IMG/VR virus record: IMGVR_UViG_3300046327_000125 | Location: 1-41,008 of that record | Reading direction: 5' to 3' (one strand) | DNA: 41,008 nucleotides | Source of the DNA: a virus | In this document: positions 1 through 41,008 of the stretch, in pieces | Layout of the letters: the number at the start of each line of letters is the position of its first letter | Position numbering within the stretch: the first letter of the stretch is position 1 | Program-made: the position numbers and the translations under genes | Notes under the pieces: model-generated | The model's database searches: none | What the model was told of the DNA's origin: nothing | Seen by the model: only the letters and a program-made list of their open reading frames with translations

Positions 1-69
1 TCAAATGGCGTCGTTCCCGGGAGTTATAGATATACGCATATCCAAGACTGGGCCATCAAACTTTACTAA
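1..69 (+). CDS. 3' end of an upstream gene (partial)
   Basis: Frame 1 is open from the first base and stops at TAA 67-69, giving a 22-residue tail that ends DWAIKLY. The next ATG lies two bases after the stop, the tight spacing seen between other rightward genes here, so this is probably the C-terminus of a gene beginning outside the window. The fragment is too short to assign. An appendage or tail-fibre protein would fit the neighbours but this is only inference. Confidence 0.45.
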   Translation, partial: SNGVVPGSYRYTHIQDWAIKLY

Positions 70-71
70 CC

Positions 72-224
72 ATGAAACACCTCCTCCTAGCACTCCTCCT
101 CACCCTGCCCGCAATGGCAGATCGGCAACTCACCGTGACTTGGGATAAATACCCAGAGCGGAACGAGATCGTCGTCGCATGCCTCGACTATCAGGTCGAT
201 CAAATCATCGAAAAAGAAAAGTAA
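72..224 (+). CDS. Small exported peptide, 50 aa
   Basis: ATG at 72 follows the preceding stop by two bases, and TAA at 222 is three bases before the next ATG, so the gene fits the rightward unit exactly. The first 16 residues look like a signal peptide: M-K-H, a Leu-rich core, then a P-A-M-A cleavage-type end. The mature part would be about 34 residues, rich in charged residues at the end (IIEKEK). Export of so small a phage protein next to appendage and lysis genes could mean an envelope or spanin-like role, but no family is recognised. A lipobox cysteine is not present; the only Cys is in the mature part. Confidence 0.6.
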   Translation: MKHLLLALLLTLPAMADRQLTVTWDKYPERNEIVVACLDYQVDQIIEKEK

Positions 225-227
225 CCT

Positions 228-1292
228 ATGTTCTCCGCTCAGTCAGTCATGTTTGCGAGTTCTCGGGGTGGTGGTGGCTCTACGCCTGCGCCGCCTGTCA
301 CGGGGGTAACTGTCACACTTTCGTGGGAAAACACGTCCACGACAGCTCTCACCAATCTCATTGAGAAATCACTCAACGGCTCGACATGGTCCACCGTTGC
401 ATCGATCACAGCGGGAGCGGCGGGCACCACTGGCACGCTAGAAATCGCAGGGTTGGATTACAATTCCGCGTATTATTTCCGAGTCTCTGCCGTCAATGCG
501 GCTGGCAGCGCAACCATCGCATCCGGGGTGTATCGGACGAAACCCGAACTTGCCGTAACAGGTGTTACTGCTACGGCGACCAGTCACAGCACCGTTGAAA
601 TCGACGCCACCGAGCCGCTCGATCCGCCAATCAGTGGTGGATACCTCGTCGAATACTATGCGCCGGGTGATCCGGCATGGGTATTATCGGCAACGTCACC
701 GACTCTCCCTGTCACACTATCAGGCGTCACCGCTGAAACGCTCATCACCGCTCGCTTCTACGCCTACAATAACAACGGCGACGGCACGAAATCACTCAGC
801 CCAGTGAGTGCTACGGTGACGGCGACGACCGATGAGCTTACGGGTGACTCGCTACTGACGGCACAGAGTTCAGGATCTCTGCGAAACAATTACACTGGAT
901 GGGTTGGATATGCTTTTGGTATAGGCAGCACTAAAACTGTAACCCACGTGGGCTGGCCTTGGAAGACCGGCGACACTGACAGTCATGAGGTTGGTATTTA
1001 CACAAGCGATAGCGTGCTGGTAGCAAGTGCCACGGTGCCAGGCACAGGTGGCGTCAATGGCACATTTAACAAAGTCGCATTGCCTGTGACTTTGAGTGCT
1101 GGAAATTACAAAATCGGAGGTCTAGTCATTGAGGACGGTGACACTTGGCACGATTCAGCCACGCTCTCAACATCGGGAGCCGCGACAATTTACAGCGCGA
1201 GTTACAGCTCAGGGATAGGCCCGCCGAGTTTTTATCAAACTGGGACAACCAATCAAGGGCAAGGAGTACCAACAATTTATTTTGCACCATAA
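228..1292 (+). CDS. Appendage protein with two FN3-like modules, 354 aa
   Basis: After a short Gly-rich start, residues about 25-107 and 108-200 look like tandem fibronectin type III modules: Pro-Pro boundary, a W/V-rich first strand, then the AYYFRVSAVNAAG type tyrosine-corner segment in the first copy and a diverged equivalent in the second. The C-terminal 150 residues form a Gly/Ser/Thr-rich beta domain with no assignment. FN3 modules on phage virion proteins are generally surface-exposed and thought to bind carbohydrate or stabilise appendages. Position just before another modular protein and the lysis cassette suggests a fibre or decoration protein. The stop TAA shares bases with the next ATG (TAATG). 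Confidence 0.7.
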   Translation: MFSAQSVMFASSRGGGGSTPAPPVTGVTVTLSWENTSTTALTNLIEKSLNGSTWSTVASITAGAAGTTGTLEIAGLDYNSAYYFRVSAVNAAGSATIASGVYRTKPELAVTGVTATATSHSTVEIDATEPLDPPISGGYLVEYYAPGDPAWVLSATSPTLPVTLSGVTAETLITARFYAYNNNGDGTKSLSPVSATVTATTDELTGDSLLTAQSSGSLRNNYTGWVGYAFGIGSTKTVTHVGWPWKTGDTDSHEVGIYTSDSVLVASATVPGTGGVNGTFNKVALPVTLSAGNYKIGGLVIEDGDTWHDSATLSTSGAATIYSASYSSGIGPPSFYQTGTTNQGQGVPTIYFAP

Positions 1293-2893
1293 TGGCAACG
1301 ACATTATCACAATACGGCATCACTTGGACGTGGGTCGAAGACCGCGAAACAGGAACGTTTGCGAACGGGGACTATTGGGTGGTCGGCCCGATCACTCTGA
1401 CTGGCATCACGCCAGAGACAGCGATTATTGGAGGCCGACGCGCTAACGGATCAATGGTCAATCCAGCACCAGCTAACTATGCGCCTCAAGGATTCGACGC
1501 CAGCCTTCTCGGCTACAGCGACTCGCTCAACATTGCGCTTGTGGGTGGAAACCCACTTTCCGTCTCGAACACCCGAAGCGTGCCTGCGAGTTCATCAATT
1601 TGCACCGTGAAATCAAAGGCAGTAGCCGGATTCCAAGTATTAGACGATTTTGGGGTTCTTACCGTTCTGGCAAGTGCTCCCGCTTCGGGATCATTCCGAC
1701 CTCCTTACACTGGCACCGACAAAACGATCAGTTGGAACAAGTCGCAACTCAATTACGGGATTCTCAGAAACTTAGCTCCCGTTACTGGTCAGTCAGCTCC
1801 CACATCCTCTAGTTTTTCTAAATCGTGGTTGGAAATTGAGATGGATACCGACAAAAACCGCCAATGGTCCCCAACCAACCATCAGCCGGGGTATGATCGT
1901 GATAACAGTCAACGTTTTGGAGGAGCACTCCTTGAACTCCATACGAACTATTCTAATGCAGAGAAGGAGTTAGCTTATGTGCGACTTGTCCAATACGGGA
2001 TTGATGTTTATGGGCAAGTGAAGAATGGGACATGGACCGTCGTAGGAACCGTTTACTCCGGATTGAATGGAAGCGCTCAAACGAAACCAGCTCTAGTTCT
2101 AGCGGCTCTCGCTCTTGATGATGCCGACATGAAGACTTACGTTGATGGTCCGAATTTCGTGGATAATCCCTATAAGTGGTCGCCATTAGGAATACCCAGA
2201 TTCTTAGCGGACTCGATCTTTTGGTATGTGGGCGATGTGAATAATTCAGATGACGTAGGCCGCCCATTGGAATTGGGAAGTCAACAATACGTCGCTGGGG
2301 ATGTGGGGAAGGCAGAATGGGGACCGTTACATTGGGGCGCCAGGTTTAAAGACAGCGCGGCTTGGTCGAAATCTTACCGAGATGTAAGATATGAGGGACA
2401 CGTCGGATTAGCACTCTGTATGCGCCTGACAGTTGGTGCTGTTGAACTCTGGAACAATCAGGTGTTTTTCGATTACCATGACAGAGCCTTTGCAATATAT
2501 ACAGGAGGAAGCGTCCCAGATCCGACGCCGCCATACGTCAAATTATTTTGGGACGCATACCGCAACCTAGGGCTTAATACTCCTCTCCAATCGATTCAAA
2601 ACGCGGGATCACCCCGCTCGACCTATCTACTCGACTCTGTCCGCACTGTCACGCTTACAGGCGGCAGCAACGCCGAATCGATCTATTACACACTCAACGG
2701 TGATGTTCCAACTAACACAGCTAGCGCGACGTGCTTTTTATACACTGCGCCATTTACGGTGTCGTCTGCCGTTGCTGCCATAAAATGGAAAAGTTTTGCA
2801 TCTGGAGAAACTCCAAGTCCAATTGGTAATATCGCCATCAGTTTCGTCACAGCCACTCACCCCTGCGCCCCCGTTAACCTAACCTTATCATGA
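1292..2893 (+). CDS. Putative receptor-binding/appendage protein with chitobiase C-terminal-like module, 533 aa
   Basis: The frame is open further upstream, but ATG 1292 overlaps the previous stop as TAATG and is the likely start. Residues about 450-525 resemble the CHB_HEX_C-type beta-sandwich found at the end of chitobiases: the signature IYYTLNGDVPT, then YTAPF and an AIKWKSF strand. The remainder is Trp- and Tyr-rich beta-type sequence without a recognised catalytic motif. Such modules recur on secreted and virion proteins that contact glycans. With the FN3 protein upstream, this suggests a tail-spike, fibre or adhesin. Polysaccharide depolymerase activity is possible but nothing seen shows it. 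Confidence 0.65.
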   Translation: MATTLSQYGITWTWVEDRETGTFANGDYWVVGPITLTGITPETAIIGGRRANGSMVNPAPANYAPQGFDASLLGYSDSLNIALVGGNPLSVSNTRSVPASSSICTVKSKAVAGFQVLDDFGVLTVLASAPASGSFRPPYTGTDKTISWNKSQLNYGILRNLAPVTGQSAPTSSSFSKSWLEIEMDTDKNRQWSPTNHQPGYDRDNSQRFGGALLELHTNYSNAEKELAYVRLVQYGIDVYGQVKNGTWTVVGTVYSGLNGSAQTKPALVLAALALDDADMKTYVDGPNFVDNPYKWSPLGIPRFLADSIFWYVGDVNNSDDVGRPLELGSQQYVAGDVGKAEWGPLHWGARFKDSAAWSKSYRDVRYEGHVGLALCMRLTVGAVELWNNQVFFDYHDRAFAIYTGGSVPDPTPPYVKLFWDAYRNLGLNTPLQSIQNAGSPRSTYLLDSVRTVTLTGGSNAESIYYTLNGDVPTNTASATCFLYTAPFTVSSAVAAIKWKSFASGETPSPIGNIAISFVTATHPCAPVNLTLS

Positions 2894-2937
2894 GCACACT
2901 ATCCGAAATCATCCGCACGACCATTTCCACACCCTGA
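2890..2937 (+). CDS. Possible 15-aa micro-ORF
   Basis: ATG 2890 overlaps the stop of the preceding gene as ATGA, and the frame ends at TGA 2935-2937, three bases before the ATG of the holin-like gene. Tight coupling on both sides is the only support. It may be a translated leader that keeps ribosomes coupled across the junction rather than a functional peptide. Confidence 0.25.
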   Translation: MSTLSEIIRTTISTP

Positions 2938-2940
2938 ACC

Positions 2941-3246
2941 ATGAGCAAAGAAGAACTCCACGAGATCGCCGTCGCCTCGACACCCGAAAGCGTCAACATC
3001 CCTGCAACGTGGGGCGGATTGTTCGTTTGGGCTGTCGGGAAATGGGGTGTTGGAGTGGTCTTTGCGGGTATGCTTGTGCCAGTTTACACGGACCTCAAGG
3101 CATCTAACCAACAAGTCGCGGAAATCAGTAAGGCGAACATCATCATCCTCACTCAGCTCTCGGCACAGATCGAGGATGCCAGCAGTCGCACGACGCGAGT
3201 CGAGGAAGCGATTCGAGAACTCAACCGCCACGCTGACCGACCATGA
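2941..3246 (+). CDS. Holin-like membrane protein, 101 aa
   Basis: One clear hydrophobic segment at about residues 24-47 (G-G-L-F-V-W through L-V-P-V-Y) is followed by a hydrophilic, heptad-like C-terminal half containing SAQIEDASSRTTRVEEAI, which could form a coiled coil. Length, single membrane span and position directly upstream of DUF1353 and CHAP endolysin genes fit a class III-type holin or pinholin. The gene overlaps the next one by 4 bp (ATGA). A virion membrane protein is the alternative. The assignment rests on topology and context only. Confidence 0.55.
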   Translation: MSKEELHEIAVASTPESVNIPATWGGLFVWAVGKWGVGVVFAGMLVPVYTDLKASNQQVAEISKANIIILTQLSAQIEDASSRTTRVEEAIRELNRHADRP

Positions 3247-3623
3247 ACCACTTCCCCGACGAACTCAATTTCACCGATGCCGGGATGCGCGGCGACTCCC
3301 ACATTTTCCGGCTCACGGAGCGTTTCCGATACCTCTCATCGTTCGGAACCATCGCCGTGCACAAGGGATTTGATACAGACGGGGCATCCATCCCTCGCGT
3401 ATTCTGGAGTATCCTTTCGCCGTTCGGACCCTACTTCAAGGCGGCAGTCATCCACGATTGGCTCTACTCGCCGTATAACGACACGTTCGACCGCGAAGAC
3501 TCGGACGAGATCTTCAAAGAAGCGATGTATAACATCGGCGTCGATTGGTTCCAGCGTGAAATCATTTTCCGGGCCGTCCGCCTGTTCGGTAGCAGCTCTT
3601 TCCGAGGGACATCACTCACATGA
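3243..3623 (+). CDS. DUF1353 family protein, 126 aa
   Basis: The central block GFDTDGASIPRVFW, followed by a Pro/Gly turn, AAVIHDWLY, and a late IFKEAM/AVRLFG pattern, is the conserved core of the DUF1353 family. Those proteins are short (100-150 aa) and typically sit in phage lysis or late modules; their biochemical role is not established. Conserved Asp, His and Arg residues in the core suggest an enzymatic or metal-binding fold, but that is inference. It overlaps both neighbours by 4 bp (ATGA junctions), tying it to the lysis cassette. Confidence 0.8.
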   Translation: MNHFPDELNFTDAGMRGDSHIFRLTERFRYLSSFGTIAVHKGFDTDGASIPRVFWSILSPFGPYFKAAVIHDWLYSPYNDTFDREDSDEIFKEAMYNIGVDWFQREIIFRAVRLFGSSSFRGTSLT

Positions 3624-4144
3624 AAACACTCCTCCCAGAGCGTATCGCTCTCATTGCACTATCAATGGTAGGCCGTCACGAAGAGCCACGTGGTTCAAAC
3701 AAAGGCTTACTCATACAAGAATTCTTCAATGCAGACTATTACAAACCTAACGCTGCGGACAACGGCTACGCATGGTGCGCTTCTTTTGTTTGTCGTATCG
3801 TGCAACTATCAATGCACGCTCTCGACCTTCCCGAAACCATCTCCTACAAGCGTCCCCGCACACCCTCCGCATTCGGCCTCGCCGATTGGTCCCGAGACCA
3901 AGACAACACCACGCACACAAAAGACTTCCCCGGCAACGACATCAAACGAGGCGATATAGTCATTTTTAGTTTTTCCCACTGCGGCATCGCAATCACCAAC
4001 GCGGACGAAACCGGTTACTTCGAAACCGTCGAAGGTAACACCAATGTCGCCGGTTCCCGCGAAGGCACCGACGTAGTTTGGAAGAAAGGTCGTTCCGAAC
4101 GATCCGTCAACAAAGTCCGCAATCGCATTCGCTTTACAATCTAA
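3620..4144 (+). CDS. CHAP-domain endolysin (amidase/endopeptidase), 174 aa
   Basis: A single CHAP (papain-fold) domain fills the protein. The nucleophile block is YAWCASFVCRIV with Cys53, the catalytic His is likely His120 in SFSHCGIAI, and the polar partner is in ETVEGNTN (Glu138 or Asn140). This order and spacing are typical of CHAP peptidoglycan hydrolases, which cleave amide or cross-bridge bonds in cell-wall peptide stems. There is no obvious signal peptide and no separate cell-wall-binding domain, as in many Gram-negative phage endolysins that need a holin. It closes the lysis cassette directly before the terminase gene. Confidence 0.8.
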   Translation: MKTLLPERIALIALSMVGRHEEPRGSNKGLLIQEFFNADYYKPNAADNGYAWCASFVCRIVQLSMHALDLPETISYKRPRTPSAFGLADWSRDQDNTTHTKDFPGNDIKRGDIVIFSFSHCGIAITNADETGYFETVEGNTNVAGSREGTDVVWKKGRSERSVNKVRNRIRFTI

Positions 4145-4147
4145 GTC

Positions 4148-4169
4148 GCGTTTATAGCATAAACCTCAC
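4148..4169 (+). promoter_or_regulatory. Palindromic element before terminase (copy 1)
   Basis: GCGTTTATAGCATAAACCTC lies in the 25-bp gap between endolysin and terminase. The 15-mer GTTTAT-AGC-ATAAAC (4150-4164) is a perfect inverted repeat. The same motif, including the trailing CCTCAC, occurs before the DUF669-like gene on the other strand. It could be an operator, promoter part or mRNA 5' hairpin. Confidence 0.5.
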
Positions 4170-5702
4170 ATGGAAATTAAAGAACATCAACGTCTTGTTG
4201 CTTTGCGTCGCCTTGCGGTGTTGAAGAAGCAGAATGGTATTTTGTTTTATAAGCCTCATGCAAAACAAGATGAATTTCATGCGGCAGGAGCGAAGAAAAG
4301 ACGGTATGTTCGGACTGGTAACCGGTTCGGCAAGTCAACGATGGGCGGAGCTGAAGATGTTGCATGGGCACGAGGCGAGCGTGAATGGTATCCTAAAGGT
4401 GACCTGCGCCGCACCAGCGGTATTCCGCAACATTCCACGAAAGGACTCATACTCGTCGCCGACTGGGACAAGGCACACGAAATCTTCACCAACCCCGTAA
4501 AGGGTCAGGGTCAAGGGAAGTTGTTTAAGTTCCTTGCGCTTGATACGATTGTTCGGGCGAATAAGAACAACGCTGGGGTTATATCTGAAATCGTTGTGAA
4601 GTCAATTTGGGGTGGGGAAAGCACGATCATGCTTGATACGGTTAAGTCCTTCATGTCCAACGCAATGGGGCAGGAGAGTTCGGACTGGGATTGGATACAT
4701 GTCGATGAGCCTTGCCCAAAGGAAATGTGGGTGGCTAACTCACGGGGATTAATTGACCGGCATGGAAGTGCGTGGTTTACGTGCACACCGATTAATCAGC
4801 CGTGGATTAACGACATGTTCGTCCCGCGAGATTCGTTCCGGGTCACGACAGGCGAGAGCATTGAAAAAGATGTGGAGCACTTGATGATCGTTGGGACTTC
4901 TTATGATAACGTTTATAATACTCCCGCGGCACTGGCCATGTTTGAAGCAGATCTCACGGAGGCTGAAAAAGACTGCCGTATTAAGGGCATACCGTTGGCA
5001 CTTTCTGGGTTAGTTTATAAAGAATTTCACCCTTCGGACTCGTTATATCGCGGAACCCCGTATGGGTGGCAGGATGCCATGACACCTCCTGAAAACTATA
5101 CGATTCGGCTGGCGATTGACCCGCACCCACAGGTCCCGCATGCAGTGTTGTTTGCCGCTACGAGTCCGGAGGGGATTGTTTACTTCTTCGCGGAGATTTT
5201 CCGTAAGTTTACAAGCGCACAGGAGTTATGCGAGTCAATTAATACTATCGTCGGTTCAAGACACGTGCAGATTTTCTTATGTGATCCCGCGGCTTACGTA
5301 CCTTCAAACATTGATCAAAGTGTTATGGCTGACATTTTGATCGAAAACGGGGTGTTTGTCGAGAAAGCAAGTAAAGACCTAAGTCGCGGGATCATAACGA
5401 CTCAAGCTGCGTTGAACTCGACGATTAAAAGTCCTGCGGGTAAAGTGACCAAGAAGCTGTTGTTCGCTGAGCATTTAACGGAAACGCGATGGGAGTTTGA
5501 CCACTACACGTGGAATCCAAATCGGCCTAATCGTCCGATTGATAAAGATGATCACATGATGGAGAATTTATATCGGCTTGTGTTGGAAGGGTTGGATTAT
5601 GTCACCCCTGACAATTCTGATGAGATGAAGTATATGCCAAGCATGGTTTCTGACAGGGGACGTTTTTCAGTTCCAAGACAAGAGCAATTTACCTACAAAT
5701 AA
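4170..5702 (+). CDS. terL: Terminase large subunit, 510 aa
   Basis: The packaging motor couples ATP hydrolysis to DNA translocation into the procapsid and cuts the concatemer. Walker A is GNRFGKST (residues 50-57), and Walker B is WIHVDEP with Asp179/Glu180. A C-terminal RNase H-like nuclease region starts around RLAIDPHPQ, with later acidic residues (FLCDPAAY; DKDDHMMENL) as plausible metal ligands. Length matches TerL families of podoviruses. The stop TAA abuts the portal ATG with no gap. No small terminase gene is recognised beside it. Codon endings switch from C-rich in the endolysin gene to G/T-rich here. Confidence 0.9.
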   Translation: MEIKEHQRLVALRRLAVLKKQNGILFYKPHAKQDEFHAAGAKKRRYVRTGNRFGKSTMGGAEDVAWARGEREWYPKGDLRRTSGIPQHSTKGLILVADWDKAHEIFTNPVKGQGQGKLFKFLALDTIVRANKNNAGVISEIVVKSIWGGESTIMLDTVKSFMSNAMGQESSDWDWIHVDEPCPKEMWVANSRGLIDRHGSAWFTCTPINQPWINDMFVPRDSFRVTTGESIEKDVEHLMIVGTSYDNVYNTPAALAMFEADLTEAEKDCRIKGIPLALSGLVYKEFHPSDSLYRGTPYGWQDAMTPPENYTIRLAIDPHPQVPHAVLFAATSPEGIVYFFAEIFRKFTSAQELCESINTIVGSRHVQIFLCDPAAYVPSNIDQSVMADILIENGVFVEKASKDLSRGIITTQAALNSTIKSPAGKVTKKLLFAEHLTETRWEFDHYTWNPNRPNRPIDKDDHMMENLYRLVLEGLDYVTPDNSDEMKYMPSMVSDRGRFSVPRQEQFTYK

Positions 5703-7610
5703 ATGGACGAACGCATCAGAAAAGAACTCGATCGCGAGGAGCCGACAGCGTTTCATGGGCATATGTTAACGCATTGCATGAAACATGTTCAGGCTTCGCG
5801 GTCGTATATGTCCACGTTTTATGATCTGTGGGAAGAACGTCATAACATCTATCGTTCGTATCGGTGTGAAGACAAGGCCGATGAGAAGGCTGTTCAAGAA
5901 GGACGTCCGAAGAAGCAGGTCATTCCAATGACTTATGCGAAAATTCAGACTTTTAAGTCGTTCATGATGGCTGTGATCATGCAGAGGCCGAAGGTGTTTG
6001 AGCTTGATGCAACTGGTGTAGAAGATCAAGACTACAAGGATCTGGCTGAGAAGATCCTAGATGCTGACGTAAGAACAAATCCTTTCAACAAGATCCTCGG
6101 TCAGCACGCTGTGGATATTGCAAAGTTTGGACTCGGCATCCTCAAGCACTGCTGGGAAGAAGAGTTTGTTTACATTACTGTAGCGGAAGAAACCGAGCCG
6201 ATTACGGTTTTTGGTATTACGGTGAAATCCAAAAAGACCAAAATGGTGACCAAGAAGATCAAGAAGCGGGCTGGTAACAAGCTTCGCTGTGTCAGTCCTT
6301 TTGACTTCTATCCCGACACGAGATACCCACTTTCTGAACTGCATAAAGGTGAGTTTTGTGCTGATGCAAGTGACATGTCCAAGAATCAACTTCTGCAACT
6401 GGAAGCTGAGGGCGTATGTGCTGGCATCAAACATATCGAGAATTTTACACACGAGAACACACATGCAACTAAAAAGTTCATGCGTCGTTCGCGTATCAAC
6501 TTTGACGACCTCAGAAAGTCCTCCAATGTTATACGTAACGTTGAAGTTCAAATCAAGATCACGCCAAGTCAGTTCTTTTTAGCTGACGGGAAACCGCTTG
6601 GACCGGAGAACACGCCTACAATCTACATCGTCTGGATCGCTAACGACATGCGGGTTATTCGCTGCGAACCGATGGGTTATCTCCACAATGAAGTTACCTA
6701 TGAGGTCGGGCAGTTCGATGAGGACCAACACGACTTCATCAACCAATCACTTTCGGATGTTTTAGACCGGCTGCAAGAAACCATGGACTGGTTCATGAAC
6801 GCACGGGTTGAATCTGTCACGCGAACGATTGATAACCAGCTGGTGGTAGATCCTCTGGGTGTGGACATGTCCACTATCGTTAATCGTTCGCGTGTCATTT
6901 TGCTGAAGAAAGGCGCAAGCCGCACAGGGGTAGATCGCTATGTCAAACAACTCGCAGTTCAGGACGTTACGGCGCGGCATATGGATGATATTGGACAACT
7001 TACCACTATCATGCAGGCTGTTTCTGGTGTCAATGAGAATGCTATGGGGCAATATCACACTGGTCGACGTTCAGCCACCGAAGCGAGAGTGGTCGCGCAA
7101 GGCGCTGCAAGTCGCCTCAAGAATATCACAGAGTCGATCTGGTTCTCGTCCATACAGCCAACAGGTTTAAAGATGTTGTTGAATCTTCGCCAGGGACTGA
7201 CGGAAGAGGACGTCGTGAGAGTTGCCGGGAAAGAGTGGTTGCAAAAACCAGAAGCCATCGCGCAATTTCTTGCGAGTCCGGAAGAACTTGTCACACAGAG
7301 CGACTTCTTCATGTACGACGGCACGTTGCAGAGTGAGAAAGCTTACATGGCACAGACGCTCATGGAGCTGTTCAACCAAATTATCACGCTCGGTCCGTCC
7401 GGCATGATCAACCTCGAACTTTCCCCCAAACTTCTCCTCGAGAAGGTATACGAACTTCTTGGTGTTGGCTCCTTGCAAGCTTTCAACATCCAGAAAGACC
7501 CACAAACGCTGCAAAACATGGTCAATCTGATCGTGCAGCAAACACTACAACAATATGCCGAACAACAACAATCAGCCATCGCCGGAGGAGGACAACCTGA
7601 CTCCGTCTGA
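5703..7610 (+). CDS. Portal protein, 635 aa
   Basis: The dodecameric portal forms the DNA gate at one capsid vertex. The call rests on position directly after TerL and before scaffold and capsid, on length, and on sequence style. There is an N-terminal helical region with a YDLWEERHNIYRSY-like stretch, a central beta-rich stem/wing (FDFYPDTRYPL), a long segment TARHMDDIGQLTTIMQAVSG leading to NENAMGQYHTGRRSATEA, which resembles the conserved portal region of podovirus head-tail connectors, and a Gln-rich C-terminus. The last 56 bases overlap the next gene in another frame. No enzymatic motif is expected or seen. Confidence 0.85.
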   Translation: MDERIRKELDREEPTAFHGHMLTHCMKHVQASRSYMSTFYDLWEERHNIYRSYRCEDKADEKAVQEGRPKKQVIPMTYAKIQTFKSFMMAVIMQRPKVFELDATGVEDQDYKDLAEKILDADVRTNPFNKILGQHAVDIAKFGLGILKHCWEEEFVYITVAEETEPITVFGITVKSKKTKMVTKKIKKRAGNKLRCVSPFDFYPDTRYPLSELHKGEFCADASDMSKNQLLQLEAEGVCAGIKHIENFTHENTHATKKFMRRSRINFDDLRKSSNVIRNVEVQIKITPSQFFLADGKPLGPENTPTIYIVWIANDMRVIRCEPMGYLHNEVTYEVGQFDEDQHDFINQSLSDVLDRLQETMDWFMNARVESVTRTIDNQLVVDPLGVDMSTIVNRSRVILLKKGASRTGVDRYVKQLAVQDVTARHMDDIGQLTTIMQAVSGVNENAMGQYHTGRRSATEARVVAQGAASRLKNITESIWFSSIQPTGLKMLLNLRQGLTEEDVVRVAGKEWLQKPEAIAQFLASPEELVTQSDFFMYDGTLQSEKAYMAQTLMELFNQIITLGPSGMINLELSPKLLLEKVYELLGVGSLQAFNIQKDPQTLQNMVNLIVQQTLQQYAEQQQSAIAGGGQPDSV

Positions 7611-7860
7611 AATCCGCCTACTCGCTTCTGAACTCCACGAGTTCAAAAAGACGTTCCTTTACAAACACTTTAAAGGTTCGCAAAAACTACTCTTTGATGA
7701 AACGGTTCTTCAAGTCATTGATGAACCTATTAAAGGCCCCGAGACACTCTACATTCGCGAAGGGTGGATCGGGGAAGCTCGCGCAACGAGGGAACTATAT
7801 AAATGGTTCGACAACCTCGGAGACGTGCTTGAAAAAGAAATCCGCGAACTAGAACAATAA
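7555..7860 (+). CDS. Small virion-region protein, 101 aa, unknown
   Basis: ATG 7555 lies inside the 3' end of the portal gene, so the two frames overlap by 56 bases. The product begins Asn/Pro-rich, is strongly charged, and has a helical middle (ELHEFKKTFLYKHF). Its place between portal and scaffold is where podoviruses often encode a small head-assembly factor. No family recognised. The unusually long start overlap could be real or the true start could be later, but no in-frame Met follows within the portal-free part, which favours the overlap. Confidence 0.65.
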   Translation: MPNNNNQPSPEEDNLTPSEIRLLASELHEFKKTFLYKHFKGSQKLLFDETVLQVIDEPIKGPETLYIREGWIGEARATRELYKWFDNLGDVLEKEIRELEQ

Positions 7861-7873
7861 GCCAAACAACACT

Positions 7874-8662
7874 ATGCCATATCCATTCGACAACGAAGAC
7901 GACGACGATCAAATCATTGAAGACGGCCAACAAACCGATATCATTGATGACGATCAACAACAGCAACAGGACGACGTCACGCAACAGCAACAGCAGGCCA
8001 TACCGCAGTCCTTCAATCCAGCCGACATTGCGCAAATCGTCGCAGCTACAATGCAAGCTCACCGTGAGCCCGCCGCTCCACGACAAATGTCCGCCGAAGA
8101 AGCGGCGCAGCACTTCCAGGTTTTCAACCCTGACGAGAGTTTCGTTAATGGCCTAAACGCGTTGGCTGATCCCGATGCCACACCGGCTGATCGCCGCAAA
8201 ATCATTGATACGCTGCGGGATGGACTTGTCAATCAATCTTTCCGTGCGGCGGAATTGCTTATGGAACAGAAGATGGCCGAACTCGATCAACGATATGCGC
8301 CTGCATTGCAGATTGCGCAACGTGAGGAAGCAAAGCAACTTCAAAACGCTTTCGTGAAGAAGTATCCAGCATTGAAAGGACAAGATCAACTTGTCAATTC
8401 GATTACTGCGGGACTCGCACAACAAGGTTTCAGGCCAAAGTCAGCAGACGAGGCTTTTGATAAAGTGGCACAGTTTGCCGAACAGATCTTGCAAAAGGTC
8501 AATCCGGAATTCAAACTGGGGACACAAAAAAGCGGGGGTGGCGGTCGCTCACCTTCGATGGCTGGAACGAACATGGGTGGACATAGCGGTGGATTCCAAA
8601 CGGTCCGCGGGGATAATACTCCGCAGAAGCGTGGTGGACTTGCCTCATTCTACAAAAAGTAA
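7874..8662 (+). CDS. Putative capsid scaffolding protein, 262 aa
   Basis: The N-terminus is very acidic (DNEDDDDQIIEDG), followed by Gln tracts (QQQQQDDVTQQQQQ), a long charged helical middle, and a Gly-rich, basic C-terminus ending KKRGG-like and YKK. Acidic, helical proteins with a basic tail immediately before the major capsid gene are characteristic of phage scaffolding proteins, whose basic end binds the coat protein during procapsid assembly. Sequence identity to a known scaffold is not claimed; the call comes from composition, length and position. Confidence 0.75.
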   Translation: MPYPFDNEDDDDQIIEDGQQTDIIDDDQQQQQDDVTQQQQQAIPQSFNPADIAQIVAATMQAHREPAAPRQMSAEEAAQHFQVFNPDESFVNGLNALADPDATPADRRKIIDTLRDGLVNQSFRAAELLMEQKMAELDQRYAPALQIAQREEAKQLQNAFVKKYPALKGQDQLVNSITAGLAQQGFRPKSADEAFDKVAQFAEQILQKVNPEFKLGTQKSGGGGRSPSMAGTNMGGHSGGFQTVRGDNTPQKRGGLASFYKK

Positions 8663-8712
8663 GTCCGGACGAATTAACACGCGCGTAAGAAATCTAAAAA
8701 CAAAACAAAAAT

Positions 8713-10128
8713 ATGAGCAATGCCATTCTAGGCCTGGTAAGCGGTAAAACTTTTGCCGATAACACTTCGTTCCACAACCGTAACAACCGTCGCCGGATCT
8801 TCCACGATTACCCGGTTGGGCAGTTTCCTCTCACGGGGCTTCTGTCTTTGATGGAAGATGAGGAGTCTGACTCGTTCGAGTTTGGCTGGTGGGAAAAACG
8901 TTTCCGCACTCCTTCGACGACTGTCGCAGCAAGTGGTGGAACACTCACACTCCCGTTCGGTAACTCCGCTGGGGCCAATCTTGGAGCAACCGCAGTCCTT
9001 TCCGCAGGAACTTCGTATACCGTGGCTGTGGCTGACGACGACGACTTCTTGGTTCGAAATCAGATCTGGATTCAGGATGTGCCGCTGAGCAACACGACCT
9101 ACACACAAGTGAAAGGCGTCATCACCGCGGTTGTTAATGGTATGATCACGTTCTTTTGCGTGGAGACCACTGGAACGATTCTCAACTCAACCAACCTCAC
9201 CACTGGCGGCACGAAAGGCCCTGTCGGTGCGGTTGCGATCGTTGCGGGCACCGTGTCGCAAGAAGGTAGCTCGGCCTTGACTGGCCGTGCGGTTCCTCCG
9301 TCGTACTCAAGCAACTTGACTCAGATCTTCCGCGACACGGTTGGTCCGTTCACTCGCTCGGCACTTAAGCAACCTGCGACGTTTGACAAGACTGGTCTGT
9401 ATCGCGAGACTGCTGAAGATGCGCTTCGTGCTCATATGACGCAAATCGAGATGGCGTTCCTGTTCGGCACCAAGCGCACCGACAACGTTGTCGATCCTGT
9501 TACGGGCGAGACAACTCCGCGGCGTATGACCGGTGGTGTTGTTTACTGGCTCGAACAGTGGGAAGCCGCAAACAGCGTGATGCGTGGCGGTTCTGGTGCC
9601 CCTGCGGTGACGTTGGATTCAGACGACAACAAGCGCATTATCTCGGCCGGTTCCGCTGGAACTGCTGGCACGATGACATGGGCGCATTGGAACACGTATT
9701 TGGAACGTGCTTTCCGTTGCACCAACGACAAATCGTTCGAAAAGATCTTCATGTGCGGATCTGGTTTCCTTGCTGCGGTCAACGCGGTGTTGGAAACGCG
9801 AGCGACATTGAACAAGGACTTTGGTGTGCAGAAGGTGTATGGAATGAACATTACCACATGGGAAACCTCGTTTGGTACGGTCCACTTCAAGACTCACCCT
9901 CTGTTCTCGCAGAACGCATATCTTCGCAACAGTGGCTTGCTGCTTGACATCCAAAACCTCAGGTATCGTCCACTGAACGACTCGGACACCACGCTGCTCG
10001 ACAACCGTCAAGCGCGCGACTACGATGGACGTAAAGACGAATGGATCACGGAAGCTGGCCTTGAGGTCAACTTGCCTGAAAGCTGCATGTTCATCAAGAA
10101 CTTGCAAATCCTGAGCCAACCTGTGTAA
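8713..10128 (+). CDS. Major capsid protein, 471 aa
   Basis: Placed after the scaffold and of the right size for a HK97-fold coat protein with extra surface sequence. Supporting stretches: an N-terminal region with the FPLTGLLSLM block, a beta-rich insert at about residues 70-170, then a helical spine-like segment (ALRAHMTQIEMAFLFGTK) and an MTGGVVYWLEQW region typical of coat proteins in this position. The leader is CTAAAAACAAAACAAAAAT then ATG, A/C-rich without a Shine-Dalgarno sequence, and is one of the clearest examples in the window. Expected to be the most abundant virion protein. Confidence 0.85.
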   Translation: MSNAILGLVSGKTFADNTSFHNRNNRRRIFHDYPVGQFPLTGLLSLMEDEESDSFEFGWWEKRFRTPSTTVAASGGTLTLPFGNSAGANLGATAVLSAGTSYTVAVADDDDFLVRNQIWIQDVPLSNTTYTQVKGVITAVVNGMITFFCVETTGTILNSTNLTTGGTKGPVGAVAIVAGTVSQEGSSALTGRAVPPSYSSNLTQIFRDTVGPFTRSALKQPATFDKTGLYRETAEDALRAHMTQIEMAFLFGTKRTDNVVDPVTGETTPRRMTGGVVYWLEQWEAANSVMRGGSGAPAVTLDSDDNKRIISAGSAGTAGTMTWAHWNTYLERAFRCTNDKSFEKIFMCGSGFLAAVNAVLETRATLNKDFGVQKVYGMNITTWETSFGTVHFKTHPLFSQNAYLRNSGLLLDIQNLRYRPLNDSDTTLLDNRQARDYDGRKDEWITEAGLEVNLPESCMFIKNLQILSQPV

Positions 10129-10165
10129 TCCACCGGGAAATAAATAACACAAACTAAACTAAAAT

Positions 10166-10369
10166 ATGAATGGTAAATCGCTACGCACACAAGGTCCCAT
10201 CGGAATGGGCGGCACTAAAGGTGTCGATGTAACTGCAACGAGCATGTTGAATACGACTGCTCGTGAAACCCCTGCTCACAACAGCGGGGAAAACAAACAG
10301 ACCAAGCACTCTACCTCCCATAAAGGCTTCGGCGAGTTGGGCGGTAAAGGGCACGGTGGCGCGCTGTAA
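10166..10369 (+). CDS. Small Gly/His/Lys-rich protein, 67 aa
   Basis: Begins MNGKSLRTQGPIGMGGTKG and ends in a Gly-Lys-His run (GGKGHGGAL). It is basic, low-complexity and probably unstructured. The A-rich leader (AACTAAACTAAAATATG) resembles that of the capsid gene. Placement between capsid and the head-tail proteins suggests a minor head or decoration component, but no family is recognised. Confidence 0.6.
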   Translation: MNGKSLRTQGPIGMGGTKGVDVTATSMLNTTARETPAHNSGENKQTKHSTSHKGFGELGGKGHGGAL

Positions 10370-10394
10370 AGCGTAATTTTAACGGCACTTCCTT

Positions 10395-11435
10395 ATGTCA
10401 AATACCATTGCAGATCTGTCAAATGCGGTTAAACGCTTTTTGATGTCGAACACGAATATCGCCTATCTCGTTCCGGGGCAGTCCCAATCAGGACAAACAC
10501 TGGAAGCAAGTATAGATGATGCCATTCTGTCGGCAGCCAATAATGCTCGCACGCATGCTGAAAAGCTTCATGACTTCGCTGCAAATGACAAAAAAGGAAG
10601 TGCCGTTTTAACTTTCGGGAGTCCGATCAATCTAGATCGCGTTCCCACAAAACGGTTTTTCAGTGGCACTGCTAGCTCTACAATAGCTGCCGTTGGAGTG
10701 GTTGGGATTGAAAGTTCGTTAACTGACTGGCCTGAAATAACGTTCGCAGCTCTCGGTGAAGGAATCGCCTTAGACGTGACGAACGTTATTTCAGTGAACT
10801 TTGGAGGAACAGTCAATTCTCCGTTGCTTCCAGGAACTGAATATGCTGTCATATCGGCGAGGACAAACAGCGACTATACGACTACATTGACGTTAGGTAT
10901 TACTCCTGGCGTTTTGTTAAATGTCACAAATACGACGGTGATTTTTAACACTGGGGCAATTGAAAGGTTCAAAACAATTCGTTCTGCGTGGATTTTGAGT
11001 GGTTTAACGGCCTATCCAATTAAGGTGCAACAAGAGCAAGCGAAGATGATTCGTTTGATGAAAGATCAGGGAATGAGTATTATGAATCGCTATCCAAGCG
11101 ACGTGATTTGCGGCGAAAGGGCTGACACTGAACTCACAGTTAATGGAAGATTTGGCACGGTGTCGCCTACGTCCATATCAGTGCATCTTGCGCTTTCTGG
11201 CAACGTATGGATGCCTGCTTACACATCTGAGAACGATTCTGACTTTCTCCTCGATAATGGTTTCGAGTTCATGATGTGGCAGACGGTTATTGAACTTAAT
11301 TACCTGCTGTTGAAGTTCGTGTCGAGGCAAGAAGGAACTATCTCACCACCTACCGCCGCGCGCGATGCCGCTTGGGAAGCTCTTGTCTTGTGGGATTCAC
11401 ATTCCGTAGCAGGAAATATCTATTACGACTTATGA
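10395..11435 (+). CDS. Putative head-tail adaptor / tail tubular A-like protein, 346 aa
   Basis: First structural gene after the capsid block, at the position and near the size range of podovirus adaptor proteins. The N-terminal part has an ISNAANNARTHAEKLHDF-type helix region, a beta insertion follows (about residues 70-190), and the C-terminal part returns to helices ending WEALVLWDSHSVAGNIYYDL. An alpha-helical core interrupted by a beta domain is compatible with gp4/gp11-type adaptors, but the match is by context, not by a diagnostic motif. Its TGA overlaps the next ATG as ATGA, so the two are translationally coupled. Confidence 0.5.
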   Translation: MSNTIADLSNAVKRFLMSNTNIAYLVPGQSQSGQTLEASIDDAILSAANNARTHAEKLHDFAANDKKGSAVLTFGSPINLDRVPTKRFFSGTASSTIAAVGVVGIESSLTDWPEITFAALGEGIALDVTNVISVNFGGTVNSPLLPGTEYAVISARTNSDYTTTLTLGITPGVLLNVTNTTVIFNTGAIERFKTIRSAWILSGLTAYPIKVQQEQAKMIRLMKDQGMSIMNRYPSDVICGERADTELTVNGRFGTVSPTSISVHLALSGNVWMPAYTSENDSDFLLDNGFEFMMWQTVIELNYLLLKFVSRQEGTISPPTAARDAAWEALVLWDSHSVAGNIYYDL

Positions 11436-12850
11436 GTTTGAATCAACTACAAAGCGTTTTTACGGGTGAACTTTCGGGCACATTACAAGGCCCTATTGTT
11501 GCATCGCAGGCATATGACGAAAAGTCTATGACTGTCCTTCAGACGTTTGAATGGGAAGTTTTTAACGGAGCTACGCTTCCATCACCCATTCCCTTTGGCA
11601 TGTTCGCAGTGATTATTCCGCTGAACATGACAAAAAGCAAAATTCGTGTGATGATGGCTCCTGGGTTTCCAAACGCTCCTGTGTTCGAAGAGCAAACTAA
11701 GAAAGTCAAAAACTACGATAAATACCTGCGGAACGCTACGTTAGTCAGCAAGATAGTTCCAATTGCTTTTAACGTTGAATCCATCACACTTACAGACTTC
11801 TGGGACATTCAGCTCGAGCCGATTGATGAAAGTCACGCCAAGCTAACGAAAATTTACGTTGCGTCACATGAAGTACAAGGATACTCAACAAACCGCGATT
11901 TGTTTGCAACAGCTGGCTTTACAGAGAAAATCGTTCCTGCAAGTGATGTAACACTTCCGTCTGACGGCAACACTGAATACATTCCGATCGACACGTACCA
12001 CACTTTAAAGCGTGTTTCAACTGTCCCTACAGCTTCACTAACTAACTTTAAATTAGTTTTCCCACAGCGTATAAGGATTGATTTACCTCGTGTGTTGAAG
12101 TCAGTTGATGTCGTTTGGAATGAGCAATATTCAGTCGGCACGCAAGAAACAACAGCATTTGACGCAGCTAGTGGGCTTTCAGGAAGTGTCTCGTTAAGCA
12201 TTCCCGACAGCGCATCGTCGGCAGCCGCCCTGACAGCTGAACTAAAAATCGAGTTCGAGGAATTTGAAACCAGTAATCTTTTCGCCAACGTCTATATTGG
12301 CTACATGCCACCGCCTGTAAATATGACAACGCTTTTAGCGAAACTGACTTCAATGGCAGCAGCGTCTGTGGTTAAATGGCCAGTGTTTAAACCAAAGTCC
12401 CGCACGATTGTTACTACGGGTCAGTCTATATCGCTTCGCGCTAACGTCCAAGTTTCCCTCCATCATTCATGGACTGACACATCATCATCTTTCGGCCAAA
12501 CGTCAACGGTTTCAGACGACTACTCCGTTGGCTTGACAAACAACGCAATTCAACTTCCACCCTGCATTCATCCTTTGATTACTTTCACAGGTAGCACGTC
12601 AAAATCTCGTGCCATTACTGCTGACGCGTCAATGACAGTATATTCTTCTCGTGGTGGATCAGTGAATGGACGCAAGACAAAATCTGGAACTGTTTACGGT
12701 GCCGTTTCTCCTTCGTCATTAAGCGCCACTTCAGGACAAAACACAATTCCCACGTCAGGACTTTACCTCATGGATTTAGACGTAGCTCCTTACGACCATG
12801 GCTGGTTCAAAATACGCGCCGAAGTTTTCGATGCGTCAGTTTTTGCATAA
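11432..12850 (+). CDS. Structural/tail protein, 472 aa, unknown
   Basis: The frame is open upstream, but ATG 11432 overlaps the preceding stop (ATGA) and starts MSLNQLQSVF, so it is chosen over the upstream Met inside the neighbouring gene. The product is Ser/Thr-rich and mostly beta-type, with regular alternation of hydrophobic and polar residues and few Cys, like a tail nozzle or virion knob protein. No catalytic motif is seen. Position two genes after the capsid supports a tail role. Confidence 0.6.
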   Translation: MSLNQLQSVFTGELSGTLQGPIVASQAYDEKSMTVLQTFEWEVFNGATLPSPIPFGMFAVIIPLNMTKSKIRVMMAPGFPNAPVFEEQTKKVKNYDKYLRNATLVSKIVPIAFNVESITLTDFWDIQLEPIDESHAKLTKIYVASHEVQGYSTNRDLFATAGFTEKIVPASDVTLPSDGNTEYIPIDTYHTLKRVSTVPTASLTNFKLVFPQRIRIDLPRVLKSVDVVWNEQYSVGTQETTAFDAASGLSGSVSLSIPDSASSAAALTAELKIEFEEFETSNLFANVYIGYMPPPVNMTTLLAKLTSMAAASVVKWPVFKPKSRTIVTTGQSISLRANVQVSLHHSWTDTSSSFGQTSTVSDDYSVGLTNNAIQLPPCIHPLITFTGSTSKSRAITADASMTVYSSRGGSVNGRKTKSGTVYGAVSPSSLSATSGQNTIPTSGLYLMDLDVAPYDHGWFKIRAEVFDASVFA

Positions 12851-12851
12851 T

Positions 12852-13154
12852 ATGGAAGAAACCATTTCACAACGGATTGACAGAGAACGCGCTGAACGTA
12901 AATTACTTTCAGACGCGCAGGAATTTGCTTTACAGACAGGCAATCGCCACAAAGCACAAGTCACCTCCAGTCACCGTAAAGCTAAAATTGAGCGTGCGTT
13001 GACAAAAATAGAACCTGTCGTAACGCCCCGTGTGACACCGGCTGTGGGTGCACCACCCGTCGACGACAAAAAAACCATATCCATCGTGGTTGTAGATAAT
13101 GGGGAGTTCAAGACAGGTGACTTCTATATCTCAGGTGAACTAACTAAAATCTGA
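12852..13154 (+). CDS. Small charged protein, 100 aa, unknown
   Basis: Start ATG 12852 lies one base after the previous stop; an upstream in-frame Met overlapping the neighbour is less likely. Residues 1-60 are a highly charged helix (ISQRIDRERAERKLLSDAQE), followed by a Pro/Val-rich linker and a short beta-type end (ISIVVVDNGEFKTGDFYISG). Possibly a small assembly or connector protein of the tail module. No family recognised. Confidence 0.55.
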   Translation: MEETISQRIDRERAERKLLSDAQEFALQTGNRHKAQVTSSHRKAKIERALTKIEPVVTPRVTPAVGAPPVDDKKTISIVVVDNGEFKTGDFYISGELTKI

Positions 13155-13156
13155 CC

Positions 13157-13963
13157 GTGGGGCGCAATTTAGTCATACCTTACTACCGACCGACTTTCGT
13201 TGAGAAAACGATTAGTGAAGTCGGACACGGCACATTTTTCCCACTTTTAGTGACACTGGATCAAATCGCCGAGATTTTTTTCCGGGTGAAAGATGCGTGG
13301 ATTTCTTCGGGGAGTGTTACTTTCACAGAAGCACTTCCGAGCGACGGCACCAACGACTTTACAATGACGGTGCCAGCTTCAGCACCCCTTCGTCGAGAAG
13401 TGACAACAGCGGCTGGATCTTATCAAACACGGGGGTATGTTAAAGCCTCCCCTTGGAGGTTTGGTTTGCCGCCATACGACCGAGGGGACGGGACGATGGT
13501 CAGTGATATTGCTGATGACGAACTTGGAGTGTGGGATTCAGCTTTAACCACATGCGCTTTTACTTTTTTTGCTTACAATTTGTCCGACGCTTTAGATGAT
13601 TTTTATCCGACATTAGACATAGGAGTAATCTTCACGGGGCAAATTGGTGTTATTAAAGCTAGTCCTTCTGATGATATGTTGTCTCCAACCAATTCGTTTT
13701 ACATAGGGATGTATTTCATCTATAATCGTGGGTATGGCGGTGCGGAATGTAGCACAGCCTCTGCGGTGTATGGTGCAGATATTTTGTGCAATTATATCAT
13801 GCGCCTCTCTAATGAGGTCGAGCTTTCATGTCCTATATATTACGGAGCCAATGAAAATTCTTTCTCCGGAACAGACTTTATCCACGAAGCCACAGAATGG
13901 TGGCCTTACGCTAATGACAATGGCGATCCGTTATGGAGAACCTCTACCGGAGCAAAACTTTAA
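13157..13963 (+). CDS. Structural-region protein, 268 aa, unknown
   Basis: Starts with GTG two bases after the previous TGA; no ATG is available nearby. The product has an aromatic-rich beta-type sequence (SSGSVTFTEALPSDG, PWRFGLPPYDRGDG, FYIGMYFIYNRGYGG) and little helix. The tail-module position suggests a tail or appendage protein. No homologous family recognised. Confidence 0.55.
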   Translation: MGRNLVIPYYRPTFVEKTISEVGHGTFFPLLVTLDQIAEIFFRVKDAWISSGSVTFTEALPSDGTNDFTMTVPASAPLRREVTTAAGSYQTRGYVKASPWRFGLPPYDRGDGTMVSDIADDELGVWDSALTTCAFTFFAYNLSDALDDFYPTLDIGVIFTGQIGVIKASPSDDMLSPTNSFYIGMYFIYNRGYGGAECSTASAVYGADILCNYIMRLSNEVELSCPIYYGANENSFSGTDFIHEATEWWPYANDNGDPLWRTSTGAKL

Positions 13964-13966
13964 TTT

Positions 13967-14665
13967 ATGAGCACAGTTCAAATACAATTTAGTCTCACTC
14001 ACTTAGAAAGCGGAATACCTTTTACCTCGTCTATCCGTCGCACGACGGTCGACTCAAGTTTCTCCGCCATAGTTCACGCGGCTACTACTGCTCCAACAGC
14101 AGTAATCCTCGGAAGTGTCGTATCTCCTCGCCAAATAGCATTCAAGCTTGTATCCGGATCTCCCCTTCTCATCAGTGTCGACGGAGGCAGCACTTATCCC
14201 ATGTCTTTAAACGGCGTGGGTGACTCAGTTCCAATCAACCTCGAAAGCCGTGAAATAAGCGCCATCACTTGTGTCGCAGACGTTGCTAACTCCCTCAACG
14301 GGCTTTACTTTGACCTTGCTGACGTTGGCGGACCTGTTCGTGTATGGATTAATACTAGCGCCGGCACCGCTCCCGCCATCCCTACAGAAGGACGCTTGCT
14401 GGAAGTCGCAGTTACGACAGGTTCAACCGATGCGGCCGTCGGAACTTTTGTTCGAGACGCACTCAACACTGACGGCAAGTTCATCGTCACGCTGGCAACT
14501 GCCACGCTAACTATAACAGACGCTTCTCCTGGTTTACGCACCAACATTTCAGCGGGAACATCCACTTTCACTGGAGCAAGCGCAGCCGGATCAATCGCAC
14601 CTGCCACAGTTTTCTACAAATCTCTCGGCACCAGCGATATCGTCGTCGCCGTGGCTCCAAACTAA
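13967..14665 (+). CDS. Structural-region protein, 232 aa, unknown
   Basis: Starts three bases after the previous stop. The product is Ser/Thr/Ala/Val-rich and predicted mostly beta, with repeated short strands and a C-terminal half containing FVRDALNTDGKF and STFTGASAAGS. No Cys-rich or catalytic motif. It resembles many small phage fibre or tail-decoration proteins in composition only. Codon endings are C-rich here and change sharply in the next gene. Confidence 0.55.
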   Translation: MSTVQIQFSLTHLESGIPFTSSIRRTTVDSSFSAIVHAATTAPTAVILGSVVSPRQIAFKLVSGSPLLISVDGGSTYPMSLNGVGDSVPINLESREISAITCVADVANSLNGLYFDLADVGGPVRVWINTSAGTAPAIPTEGRLLEVAVTTGSTDAAVGTFVRDALNTDGKFIVTLATATLTITDASPGLRTNISAGTSTFTGASAAGSIAPATVFYKSLGTSDIVVAVAPN

Positions 14666-14672
14666 TCACAAC

Positions 14673-15278
14673 ATGAAACAACAACGCACCAATATTGACC
14701 CGACTTTTGCCGTGCTGCAACAGCTAGGCATTTCTCTCGATCCGCTCCAGCAAATGTCTGGTCTTGTTAATCTTATAAACCAGACACAAGCTCCTGGGAT
14801 TCAACAGCAGCAGTTTGGCGAAGAGATGGATTATCGACAACAGCAGGGGGATAGGAGTTATGAGCAAGGGCAGGCTGAACTGCAGCAGAGGCAGTTGGCT
14901 GAGCAGAATAACCAAGCAAATTTCGGGCAGTCTTTTGGATTGCAAGAGAGACAGTTGGACGAGCAGACACGGTATAACAACCTTATGGATGCGAATAAGG
15001 ATAATACGTTGATTGCGGCTCAAATGGATCGGGCAAATAACAACAAGATGGATTTTGTGAAGTTGTTGTTGAATATCATGAGCGATCCTAATGGGACTGG
15101 TATGGTTGATCCAAATACCGCAAGACAGTATGTGAATCAAAGCGGATTTCAGGGATTGATTAATCCACAACAACAGAATCCACAACAACAGAAACCACTT
15201 TACAACACGTCAAATATAAACAGTGACTTGCCTGATGACAAGTTTCAACAAGCTTATAAACAACGCACAGGACAATAA
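14673..15278 (+). CDS. Gln-rich virion-module protein, 201 aa
   Basis: Gln and Asn together make up roughly a third of the protein (GIQQQQFGEEMDYRQQQGDR; NPQQQNPQQQK). The N-terminal 45 residues look helical and the rest disordered or coiled. Placed immediately upstream of another Gln-rich protein and the giant internal protein, it may be a small internal head or ejection protein, like the minor internal proteins that precede the large ejection proteins in podoviruses. This is inference from position and composition. Confidence 0.55.
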   Translation: MKQQRTNIDPTFAVLQQLGISLDPLQQMSGLVNLINQTQAPGIQQQQFGEEMDYRQQQGDRSYEQGQAELQQRQLAEQNNQANFGQSFGLQERQLDEQTRYNNLMDANKDNTLIAAQMDRANNNKMDFVKLLLNIMSDPNGTGMVDPNTARQYVNQSGFQGLINPQQQNPQQQKPLYNTSNINSDLPDDKFQQAYKQRTGQ

Positions 15279-15279
15279 T

Positions 15280-16491
15280 ATGGGAGAGCCACAAATACAA
15301 CGAGGGGCGTATAACCAAACGCCAAAACGCGAAGACCGTCAGCAAGCTCCTGGGTTTGATCCCAATGCTTTCATGCAGATGTTGGCAATGATGCAACAGG
15401 GAACGCCGCAGATCATTGAAGCTGCGAGAAAGCCTGTTGGGCAGATTTCGCAGTCATCGCAGAACCGTCCGCGGTATGATATCATGAATGACCCGAACTA
15501 CAAGCCTGGGGTTAACCCGCAGTATGGGAGGGTTGGGAAGGATAAATTGGTTCAGAGTGGTGCAGCTCAACCTATGCAACAAGGGCCAGTTCAACAACAG
15601 CCTAACATGGGACAGGGCTTTCAAGGTATGTTGCCAGGAGGTATTCCGTGGAGTGCTGATCAACCTGCTCGGACATTGAGTGCAGCGCCACAACCTGCTC
15701 CACAGTCGTTTCCGGGAGGAATTAATCCGTTGACGGGAATGAAGCCAAACACATTGCCAGGAGATCCTGGTTATATGGCTCAAGGCCAACGGCAAGGTAT
15801 GTCTCAGCCACAAGGTATGCCAGCTCAACAACCTCAGCAACAGCAACGCGACCCAGCAATGCAGAATCTTGTGGATTTATCGATGCTGATTCGTGGATAT
15901 AAGCAAGATAATCCACAGCTACAAAATCCTATTGGTGCTTTTGGTGTTGATCCTGTGACTGATGCAGGTGATCAGAGTTTTAGTCCGGGGAGTGCACCAA
16001 ATTGGAGGCCTGGTCAACAAGTTGGTCAGCCGCAACAAGCATCAAATCAAGGATGGCCACAGGGAACGAGTCAAGCGGCGATTGATGTTTTCACTGGACA
16101 AGGACCTAAGGAGTTAAATAAGGCAGAAGGGTTTAATCAACCTATTAAGTCTAATGCTCCATGGCAAGATGTTGTGGGAAACAATCCTATTAAATCCTAT
16201 GGTCCTCCAAGCGGCTGGGAACCACAACAAGTTGATACAGGTTTGGCTTGGGAAGCACTTCGTCCGTCGTTTGAGCCACAAGGTCCAAGAGCATCTGATT
16301 GGAGTCAATTTAGACCTGTTGGTGACATGATGAAAGCTTTTCTTCCGCTTCTGACTGTTGGGGATGAATTGGCTCGGCCCGGACCAAACGTAGATTTCTC
16401 ACCTAAAGTCGGAGGAAACTTTATTCCGCAATATAAGAAAATCAAGAAGGCACAATACGATACAAGTGCATCACAAATCATTAAAAAATAA
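15280..16491 (+). CDS. Gln/Pro/Gly-rich virion-module protein, 403 aa
   Basis: The likely start is ATG 15280, one base after the previous stop, although the frame is open upstream. Almost the whole length is low-complexity Gln-Pro-Gly-Asn sequence with repeated GM/QQ/PQ units (MSQPQGMPAQQPQQQQ). A short structured C-terminus contains FRPVGDMMKAFLPLL and a basic end. Such disordered proteins ahead of a giant ejection protein could be internal virion proteins released with DNA. No family recognised. Confidence 0.55.
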   Translation: MGEPQIQRGAYNQTPKREDRQQAPGFDPNAFMQMLAMMQQGTPQIIEAARKPVGQISQSSQNRPRYDIMNDPNYKPGVNPQYGRVGKDKLVQSGAAQPMQQGPVQQQPNMGQGFQGMLPGGIPWSADQPARTLSAAPQPAPQSFPGGINPLTGMKPNTLPGDPGYMAQGQRQGMSQPQGMPAQQPQQQQRDPAMQNLVDLSMLIRGYKQDNPQLQNPIGAFGVDPVTDAGDQSFSPGSAPNWRPGQQVGQPQQASNQGWPQGTSQAAIDVFTGQGPKELNKAEGFNQPIKSNAPWQDVVGNNPIKSYGPPSGWEPQQVDTGLAWEALRPSFEPQGPRASDWSQFRPVGDMMKAFLPLLTVGDELARPGPNVDFSPKVGGNFIPQYKKIKKAQYDTSASQIIKK

Positions 16492-16495
16492 TTAA

Positions 16496-19400
16496 ATGTC
16501 AAATCCACAACAATCTTACCAAGCGTTCCTTCAAGAGAACCTGACCGACCGCACGAAACAACGTGCATATTTTGATCAGGTTCGTGGAACGGATACACGG
16601 TTTCAAGGTTTAGATGAAGCAACTCAGGCCAACATCCTTGCGGACGTCAGTGGCTTTGAGCCGTTTAGACGTTTTGCGCAGGGAAGTATTGCGCAGGGGT
16701 TGGACGCTTTTGGTGTGTTTACACAACAGGCTGCGACTGACCTACGCCCTGGGGATTTTAGTCGTATTCCGAGTGCTATGGGACAATTGATTAATGGAGG
16801 AAGTGAACAGCCGTTGATGTCCGACGCGCAAGAGAAGCCGATTAGTGCGTATACGGGGGATGTAGGTTATGCCGCGGCTAAAGGTATGGGTGCGAGTGAA
16901 AGCACTGCCGGGGCGTTTCGTTCTGGTGCTGAGCAGATTCCTAACGTAGTCGCGCAAATGGGACTTGCCGCAATTCCCGGCGTTGGTTTGCCTGCGATGT
17001 TCTCGTCTATGTATGGCCAAGGACTGGATCAGGCTTATAGCGCAGGTGAGTTTGGAGTTAAAGCACACGTTGTAGCTAGTGTCGGACCGCTGGCGTCAGC
17101 CGTCACGATGGGACTGGCTAGGCCGTTGAGCGGCTGGGCTGCAAATAAGGTGATGTCTATCGGTGCGAGTCAGGCTATTAAGGACGGCATGAAGCTTGGG
17201 GGTGAAGTAGGGCTTAAAGCCGTGCTTGCGGATAAAGCTGTCAGCGCTGGAGCAAAAGTCGCGATGAAGGCCGGACAGGAATTGCTTGTCGAAGGTGCGC
17301 AGGCTGGTATCGGTGTTGTGGCTGATATCACACAAAATGCCATCCTCGATCCTGAGACGTTCTTCAGTGAAACTATTAAGGATAAGAATTACTGGATTCC
17401 TATGCTTATGTCGGAAGTCATTGAAGGTGCTGGTGGAACGATTGTTGGAAGAATGCGCAAGCCGCTTGAGACTGCTCCGGAAAGGCAGCCTGTTACGGAG
17501 GAAGAAGCTAAACTTATGGACGAACTGGGTCAGGCGAAAGCTCCTGAAGCCGACGTTACACCGCCAGAAGGTTCGGCAGTTGATCCTGCTGGTCTTGCAT
17601 TGGGTAAGAAGCAGTTTAAGACTGGTGATGTTGGATTGGGCGATCGCACGTTCCAAACAAGTGACGTGGCTGAGAGATTGCGTCGCCAACAAGAAGCACC
17701 TCTCTACAGTGCGAAAGCGAAGGTCGAAGCCGACGTTGATCCGCTGGCTCCTGACAGTGACAACGCTTTGATCGAAGCAAACAAAGCTGATGTGCAAGTT
17801 GCATCCGGTGTGATGTTGGAAACGATTGCAAAAGCTAAGTCTGCGGCAGTTAATGCACAATACGATCCTAGTCGGCCAATTTCTGAGACTAACTTGCCGA
17901 TCTTTCCTGCGACGGAATCGTCGTTCACACGTGACCCTACGGCTGTGTTTGACACCGTCGCTCGTTCCATCGCGGCGAAGGGCAATTTAGACCTACATGA
18001 AAACCCTGCGATGGCGGCGAGTCATGTCGTCGCACGTGCATTTGACGATGCGCCGAGGGGGGTAGAACCACATCAGGCGATTTCAAACGTCATGGAGCTT
18101 ATGACTGACGTCGGAGGTAAGACATTGAAGGATCATCACTTGGAAACTGACCCCGGCGGTTACATCGCGTTGCGCAATCCGGGGACTAAGGAGCACGGTG
18201 TCTTGTTGCACTTTGTTCGCAACGTAGACGGCAAGCCTACCACGATGAACAAGGGAAGTGATGAAACCGCAAGCAAACTCATTCTTCGCCCTGGTGACTT
18301 GCTTGCTTTAGACTCTGTAAACGGGAGAGCCGAACTCGACGCACGGAGCAAGATGTCAGAGCCTATGACGGACACGGAATGGGCGCGGATTTCCGAACTG
18401 GCGGCGATTACTAAAGCGCACGAAGCGTCGATCCCTGCGGGTGTCAGTTTCGCCGACGGCCACGACCAAACGTATATCGCTGAGATGCAAGATTACTTGT
18501 ATCGCACTGGGATTCAAGAAGCTCTTGTGTTGTCAGGAACGAAGTTACGTTTTGGGCTTGAGTCACGTAAGGTAGATAAAACGACGCTGCAAAACGCTCC
18601 GTTGGATTACTTCTCCGCGATGAACAGGGCGACAAACACACGCACTGGAAACATTCACTACATTTCGCGGAATGAAGGGTTTGATAACGCAACGGATGTT
18701 CACGAGCTTGGACATACCGTCGGCGATCTTGTGCGTAATGGACACTTTGGCGCTGACTCTGCAGTTGAGTTTAATGCCTTTCTCGATGCGGCCGAAAAGA
18801 TGCGTGACGATGGCAAGATCGCATGGGAAGGTGCGAAGTTGGCGAACCAAACATCGGGACGCGCTATTGACGACGGTAGTGTGGAGCGCACTCGCCAATA
18901 CCTGACAGGAAAGCCTGACGAAGAAGGTAAGGCACAAGACGACATTCACGACGAAATCGCCGCGCAGACTTTCCAAGGTTATTTCCTCGGCAAAAACAAC
19001 CCGTTCAAGGCCTGGGTCAAGAAGACATTTCCTTCACTTCACAAACTCTTCGAGCGTTTGATGACGAGGCTTAATGTCACGGGGAATAAAGATCTCACTG
19101 CATTAAAGCAAAACCTGTATTCTCCTGAATTCCGACGTGGCGAACAAATCCTTGCAGGAATTTTCGAGTCGCGTTACAACAACAGTGAGAACGTCGCGCA
19201 GCAGCTTAAAACACTTGTAAGCAAACACAAACTCACAGGCAAGGCTGTCGACGCCGTGACGTCTGCATGGTATTCGTCGACGAGGCCTCAAGTACACAAG
19301 ACTATTGCCGACGCCGTCAAGATCTGGGAACAAGGTCAAATAGACCCAGGCAAACCGCTGGGTAGCGAGATCGGTGACCTTGTCGATTCTATGGTTCAGC

Positions 19401-22400
19401 TTGCTCATTTCAACAACATTAACGTCCGCGGTCACATGCCTGCTGGCGAAGCGTTGCTTGGCATGCCCTGGATGAGAAAGCTTGCCGGTGGCGATTTGAA
19501 TAAAATCCACACCGCTATTCAAGGCAAGATCGAAGATCCTGGATTGTTGGCGAAGTTGAACCAAGTCTTCTTGACACGTGAAGAACAAGATTTCATCAAG
19601 AACGCACCGAAGGTTATCCCTAATGTACCTGCTCCGTATTCAGTTGCAGCACGTGCTCGCATACAGGGAGAAGCAATGGAAGCGATCAAGCAGGCTGGTG
19701 TATTGGCACGGAATCGCGAGCTGCTGTTGCTTAATGTCCAGAACGTTACGAAAGCGATCGACGAGTTGCTTGCAGTAAGCGGCGAGAACCGTGTCACCGG
19801 ACATCAGGTCGTGAAGCAGATGTTCCAGCTTGACAACATTGTGAAGAAGTGGATGCTTGGTAAGCTTGAAGGTCAAGACGGTGTGCCGTTCTTCGACAAC
19901 AACAGCAAGATCTTGGCGACTGAACTTACGCCAAAAATGATGGCGCAGGCAGGAAAGTCGCATACGTTCTACCGCTGGTTCCCGATTCTTTCCAAGTATG
20001 TTCGGAAAGCTGTTACGCACTCAAAGAAAATCCCAGAGACCTACGTAGCCGCAGACGGTTCAGTTAGGTTCGGTGTTGACAAAGTAGGCAACTCCAAGCG
20101 TATGGTGTTTGAGACGGCACAAGATGCCAGTGACTACGTCGAAACACGTAACATGGACGCCAGCATCAAGGCGCAGTTCAAGGTTAAAAAAAGCACCTAT
20201 AAAGGCGTTGATAAGTATTACGTCTTGGCACGTGAAGCAGAGCGTGACGCACGTTATGTCGACGAGCAGTGGGCTGATAACGAATGGGCTGACGACATTG
20301 GACTGCTTGTCAAGAGTGCGCCTGAGTCAGACTTTGGCGTGGACAACATGACACCGGAAGAGATCGCAATGCGTTCGGAGGATATTCTCGAAGCACAACG
20401 CAAGAGCGCTTTCGTCAAAGAACATGGACCAGAGGTTTCGCGGAAGCTGAAAGACGTCGTGCCTTCGGCGATTAAGTTCTACGATTCGCAAGGGTTATTG
20501 AACGAAGGCATTACCCAAAAGCAAGCAACATTCAACAAATGGCTACAAAAGTCACCTGCGAATCGTAAGCTGTTGTCGAAGCTCGCTGAGCAACTTGAAG
20601 TTCCCAAAGACTCCGATCCTATCACCGTATCCACCGCATGGATTCGCCTTCACCTCGACGAAGGAAAGTCGCAGCAAAAGAAAGACGCCATCCTCGTATT
20701 GAACTGGATCAACCCAAAGCTTGACGGTAAGGAAGCGAGCGGCTTGTATGACTACATCATGTCTATGACAAACTACGCCAAAGCTTACGCAAAAGCACGC
20801 GAAGGTAAATCACGTAGTGAGATGTTAAAACCTAAAGTCCGCGGTGCCGTCCCTGAAATCTCCCCATCGGAGTTCGGCGGTCACGCACGTCTTTCCGGCA
20901 TCGACGTTCTCAACGACCCCGACGTCGCATCAGGCACAGCCGCGGCCATCGTTGGCCAGCCAGGAGGTTTCCAAGGACGTAAAGCGACCGTCGAGCAAAT
21001 CAAACCCATCTTAAAAACAATCATGGGCAGGCCACTAGGCGTTATACAAGAAATCCAAACACTCCTCGGCACAGGCGCGATCCACACAGCTTTGACAAAA
21101 CCGGCAGCCAAACCTCTTAGTGAAGCCATCTACACCGAAGTCGGACGCGCGACAGCTTGGGTAGAAGAAGCCGCAGAGTCTATGTTCAACAAAGGTGAAC
21201 TGAAAGAAGACATTAACGGAGAATGGCTATTCGTCAAAAACGAACGTCTAGAGCGTGACGACAACTCAGCTTACCACAAAATCGGTCGCGTTTCTAAACT
21301 AAAAGAAGAGCATCAGTTGATCAACTGGCTAGAACAGGAAGCCTCCATGCCGTTCGAACGTTTGCTCAAACTGACCGAGCTGAAGATGCTTGACAAAGCC
21401 GGCAAAGAAGTAGACGCTTCTCCGCTCCTTATCCGTGCGCGTGAAATCGCCAAGTCGCTTACGCCTGAAACGTTAGCCATCCACCGTGAAGCACTGGCTC
21501 GCCGCTATGCCGCACAGAGAGACAAAGTCCGTCGTGAGGTAGAGTCAGATCAATTCGCACAAATTGCTGCTTTTGCGTTAGCCGTAAAGACAAACGATAA
21601 GTTCAAAAGCTCTTCGTCAGCTGCGCTTCAGTTTGCCCAACGTTACTTCACTCTTCCAGTTGAACAACGTATTGCAAGTCTTGTTAATGATATAAACTTA
21701 ACGCCAGAAGAAGCAATGGATCAAGCTGAGCGGGATAGTAAAGTGGAAGATAAGTTGATGAAAAAGCATCAGTTTATGTATGATCATTTGGAGTATATCA
21801 CTGAGACTCGGATGAAGGACTATCACGTTGGTTTGGTGTTTGGGAAGCAGAAGAACGGGACTATTCCTAGTCCTGGATACTATGACTTTGACTCGGTAGC
21901 TGAGGCGAAGGCGTTTATTGAGGAGCAGACTAAACTTGGAAATAAGCCAGGTAAGATTAAGGACTTCGCACGTCAACGCTGGAATTACAAGCCGCTGTCG
22001 GGAAGTTTGAATGAGATTATCGAACGAGTTACGAATCAAAAGCGTGATTTGGTTGAGACTGTGTTGTATAAGAGACTGGATGAAGATACGCAAAACCTTG
22101 TGTCTAGGATTCTTTCGCACACAGCGGAAGATATTCAGACGGAGAATGACGTCGTGTTGGCGAGTAAGAATGATCTTGTGAAGAGGAAGTTTGTCGGAGG
22201 GCGTGAAAATCTCGACATGACTGATCAGTTCAACAAGTCGACTCAACGACGTGCCGCTGCTATGTCGCGGAAACGGACGGATTTGATTTTCAAACTCTAC
22301 GAAGATGACAGTGCGATCTTAGAAGAGCCGGGTTTGTTTAATATCATGGACCACTTTCGTAAGGGTGTGCGTATGAAGGACACTGAGTTTCAGAAGAATG

Positions 22401-24178
22401 TTGGTAAGGCTGGGTTTATTGCGTATATTATGGGGAATGTGAGTTCGGCACTGATTGAAATTTTCCAGTTCCCGATTACGATGTCTCCGATCTTGATGGA
22501 GAACGGAGCGAGTGCTATGGACGCATATCGCATTCCAGCGAAAATGATGAAGTATGCGACTAAGGCTGCGTTGAAGCGTTTGGCGCAGAAAAGCGATGCC
22601 GACGTTTGGGATAACCCTGAACACGTTACGTTGCTCCAAGAAGCTGAACGACAAGGACGTGGAAATCAGAAGCGTAATCTTGACTATGATGAAGATAAGT
22701 CACAAGCACTGACTGACAAGTACGATGATATCACGGGAGAACATGGAGTTAAAAGCGGTGCCGTGCATATCGCGGGAGTGACGTATAAGTTCTTCAACAA
22801 CCTGTATAGCTTTTTCAACAAAATTAACGCTGATCTTTCACTTGTTTCTGCTTACGAGGTCTTGAAGAAGACCCAGTATGGGAACAAGCCTATAAATGAG
22901 ATTCAGATGAAGGAGTTGCAAACGCAAGCCATGATGATGGCGGACGTAGCGAATGGGTCGTTGCAACGATTGGGTCGTCCTGCGTTCATGCACAGTGAGC
23001 GGGCTGGTGTGCGGAACGCAGGCAGCATGTATTGGTCGTTACAGGGTTTTGTGAACGCACAGGTTGCGAATCAACTTCGCTTCATGCAGAAGTCGATTAA
23101 CGTCGATAACAAGTTCACGAAGGCTGAGAGTGTGCAGGCGCGCAAAGCTATGGTGGGATTGCTTGGGGCACAGCTTACCGGAATGGGTATTATGGGATTC
23201 CCTCTCATGCCCGCGATGGCGAAGTTAGTTCAGCAGACGTTTGGTTTTGACTTGGAGGATGAGCTTCGTGAGTTGTTGTATAACGACGAAGGGAAGACTG
23301 CGAGTGAGAAGACGTTCATGGGTGAGGTTGCGATGAATGGGTTTCTGTCGGCAATTGGAAGTCCTATTGACTACGGCACACGCATCTCAGTCGGTGGTAT
23401 TGGACCGCTGTCTGGGTTCCATGGGATCGATGCTAACCAACTTGGAGGTCCGCTTATCGGGCTGGCTGCTAACGCGTTCAAGGACTTGGAGAAGGTGAAA
23501 GCCGGCAACATGTCGCTTGGAGAAGGAGCTATTAACTTACTTCCCGTGGGCTTACGGAGAGGAGTGCGTATGTCGTTCTTTGACGACGGTGCAATCTACG
23601 ACAGTCAAAAACGGTTTATGTTCCAAGCGTCTGGTGTGGAGCAATTCGGTACGTGGCTGGGCTTTGCAACGACCCGCGCGAAGAACGAGATGAAAGCACG
23701 GATGGAACGCGATGAGGCCATGAAAGGCGACACGAGTGACAAGTCCCGTCTAGCAAACCAGATCTCACTTGCACAGAAGGAAAGTCCGTTTCGTGTTCAA
23801 GCGTTGTTGCAGCAAGGTGCTGACAAGTTCGGCGGCACTCCTTACGACTTCGCCTCCTACGTCGCCAACAAACAAGTAGATAAACAAAAAGGCCCAGACC
23901 CCCGTGAAGGAGCTGGACCTGAAAGTGTGTTAGCTAAGAAGTTGTATCCTAGTCCGTTTGGGAACGCGTCTCAAGAAGAGCGACTGCACGCTCAATATGA
24001 TGCGATAGCAAAACTTGGTATGGCTCCTCGTGTGTCGCGCACAGCTTTAAGTAATGCAAGACAACGGGATTACATGCTTCGATTAGATCCCACGATGACA
24101 ACAGGGACTGCGAGTCGTCAGTTGCGGGAGAACCCACGGCAACGTCAGGGCTTTGCGTCATTGCTCGGCGAGGAGTGA
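16496..24178 (+). CDS. Giant putative internal virion (polyvalent-type) protein with zinc-protease motif, 2560 aa
   Basis: One uninterrupted frame takes 19% of the window. Visible parts: residues about 120-320 are Gly/Ala-rich and amphipathic or membrane-like (VVAQMGLAAIPGVGLPAMF). A metallopeptidase motif HELGH is at residues 736-740 in DVHELGHTVGDLV, with an acidic candidate third ligand at about 819-820 (DIHDEIAAQTF). Long charged helical regions follow, and hydrophobic helices reappear at about 1980-2100 (FIAYIMGNVSSALIEIFQF). Large polyvalent or ejection proteins of podoviruses share this plan: enormous size, embedded zincin-like domain, final position in the late operon. Probable role is to be ejected ahead of or with DNA to breach the envelope or counter host defence; this is inference. 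No N4-type RNA polymerase motifs were recognised. The gene ends 21 bp inside the opposing gene. Confidence 0.75.
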   Translation: MSNPQQSYQAFLQENLTDRTKQRAYFDQVRGTDTRFQGLDEATQANILADVSGFEPFRRFAQGSIAQGLDAFGVFTQQAATDLRPGDFSRIPSAMGQLINGGSEQPLMSDAQEKPISAYTGDVGYAAAKGMGASESTAGAFRSGAEQIPNVVAQMGLAAIPGVGLPAMFSSMYGQGLDQAYSAGEFGVKAHVVASVGPLASAVTMGLARPLSGWAANKVMSIGASQAIKDGMKLGGEVGLKAVLADKAVSAGAKVAMKAGQELLVEGAQAGIGVVADITQNAILDPETFFSETIKDKNYWIPMLMSEVIEGAGGTIVGRMRKPLETAPERQPVTEEEAKLMDELGQAKAPEADVTPPEGSAVDPAGLALGKKQFKTGDVGLGDRTFQTSDVAERLRRQQEAPLYSAKAKVEADVDPLAPDSDNALIEANKADVQVASGVMLETIAKAKSAAVNAQYDPSRPISETNLPIFPATESSFTRDPTAVFDTVARSIAAKGNLDLHENPAMAASHVVARAFDDAPRGVEPHQAISNVMELMTDVGGKTLKDHHLETDPGGYIALRNPGTKEHGVLLHFVRNVDGKPTTMNKGSDETASKLILRPGDLLALDSVNGRAELDARSKMSEPMTDTEWARISELAAITKAHEASIPAGVSFADGHDQTYIAEMQDYLYRTGIQEALVLSGTKLRFGLESRKVDKTTLQNAPLDYFSAMNRATNTRTGNIHYISRNEGFDNATDVHELGHTVGDLVRNGHFGADSAVEFNAFLDAAEKMRDDGKIAWEGAKLANQTSGRAIDDGSVERTRQYLTGKPDEEGKAQDDIHDEIAAQTFQGYFLGKNNPFKAWVKKTFPSLHKLFERLMTRLNVTGNKDLTALKQNLYSPEFRRGEQILAGIFESRYNNSENVAQQLKTLVSKHKLTGKAVDAVTSAWYSSTRPQVHKTIADAVKIWEQGQIDPGKPLGSEIGDLVDSMVQLAHFNNINVRGHMPAGEALLGMPWMRKLAGGDLNKIHTAIQGKIEDPGLLAKLNQVFLTREEQDFIKNAPKVIPNVPAPYSVAARARIQGEAMEAIKQAGVLARNRELLLLNVQNVTKAIDELLAVSGENRVTGHQVVKQMFQLDNIVKKWMLGKLEGQDGVPFFDNNSKILATELTPKMMAQAGKSHTFYRWFPILSKYVRKAVTHSKKIPETYVAADGSVRFGVDKVGNSKRMVFETAQDASDYVETRNMDASIKAQFKVKKSTYKGVDKYYVLAREAERDARYVDEQWADNEWADDIGLLVKSAPESDFGVDNMTPEEIAMRSEDILEAQRKSAFVKEHGPEVSRKLKDVVPSAIKFYDSQGLLNEGITQKQATFNKWLQKSPANRKLLSKLAEQLEVPKDSDPITVSTAWIRLHLDEGKSQQKKDAILVLNWINPKLDGKEASGLYDYIMSMTNYAKAYAKAREGKSRSEMLKPKVRGAVPEISPSEFGGHARLSGIDVLNDPDVASGTAAAIVGQPGGFQGRKATVEQIKPILKTIMGRPLGVIQEIQTLLGTGAIHTALTKPAAKPLSEAIYTEVGRATAWVEEAAESMFNKGELKEDINGEWLFVKNERLERDDNSAYHKIGRVSKLKEEHQLINWLEQEASMPFERLLKLTELKMLDKAGKEVDASPLLIRAREIAKSLTPETLAIHREALARRYAAQRDKVRREVESDQFAQIAAFALAVKTNDKFKSSSSAALQFAQRYFTLPVEQRIASLVNDINLTPEEAMDQAERDSKVEDKLMKKHQFMYDHLEYITETRMKDYHVGLVFGKQKNGTIPSPGYYDFDSVAEAKAFIEEQTKLGNKPGKIKDFARQRWNYKPLSGSLNEIIERVTNQKRDLVETVLYKRLDEDTQNLVSRILSHTAEDIQTENDVVLASKNDLVKRKFVGGRENLDMTDQFNKSTQRRAAAMSRKRTDLIFKLYEDDSAILEEPGLFNIMDHFRKGVRMKDTEFQKNVGKAGFIAYIMGNVSSALIEIFQFPITMSPILMENGASAMDAYRIPAKMMKYATKAALKRLAQKSDADVWDNPEHVTLLQEAERQGRGNQKRNLDYDEDKSQALTDKYDDITGEHGVKSGAVHIAGVTYKFFNNLYSFFNKINADLSLVSAYEVLKKTQYGNKPINEIQMKELQTQAMMMADVANGSLQRLGRPAFMHSERAGVRNAGSMYWSLQGFVNAQVANQLRFMQKSINVDNKFTKAESVQARKAMVGLLGAQLTGMGIMGFPLMPAMAKLVQQTFGFDLEDELRELLYNDEGKTASEKTFMGEVAMNGFLSAIGSPIDYGTRISVGGIGPLSGFHGIDANQLGGPLIGLAANAFKDLEKVKAGNMSLGEGAINLLPVGLRRGVRMSFFDDGAIYDSQKRFMFQASGVEQFGTWLGFATTRAKNEMKARMERDEAMKGDTSDKSRLANQISLAQKESPFRVQALLQQGADKFGGTPYDFASYVANKQVDKQKGPDPREGAGPESVLAKKLYPSPFGNASQEERLHAQYDAIAKLGMAPRVSRTALSNARQRDYMLRLDPTMTTGTASRQLRENPRQRQGFASLLGEE

Positions 24179-25360
24179 TGCTGGTTTCAGTGTATAACAT
24201 GGGAAGTTATTTATTGTGCCCTGGGTTATTTGGTCAGTTTTGATCAAATAGTCCAGGGCTTTATCTTGTTGATCTACGTCGCCATCTTCGAACAGGACCG
24301 CAAGCAATTGTTTTTTCATTAGGCGCTTGTCTGGCGCTTCCTCTAGTCGCGAAATAACCTTAAACGCCAACTCGGCCAGTGGGTTCTTACCTGCGCCAGC
24401 GAAGACTTTACCGAGATCTTTTTCGGTAGCGTTAAGCATTTCCACACCACGACGAAGTAGATCCGCGTCGAGCTTCATGGTCATGTTCTCAGAGCAGTCA
24501 AGCAACATCGCGAGCTTGATAAGCATCGTGTCTTTGGAACGTAACCAGTTCTTGAACGCCGCTGGATGAGGCATGGCAAGTTGTCGGTGCTTCATGTTAT
24601 ACCACGGGACGAAGAAGTCTTTACCATCTTGCGTCATTTCATACTGACCTTTGACTTTTAGGACTTTCTCGAGGTGCTGCATGCAGAATTCCTTAGCGTC
24701 CATTTGCTCGGGCAAGAGTTCAGGAAGCGCTATCGGGTCGGCTTTGGATCGACCGTAGACGAAAACGCATCGACGAGAAAAACCACCCGTGATAAGGCGG
24801 TCTTTCATGAGAGAGTTCGTCTGCTCCGGCGTCATGCACGCCAGGATGGTAATGTAAGGTGCGTCGATAATATCATTACCTTTATTTTTGGTGAGGACTT
24901 CAAAGGCCTCTCGATCGTAGATATCCGTAAAGAACTCAATAAGACCCTGTGGGTTACCACCTGCCGAGAGCATCGTGACAATCTCAGATGCGAAGAAGGA
25001 AAGATGGGTGATGTGCTTAGGTATATTGTTCGTATCAACATAATTCATGTGGCATGGGGACTTGTCGTTTTCGGCTGACATTAACACCGTGATTGCCTCT
25101 TTAGTCGCAGAGGGCGGGGCAATTGGGCGTTTGACTTTTTGAACCATCGATCTTGCTAATGACAGGGCGGTGGTCTTCTTATCACCGGGCTCTCCTACAA
25201 GAACAACATACATGTTCGCATAAATCTTAAAGTAGTTTTGGTCGAAAAAGATACGTCTCGACACAGCAGAAGACAGGACGTTAACCCCAGCCCACGTGTG
25301 GAAGAGCGGCGACGCTTCATTTCCTTGCGCAAATATTTTGTAAGCCTCGAGAAAATTCAT
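24158..25360 (-). CDS. DUF3987-type ATPase, replicative helicase/primase-helicase-like, 400 aa
   Basis: The pattern SPLFHTWAGVNVLSSAVSRR, then KIYANMYVVLVGEPGDKKTT, matches the DUF3987 family, P-loop proteins related to replicative helicases and found in phage and mobile-element replication modules. Walker A is GEPGDKKTT (residues 56-64), with Lys in the usual Gly position before the catalytic Lys. A later acidic segment includes ITILACMTPEQTNS, a sensor-like strand. No primase domain is present, unlike T7 gp4. ATG 25360 is preferred over 25366 because it overlaps the ligase stop as ATGA. It is the last gene of the leftward unit and overlaps the giant gene tail to tail. Confidence 0.7.
   Translation of the reverse strand: MNFLEAYKIFAQGNEASPLFHTWAGVNVLSSAVSRRIFFDQNYFKIYANMYVVLVGEPGDKKTTALSLARSMVQKVKRPIAPPSATKEAITVLMSAENDKSPCHMNYVDTNNIPKHITHLSFFASEIVTMLSAGGNPQGLIEFFTDIYDREAFEVLTKNKGNDIIDAPYITILACMTPEQTNSLMKDRLITGGFSRRCVFVYGRSKADPIALPELLPEQMDAKEFCMQHLEKVLKVKGQYEMTQDGKDFFVPWYNMKHRQLAMPHPAAFKNWLRSKDTMLIKLAMLLDCSENMTMKLDADLLRRGVEMLNATEKDLGKVFAGAGKNPLAELAFKVISRLEEAPDKRLMKKQLLAVLFEDGDVDQQDKALDYLIKTDQITQGTINNFPCYTLKPASLLAEQ
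24218..24263 (+). terminator. Strong rho-independent-type terminator of the late operon
   Basis: Bases 24218-24236 pair with 24241-24259 to give 19 continuous pairs (16 Watson-Crick, three G-U) around a GTTT loop, followed by TTTAT. The base is GCCCTGG/CCAGGGC. The wobble pairs become C-A mismatches on the other strand, so the hairpin is optimised for rightward RNA. It lies 40 bp past the giant gene's stop, inside the coding part of the leftward gene. Confidence 0.8.
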
Positions 25361-26220
25361 ACCCAATGGACAAGTTCGATGATTGGTTTAAGTGGGACTT
25401 TAGAATCTGAAAGCATCTCGTATCGGTAGTGGACTTGTGTCCCCTTCATACGTTCCTCCCCGAGCTTCCAATACTCTTCACGCTGCGAATGCGTAAGCCC
25501 AGAGCCTGCGGAGAACTTCGTTCCCCAACGCGACATGAGATTGAACGAACCCAACATGTCTTTAGGCTTACCTGTCGTGCCGCAAATCATCTCGTTAAAG
25601 CCGGTGATATACGCGTCGTCATCAAGCATTTCCTTACGTTTAAGCAGACAATTCCAACGGTTATCTTTATTTCCACAACGATGGGAGAAGCCATATGTTG
25701 CGTTAGCATCACGATACATCATGCCCTCGTAACCGTCAAGGTTTTTCCATTGGTTGTAGAGGTAATCCGCTTCCGACTCTGACGTCACTTCGCACGTCTT
25801 GACAACTTGCACGCCCGCGACATCACGTAACATCTCAGCGAGACGGTTCAACATGAGAGCGCGCTTCCAGAACGGAGAGTCGATCATGACGTCGAATATG
25901 TTAAAGTCAACCAACGTGCTTTCGGCGTGAGGCTGGTTACGGACGACTCCGATTCTTGAGTTGATATTCTGCAACGACATACCATGCCGATAGAACTCAC
26001 CGTCAAGATGAAAGCGCTGTGCGGTTAATGCCCTAAACGCGTGGGCGACGACCGCATGGTTCCACACTTCGCCGTAGCGTGATTGGAAGATTGCGCCGCG
26101 ATCTCCAGCTTTGCTACGTGGAATGTAAAGACCACGAACTCCGTTGAGCTTTGGTTGAACGAAGCAGGGGAAAGTGATTTTGGACGGCACGTATTTGTGC
26201 GCAAGCATGGGCTTCACCAC
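25357..26220 (-). CDS. ATP-dependent DNA ligase, 287 aa
   Basis: Seals nicks during replication or repair using ATP via a covalent lysyl-AMP. All nucleotidyltransferase motifs can be followed: motif I QPKLNGVRG with Lys24 as the adenylated residue, motif III LDGEFYRHG, motif IIIa FNIFDVM, motif IV YEGMMYRD and motif V LLKRKEML. The C-terminus would be a small OB-type domain, so this is a minimal phage ligase. The start is GTG 26220 (or the adjacent GTG 26217), preceded by AAAGGAGGTG, the clearest Shine-Dalgarno sequence in the window. That sequence lies inside the end of the preceding 32-codon ORF. Confidence 0.9.
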   Translation of the reverse strand: MVKPMLAHKYVPSKITFPCFVQPKLNGVRGLYIPRSKAGDRGAIFQSRYGEVWNHAVVAHAFRALTAQRFHLDGEFYRHGMSLQNINSRIGVVRNQPHAESTLVDFNIFDVMIDSPFWKRALMLNRLAEMLRDVAGVQVVKTCEVTSESEADYLYNQWKNLDGYEGMMYRDANATYGFSHRCGNKDNRWNCLLKRKEMLDDDAYITGFNEMICGTTGKPKDMLGSFNLMSRWGTKFSAGSGLTHSQREEYWKLGEERMKGTQVHYRYEMLSDSKVPLKPIIELVHWV

Positions 26221-26312
26221 TTGGCACCTCCTTTACTATGTTCTCCATAATAGAACAATTCTGCGTTTCGCCGTGCGACAGCTTCAATATAACGTTCAAT
26301 TTGTTTGATCAT
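26214..26312 (-). CDS. Micro-ORF between nuclease and ligase, 32 aa
   Basis: ATG 26312 overlaps the stop of the PLD-like gene as ATGA. The frame runs 32 codons to TGA 26214-26216, overlapping the ligase start. The peptide begins MIKQIERYIEAVARRN, which reads as a short amphipathic helix. Its 3' part carries the ligase Shine-Dalgarno. It may be a functional small protein or a coupling leader. Confidence 0.5.
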   Translation of the reverse strand: MIKQIERYIEAVARRNAELFYYGEHSKGGAKW

Positions 26313-26839
26313 TTCTTTTCGTTGTTGATGTTCCAGAGAAGGTTGAAGTAACCGATGAGAGTTTTGGCTTGACGTGAGTTGACTTTGACCATGAGATCTA
26401 ATATCGTCATGTCAGTGGCGTTTGCGCTACCGACGAAGACGTCCGGAGTGTTATCTTTTTCGTCGCGGTAACAGATCCACAGTTTAGCATGTGTGTGTGA
26501 GAGTTGGACTGACGCTTTAGTAGCTAACGGAGGATTCCCCACTCCATAGATGAGACGGCGAATGGGATGGAGGCGGAATACACGGAATGACATAACAGAG
26601 TAAGTAAGAATGTCAAACGAGTGGTAGTAATGAAGACGTTCGAGAAACGTTTGCTCAGTGAAAAGAAACTCGGTTTGCATGTCATGTTCCATTTGTTTAA
26701 TGGCGAGTGACTCATGGCGTTTGATTTGGCGAGGTACTAGAACTTTGTTGAGGTCTGGGAACAAGGAAGAGCTTGTAGTGAGTTCTGTCGGTATTGCAGT
26801 TACATTGGGAGTCGAACGCGATTTTTTGGAAGGGTCCAT
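26309..26839 (-). CDS. PLD-family (HKD) nuclease-like protein, 176 aa
   Basis: The C-terminal two thirds hold a single phospholipase D-type half-site. The strand HSFDILTY is followed by SHTHAKLWICYRDE (His117, Lys119) and FVGSANATDMT (Ser138, Asn140), the HxK...GSxN arrangement. Proteins with one such motif act as dimers, for example the Nuc-type endonucleases, and usually cut DNA or RNA without a metal. The Asp expected four residues after the Lys is not in place; Asp126 is six after it. The N-terminal 30 residues are Ser/Thr-rich, so the true start may be later. The first 128 bases overlap the preceding ORF in another frame. Confidence 0.6.
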   Translation of the reverse strand: MDPSKKSRSTPNVTAIPTELTTSSSLFPDLNKVLVPRQIKRHESLAIKQMEHDMQTEFLFTEQTFLERLHYYHSFDILTYSVMSFRVFRLHPIRRLIYGVGNPPLATKASVQLSHTHAKLWICYRDEKDNTPDVFVGSANATDMTILDLMVKVNSRQAKTLIGYFNLLWNINNEKK

Positions 26840-26990
26840 GGATCATTGATTGTGGTGATTGTTGCATGAAGAAGAATACGTTTTGCATGGAGTCACGTTT
26901 GTGTGCGCATACGCGGACGTAGTCGGGAGAGTCTGGAAAGCCGATGTTTTGGTGGAAGATTGTGGGAGTTGAGTAGAGTGGGCGTTTCAT
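26712..26990 (-). CDS. Unknown protein, 92 aa, overlapping the PLD-like gene
   Basis: ATG 26990 overlaps the stop of the previous gene as ATGA. The product starts MKRPLYSTPTIFHQ and contains DYVRVCAHKRDSMQNVFFF, then a Gln/Pro-rich end. The last 128 bases are shared out of frame with the 176-aa ORF. Either the two are genuinely overlapping genes, or the 92-aa frame is joined to the next by a frameshift. The sequence cannot decide this. No family recognised. Confidence 0.5.
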   Translation of the reverse strand: MKRPLYSTPTIFHQNIGFPDSPDYVRVCAHKRDSMQNVFFFMQQSPQSMIHGPFQKIAFDSQCNCNTDRTHYKLFLVPRPQQSSSTSPNQTP

Positions 26991-27178
26991 GAGTATTTGA
27001 AAGTTCTTATACAAACATTACGTAAGACTTCTTGGCAATTAAAACATTTTGCCCGTGGGTCATCAATTAAAATGTGTTTAAATTGATTTAGGTTATAATA
27101 AGCTTTACATTTACAAACATAAACTATTTTATATTTTTCAAGTAAAATAATGTTTCCGTGATTAGTGCGTGTGTTCAT
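26987..27178 (-). CDS. Small Cys-rich, possibly zinc-binding protein, 63 aa
   Basis: Contains YVCKCKAYY and RAKCFNCQEVL, i.e. two C-x-C/C-x-x-C pairs about 22 residues apart plus a further Cys, a zinc-ribbon-like arrangement. ATG 27178 overlaps the polymerase stop (ATGA). The coding sequence is distinctly A/T-rich compared with neighbours. A small nucleic-acid-binding or regulatory role would fit the replication operon; not proven. Confidence 0.5.
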   Translation of the reverse strand: MNTRTNHGNIILLEKYKIVYVCKCKAYYNLNQFKHILIDDPRAKCFNCQEVLRNVCIRTFKYS

Positions 27179-29655
27179 ATCCTAAATTCTGTTGTTAATT
27201 CTTCCCAAGATTTACCGTAAGCTCCTTCCGCCGGGATGTGGATGAGACGTCGTGCGATGGTGACGGGTTCAGAGAAGTAGTGTTTGAGACGGGCGATTGC
27301 GAAGTCACGGTCGGCGATATGCCACTGGCCGCATAGGGCGTCATGGACTTGGTGGAGAGGTTCGACGATGAGTGTGCCGTCAGATCGACGGTTGAGTGGA
27401 TCCTCCCAGAGTTTGAGTAAGGCCATATTCGTGACGTAGGTAGTATTCGCTTGCGGTTCGTGAGCTGTAGCGGAACGTAATGTTTCGTGCGCGGTCCTTC
27501 GGCCAAAGAAAGTACGGATATGCCCTGAAGCACAGCCCAGCTTCCCCTTGGTTTTCAGTTCTTGTTCCACCCACGTCTGCCAGGCTTTCACACCCTTGTA
27601 ACGTAAATTGTAAAGTCGTTGAAGCTCTTCGCATAATTTTGGTTCTACGTATAACGGCGTTCCGGTCATTTTGAACGAGTCCTTGAGGATCTGGTTCGCC
27701 ATTGTTTTGGTTCCGAGGAGATAATTAGTTCCGTGTTGGACACGTTTACAGGTGAAATAGAGATACTCAGTTTCATCGGTATTGCCGATATACTTACATG
27801 CTTGATGAAGTTGTGCACGATCCATCTTAGATGACTCTGCGCCGTGAAGATACATGTAGGCGATGACGCGTGCAGGCTTGATACCGAACAGGTAGTCGTC
27901 GAGCATGGTCGAATCGCCAAAACCTGCACTGTGGGCAGCAACTGTCCAACCGTCAGCACCGGCAAGGTCAAGCTGAAAGAACTCACAGCCTTCGTCGGCC
28001 CGAAACAATCGACGAAGTTTTTTCGTGACAGTTGTAAGGTTCGCACCAACGTTTTTAAGTTTACCTTTGGGATCGAGAACGGCGGAAGGCTCGGATGACG
28101 AATAACAATTAAGTCGTCCAGTCTCAGTTCCGACCAGATTGTAAGAGCAGCGCATTCTTCCGTCAATAGGAGATACGGGAATAGCGCAAGTCTGTTGAAG
28201 CTTTTCGCATTTTCGCCACGCGATGAGATCGCGGAGGACGGGGTCGTCAAAGAGTCTGTTGAGCTCAAGAAGTGCGTCAACGTTGGAGGTAACTTTAGTT
28301 TTGTCGACACGTCCTGCTTTAGTTGGATGTTGTTTAGGGAAGCCTTTGGTTTTGTAGAGGTAGTCACAGACTTGTTTTGGGGAGTTGACGTTGATTGCGC
28401 GTCCCGCAGCGATGTTGATGCGGAGTTGGATCTCTTGCTGCTTGGCGTGAGTTTTGTCGTAAATGTCCTTCGCCGTCTCGCTATCGAACTTCATGCCGCG
28501 GAGTTGCATGTAGTTGATCGCGGGTAAGAGTCTCATGTTGAAGTCAAAATGTGCCGCAGCCGATTTTGTAAAAGCCTTTTCGTGTTTCTCGGCAATTTCA
28601 AACGTAACGCAAGAATCTGTGCAACAGTACTTCCAGTGAGTAACCGTGTGGTCGATCTTCCTTTGGAATTTGTAGTATGGTTCGCGAGTCCATATTGCCG
28701 TCTGTGTCCCCAGCCCTTTAGGCAATTCGGGGTAAAGCTCCCAACCCGATAACATCGTGTCGAAGGCGATGTTCGCGAGGTGGATTTGATACTTCCACGC
28801 GAGACAGAAGTAGTCGTAGATACAGTTTTGTAGAATCTTAGGAATGTCGGTTCGGGCCATTGTGATCCGTAACTGCGCAATGATTCTAGCGTCATCTTCG
28901 ACGGAGAAAACACCAAACGGAATGATGAAAGCGTCATGCGCTGAGGTGGCAATGGAGAGACATGAAATCCATGTGACATAACCTTCGATATCCAGTGCGA
29001 TCGGCCGACGTGGCGGTAACGAGCGAAGTCGCTCGATAATTTCAAAGGCGGAAAGGTTAAGATCGTAATGTCGAACCGGGAGGGAGAGTTCTTTTGTGAG
29101 CCCTTCTTCCCGCGCACGGACGAGATCAAGACGTAGTAGAGGCATCCAGTCGTAGTTTCTAAATACATCACTCGGGTCATACGAGGGCATACATTTATAT
29201 CCTTCGCAAGGTGAGCCAATAGCTGTGCACTCGTATAGTGACCCGTGCCAGTTGGTAAAACTCTCACCGGGTTTGCCTGCCACATGCAGTGGGACATTTC
29301 CCAACGGGACAATGAGGTTAGGTTGGAACGCACGAATGTCGACGCGAAGCTGCTCGAGGTCTTCTTGAACCGTGTGAGAGTTGAATGGGAAATCTTTGGC
29401 ATCTTTGTATTTTACTTTGTGATTTGTTACATAAGAAAACGTGCAAGCCAGAGGGCTGATGCCGACGGAGTTGAGGAGGTTTTTGAGGACTGATCCACCG
29501 GTTCCGACGAACGGTCGGGACTCTTTGAGTTCAGCATCGCCAGGGCAGTCGAGGATAAAAAGTATGCGGTAGTCAGCCGGAACTTGCGCGAACTCTGTTC
29601 GGACGTTCGATACGTTTGGTTTCGTGTTTTGGTCATTAAGGTCTAGGTTGAACAT
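27175..29655 (-). CDS. Family A DNA polymerase with N-terminal uracil-DNA-glycosylase-like domain, 826 aa
   Basis: Residues about 30-185 resemble a family 4/5 UDG: LDCPGDAELKESRPFVGTGG, then IVPLGNVPLHV and MPSYDPSDVF where YHPS is usual. Residues about 215-360 form a 3'-5' exonuclease with Asp222/Glu224, Asn277/Asp281 and Tyr343-x3-Asp347. The polymerase part has the GR motif (TETGRLNCYSS), motif A around Asp563 (QLDLAGADGW), motif B KRVQHGTNYLLG (637-648) and motif C QVHDALCGQ (His771-Asp772). Several normally fixed residues differ: motif A Glu is Asp568, the O-helix Lys is His641, and motif C reads HDA not HDE. UDG-polymerase fusions are known from phage SPO1. It replicates the phage genome. 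Confidence 0.85.
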   Translation of the reverse strand: MFNLDLNDQNTKPNVSNVRTEFAQVPADYRILFILDCPGDAELKESRPFVGTGGSVLKNLLNSVGISPLACTFSYVTNHKVKYKDAKDFPFNSHTVQEDLEQLRVDIRAFQPNLIVPLGNVPLHVAGKPGESFTNWHGSLYECTAIGSPCEGYKCMPSYDPSDVFRNYDWMPLLRLDLVRAREEGLTKELSLPVRHYDLNLSAFEIIERLRSLPPRRPIALDIEGYVTWISCLSIATSAHDAFIIPFGVFSVEDDARIIAQLRITMARTDIPKILQNCIYDYFCLAWKYQIHLANIAFDTMLSGWELYPELPKGLGTQTAIWTREPYYKFQRKIDHTVTHWKYCCTDSCVTFEIAEKHEKAFTKSAAAHFDFNMRLLPAINYMQLRGMKFDSETAKDIYDKTHAKQQEIQLRINIAAGRAINVNSPKQVCDYLYKTKGFPKQHPTKAGRVDKTKVTSNVDALLELNRLFDDPVLRDLIAWRKCEKLQQTCAIPVSPIDGRMRCSYNLVGTETGRLNCYSSSEPSAVLDPKGKLKNVGANLTTVTKKLRRLFRADEGCEFFQLDLAGADGWTVAAHSAGFGDSTMLDDYLFGIKPARVIAYMYLHGAESSKMDRAQLHQACKYIGNTDETEYLYFTCKRVQHGTNYLLGTKTMANQILKDSFKMTGTPLYVEPKLCEELQRLYNLRYKGVKAWQTWVEQELKTKGKLGCASGHIRTFFGRRTAHETLRSATAHEPQANTTYVTNMALLKLWEDPLNRRSDGTLIVEPLHQVHDALCGQWHIADRDFAIARLKHYFSEPVTIARRLIHIPAEGAYGKSWEELTTEFRI

Positions 29656-29838
29656 TTAAGTAGCAAGGTAGAGATTTTCGTATTGTGTAATAACTTCTTT
29701 CGGAACTTCATCCCACTCGATTGTCTGCTCCATCGTCCCCATCATAGGGTAGAAAAGAACACAGGCGACCTCGCCAGATTCATCAGTGTAGAATCTGTAG
29801 AGGTCGCCGAGATAGATGATTTTAATTTCCTTAAGCAT
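29656..29838 (-). CDS. Small protein, 60 aa, unknown
   Basis: Sits between the methyltransferase and the polymerase. Its start overlaps the upstream stop (TGATG), and its TAA directly abuts the polymerase ATG. The product is compact and acidic, beginning MLKEIKIIYLGDLYRFYTD, with alternating strands suggesting a small beta fold. No family recognised. Confidence 0.65.
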   Translation of the reverse strand: MLKEIKIIYLGDLYRFYTDESGEVACVLFYPMMGTMEQTIEWDEVPKEVITQYENLYLAT

Positions 29839-31355
29839 CAGCCGTTGATTTCTTTTATAAGTCGTCCGAGTTGAACGACACCTTTGTTGTAATGGTCGGG
29901 GTCGATCTCACATCCCATCGGGATGAGTCCCATGTTAATACACGCGCGTCCGCAAGACATCTGGCCCGCGTAGGGGTCGTAAATCGTTTGCCCAGGGTGG
30001 GATATTGCTCCAAGTATTGCTTTCCACGCTGCCAACGGTTTTGCAAACGGATTGTCGTAAAGCTTACGGTCAGCTGTGCCGTCCGCTGTAAAAATTGACG
30101 AGGTTTGAGGGTTAACGAGAGCCGCATGGGATGTCTTACGCAGCACCATGACGCACTCGAAGTTCTTTGTCCAGTTAGTCCTTGGACTGGCGTTCTTGCA
30201 TGGATGTAGTTTGTGCCAGATAAGGGGCCAACGTTGAACTTTAAATCCAATGCGCTTGGCAATGGACTGAAGCTTTTCGTGGTGGTCAAGGTCATACCAA
30301 AAACACACATATCCATTTGGCTTAACTGTTCGGAATGCCTGTGTGAGAAAGGGTTCAAACATAGAAATGTTTTGTATGACATCATGAGTATCTACGACAG
30401 TGTCGATGTTTTTAAGTTCTGCCATTTGCGTGAGGTCGATACCGTATGGTGGGTCGGTCACGATGTGGTCGACGTATTCGTCGGGAAGAGTCGGCATGAC
30501 TTCAAGGCAGTCGCCGAGAGCGAAGAGGGATGTAAGGTCGAGGTTGAGTTTACCAGCTACGTTCGGCGTAATGCCGAGGAAGTCGTCAACGTCAGCAGTT
30601 CCTCCGAAGTCGTTTTTGTTTGCTTTGTTCAAATCGCCAAACACGTCATCGACGTCGTCTTGCGTTCCACGAATACCGCCTGACGTAACCGCCATCGCGC
30701 TCGCTCGTTCGTTAAGATTGTTGACATGCAAAGCCGCAGCCTGATCCTCTTTACGCTTCAGCAACATCTCGTAAGCATAGAACATCGACGAGCAGGCTAG
30801 TATTTCTGGGTCGCCCTGTACGAGATACGGCGTCAGTAAGTTAGCGTGAGATACGTGAGCTGCGCTGACTCCCATTAGTTCGCCCGTCTCACGCATGCCC
30901 CAGGACTTTGAGTCAAGGGCGTTTGCTTTCGCTTTCGCACGATGCGTCTTGTCGATAAGTACACATTTCTCATGCCAAAGCATTCCCTTACGATGGAAAT
31001 TCTCCATTAGTTCAAGCTCGAGAATCTCATGCACTGGCATGTTGTCACGTACGTTGACAGGGAAGAGTTGAACTTCAAGCATCTTCATGGAACGCATACG
31101 TCGCTCACCTCCTACGAGAATATATGGCTTGGAATGCCCTTCAGGTGCGACAGTTACAAGCGGTGGGTGAATTAATCCGTTTTTCTTAATCGACATTGCA
31201 ATGGATTCAATGTCTCCGAAGTCCTTACGCGATCTATCGTTCATGTCGATATCGTCCCACTTCAGCATCGTGCAGCCATGTGGATAACGAAAGTCCCACT
31301 CTTGCAGGATCGCTACGTCTTCGCCTTTGTTTTCAATTATTACTGGTATTATCAC
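29838..31355 (-). CDS. ParB-like nuclease domain fused to DNA methyltransferase, about 505 aa
   Basis: Residues about 40-120 are a ParB/Srx-type domain (RSRKDFGDIESIAMSIKKNG, then YILVGGERRMRSMKML), followed by a helical KorB-like region. The C-terminal half is an amino-methyltransferase: catalytic motif IV DPPYGIDL at about residue 301, then the AdoMet-binding motif I as DPYAGQMSCG. Motif IV before I marks the beta class, which makes N6-methyladenine or N4-methylcytosine. Such fusions are known from phages and plasmids; the likely job is to modify phage DNA against host restriction or mark it. The frame is open to TTG 31415, but that lies in a hairpin; GTG 31355 after an A/C-rich leader is chosen. 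ATG 31268 is the alternative. Confidence 0.8.
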   Translation of the reverse strand: MIIPVIIENKGEDVAILQEWDFRYPHGCTMLKWDDIDMNDRSRKDFGDIESIAMSIKKNGLIHPPLVTVAPEGHSKPYILVGGERRMRSMKMLEVQLFPVNVRDNMPVHEILELELMENFHRKGMLWHEKCVLIDKTHRAKAKANALDSKSWGMRETGELMGVSAAHVSHANLLTPYLVQGDPEILACSSMFYAYEMLLKRKEDQAAALHVNNLNERASAMAVTSGGIRGTQDDVDDVFGDLNKANKNDFGGTADVDDFLGITPNVAGKLNLDLTSLFALGDCLEVMPTLPDEYVDHIVTDPPYGIDLTQMAELKNIDTVVDTHDVIQNISMFEPFLTQAFRTVKPNGYVCFWYDLDHHEKLQSIAKRIGFKVQRWPLIWHKLHPCKNASPRTNWTKNFECVMVLRKTSHAALVNPQTSSIFTADGTADRKLYDNPFAKPLAAWKAILGAISHPGQTIYDPYAGQMSCGRACINMGLIPMGCEIDPDHYNKGVVQLGRLIKEING

Positions 31356-31387
31356 GGAAAGTTGTGTTTGGTTTTGTTGTAAAGTAA

Positions 31388-31413
31388 GGCCGAGGGTGTT
31401 TCCACCCCCGACC
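31388..31413 (-). terminator. Hairpin between DUF669-like and ParB-methyltransferase genes
   Basis: On the leftward transcript a 10-bp stem (base GGTCGG, top GGGT/ACCC, two G-U pairs) closes a GGAAAC loop directly after the DUF669-like stop. The G-U pairs become A-C mismatches on the other strand, so it belongs to leftward RNA. The following run TTACTTTAC is a weak U-tract, suggesting attenuation or an mRNA-processing hairpin more than a full stop. Confidence 0.55.
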
Positions 31414-31426
31414 AATATGTTACCGA

Positions 31427-31924
31427 TTACTCGCTGATCGGCTCCAGCTTGGCAATGTTGTTCTGAGTGCCATACTCATCGCTCGTCTCCACCTTCAACT
31501 TGGCCATGACTTGACGTCCGACATAGTTGAATGGATTGAACGGAGGACGATTGCCTTGTTCCGTCCCTTCGACCGCGTCTTGCAAACGTGCAAGGTCAGC
31601 TTTGAAGTCCGGTGCCTTGGCGTTATCGCTTTGTTGCAGACCGTAATACTTACGGATCGGGAAGCCGGGTGAGATTGTTTTTTCTCCCGTCACATCAGAC
31701 GACTCCGAAGTCGTGGCGAACACAACGACAAGGTTAAACCCAGTCTGAGCTTTGTTTTGCTCACGCTTCACTTCCTTCACTTCCAAGACATACATGCCTT
31801 CTGGAAGTGCTGGCCGTGAAGTATCGACTCCGGACAGGTCAAGTCCCAATCCAAGTGGATCACTTCCGCCGCCGTCGCCATGTTCAGTTGCTTCATTACG
31901 AACGATTTTATATTTATTAAACAT
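31427..31924 (-). CDS. DUF669-like, putative ssDNA-binding protein, 165 aa
   Basis: After a Gly/Asp-rich start, the body begins LPEGMYVLEVKEVKREQNK and continues with GFNLVVVFATT and ending YVGRQVMAKLKVETSDEYG, the strand pattern of DUF669 family phage proteins. That family is commonly encoded beside Sak4-like ATPases and is suspected to act as or with a single-strand binding protein. No direct biochemistry can be read here. The leader is GTAAAACAAACAAAACAAAA type with no Shine-Dalgarno, suggesting strong expression, and a hairpin follows the stop. Confidence 0.6.
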   Translation of the reverse strand: MFNKYKIVRNEATEHGDGGGSDPLGLGLDLSGVDTSRPALPEGMYVLEVKEVKREQNKAQTGFNLVVVFATTSESSDVTGEKTISPGFPIRKYYGLQQSDNAKAPDFKADLARLQDAVEGTEQGNRPPFNPFNYVGRQVMAKLKVETSDEYGTQNNIAKLEPISE

Positions 31925-31975
31925 CTTGTTTTATTTTGTTTTGTTTGTTTTACGTTTTGTCGTTTGGATGGACCC

Positions 31976-31998
31976 GTGAGGTTTATGATATAAACGCC
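31976..31998 (-). promoter_or_regulatory. Palindromic element (copy 2) before the DUF669-like gene
   Basis: On the leftward strand this reads GGCGTTTATATCATAAACCT followed by CAC; the core GTTTAT-ATC-ATAAAC (31981-31995) is a perfect inverted repeat. It is nearly identical to the element before the terminase gene on the other strand. It sits about 57 bp upstream of the DUF669-like start. Confidence 0.5.
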
Positions 31999-32011
31999 AC
32001 TAGGTCGGAAA

Positions 32012-32206
32012 TTAAGTGCCTAGGTTTTGGCCGAGCATCATTTCGCCTTCGATCGGTTTGGGCGCGTCGTCACCTTTTTCTTGGAAGGCTTTGACTGAGA
32101 GGATCTCGGGGAAGTCGTAGGTGAGGGAGGCGAACATTTCCTGTTCGATTTGTTGGATCGAGGCAGAAGGGTCGAGCTCGAGGGTTACGATGAAGGAGCG
32201 TTGCAT
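32012..32206 (-). CDS. Small protein, 64 aa, unknown
   Basis: The frame is open further upstream, but ATG 32206 (MQRSFIVTLELDPSAS) lies inside the end of the preceding 57-aa gene and gives a protein-like product with regular strand-helix alternation; the upstream extension is Arg/Ser/Gln-rich and shares bases with that gene. It is acidic toward the end. It lies directly before the palindrome and the DUF669-like gene. No family recognised. Confidence 0.6.
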   Translation of the reverse strand: MQRSFIVTLELDPSASIQQIEQEMFASLTYDFPEILSVKAFQEKGDDAPKPIEGEMMLGQNLGT

Positions 32207-32358
32207 GACGTGTCGACGTTGTTGAGGTTGGGGAACATGAGTTGACGGCCTAGATTGCGTTGATGTTCGAACATGGCGAGACGACATGCGCCGGCGTCTG
32301 CGTAGATAGGCCGCGTGAATTGGTAGAGGAACATAAAGTGTTGACGGGAGATTTTCAT
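32185..32358 (-). CDS. Small protein, 57 aa, recovered between Sak4-like ATPase and 64-aa gene
   Basis: ATG 32358 overlaps the stop of the RecA-fold ATPase gene as ATGA. The frame ends at TAA 32185-32187, inside the start of the next gene. The peptide begins MKISRQHFMFLYQFTRPIYA and has several Met/Phe/Arg residues. Coupling on both sides and lack of a competing frame support it. No function can be assigned. Confidence 0.6.
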   Translation of the reverse strand: MKISRQHFMFLYQFTRPIYADAGACRLAMFEHQRNLGRQLMFPNLNNVDTSCNAPSS

Positions 32359-33170
32359 ACGGCTGGTTTGAGTTCTTTCAACACTTCGATCACTTCGTCA
32401 AACGAGTTGATGCGTTTGAGTCCGGGGAAGGATGATTTGATTCCACGATGGTCAGTGTCGGATATTGGTAGCGTGCGGACTTTGAATTCGTGCTTGACTG
32501 AATCACCCACGCCAATGACGGAAAGGAATACATGCCAACAATCTGTAAAGAGTCCAGACATAGTTGTCTTAGATTGTCCGGGGACGTTGATGAACTGTTT
32601 GAATCTGCCGTCGACTTCATCTTTTTCGTAGTTGTTGTGGGAGATTAGGACAAAGGTCTTGCCGCATGTGCGCATTGTTGAGACGAAACCTTTTAGGAGG
32701 AATAGGAACTTACCCCAGTCTTGGATGCGCATACCCTTGGCGTTGGCTATGTCCATGAGCTTGTCGGCTTTAGCGCGCACGTCGGCGTCTTTGTCGAGGT
32801 AAGTTTTGAGAGAGAATTGGCTACCGTGTTCCTGACGCATGACTTCGGACATGACAATGTCGGAAAAGGTAGTGAGGGAATCGACGATCACGGTTTCTAC
32901 CGCTTCCGAAGCCACCGCAGCGTTGAGAGAAGTAACGCAATGCTGATAGCGTAGAAGAGGATGAATCCATACCCCTGTGTCAGTTGTGGTGGCGGAGTCG
33001 TAGTTGAAGTCGCGGATCTTGGTTTGCTCGACAGGGGCGGAGAGGTTACCGTCGCAGTCGAAGAAGTATGGTTTGGGGAAGTGCAACGCCAGTGTGGTTT
33101 TACGTACGCCGGGGTCGCCGATCACTATAATTGCGCGGTCAGACCGCTTCAGATTTGTGCCGTTTTGCAT
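32355..33170 (-). CDS. RecA-fold ATPase, AAA_24/Sak4-like recombinase, 271 aa
   Basis: Walker A is IVIGDPGVRKTTLALHF (Lys24 catalytic, Arg in the usual Gly position), followed by YFFDCDGN and a Walker B-type strand ETVIVDSLTTFSD. A later FVLISHNNYEKDEVDG strand is where RecA-like proteins place a sensor. Size and pattern match the phage AAA_24 family, which includes Sak4 single-strand annealing/recombination ATPases. The nearby DUF669-like gene and Cas4/RecB-like nuclease would complete a recombination set: resect, coat, anneal. Start ATG 33170 shares its A with the previous TAA. Family membership is fairly sure; the Sak4 role is inferred. Confidence 0.75.
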   Translation of the reverse strand: MQNGTNLKRSDRAIIVIGDPGVRKTTLALHFPKPYFFDCDGNLSAPVEQTKIRDFNYDSATTTDTGVWIHPLLRYQHCVTSLNAAVASEAVETVIVDSLTTFSDIVMSEVMRQEHGSQFSLKTYLDKDADVRAKADKLMDIANAKGMRIQDWGKFLFLLKGFVSTMRTCGKTFVLISHNNYEKDEVDGRFKQFINVPGQSKTTMSGLFTDCWHVFLSVIGVGDSVKHEFKVRTLPISDTDHRGIKSSFPGLKRINSFDEVIEVLKELKPAV

Positions 33171-33718
33171 TAAAGTTTTGGTTCGATTTTGCTCCAGATG
33201 TGAGAGAAGTTAAGGTCAAGTGTATTCCAGTTGGATGGAACGCAAACGGCTTGGCCACCGGCGTCGATGAACTTGTCGACATTCTTTTGAAGATCGTCAA
33301 TAAGTAAAACGTCTGGTTTTGCCATGAGGTGTTTTGCGCTACCGAACATGCAGTCAGTCATTTTGATTCCTAACTTGGTTTTTAGCCAGCCAATCTTTTC
33401 GGGAATGCATGACGGATGATAAGAAGGAGACGAAGCGACAGTGAATGGTATGTTAAGAGAATGCAACTTGTCGATCAGCTGCAAAGCATGGTTCATGCGA
33501 GGCAAATTAGTCCAAAAGAAATTACCTTCGATTGTGTTCCAAAAAGAGGTTGCAGTAATACCAAATACTTCGGCCATGTCAAATTTACCGTGGCGTGTAA
33601 CGTAGTCAGCTGGTGTGATATGTCGTTTAGGGTGGCGTGCGTTTAATCTAACCAGAGCTGATGAAAAGAAGTCTGCAAGGACTCCATCCATGTCAAGTAA
33701 AATATGTTTGATTTGCAT
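33170..33718 (-). CDS. HAD-superfamily 5'(3')-deoxyribonucleotidase-like, 182 aa
   Basis: Motif I HILLDMDGVLADF supplies the DxD pair (Asp9, Asp11). FTVASSPS is motif II, the Lys after the WLKTKLG region is motif III, and VLLIDDLQKNVDKF is motif IV. This set and length match phage and bacterial 5'(3')-nucleotidases (NT5C-type), which remove phosphate from deoxynucleoside monophosphates and so alter nucleotide pools. A HAD phosphatase with another substrate is possible. The stop shares bases with the Sak4-like ATG, and the start lies one base after the 58-aa gene's stop. Confidence 0.85.
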   Translation of the reverse strand: MQIKHILLDMDGVLADFFSSALVRLNARHPKRHITPADYVTRHGKFDMAEVFGITATSFWNTIEGNFFWTNLPRMNHALQLIDKLHSLNIPFTVASSPSYHPSCIPEKIGWLKTKLGIKMTDCMFGSAKHLMAKPDVLLIDDLQKNVDKFIDAGGQAVCVPSNWNTLDLNFSHIWSKIEPKL

Positions 33719-33719
33719 T

Positions 33720-33896
33720 TTAGTAAAGATTGCCGTTGTATGGACGGTATGGTTGGAAGCGACGTGATTTGTGGTTGAGACGACGTTGCACGACAGCGTT
33801 TTGCTGGATGTGCATGAGTCGTTGATGTACGCGATGGCGATATGGCATCGGGAAGTCTGAGGAGTTAACGAGGTCCCACTCGATTAGTTGTGTCAT
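33720..33896 (-). CDS. Small very basic protein, 58 aa
   Basis: ATG 33896 opens a 58-codon frame ending at TAA 33720-33722, one base before the HAD start. The product is MTQLIEWDLVNSSDF followed by an Arg/His/Gln/Tyr-rich segment (VVQRRLNHKSRRFQPYRP), giving a strong positive charge that suggests nucleic-acid binding. The leader is A/C-rich (CCCAAACCAAACCAACAAC) as for other genes here. It is the first gene after the structured noncoding region. Confidence 0.6.
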   Translation of the reverse strand: MTQLIEWDLVNSSDFPMPYRHRVHQRLMHIQQNAVVQRRLNHKSRRFQPYRPYNGNLY

Positions 33897-34412
33897 GTTG
33901 TTGGTTTGGTTTGGGAGAGTGTAGCCGCTTACGGCGGCAAGTCGTCCTGATTGTCGATCTTATTTAAGTGAGCACTCACAGGATTATGTCCGACCAATCA
34001 CTATCACGTTTACATGAGTTTAACGACTTCTAAAACGGCATCGAACCTTAGGTCGTGTGGATGTTAGCGCATTACTGATACCGTTACGTATTACAACCGA
34101 GCTAACTTTTCTATAACAACACCACACTCCAACCCCGGCCAGGTCGCTCACTGACCGGATTTCTCTGTTCGGCTCCGGGTTGGCATTAGTGCCCTCACTG
34201 CGGAGGCTGGAGTGTGGTGACATACTTACGGGCATGTCAGCACGGGCATAGAATAATCCGCTATGCCGGCGGCACCATTTACATTTTTACGTGTTGAACT
34301 GTCTGGAGAACATCGTTCACGTGCATGTGGTGGGAGCGACCCACCATGACGGTTTACCGAACCGCCTGTATCTGTCATGCAATCAGTGTGGGACTCGAAC
34401 CCACAACGATGT
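33897..34412 (-). ncRNA. Hairpin-dense noncoding region, candidate structured RNA
   Basis: No convincing gene fits these 516 bases. Instead there are many inverted repeats. From high to low coordinate: 34387-34405 (6 bp), 34350-34364 (5 bp), 34328-34346 (7 bp), 34322-34327 with 34376-34381 (6 bp, enclosing the two before it), 34245-34267 (7 bp), 34218-34239 (6 bp), 34120-34131 with 34208-34219 (12 bp, enclosing smaller hairpins), 34063-34106 (6 bp) and 34024-34055. The strand is inferred from flanking leftward genes. It could be a long 5' leader, several small RNAs, or a DNA-level signal such as an origin. Confidence 0.45.
34120..34219 (-). repeat. 12-bp perfect inverted repeat enclosing nested hairpins
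   Basis: CACCACACTCCA (34120-34131) is the exact reverse complement of TGGAGTGTGGTG (34208-34219). Inside are GGTC/GACC with flanking CC/GG (34139-34158), an ACCC/GGGT stem (34132-34180) and GGCA-TTAG-TGCC (34182-34193), so the segment can fold as a branched RNA of about 100 nt. The outer stem is equally stable on both strands. Confidence 0.65.
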
Positions 34413-34421
34413 TTACCGATC
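34381..34421 (-). other. tRNA T-arm/acceptor-like element
   Basis: On the leftward strand GTGGG-TTCGAGT-CCCAC (34404-34388) is a textbook T-arm with the canonical TTCGAGT loop. The next seven bases ACTGATT (34387-34381) can pair, with two G-U pairs, with GATCGGT (34421-34415), which overlaps the stop of the preceding gene. The 10-nt linker has no room for D and anticodon arms, so it is not a functional tRNA. Confidence 0.35.
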
Positions 34422-35474
34422 CTCCAACGGACTCCATGTCACGTTTGAATACTCAGGGGAGTCGAGGATGAGATGGCGTTGATTAGGCGGGAGAGTGCAA
34501 GCGTTGTGATATTGGCATTGACCGTATTTACCAAAACATTGTTTGGTTTGCTTCGGAAAGAAACCTTCGGCGAGAGAATGTACGAAGGTAGCCACTTGAG
34601 ACAAAACATCCTGCTCCCATTCAGCCACGTGCCAGTCGGTGTGGAAATAAACCTGTCTTTCGAATTCCAACGCACGTCCCGTCTTAGTGGGTCGGCGTTG
34701 AATAATCGCATTGACAACAGTGCCGATAATCTTATGGTCTGGAAGCATACGCCGACCTGCCCAGTTGTAGCCCACCATCTGCTGTGAAAGCATGAAGTCT
34801 TTGAAGAACTGTGCGCCGCCGATGGATGAGGTTTTATGGTCAACGATGTAAACGTGCGCGTCGCCGTAATTGGCGGCGATGTCGATACGACCTGACCATA
34901 GTATTGTAAGCTTTCCGACATGTAGTTGTCCGGTTGTTTCACCTTGTTGGGTAAGTTCGTGTTCACTGTAGCCTAGCTTGTCGTTGATCTGGATCTCTCC
35001 GAGAACAATCGAGAACGCCCTTTCGATAAACTTCTTGCCGTTCACGACAATTGGTTTGCACGGATCGTTGTTGCGGTATTTCTCGACATATTTTTCAAGT
35101 GTGTCTTGCGCGATTGTAGGAGTTCTCCACTCGTCTGGATCACGGAACTTTAATTTGTCGAGATTTTCCAGACACGCTTCGATAGCGAAGGTGAGTGAGG
35201 AGAAGCCATCACGATAAAGATGTTCGAGGCCGACATGGATCGCTCCGCCGAACTGTAAAGCTGCTGTTGGTATTGCTTGACGTCTGCGTACGCAATAGTT
35301 CTCAGCTGCACGAGGACAACCTTGGAAGATTTCCAAAGTCGTGTTGTCAATGCGGAGGATAAAGTCATCGCCGTCGCCGTCGCGTTCAAGTAATGGACGC
35401 TTCGGTTCGTGAAGATGAATAATACCTGTTTGATCATTGAGGTCGAGGTCTTCATCTAAGTTAAAAAGTCCCAT
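34413..35474 (-). CDS. PD-(D/E)XK nuclease, Cas4/RecB-like exonuclease, 353 aa
   Basis: The nuclease core is visible: His80 in GGAIHVGLE, Asp198 in SGRIDIAAN, then VYIVDHKTSS with Asp212 and Lys214, and a following QQMVGYNWAG motif with the conserved Gln-Tyr pair. Cys53, Cys61 and a C-terminal cluster (KQCFGKYGQCQYHNAC) look like the Fe-S ligands of Cas4/AddB-type PDDEXK_1 enzymes. These resect DNA ends during recombination or degrade foreign DNA. With the Sak4-like ATPase it would form the phage recombination module. The start overlaps the previous gene by 14 bp. Confidence 0.85.
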   Translation of the reverse strand: MGLFNLDEDLDLNDQTGIIHLHEPKRPLLERDGDGDDFILRIDNTTLEIFQGCPRAAENYCVRRRQAIPTAALQFGGAIHVGLEHLYRDGFSSLTFAIEACLENLDKLKFRDPDEWRTPTIAQDTLEKYVEKYRNNDPCKPIVVNGKKFIERAFSIVLGEIQINDKLGYSEHELTQQGETTGQLHVGKLTILWSGRIDIAANYGDAHVYIVDHKTSSIGGAQFFKDFMLSQQMVGYNWAGRRMLPDHKIIGTVVNAIIQRRPTKTGRALEFERQVYFHTDWHVAEWEQDVLSQVATFVHSLAEGFFPKQTKQCFGKYGQCQYHNACTLPPNQRHLILDSPEYSNVTWSPLEDR

Positions 35475-35661
35475 TGTATTGTAAGGTTAGTTCGATTTCC
35501 GAACATTTGATTTCGTTATTTGTTATAAGGTCGATCATCTTGTGCGCTCCGTAGCCGTCATTACGTCCGTAGATAGAACGTATTTCGACCGTTTCGAGGA
35601 CTTCGAGAACGGCCTGACGCGCTGGAATGGAGAGTGCTGAGAGGAGGAAGGTTGTTGTCAC
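35461..35661 (-). CDS. Small protein, 66 aa, unknown
   Basis: Starts with GTG 35661, which overlaps the previous stop as GTGA. The product begins with a hydrophobic stretch and continues ARQAVLEVLETVEIRSIYG, a helix-rich pattern. It overlaps the nuclease gene by 14 bp, a tight link that suggests coordinated expression. No family recognised. Confidence 0.55.
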   Translation of the reverse strand: MTTTFLLSALSIPARQAVLEVLETVEIRSIYGRNDGYGAHKMIDLITNNEIKCSEIELTLQYNGTF

Positions 35662-35873
35662 AGCATCGAACCGAGGTTGACGGATGACGCTGACTTCGCC
35701 CGAGGTTTACGTTCAGTTTTCGCGCGAGTCGTTGCTGGCTGTGCTCGCATTTCCCTCAGCTGTCTGAGGTGTTCTTCCAACTCGACGCCTGAGAGAGTTT
35801 TCAGGTCGATGAGGATGAGGTGGACGAGCGGAGCTTCGCGATGGAGAGTTTTGTCGGTGGTGTGGTCGGGCAT
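35658..35873 (-). CDS. Small basic-tailed protein, 71 aa, unknown
   Basis: A short helical, acidic-to-neutral N-terminal half (LILIDLKTLSGVELEEHLRQ) is followed by a Lys/Arg/Ala-rich tail (TRAKTERKPRAKSA). It is bounded by ATG 35873, three bases past the neighbouring stop, and a GTGA junction at its end. A DNA-binding accessory is possible from charge alone. Confidence 0.55.
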   Translation of the reverse strand: MPDHTTDKTLHREAPLVHLILIDLKTLSGVELEEHLRQLREMRAQPATTRAKTERKPRAKSASSVNLGSML

Positions 35874-35876
35874 AAG

Positions 35877-36128
35877 TCAGTTTTGTTCGTTGTGAGGAAA
35901 ATCTTGTTCGTCACGACCTTGATCGCGAAGGAAGTCGGCGTGTTCTAGCTTACGTTCATACGCCAACCCACGACCTTCATGTGTCTCAAGGTCAGTGTCA
36001 GTGTCAGTGTCATCGTTGTCGTTGTCGTTGTCGATTTCTTCTTCGACAGGATCATGACAGACGTTGCAGTTAGGATCGCCACCTCCACAGCGTGAGCACG
36101 CAGCAGCTCCGATGTATGTTGTTCTCAT
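35877..36128 (-). CDS. Small protein with Cys-knuckle and Asp-Asn/Asp-Thr repeats, 83 aa
   Basis: Residues 12-24 read CSRCGGGDPNCNVC, a DnaJ-type or zinc-ribbon half motif. Residues about 30-47 are a run of Asp-Asn and Asp-Thr dipeptides encoded by short tandem DNA repeats. The C-terminus is charged. A single zinc knuckle plus an acidic spacer suggests a protein- or nucleic-acid-interaction module. ATGA junction with the upstream gene. Confidence 0.6.
   Translation of the reverse strand: MRTTYIGAAACSRCGGGDPNCNVCHDPVEEEIDNDNDNDDTDTDTDLETHEGRGLAYERKLEHADFLRDQGRDEQDFPHNEQN
35991..36033 (+). repeat. Short tandem repeats within a small gene
   Basis: GTCAGT repeats about 3.5 times (35991-36012), then TCGTTG repeats 3.5 times (36013-36033). 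Read on the leftward strand they encode the Asp-Asn/Asp-Thr run, and they are a likely site of slippage and length variation. Confidence 0.8.
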
Positions 36129-36520
36129 TTCTTTTCTTGTTTGTCGTTTAGTTGGTCGACGTGGTCGACAATAGAGTTCAAAAGATTGTTCACGACCTCT
36201 TCCTTCTCCTCGTCTTCAAGACTCTGGAGGTGCGGATACTTGCAAAGATACGCGTCGATGACGAAGAGTTGCCGAGTGATCACCTTGTCGACAGCACCCC
36301 GACGGGTAAGAAAGTCGATAAACAGACGGTCTTTAACTTCCGGTGGTATGGCTGCCGACACGACGACTTTCTCGCAAGTCGCGACATCGTCATAAGGGCC
36401 AAGTATTTGCGTGGATAGAGACATGGTGTATGGTTTTGGTTTGATATGGCCAAACATTAACGCAAAGCGTTCGGCACGTGTGTAACTTGAAATAGGTTGG
36501 TATGTAATGTCTTTTGACAT
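36125..36520 (-). CDS. Unknown protein, 131 aa
   Basis: Begins MSKDITYQPISSYTRAERFA and has a mainly helical C-terminal half rich in acidic residues (SLEDEEKEEVVNNLLNSIVD). The start shares bases with the upstream stop (TAATG) and its end overlaps the next gene (ATGA). A compact, soluble early protein; no family or catalytic motif is recognised. Confidence 0.6.
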   Translation of the reverse strand: MSKDITYQPISSYTRAERFALMFGHIKPKPYTMSLSTQILGPYDDVATCEKVVVSAAIPPEVKDRLFIDFLTRRGAVDKVITRQLFVIDAYLCKYPHLQSLEDEEKEEVVNNLLNSIVDHVDQLNDKQEKK

Positions 36521-37104
36521 TAAAAAATTTGTATTTTTCCTTCTTTATTTATTACGTAGACGACATTCAGTCGGCCTTCAATTGCTTTAACAACAACAGA
36601 AAGATTGTCGATTGTGTTCTCGCAGACGTAAGGTCCGGTATGAAGTCCGGTGTCGATCATCTCGACGGCTTCTGAGATCGGTAAGGAGTTGAAATCCTGT
36701 TGCTTATCCTGCGCGATCTCTTCCAACTGCTCAGGTGTCTTAGCAATCTTAGGTGGAAGCTTCAACTTCTCCATCGCCAGTTTAGACTTCAAACGCTTGA
36801 CGTCTGGATCAGGTTCGCTCCTTGCAATCTTCATTAGCTCGCGAGGTCCGACACAGACATAGCCCATATACTGCCAGGCAGTCAGGTCTCTAAGCTGTTT
36901 CTTGTAGGCAACGGCGTCAAGGTTGGACGGCCATTTCTTACAACGCCATGCAGTAATCGCGTCCCGGCATCTCGCCGCGTCTGTTGCGGCGGTCCTGACT
37001 TCAGGTTCAAACCGAATTTCTTCAGGGTAGGCAATGAGGGCTTGGTGGATGTAGTTTTCATAACGTCGGAAACACTTTTCGGTTTCGTAGAATTGGTGGG
37101 CCAT
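36520..37104 (-). CDS. Unknown protein, 194 aa
   Basis: Begins MAHQFYETEKCFRRYENYIH and is helical with clustered Lys/Arg in the centre (RLKSKLAMEKLKLPPK), followed by a C-terminal region with short strands (LNVVYVINKEGKIQIF). Two Cys and several Trp lie near the N-terminus. The start is about 10 bp downstream of palindrome copy 3, so it probably heads an operon segment running leftward. No family recognised. Confidence 0.6.
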   Translation of the reverse strand: MAHQFYETEKCFRRYENYIHQALIAYPEEIRFEPEVRTAATDAARCRDAITAWRCKKWPSNLDAVAYKKQLRDLTAWQYMGYVCVGPRELMKIARSEPDPDVKRLKSKLAMEKLKLPPKIAKTPEQLEEIAQDKQQDFNSLPISEAVEMIDTGLHTGPYVCENTIDNLSVVVKAIEGRLNVVYVINKEGKIQIF

Positions 37105-37108
37105 GGCT

Positions 37109-37132
37109 GGGTGAAGTTAATGGGATAAACAG
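37109..37132 (-). promoter_or_regulatory. Palindromic element (copy 3)
   Basis: On the leftward strand GTTTATCCCATTAAC (core 37116-37130), followed by TTCAC, then ATG of the 194-aa gene about 11 bases on. One base breaks the perfect palindrome. It belongs to the same family as the elements before terminase and before the DUF669-like gene. It lies in a 68-bp intergenic gap that holds nothing else recognisable. Confidence 0.4.
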
Positions 37133-37172
37133 GACGGGAGAATGAATAAGACGGAGCTGGAGGGCGCGGGAT

Positions 37173-37400
37173 TCATGGCTGGATACTGGCGTTCGGCAGA
37201 CGAATGGCTTCGGGCCAGAATTCGCCGTCGATTCCGTAGCGGCCATCATCCGACAGCACGATGTCAGATCCCGTCTGCATCACCCATTGCAGTTCCACGT
37301 TCCACTCGACGACTTCTGGCTCGTCGTCCTCGTCGCCCTCGCGATACCAGTAATATCCCGACTCTGCGGGCCGATCTTTTGTCCATTGAGGTGTTTCCAT
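37173..37400 (-). CDS. Small early-type protein, 75 aa
   Basis: Begins METPQWTKDRPAESGYYWYR and has a W-x(4-6)-P-x(2-4)-G-x-Y-W pattern, then PEVVEWNVELQWVM and EFWPEAIRLP. This is reminiscent of short phage accessory proteins (DUF551-like) that open with a Trp-x-Pro-Gly-Tyr-Trp block and end in an EF-W/P pattern. Their function is unknown. The gene lies just after the large hairpin at 37418-37480. Confidence 0.6.
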   Translation of the reverse strand: METPQWTKDRPAESGYYWYREGDEDDEPEVVEWNVELQWVMQTGSDIVLSDDGRYGIDGEFWPEAIRLPNASIQP

Positions 37401-37417
37401 AGTGGTGAGGTTCTAGT

Positions 37418-37480
37418 TGAGAGGTCGGCGACAGCAAAGCGAACGCCAAGAACGCGTGCTGTCGAAGGTCCGACCTCTCA
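37418..37480 (-). other. Large two-part stem-loop in the leader of the 75-aa gene
   Basis: TGAGAGGTCGG (37418-37428) pairs exactly with CCGACCTCTCA (37470-37480), and CGACAGC (37429-37435) with GCTGTCG (37458-37464), leaving a 5-nt bulge and a 22-nt top loop. Eighteen pairs in all. It lies between a terminator and the next ATG (37400), so it may act as a 5' leader structure, a processed small RNA, or a second terminator. Confidence 0.65.
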
Positions 37481-37484
37481 CTGG

Positions 37485-37515
37485 AAAAGCCTCACGCCAT
37501 TTCTGACGTGAGGCT
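37485..37515 (-). terminator. Rho-independent terminator after the exported protein gene
   Basis: On the leftward strand AGCCTCACG (37515-37507) pairs with CGTGAGGCT (37496-37488) across a 10-nt loop, and TTTT follows directly. Nine uninterrupted pairs plus a U-tract, 32 bases downstream of the 201-aa gene's stop: a standard intrinsic terminator. Confidence 0.75.
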
Positions 37516-37546
37516 AGACTCAAAACAATGACTGTGCGAAACGATA

Positions 37547-38152
37547 TTACATCATGCCACCAGCTGCGAGTGCTTCCATGCGGAGGCGGTTGACGCGGCA
37601 AGTTTCGGACATGATGTCCTTTGCAATGGAGCCGTCTTCTTCACGTGCAATCTTGAGACCGAGGTTAGCGGTTTCGAAGTTTGTAGTGAGACGATCCCAG
37701 TTGGTTTCGCCATTGGCGACCGCTTGGATGTAGAAGTCCGCGGCGTCTTGGTCTTTCTTGTTCGGGCCGGACGAGCGAGTGGAAGAGAGGTCCCATCCGA
37801 CTGCGTCAAACGCCTGCTGGGCAAGCGGTTGGAGCTGAGCGACTGACACGCCTTCTGCTTGGATACGCTTGATGAAGGCGGTGTCTTTTTCGTAGGTTTT
37901 GACTACTTTGGCTTTGTCGCCTTCACCGACGGTCTTTTCGCTGGTGACGGCTGGCTCTTTGTTCAGTTCGATCTTGATGAGTTCAAGGAATTTCGAACGG
38001 ACTTTCGGGGCTACTCCACGGTAGTAGGCTTCGTCGATTGCATAGCCAAGCAGCGTGTCCCCAGGAGCGAGGAAGCTGTTGAACTCTTCGGCCGTGGCGG
38101 GCACGGAGAGAAGACATGCGAAGGACAGAAGCGATTGTGTTACTTGTTTCAT
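37547..38152 (-). CDS. Exported protein with signal peptide, 201 aa
   Basis: The N-terminus MKQVTQSLLSFACLLSVPATA followed by EEF is a good Sec signal peptide with an A-T-A cleavage site. The mature part is soluble and helical with charged residues (KFLELIKIELNKEP; FIKRIQAEGVSVAQL), and no transmembrane segment is obvious. It stands alone: promoter-like copy A lies about 85 bp upstream and an intrinsic terminator follows. An early phage protein sent to the periplasm could affect superinfection or the host envelope; no family is recognised. The alternative is that it is not exported and the hydrophobic start is fortuitous. Confidence 0.65.
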   Translation of the reverse strand: MKQVTQSLLSFACLLSVPATAEEFNSFLAPGDTLLGYAIDEAYYRGVAPKVRSKFLELIKIELNKEPAVTSEKTVGEGDKAKVVKTYEKDTAFIKRIQAEGVSVAQLQPLAQQAFDAVGWDLSSTRSSGPNKKDQDAADFYIQAVANGETNWDRLTTNFETANLGLKIAREEDGSIAKDIMSETCRVNRLRMEALAAGGMM

Positions 38153-38237
38153 GGTATACGTTTGTTTTTTTGTGCAGAAGAGGTCTGCGGCCTTTTTTGC
38201 GTTTCCGTCGAGCTAGTCTCGGCGTTTTCACAAGAAT

Positions 38238-38265
38238 ATAATACATTGGAACTAGAGAAAAGCAA
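38238..38265 (-). promoter_or_regulatory. Promoter-like repeat, copy A
   Basis: On the leftward strand TTGCTT (38265-38260), 16 bases, then TATTAT (38243-38238), 86 bases before the exported protein's ATG. The spacer contains CTAGTTCCA. A closely similar element, including the spacer, occurs at 40648-40676, so both are probably sigma70-type phage promoters. Confidence 0.6.
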
Positions 38266-38313
38266 AGAGTATTTGAAGATTCTTTGGAGATTTTGTTTTT
38301 GCAAGGAATCTCT

Positions 38314-38658
38314 TCATCCAACTCTGCGTATTTTGAGGCGAGTTTTTAACTTGTTGAACAACATGTCTTCCCATTTTGGTTCGAGTAAATGGCGAATTTC
38401 TTTGTTGAAAGGGATCTCTCCGTAAATCATTGCGAGGGCGATGAGTGTTGCTGCGCCGACGGACGTCGACGGGATTTCAAGTTCAAACTCGATGAGGTAG
38501 TTTTTCAGTGATTTGTTTTTTAATAGGTGAGGAAGCAGACTTTCGTCGTCCCGATATCTTCGGAAGACGCCTGCCATTGCTGTTGGATATGAGTATTGTT
38601 TAATGTTACAGTGACCTAGTAGAGCGACACCGAGATGACGGAGGATTGATTCGTTCAT
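38314..38658 (-). CDS. Unknown protein, 114 aa
   Basis: Begins MNESILRHLGVALLGHCNIK and is helical with a hydrophobic central run (GAATLIALAMIYGEIPFN) followed by a basic end (KLKTRLKIRRVG). It overlaps the upstream 89-aa gene by 4 bp (ATGA). The central run is a borderline membrane segment, probably a buried helix. No family recognised. Confidence 0.6.
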   Translation of the reverse strand: MNESILRHLGVALLGHCNIKQYSYPTAMAGVFRRYRDDESLLPHLLKNKSLKNYLIEFELEIPSTSVGAATLIALAMIYGEIPFNKEIRHLLEPKWEDMLFNKLKTRLKIRRVG

Positions 38659-38924
38659 GACATGTGATGTAAGTAAACAATTGCCTTACACGTCGCTGAC
38701 GTAAGATAGCCATGGTTCATGTTATCTGCAAGCGATTTTGCAATCTCCTGCGCTTGGTCCTGGATAAAAGCCAGTTCTTGTTCGTAATCCTCTGCTGACA
38801 CGCAATCAATTCCAACTTCTTCCACAATTGCGGCAATGAGCTGAATGGTTTTATTACAGATTGCAATTGTATTGTTTTCTGTTGCGAACTTAGTTAATAA
38901 CTTTATAAAATCAATGGTATTCAT
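38655..38924 (-). CDS. Unknown protein, 89 aa
   Basis: A helical protein beginning MNTIDFIKLLTKFATENN, with an acidic middle (SAEDYEQELAFIQDQAQEI) and a Cys-containing C-terminus. The leader CATTAAACAAACTGAACAA is A-rich without a Shine-Dalgarno, as for other unit-leading genes here. It lies downstream of palindrome copy 5 and a GC-rich hairpin, so it may start a transcript. No family recognised. Confidence 0.6.
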   Translation of the reverse strand: MNTIDFIKLLTKFATENNTIAICNKTIQLIAAIVEEVGIDCVSAEDYEQELAFIQDQAQEIAKSLADNMNHGYLTSATCKAIVYLHHMS

Positions 38925-38978
38925 TTGTTCAGTTTGTTTAATGTTTGCAGTCTTGGGATTGTCCCCTTCACGGCAAAG

Positions 38979-39006
38979 GCCCGGAAGGACTTGCGTCCCG
39001 CCGGGC
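38979..39006 (-). terminator. GC-rich hairpin between the 65-aa and 89-aa genes
   Basis: GCCCGG (38979-38984) pairs with CCGGGC (39001-39006), with an inner GGAC/GTCC stem (38987-38990 with 38995-38998) separated by 2x2 mismatches and a TTGC loop. No U-tract follows on the leftward strand (next bases CTTTGCC), so the terminator reading is weak; a leader structure or processing hairpin is equally possible. Confidence 0.4.
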
Positions 39007-39012
39007 TGTTGC

Positions 39013-39027
39013 GTTTAGGAGATAAAC
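39013..39027 (-). promoter_or_regulatory. Palindromic element (copy 5, degenerate)
   Basis: On the leftward strand GTTTATCTCCTAAAC; the outer arms GTTTA/TAAAC are perfect. It lies next to the GC-rich hairpin about 90 bases before the 89-aa gene, in the gap 38925-39035. Confidence 0.35.
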
Positions 39028-39035
39028 GGGACCGC

Positions 39036-39233
39036 TTAGAGTTGCTTCAAGTATTCAATGTAATCATTTATTACATTAGGGATATCGTCTTTACATAAAG
39101 GCTGTGGATAGTGCATTCCAAGTAATGGATTGAACACAGGTCCATGAAGTGACATATTTTTTTCGTCACAGAAACGAATAAATACGGATACGACTTTTTT
39201 GACTTCTTCTATGGTTTCTTCGGTTAGTTTCAT
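39036..39233 (-). CDS. Small protein, 65 aa, unknown
   Basis: Begins MKLTEETIEEVKKVVSVFIR (amphipathic helix) and ends with an NVINDYIEYLKQL helix, with a Pro/His-containing middle (HYPQPLCKDD). ATGA overlap with the upstream 377-aa gene. Palindrome copy 5 lies just past its stop. No family recognised. Confidence 0.55.
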   Translation of the reverse strand: MKLTEETIEEVKKVVSVFIRFCDEKNMSLHGPVFNPLLGMHYPQPLCKDDIPNVINDYIEYLKQL

Positions 39234-40363
39234 AACATCTTCATCATTTCCTCCAGTGTGAGTTCTTTCTTGGTTGGTTTGGGTGCTTTAGGCGTCTTTG
39301 CCGTCGTTGCCGCGGGACGCCTGACGGTGCGCTCAGCGATGGATTTGAGGTTGTCAAGGATGACCTCGCGTTTCACCTTGTCTGCGAACTCAACCACGGC
39401 ATGCAAGCCGTCTGTGAGTATGAGCTGGCCGTTGCCGAACAGCTCGTGATATACCGGTCCGGAACCTCTACGCCATTGTCCCCAAGGGCGTGTGTAACGG
39501 AACGACGAGCGGGCGAAATCCGTGCCGTCTGCGGGGATGATACGACGACGAAAAGACGCATGGCCCATGACGGGTTTGGCGTCGAGACGTTGTCCGTCCT
39601 CGCCTACTCGATACCAGCCACATCCCCAAGTCCAAGCGTTGCCTGCTTTGTCGATGACAAGCACGCGGTCGCCGCGTTTAGGTGCTGGACCTTCACGAAT
39701 GAAGCGTTTTTGGTTCGGTGTGGAAACGGGAGCTTTCACGCCGTAATACTCCAGCAGGCGTGCAGCGAGTTTCTCGCGGTATTCAATAGGCGCTTCGACA
39801 ACACCGTGCCAGACGGTTTTCGCCTTAGCGACGTTGATGAACTGCTGTGACTTGTGCGCAGGTAGGGCGCGTTCGAATATCTGCTCTGCACGGCGGTCGA
39901 ACGGTTTAACGTCGATCTCGTGCTTTTGCAGTGTCCAGATGGACTCAGGACGCATGCCGTTGTGCTTCGTCGGGACGATAGCACCAGACGGTTTCATGCT
40001 TGTCAATGGACGTTTAGGCAAAGCCTTCAACTTCATATCCGTAATAACGTCCTGCATGACTTTCTCGCGAGGTGTCTTAGGCAGCATGAGGACAGCCTCA
40101 TACAACCCATACAGCTCAACGTCCGCACAGAACTGGATCATCTCCAGTTGGTCGACGAACATCTCCACCGTCATCTCCAACTCTCTCTCGACGTGACGAA
40201 CCTTCACAAGTTCGTCACGATGTAATTCCCACTGCACACTTGTATCGATGCTTTGCGGCGTCGCGGCGACCTTCACTTCGTCATTTAACTCCAACTCCGT
40301 AGGAAGTCGAAAGCCTTCGAGGAAGTCCCGCTCCTCTTCCATCTTGTCGAGGTCATCACTCAT
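39230..40363 (-). CDS. Unknown protein with a C-terminal UvrD/PcrA Tudor-like segment, 377 aa
   Basis: ATG 40363 is chosen because it overlaps the previous stop (ATGA); an open extension upstream is Arg-rich and shares bases with that gene. The N-terminal 130 residues are acidic and helical. The central part includes a Trp-rich segment (NAWTWGCGWYRVGEDG). Residues about 300-345 (GPVYHELFGNGQLILTDGLH, then VVEFADKVKREVILDNL) resemble the short Tudor-like tail of UvrD/PcrA helicases, which contacts RNA polymerase. The C-terminus is Ala/Pro/Lys-rich. If the resemblance is real, it might modulate host RNA polymerase early in infection; that is speculative. Confidence 0.55.
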   Translation of the reverse strand: MSDDLDKMEEERDFLEGFRLPTELELNDEVKVAATPQSIDTSVQWELHRDELVKVRHVERELEMTVEMFVDQLEMIQFCADVELYGLYEAVLMLPKTPREKVMQDVITDMKLKALPKRPLTSMKPSGAIVPTKHNGMRPESIWTLQKHEIDVKPFDRRAEQIFERALPAHKSQQFINVAKAKTVWHGVVEAPIEYREKLAARLLEYYGVKAPVSTPNQKRFIREGPAPKRGDRVLVIDKAGNAWTWGCGWYRVGEDGQRLDAKPVMGHASFRRRIIPADGTDFARSSFRYTRPWGQWRRGSGPVYHELFGNGQLILTDGLHAVVEFADKVKREVILDNLKSIAERTVRRPAATTAKTPKAPKPTKKELTLEEMMKML

Positions 40364-40548
40364 GGTCGTGATCCCCTTTCTAGTATAACCTTCTCGTCCA
40401 GACGCTTCGCAGCGTTCCGACAGGAGTCGTGTGTCCCGGTATGTGCAACGACCCACTTGTCGTCTCTCCATACTTTAACCTTCCACTCTCCCTTTGTCGC
40501 GTAACGCATGCCGCGCGACTTGGCCATATGATGTAGTATCTTAGTCAT
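40360..40548 (-). CDS. Small basic protein, 62 aa, first leftward gene
   Basis: Begins MTKILHHMAKSRGMRYATKG and is rich in Lys/Arg/Trp (EWKVKVWRDDKWVVAHTG), consistent with a small nucleic-acid-binding or host-takeover protein. It follows promoter-like copy B by about 100 bp, so it is probably an immediate-early product. Met8 (MAKSRG) is an alternative start. No family recognised. Confidence 0.55.
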   Translation of the reverse strand: MTKILHHMAKSRGMRYATKGEWKVKVWRDDKWVVAHTGTHDSCRNAAKRLDEKVILERGSRP

Positions 40549-40647
40549 CTATTCAGTTTATTTCGCACCCTTCCCGACGCTCAGCCATGGACAATCCGTC
40601 CATTCACAAACTATCTGCGTTTTTTCTCTCGTTCTGGGCACTTCAAG

Positions 40648-40676
40648 ATACTACCATGGAACTAGGGAAAAAGCAA
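40648..40676 (-). promoter_or_regulatory. Promoter-like repeat, copy B
   Basis: On the leftward strand TTGCTT (40676-40671), 17 bases containing CTAGTTCCA, then TAGTAT (40653-40648), about 100 bases upstream of the first leftward gene. Similarity to copy A extends upstream (AAANACTC before TTGCTT) and covers roughly 50 bases, more than chance promoter resemblance. Confidence 0.6.
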
Positions 40677-40826
40677 TGAGTCTTTCAAAGATTCAAAGAA
40701 TATCTTCCTTTCCAAAGAAACCCTCTTCAACCGATGGAATCCCGCTAGAATCTATCAATACTTCAAAACCCTCCCGGCTGTTTCAAGCCGCTGGCTTTCC
40801 AACGTTCTCGACGCGATCTCTGTCCT

Positions 40827-40841
40827 GTTTATCCCATAAAC
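40827..40841 (+). promoter_or_regulatory. Palindromic element (copy 4)
   Basis: GTTTATCCCATAAAC is a perfect inverted repeat with a CCC spacer, followed by TCAACGGGG. Same family as the elements at 4150, 31981 and 37116. It lies in the right-end noncoding region with no adjacent start codon. Confidence 0.5.
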
Positions 40842-41008
40842 TCAACGGGGTCGTCGGGTGGCGTCGTCGTCGGGAGCGTCGTCGACGTCGTGACGTCGGG
40901 CGTCGGCGCGAAGCGCGTATATGCGTATCCCATTGGAACTACGCCTACCCATACCCCCCCCTATCGCTTTGAAGGAAAGGAGAGAGGTCGGGCTTTATCG
41001 TCTTATGT

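Follow-up and report, generated by a model that had tools for sequence, protein, structure and literature searches.

Comparative evidence for a structured RNA element with a conserved internal-loop core in the leftward operon of a group of PolA/Sak4 phages

Few families of structured RNAs encoded by phages are known, and the published work nearest to the locus described here concerns GOLLD, ROOL, and OLE (PMC12286853). GOLLD is a long, highly structured, phage-encoded noncoding RNA with conserved and variable parts, often found near tRNA genes, while ROOL is a large structured phage-encoded RNA often located near tRNA islands, and the function of both is still open (PMC12286853). The element reported here recalls GOLLD in that relatives of its phage have tRNA-like genes in the syntenic slot, but it was not matched by the Rfam covariance models of GOLLD or ROOL at gathering or relaxed thresholds, its conserved module spans only ~120 nt, and neither an oligomer, as in GOLLD, nor a complex pseudoknotted fold, as in ROOL, is part of the evidence. 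Another kind of phage RNA element is represented by put of phage HK022, which consists of two abutting hairpins with unpaired conserved bases in an early phage transcript and is not tied to one gene. A likeness to put may be seen in the abutting P0 and P1 stems described below, in their conserved unpaired bases, and in the lack of a single linked gene, but P1 is longer and the element lies mid-operon.

The window, that is, the whole stretch of DNA analyzed, corresponds to a virus record of IMG/VR, 41,008 bases long, with rightward genes on its left part (head-tail adaptor, major head protein, and others) and leftward genes on its right part. The leftward genes include those coding for a DNA ligase (25357–26220), a PolA-type (family A) DNA polymerase fused to a uracil-DNA-glycosylase (UDG)-like N-terminal domain (27175–29655, minus strand), a fusion of a ParB N-terminal domain with an N6/N4 DNA methyltransferase that is kept in relatives (29838–31415, minus strand), a Sak4-like protein (32355–33170), an NT5C-family phosphatase (33170–33718), a small ORF abutting the latter (33720–33896), and a PD-(D/E)XK exonuclease (34413–35474). 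Shine-Dalgarno sequences were absent at most gene starts of the window, which presented A/C-rich leaders instead, a pattern as in Bacteroidota-like hosts.

A noncoding gap of 516 bp (33897–34412, minus strand in operon sense) begins at the end of the exonuclease gene (34413) and extends to the small ORF (33896). The first-pass annotation had claimed that this region carries no credible gene and holds the inverted repeats TGCATG/CATGCA, enclosing two hairpins, and GTTAGC/GCTAAC, and both observations were confirmed. Its view of the leftward operon as otherwise gene-packed was accurate overall, except for a shorter intergenic stretch at ~37401–37546, and the exceptional hairpin density that it had reported amounted to a mild excess of inverted repeats, not clearly above chance: 5 stems of at least 6 bp against 2.4 in dinucleotide shuffles (reached by 22 of 200 shuffles), and 13 stems of at least 5 bp against 9.0 (reached by 26 of 200). 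A folding energy lower than that of shuffled sequence, another point raised for verification, was found for the gap as a whole, where it was modest (z –2.2 to –2.6 on the sense strand and –2.7 to –2.8 on the antisense strand), but was clear for only part of it. The segment at 34114–34245, which holds P0 and P1, reached z –3.6 sense and –2.6 antisense, and the 5′ domain at 34300–34413 reached –2.3 sense, while the 3′ part of the gap (33897–34115, minus strand), which holds GTTAGC/GCTAAC and ends in an A/C-rich leader, folded no better than shuffled sequence (z –0.1 sense); of 443 segments of 130 nt along the coding-sense strands, the best one in the gap ranked eighth. Folding of one sequence by itself would thus have been insufficient as proof, and hairpin density alone proved a weak guide, one small module being conserved and much of the surrounding gap not; the decisive evidence for a structured RNA is comparative.

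Relatives were reached through their exonuclease, Sak4, and polymerase genes, the polymerase identity to the window being 85% for G001/L033, 71% for G002/L039, 66% for G003, 65% for G004, and 45% for G009, and 41 and 40% for the distant phages G010 and G011, respectively. In L033 and L039, the sequence between the exonuclease and Sak4 genes contains a hairpin and, after it, a long stem that carries the window's core, and the RNAalifold consensus of these two sequences and the window revealed that all changes in the long stem preserved pairing, except for the one base missing from the window. The P0+P1 segment folded better than shuffled sequence in all three close relatives. A covariance model, R1, was built from the window, L033, and L039, and a scan with it of 524 kb from related phages picked up G011 (E 0.005) and G010 (E 0.018), two distant phages whose elements read CAAAUCAACACAUUG-CAGUGAGGGCAC ... 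GUGAGCGACCUGAC-CAGUGUGUUGAUUUG, with the core letters of the window and L039 and with stem letters largely replaced. The element was not found in G003 and G004 (both fragments) or in G009; since model R2, searched on whole records, missed the known members G010 and G011, apparently through their long inserts, its negatives carry little weight. Outside P0+P1, BLAST comparison of the window with L033 or G002 revealed no homology, and it is therefore possible that the 516 nt do not form a single RNA. The corresponding noncoding stretch is of ~295 nt in L033 and of ~840 nt in G002, the whole of the latter folding with z of about –6.3 sense.

The conserved element (34121–34218, minus strand, operon sense), supported by the covariance matches in L033, L039, G010, and G011 and by covariation, comprises the P1 stem, the core, and a variable insert, and the gap as a whole is arranged, from 5′ to 3′ on the minus strand, as a multibranch domain, P0, P1, the core, P2, the insert, and the less structured 3′ part. 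The 18-nt 5′ arm of P1 (ACCACACTCCAGCCTCCG, 34201–34218) pairs in all five members with the 3′ arm (CGGGGTTGGAGTGTGGT, 34121–34137), which is one base shorter in the window than in the other members and leaves a U bulge opposite, the window's P1 having 17 bp and one bulge where that of the other four members has 18 bp. The 5′ strand of the core (CAGTGAGGGCAC, 34189–34200) is identical in the window, L039, G010, and G011, as is the 3′ strand (GTGAGCGACCTGGC, 34138–34151) bar one G/A. Across these four members the core hardly varies, even at its unpaired bases, and presents after P1 a CA bulge, GU/RC (2 bp), G·G, AGG/CCU (3 bp), and a G opposite AGCGA, being followed by P2, composed of CAC/GUG and a fourth pair that is U-A in the window, A-U in L039 and G010, and G-C in G011. 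L033 was the odd member, in which the first 8 bases of the 5′ core strand match those of the other members and the 3′ core strand, the inner core, and P2 diverge. A kink-turn was considered by eye for the core and rejected, the internal loop being 5 × 1 and the second G·A pair absent.

The variable insert beyond the core (34152–34188, minus strand), an extension of P2, differs in length and sequence among members. The P0 hairpin (34219–34239, minus strand), directly 5′ of P1, is paired in the window, L033, and L039, with a compensated change, and in G010 and G011 unrelated hairpins of other sequence abut P1. The multibranch domain (34309–34413, minus strand, z –2.3) is specific to the window and was not seen in relatives; it is closed by a 9-bp stem (AACATCGTT/AACGATGTT), has TGCATG/CATGCA around two hairpins, and contains a T-arm-like hairpin (GUGGG-UUCGAGU-CCCAC, 34388–34404).

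MAFFT alignment of the five untrimmed elements misplaced P1 in G010 and G011, and therefore the variable inserts were trimmed before building the alignment A5, which comprises five members, 26 pairs, and 129 pair cells. In A5, 99.2% of the 129 cells were paired, and two-sided changes were found in 13 of the 26 pairs, although the cell counts overstate how many of the compensatory changes arose independently, because the five sequences come from two lineages only. In 500 shuffles, the number of paired cells, the number of two-sided changes, and the covariation score of A5 were never reached, and its value for further pair types was reached once. When the partner was slid by 1–3 columns, only 32–43% of the cells were paired, a control that only partly answers the concern that the trimming was guided by the structure and so favours it. 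In P1, 13 of the 18 positions vary among members, and pairing is kept in all cells but the window's bulge. The covariation among homologues that the first-pass annotation had named as a means of checking its proposal was thus present, and the shape of the RNA itself is under selection, a stem and an odd internal loop being kept despite changes of letters. Moreover, when read on the operon-sense strand, the per-pair table of A5 contained 14 G·U/U·G cells but not a single A·C cell; those 14 cells would be mismatches on the opposite strand, and selection is therefore on the leftward transcript, as RNA and not as a DNA cruciform.

A protein reading of the conserved segment, with the peptide MSPHSSLRSEG shared by the window and L039, was ruled out. 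The halves of the conserved core lie 53, 33, 59, 120, and 112 nt apart (modulo 3: 2, 0, 2, 0, and 1), and in G010 and G011 the reading frames through the insert are broken by stop codons; the peptide is therefore considered a by-product, because the frame varies across members and stops interrupt the insert.

Searches for described counterparts were negative within their scope. Rfam at gathering score matched no family in the window and relatives searched, apart from a tRNA in L049, and gave no credible match to the gap at relaxed thresholds, and DNA similarity searches of the gap and of the relatives' elements against INPHARED returned nothing beyond chance. The pattern GGTTGGAGTGTGGTG had no other match with a partner arm in viral contigs, none of the 85 matches of the core pattern in bacterial genome contigs had a P1-like stem, and none of the 22 sites of GTGAGCGACCTGACC in 784 genomes of two phyla had the other core half in place; the recurrent GTGAGCGACCTGACC site among these genomes reads as KVSDLTGKRRPNSIAFPRQIA, presumably a dnaA-like site. 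The titles and abstracts listed in searches of open papers held no description of this RNA, an earlier account elsewhere being possible. The assignment of the element to a previously undescribed family of structured RNA is made with middling confidence, as part of an explanation that also includes its maturation and independent action.

The gene directly after the element differs among members. The element lies downstream of the exonuclease gene in the window, L033, and L039, and ~2 kb upstream of it in G010; to judge from the coordinates, it is probably likewise upstream in G011, if that record is circularly permuted. In all members it has the operon-sense orientation. Because the neighbouring genes differ, an independent structured RNA is favoured over a leader of one gene. 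Comparison of the five sequences has shown a hairpin, P0, next to an 18-bp stem, P1, which presents an invariant asymmetric internal-loop core, and the letters of P1 tolerate any substitution that leaves its pairs intact. The explanation preferred here, for which the chances are put at about even, is that the gap is a gene for a structured noncoding RNA of an undescribed family, transcribed leftward in the early operon, that matures and acts independently as a ribonucleoprotein (RNP). The RNA would mature from the polycistronic early (replication/recombination) transcript and would act as a unit of its own and not as the leader of one particular gene; the invariant core would be a putative binding site for a phage or host protein, giving an RNP, with P1 as a handle of fixed length and with further structure added by 5′ and 3′ domains that are specific to each lineage. 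Such an RNP might, for example, act on host RNA metabolism or translation. In its boldest form, which is put forward as a speculative possibility, this explanation would make the element the first of a class of phage RNAs, an RNP acting in trans through binding of the core to a specific phage or host protein, with lineage-specific domains that bring the RNA to as much as ~840 nt, and with a mechanism not shared with known phage RNAs; its carriers would be PolA/Sak4 phages that infect uncultured bacteria. The element is compact, has a sharply defined invariant core, and belongs to the replication operon of phages whose hosts are uncultured; these properties would allow RNA pull-down to be used in the search for a partner, and a single covariance model to map the range of the element.

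The functional RNA proposed by the first-pass annotation is thus strongly supported by the covariation, the conserved unpaired core bases, and the specificity for the operon-sense strand. The chief rival explanation, tentatively granted a minor share of the probability, is that the element acts in cis within the early polycistronic mRNA: the P0/P1 module, not yet separated from that mRNA, would be bound by polymerase or a protein and would control the whole downstream block, for example through processive antitermination of the kind known from HK022 put or through an effect on transcript processing and stability. The operon-sense orientation in all members, the two abutting hairpins with conserved unpaired bases, and the absence of a tie to one downstream gene speak for it, as does the fact that no promoter or terminator of the element's own was recognized, in scans whose sigma-70 models may not fit the host; this last result also counts against the preferred explanation. 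On the other hand, the element is found mid-operon in the window and not near the operon start, and the strongly folded stretch of up to 840 nt exceeds the usual need of such elements. Terminator-like sites in the leftward operon were no more frequent than in shuffles, and antitermination gains no support because these sites occur at chance frequency.

A riboswitch-like or translational leader acting on the directly downstream gene (the small ORF, NT5C, or Sak4) is improbable. The first-pass annotation had suggested a leader for the genes downstream, and the element does precede an ORF with an A/C-rich leader directly, but this suggestion was weakened by the differences among members in the next gene and in the position relative to the exonuclease gene. 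No constant association with one downstream gene was found, and no expression platform was recognized.

Still less credit is given to the idea that a tRNA-like cargo slot has decayed here and no longer has a function. Two matches to the tRNA model, both missed by ARAGORN, were noticed in the slot between the exonuclease and Sak4 genes of two distant relatives, at L049:7796–7866 (40.1 bits) and at L054:7317–7438 (31.7 bits, 122 nt with a large insert), and the T-arm-like hairpin at 34388–34404 may belong to the history of that slot. The window, however, has no cloverleaf, ARAGORN and Rfam found no tRNA or tmRNA in it (tmRNA model 10.2 bits against a gathering score of 47), and P1 and the core are under active selection and are not tRNA; decay does not preserve an 18-bp covarying stem. 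The decayed-slot explanation is contradicted for P1 and the core and could hold for 34309–34413. An attP or tRNA-end reading of the T-arm-like hairpin was rejected, no integrase being present among the proteins scanned, a subset of those of the window, and the plasmids searched with this hairpin had no match beyond the T-arm. A DNA-level element, either a cruciform or the replication origin that had also been suggested, is very unlikely despite the hairpins lying in the early operon beside replication and recombination genes, given the confinement of G·U cells to the operon-sense strand (14 such cells, against no A·C cell), the variable insert length, and the gap having no repeat array, skew switch, or strand-symmetric palindrome.

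In addition to the element itself, other structured sites were noticed. The intergenic element at 37395–37540 (minus strand) folds more strongly than the gap (z –6.4 sense and –7.6 antisense) and contains a terminator-like hairpin (GCCTCACGTCAGAAATGGCGTGAGGCTTTT) followed by a long bulged hairpin; at the matching place in G001 (2571–2633), a terminator-like hairpin has changed letters and is still paired. In L049, a repeated 28-nt motif ending in CGTGTAAAAATTTTG (7662–7689 and 7878–7905) precedes the two hairpins that flank the tRNA match, and the gaps of the window and of L039 contain comparable CACGTAAAA strings, these repeats and strings being possibly promoters or processing sites. In L041 (570–690), the sequence after NT5C folds into a multibranch structure of four hairpins, closed by a 7-bp stem (GAGAAGG/CCUUCUC), and has a tRNA-like outline and no Rfam match. 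A recurring hairpin, GCUGRCAUACCG...GUAUGYC, with a loop of varying length, lies before different genes at L039:5036, L039:5577, L040:1546, L041:547, L050:9590, and L052:5077, and resembles P0 of the window.
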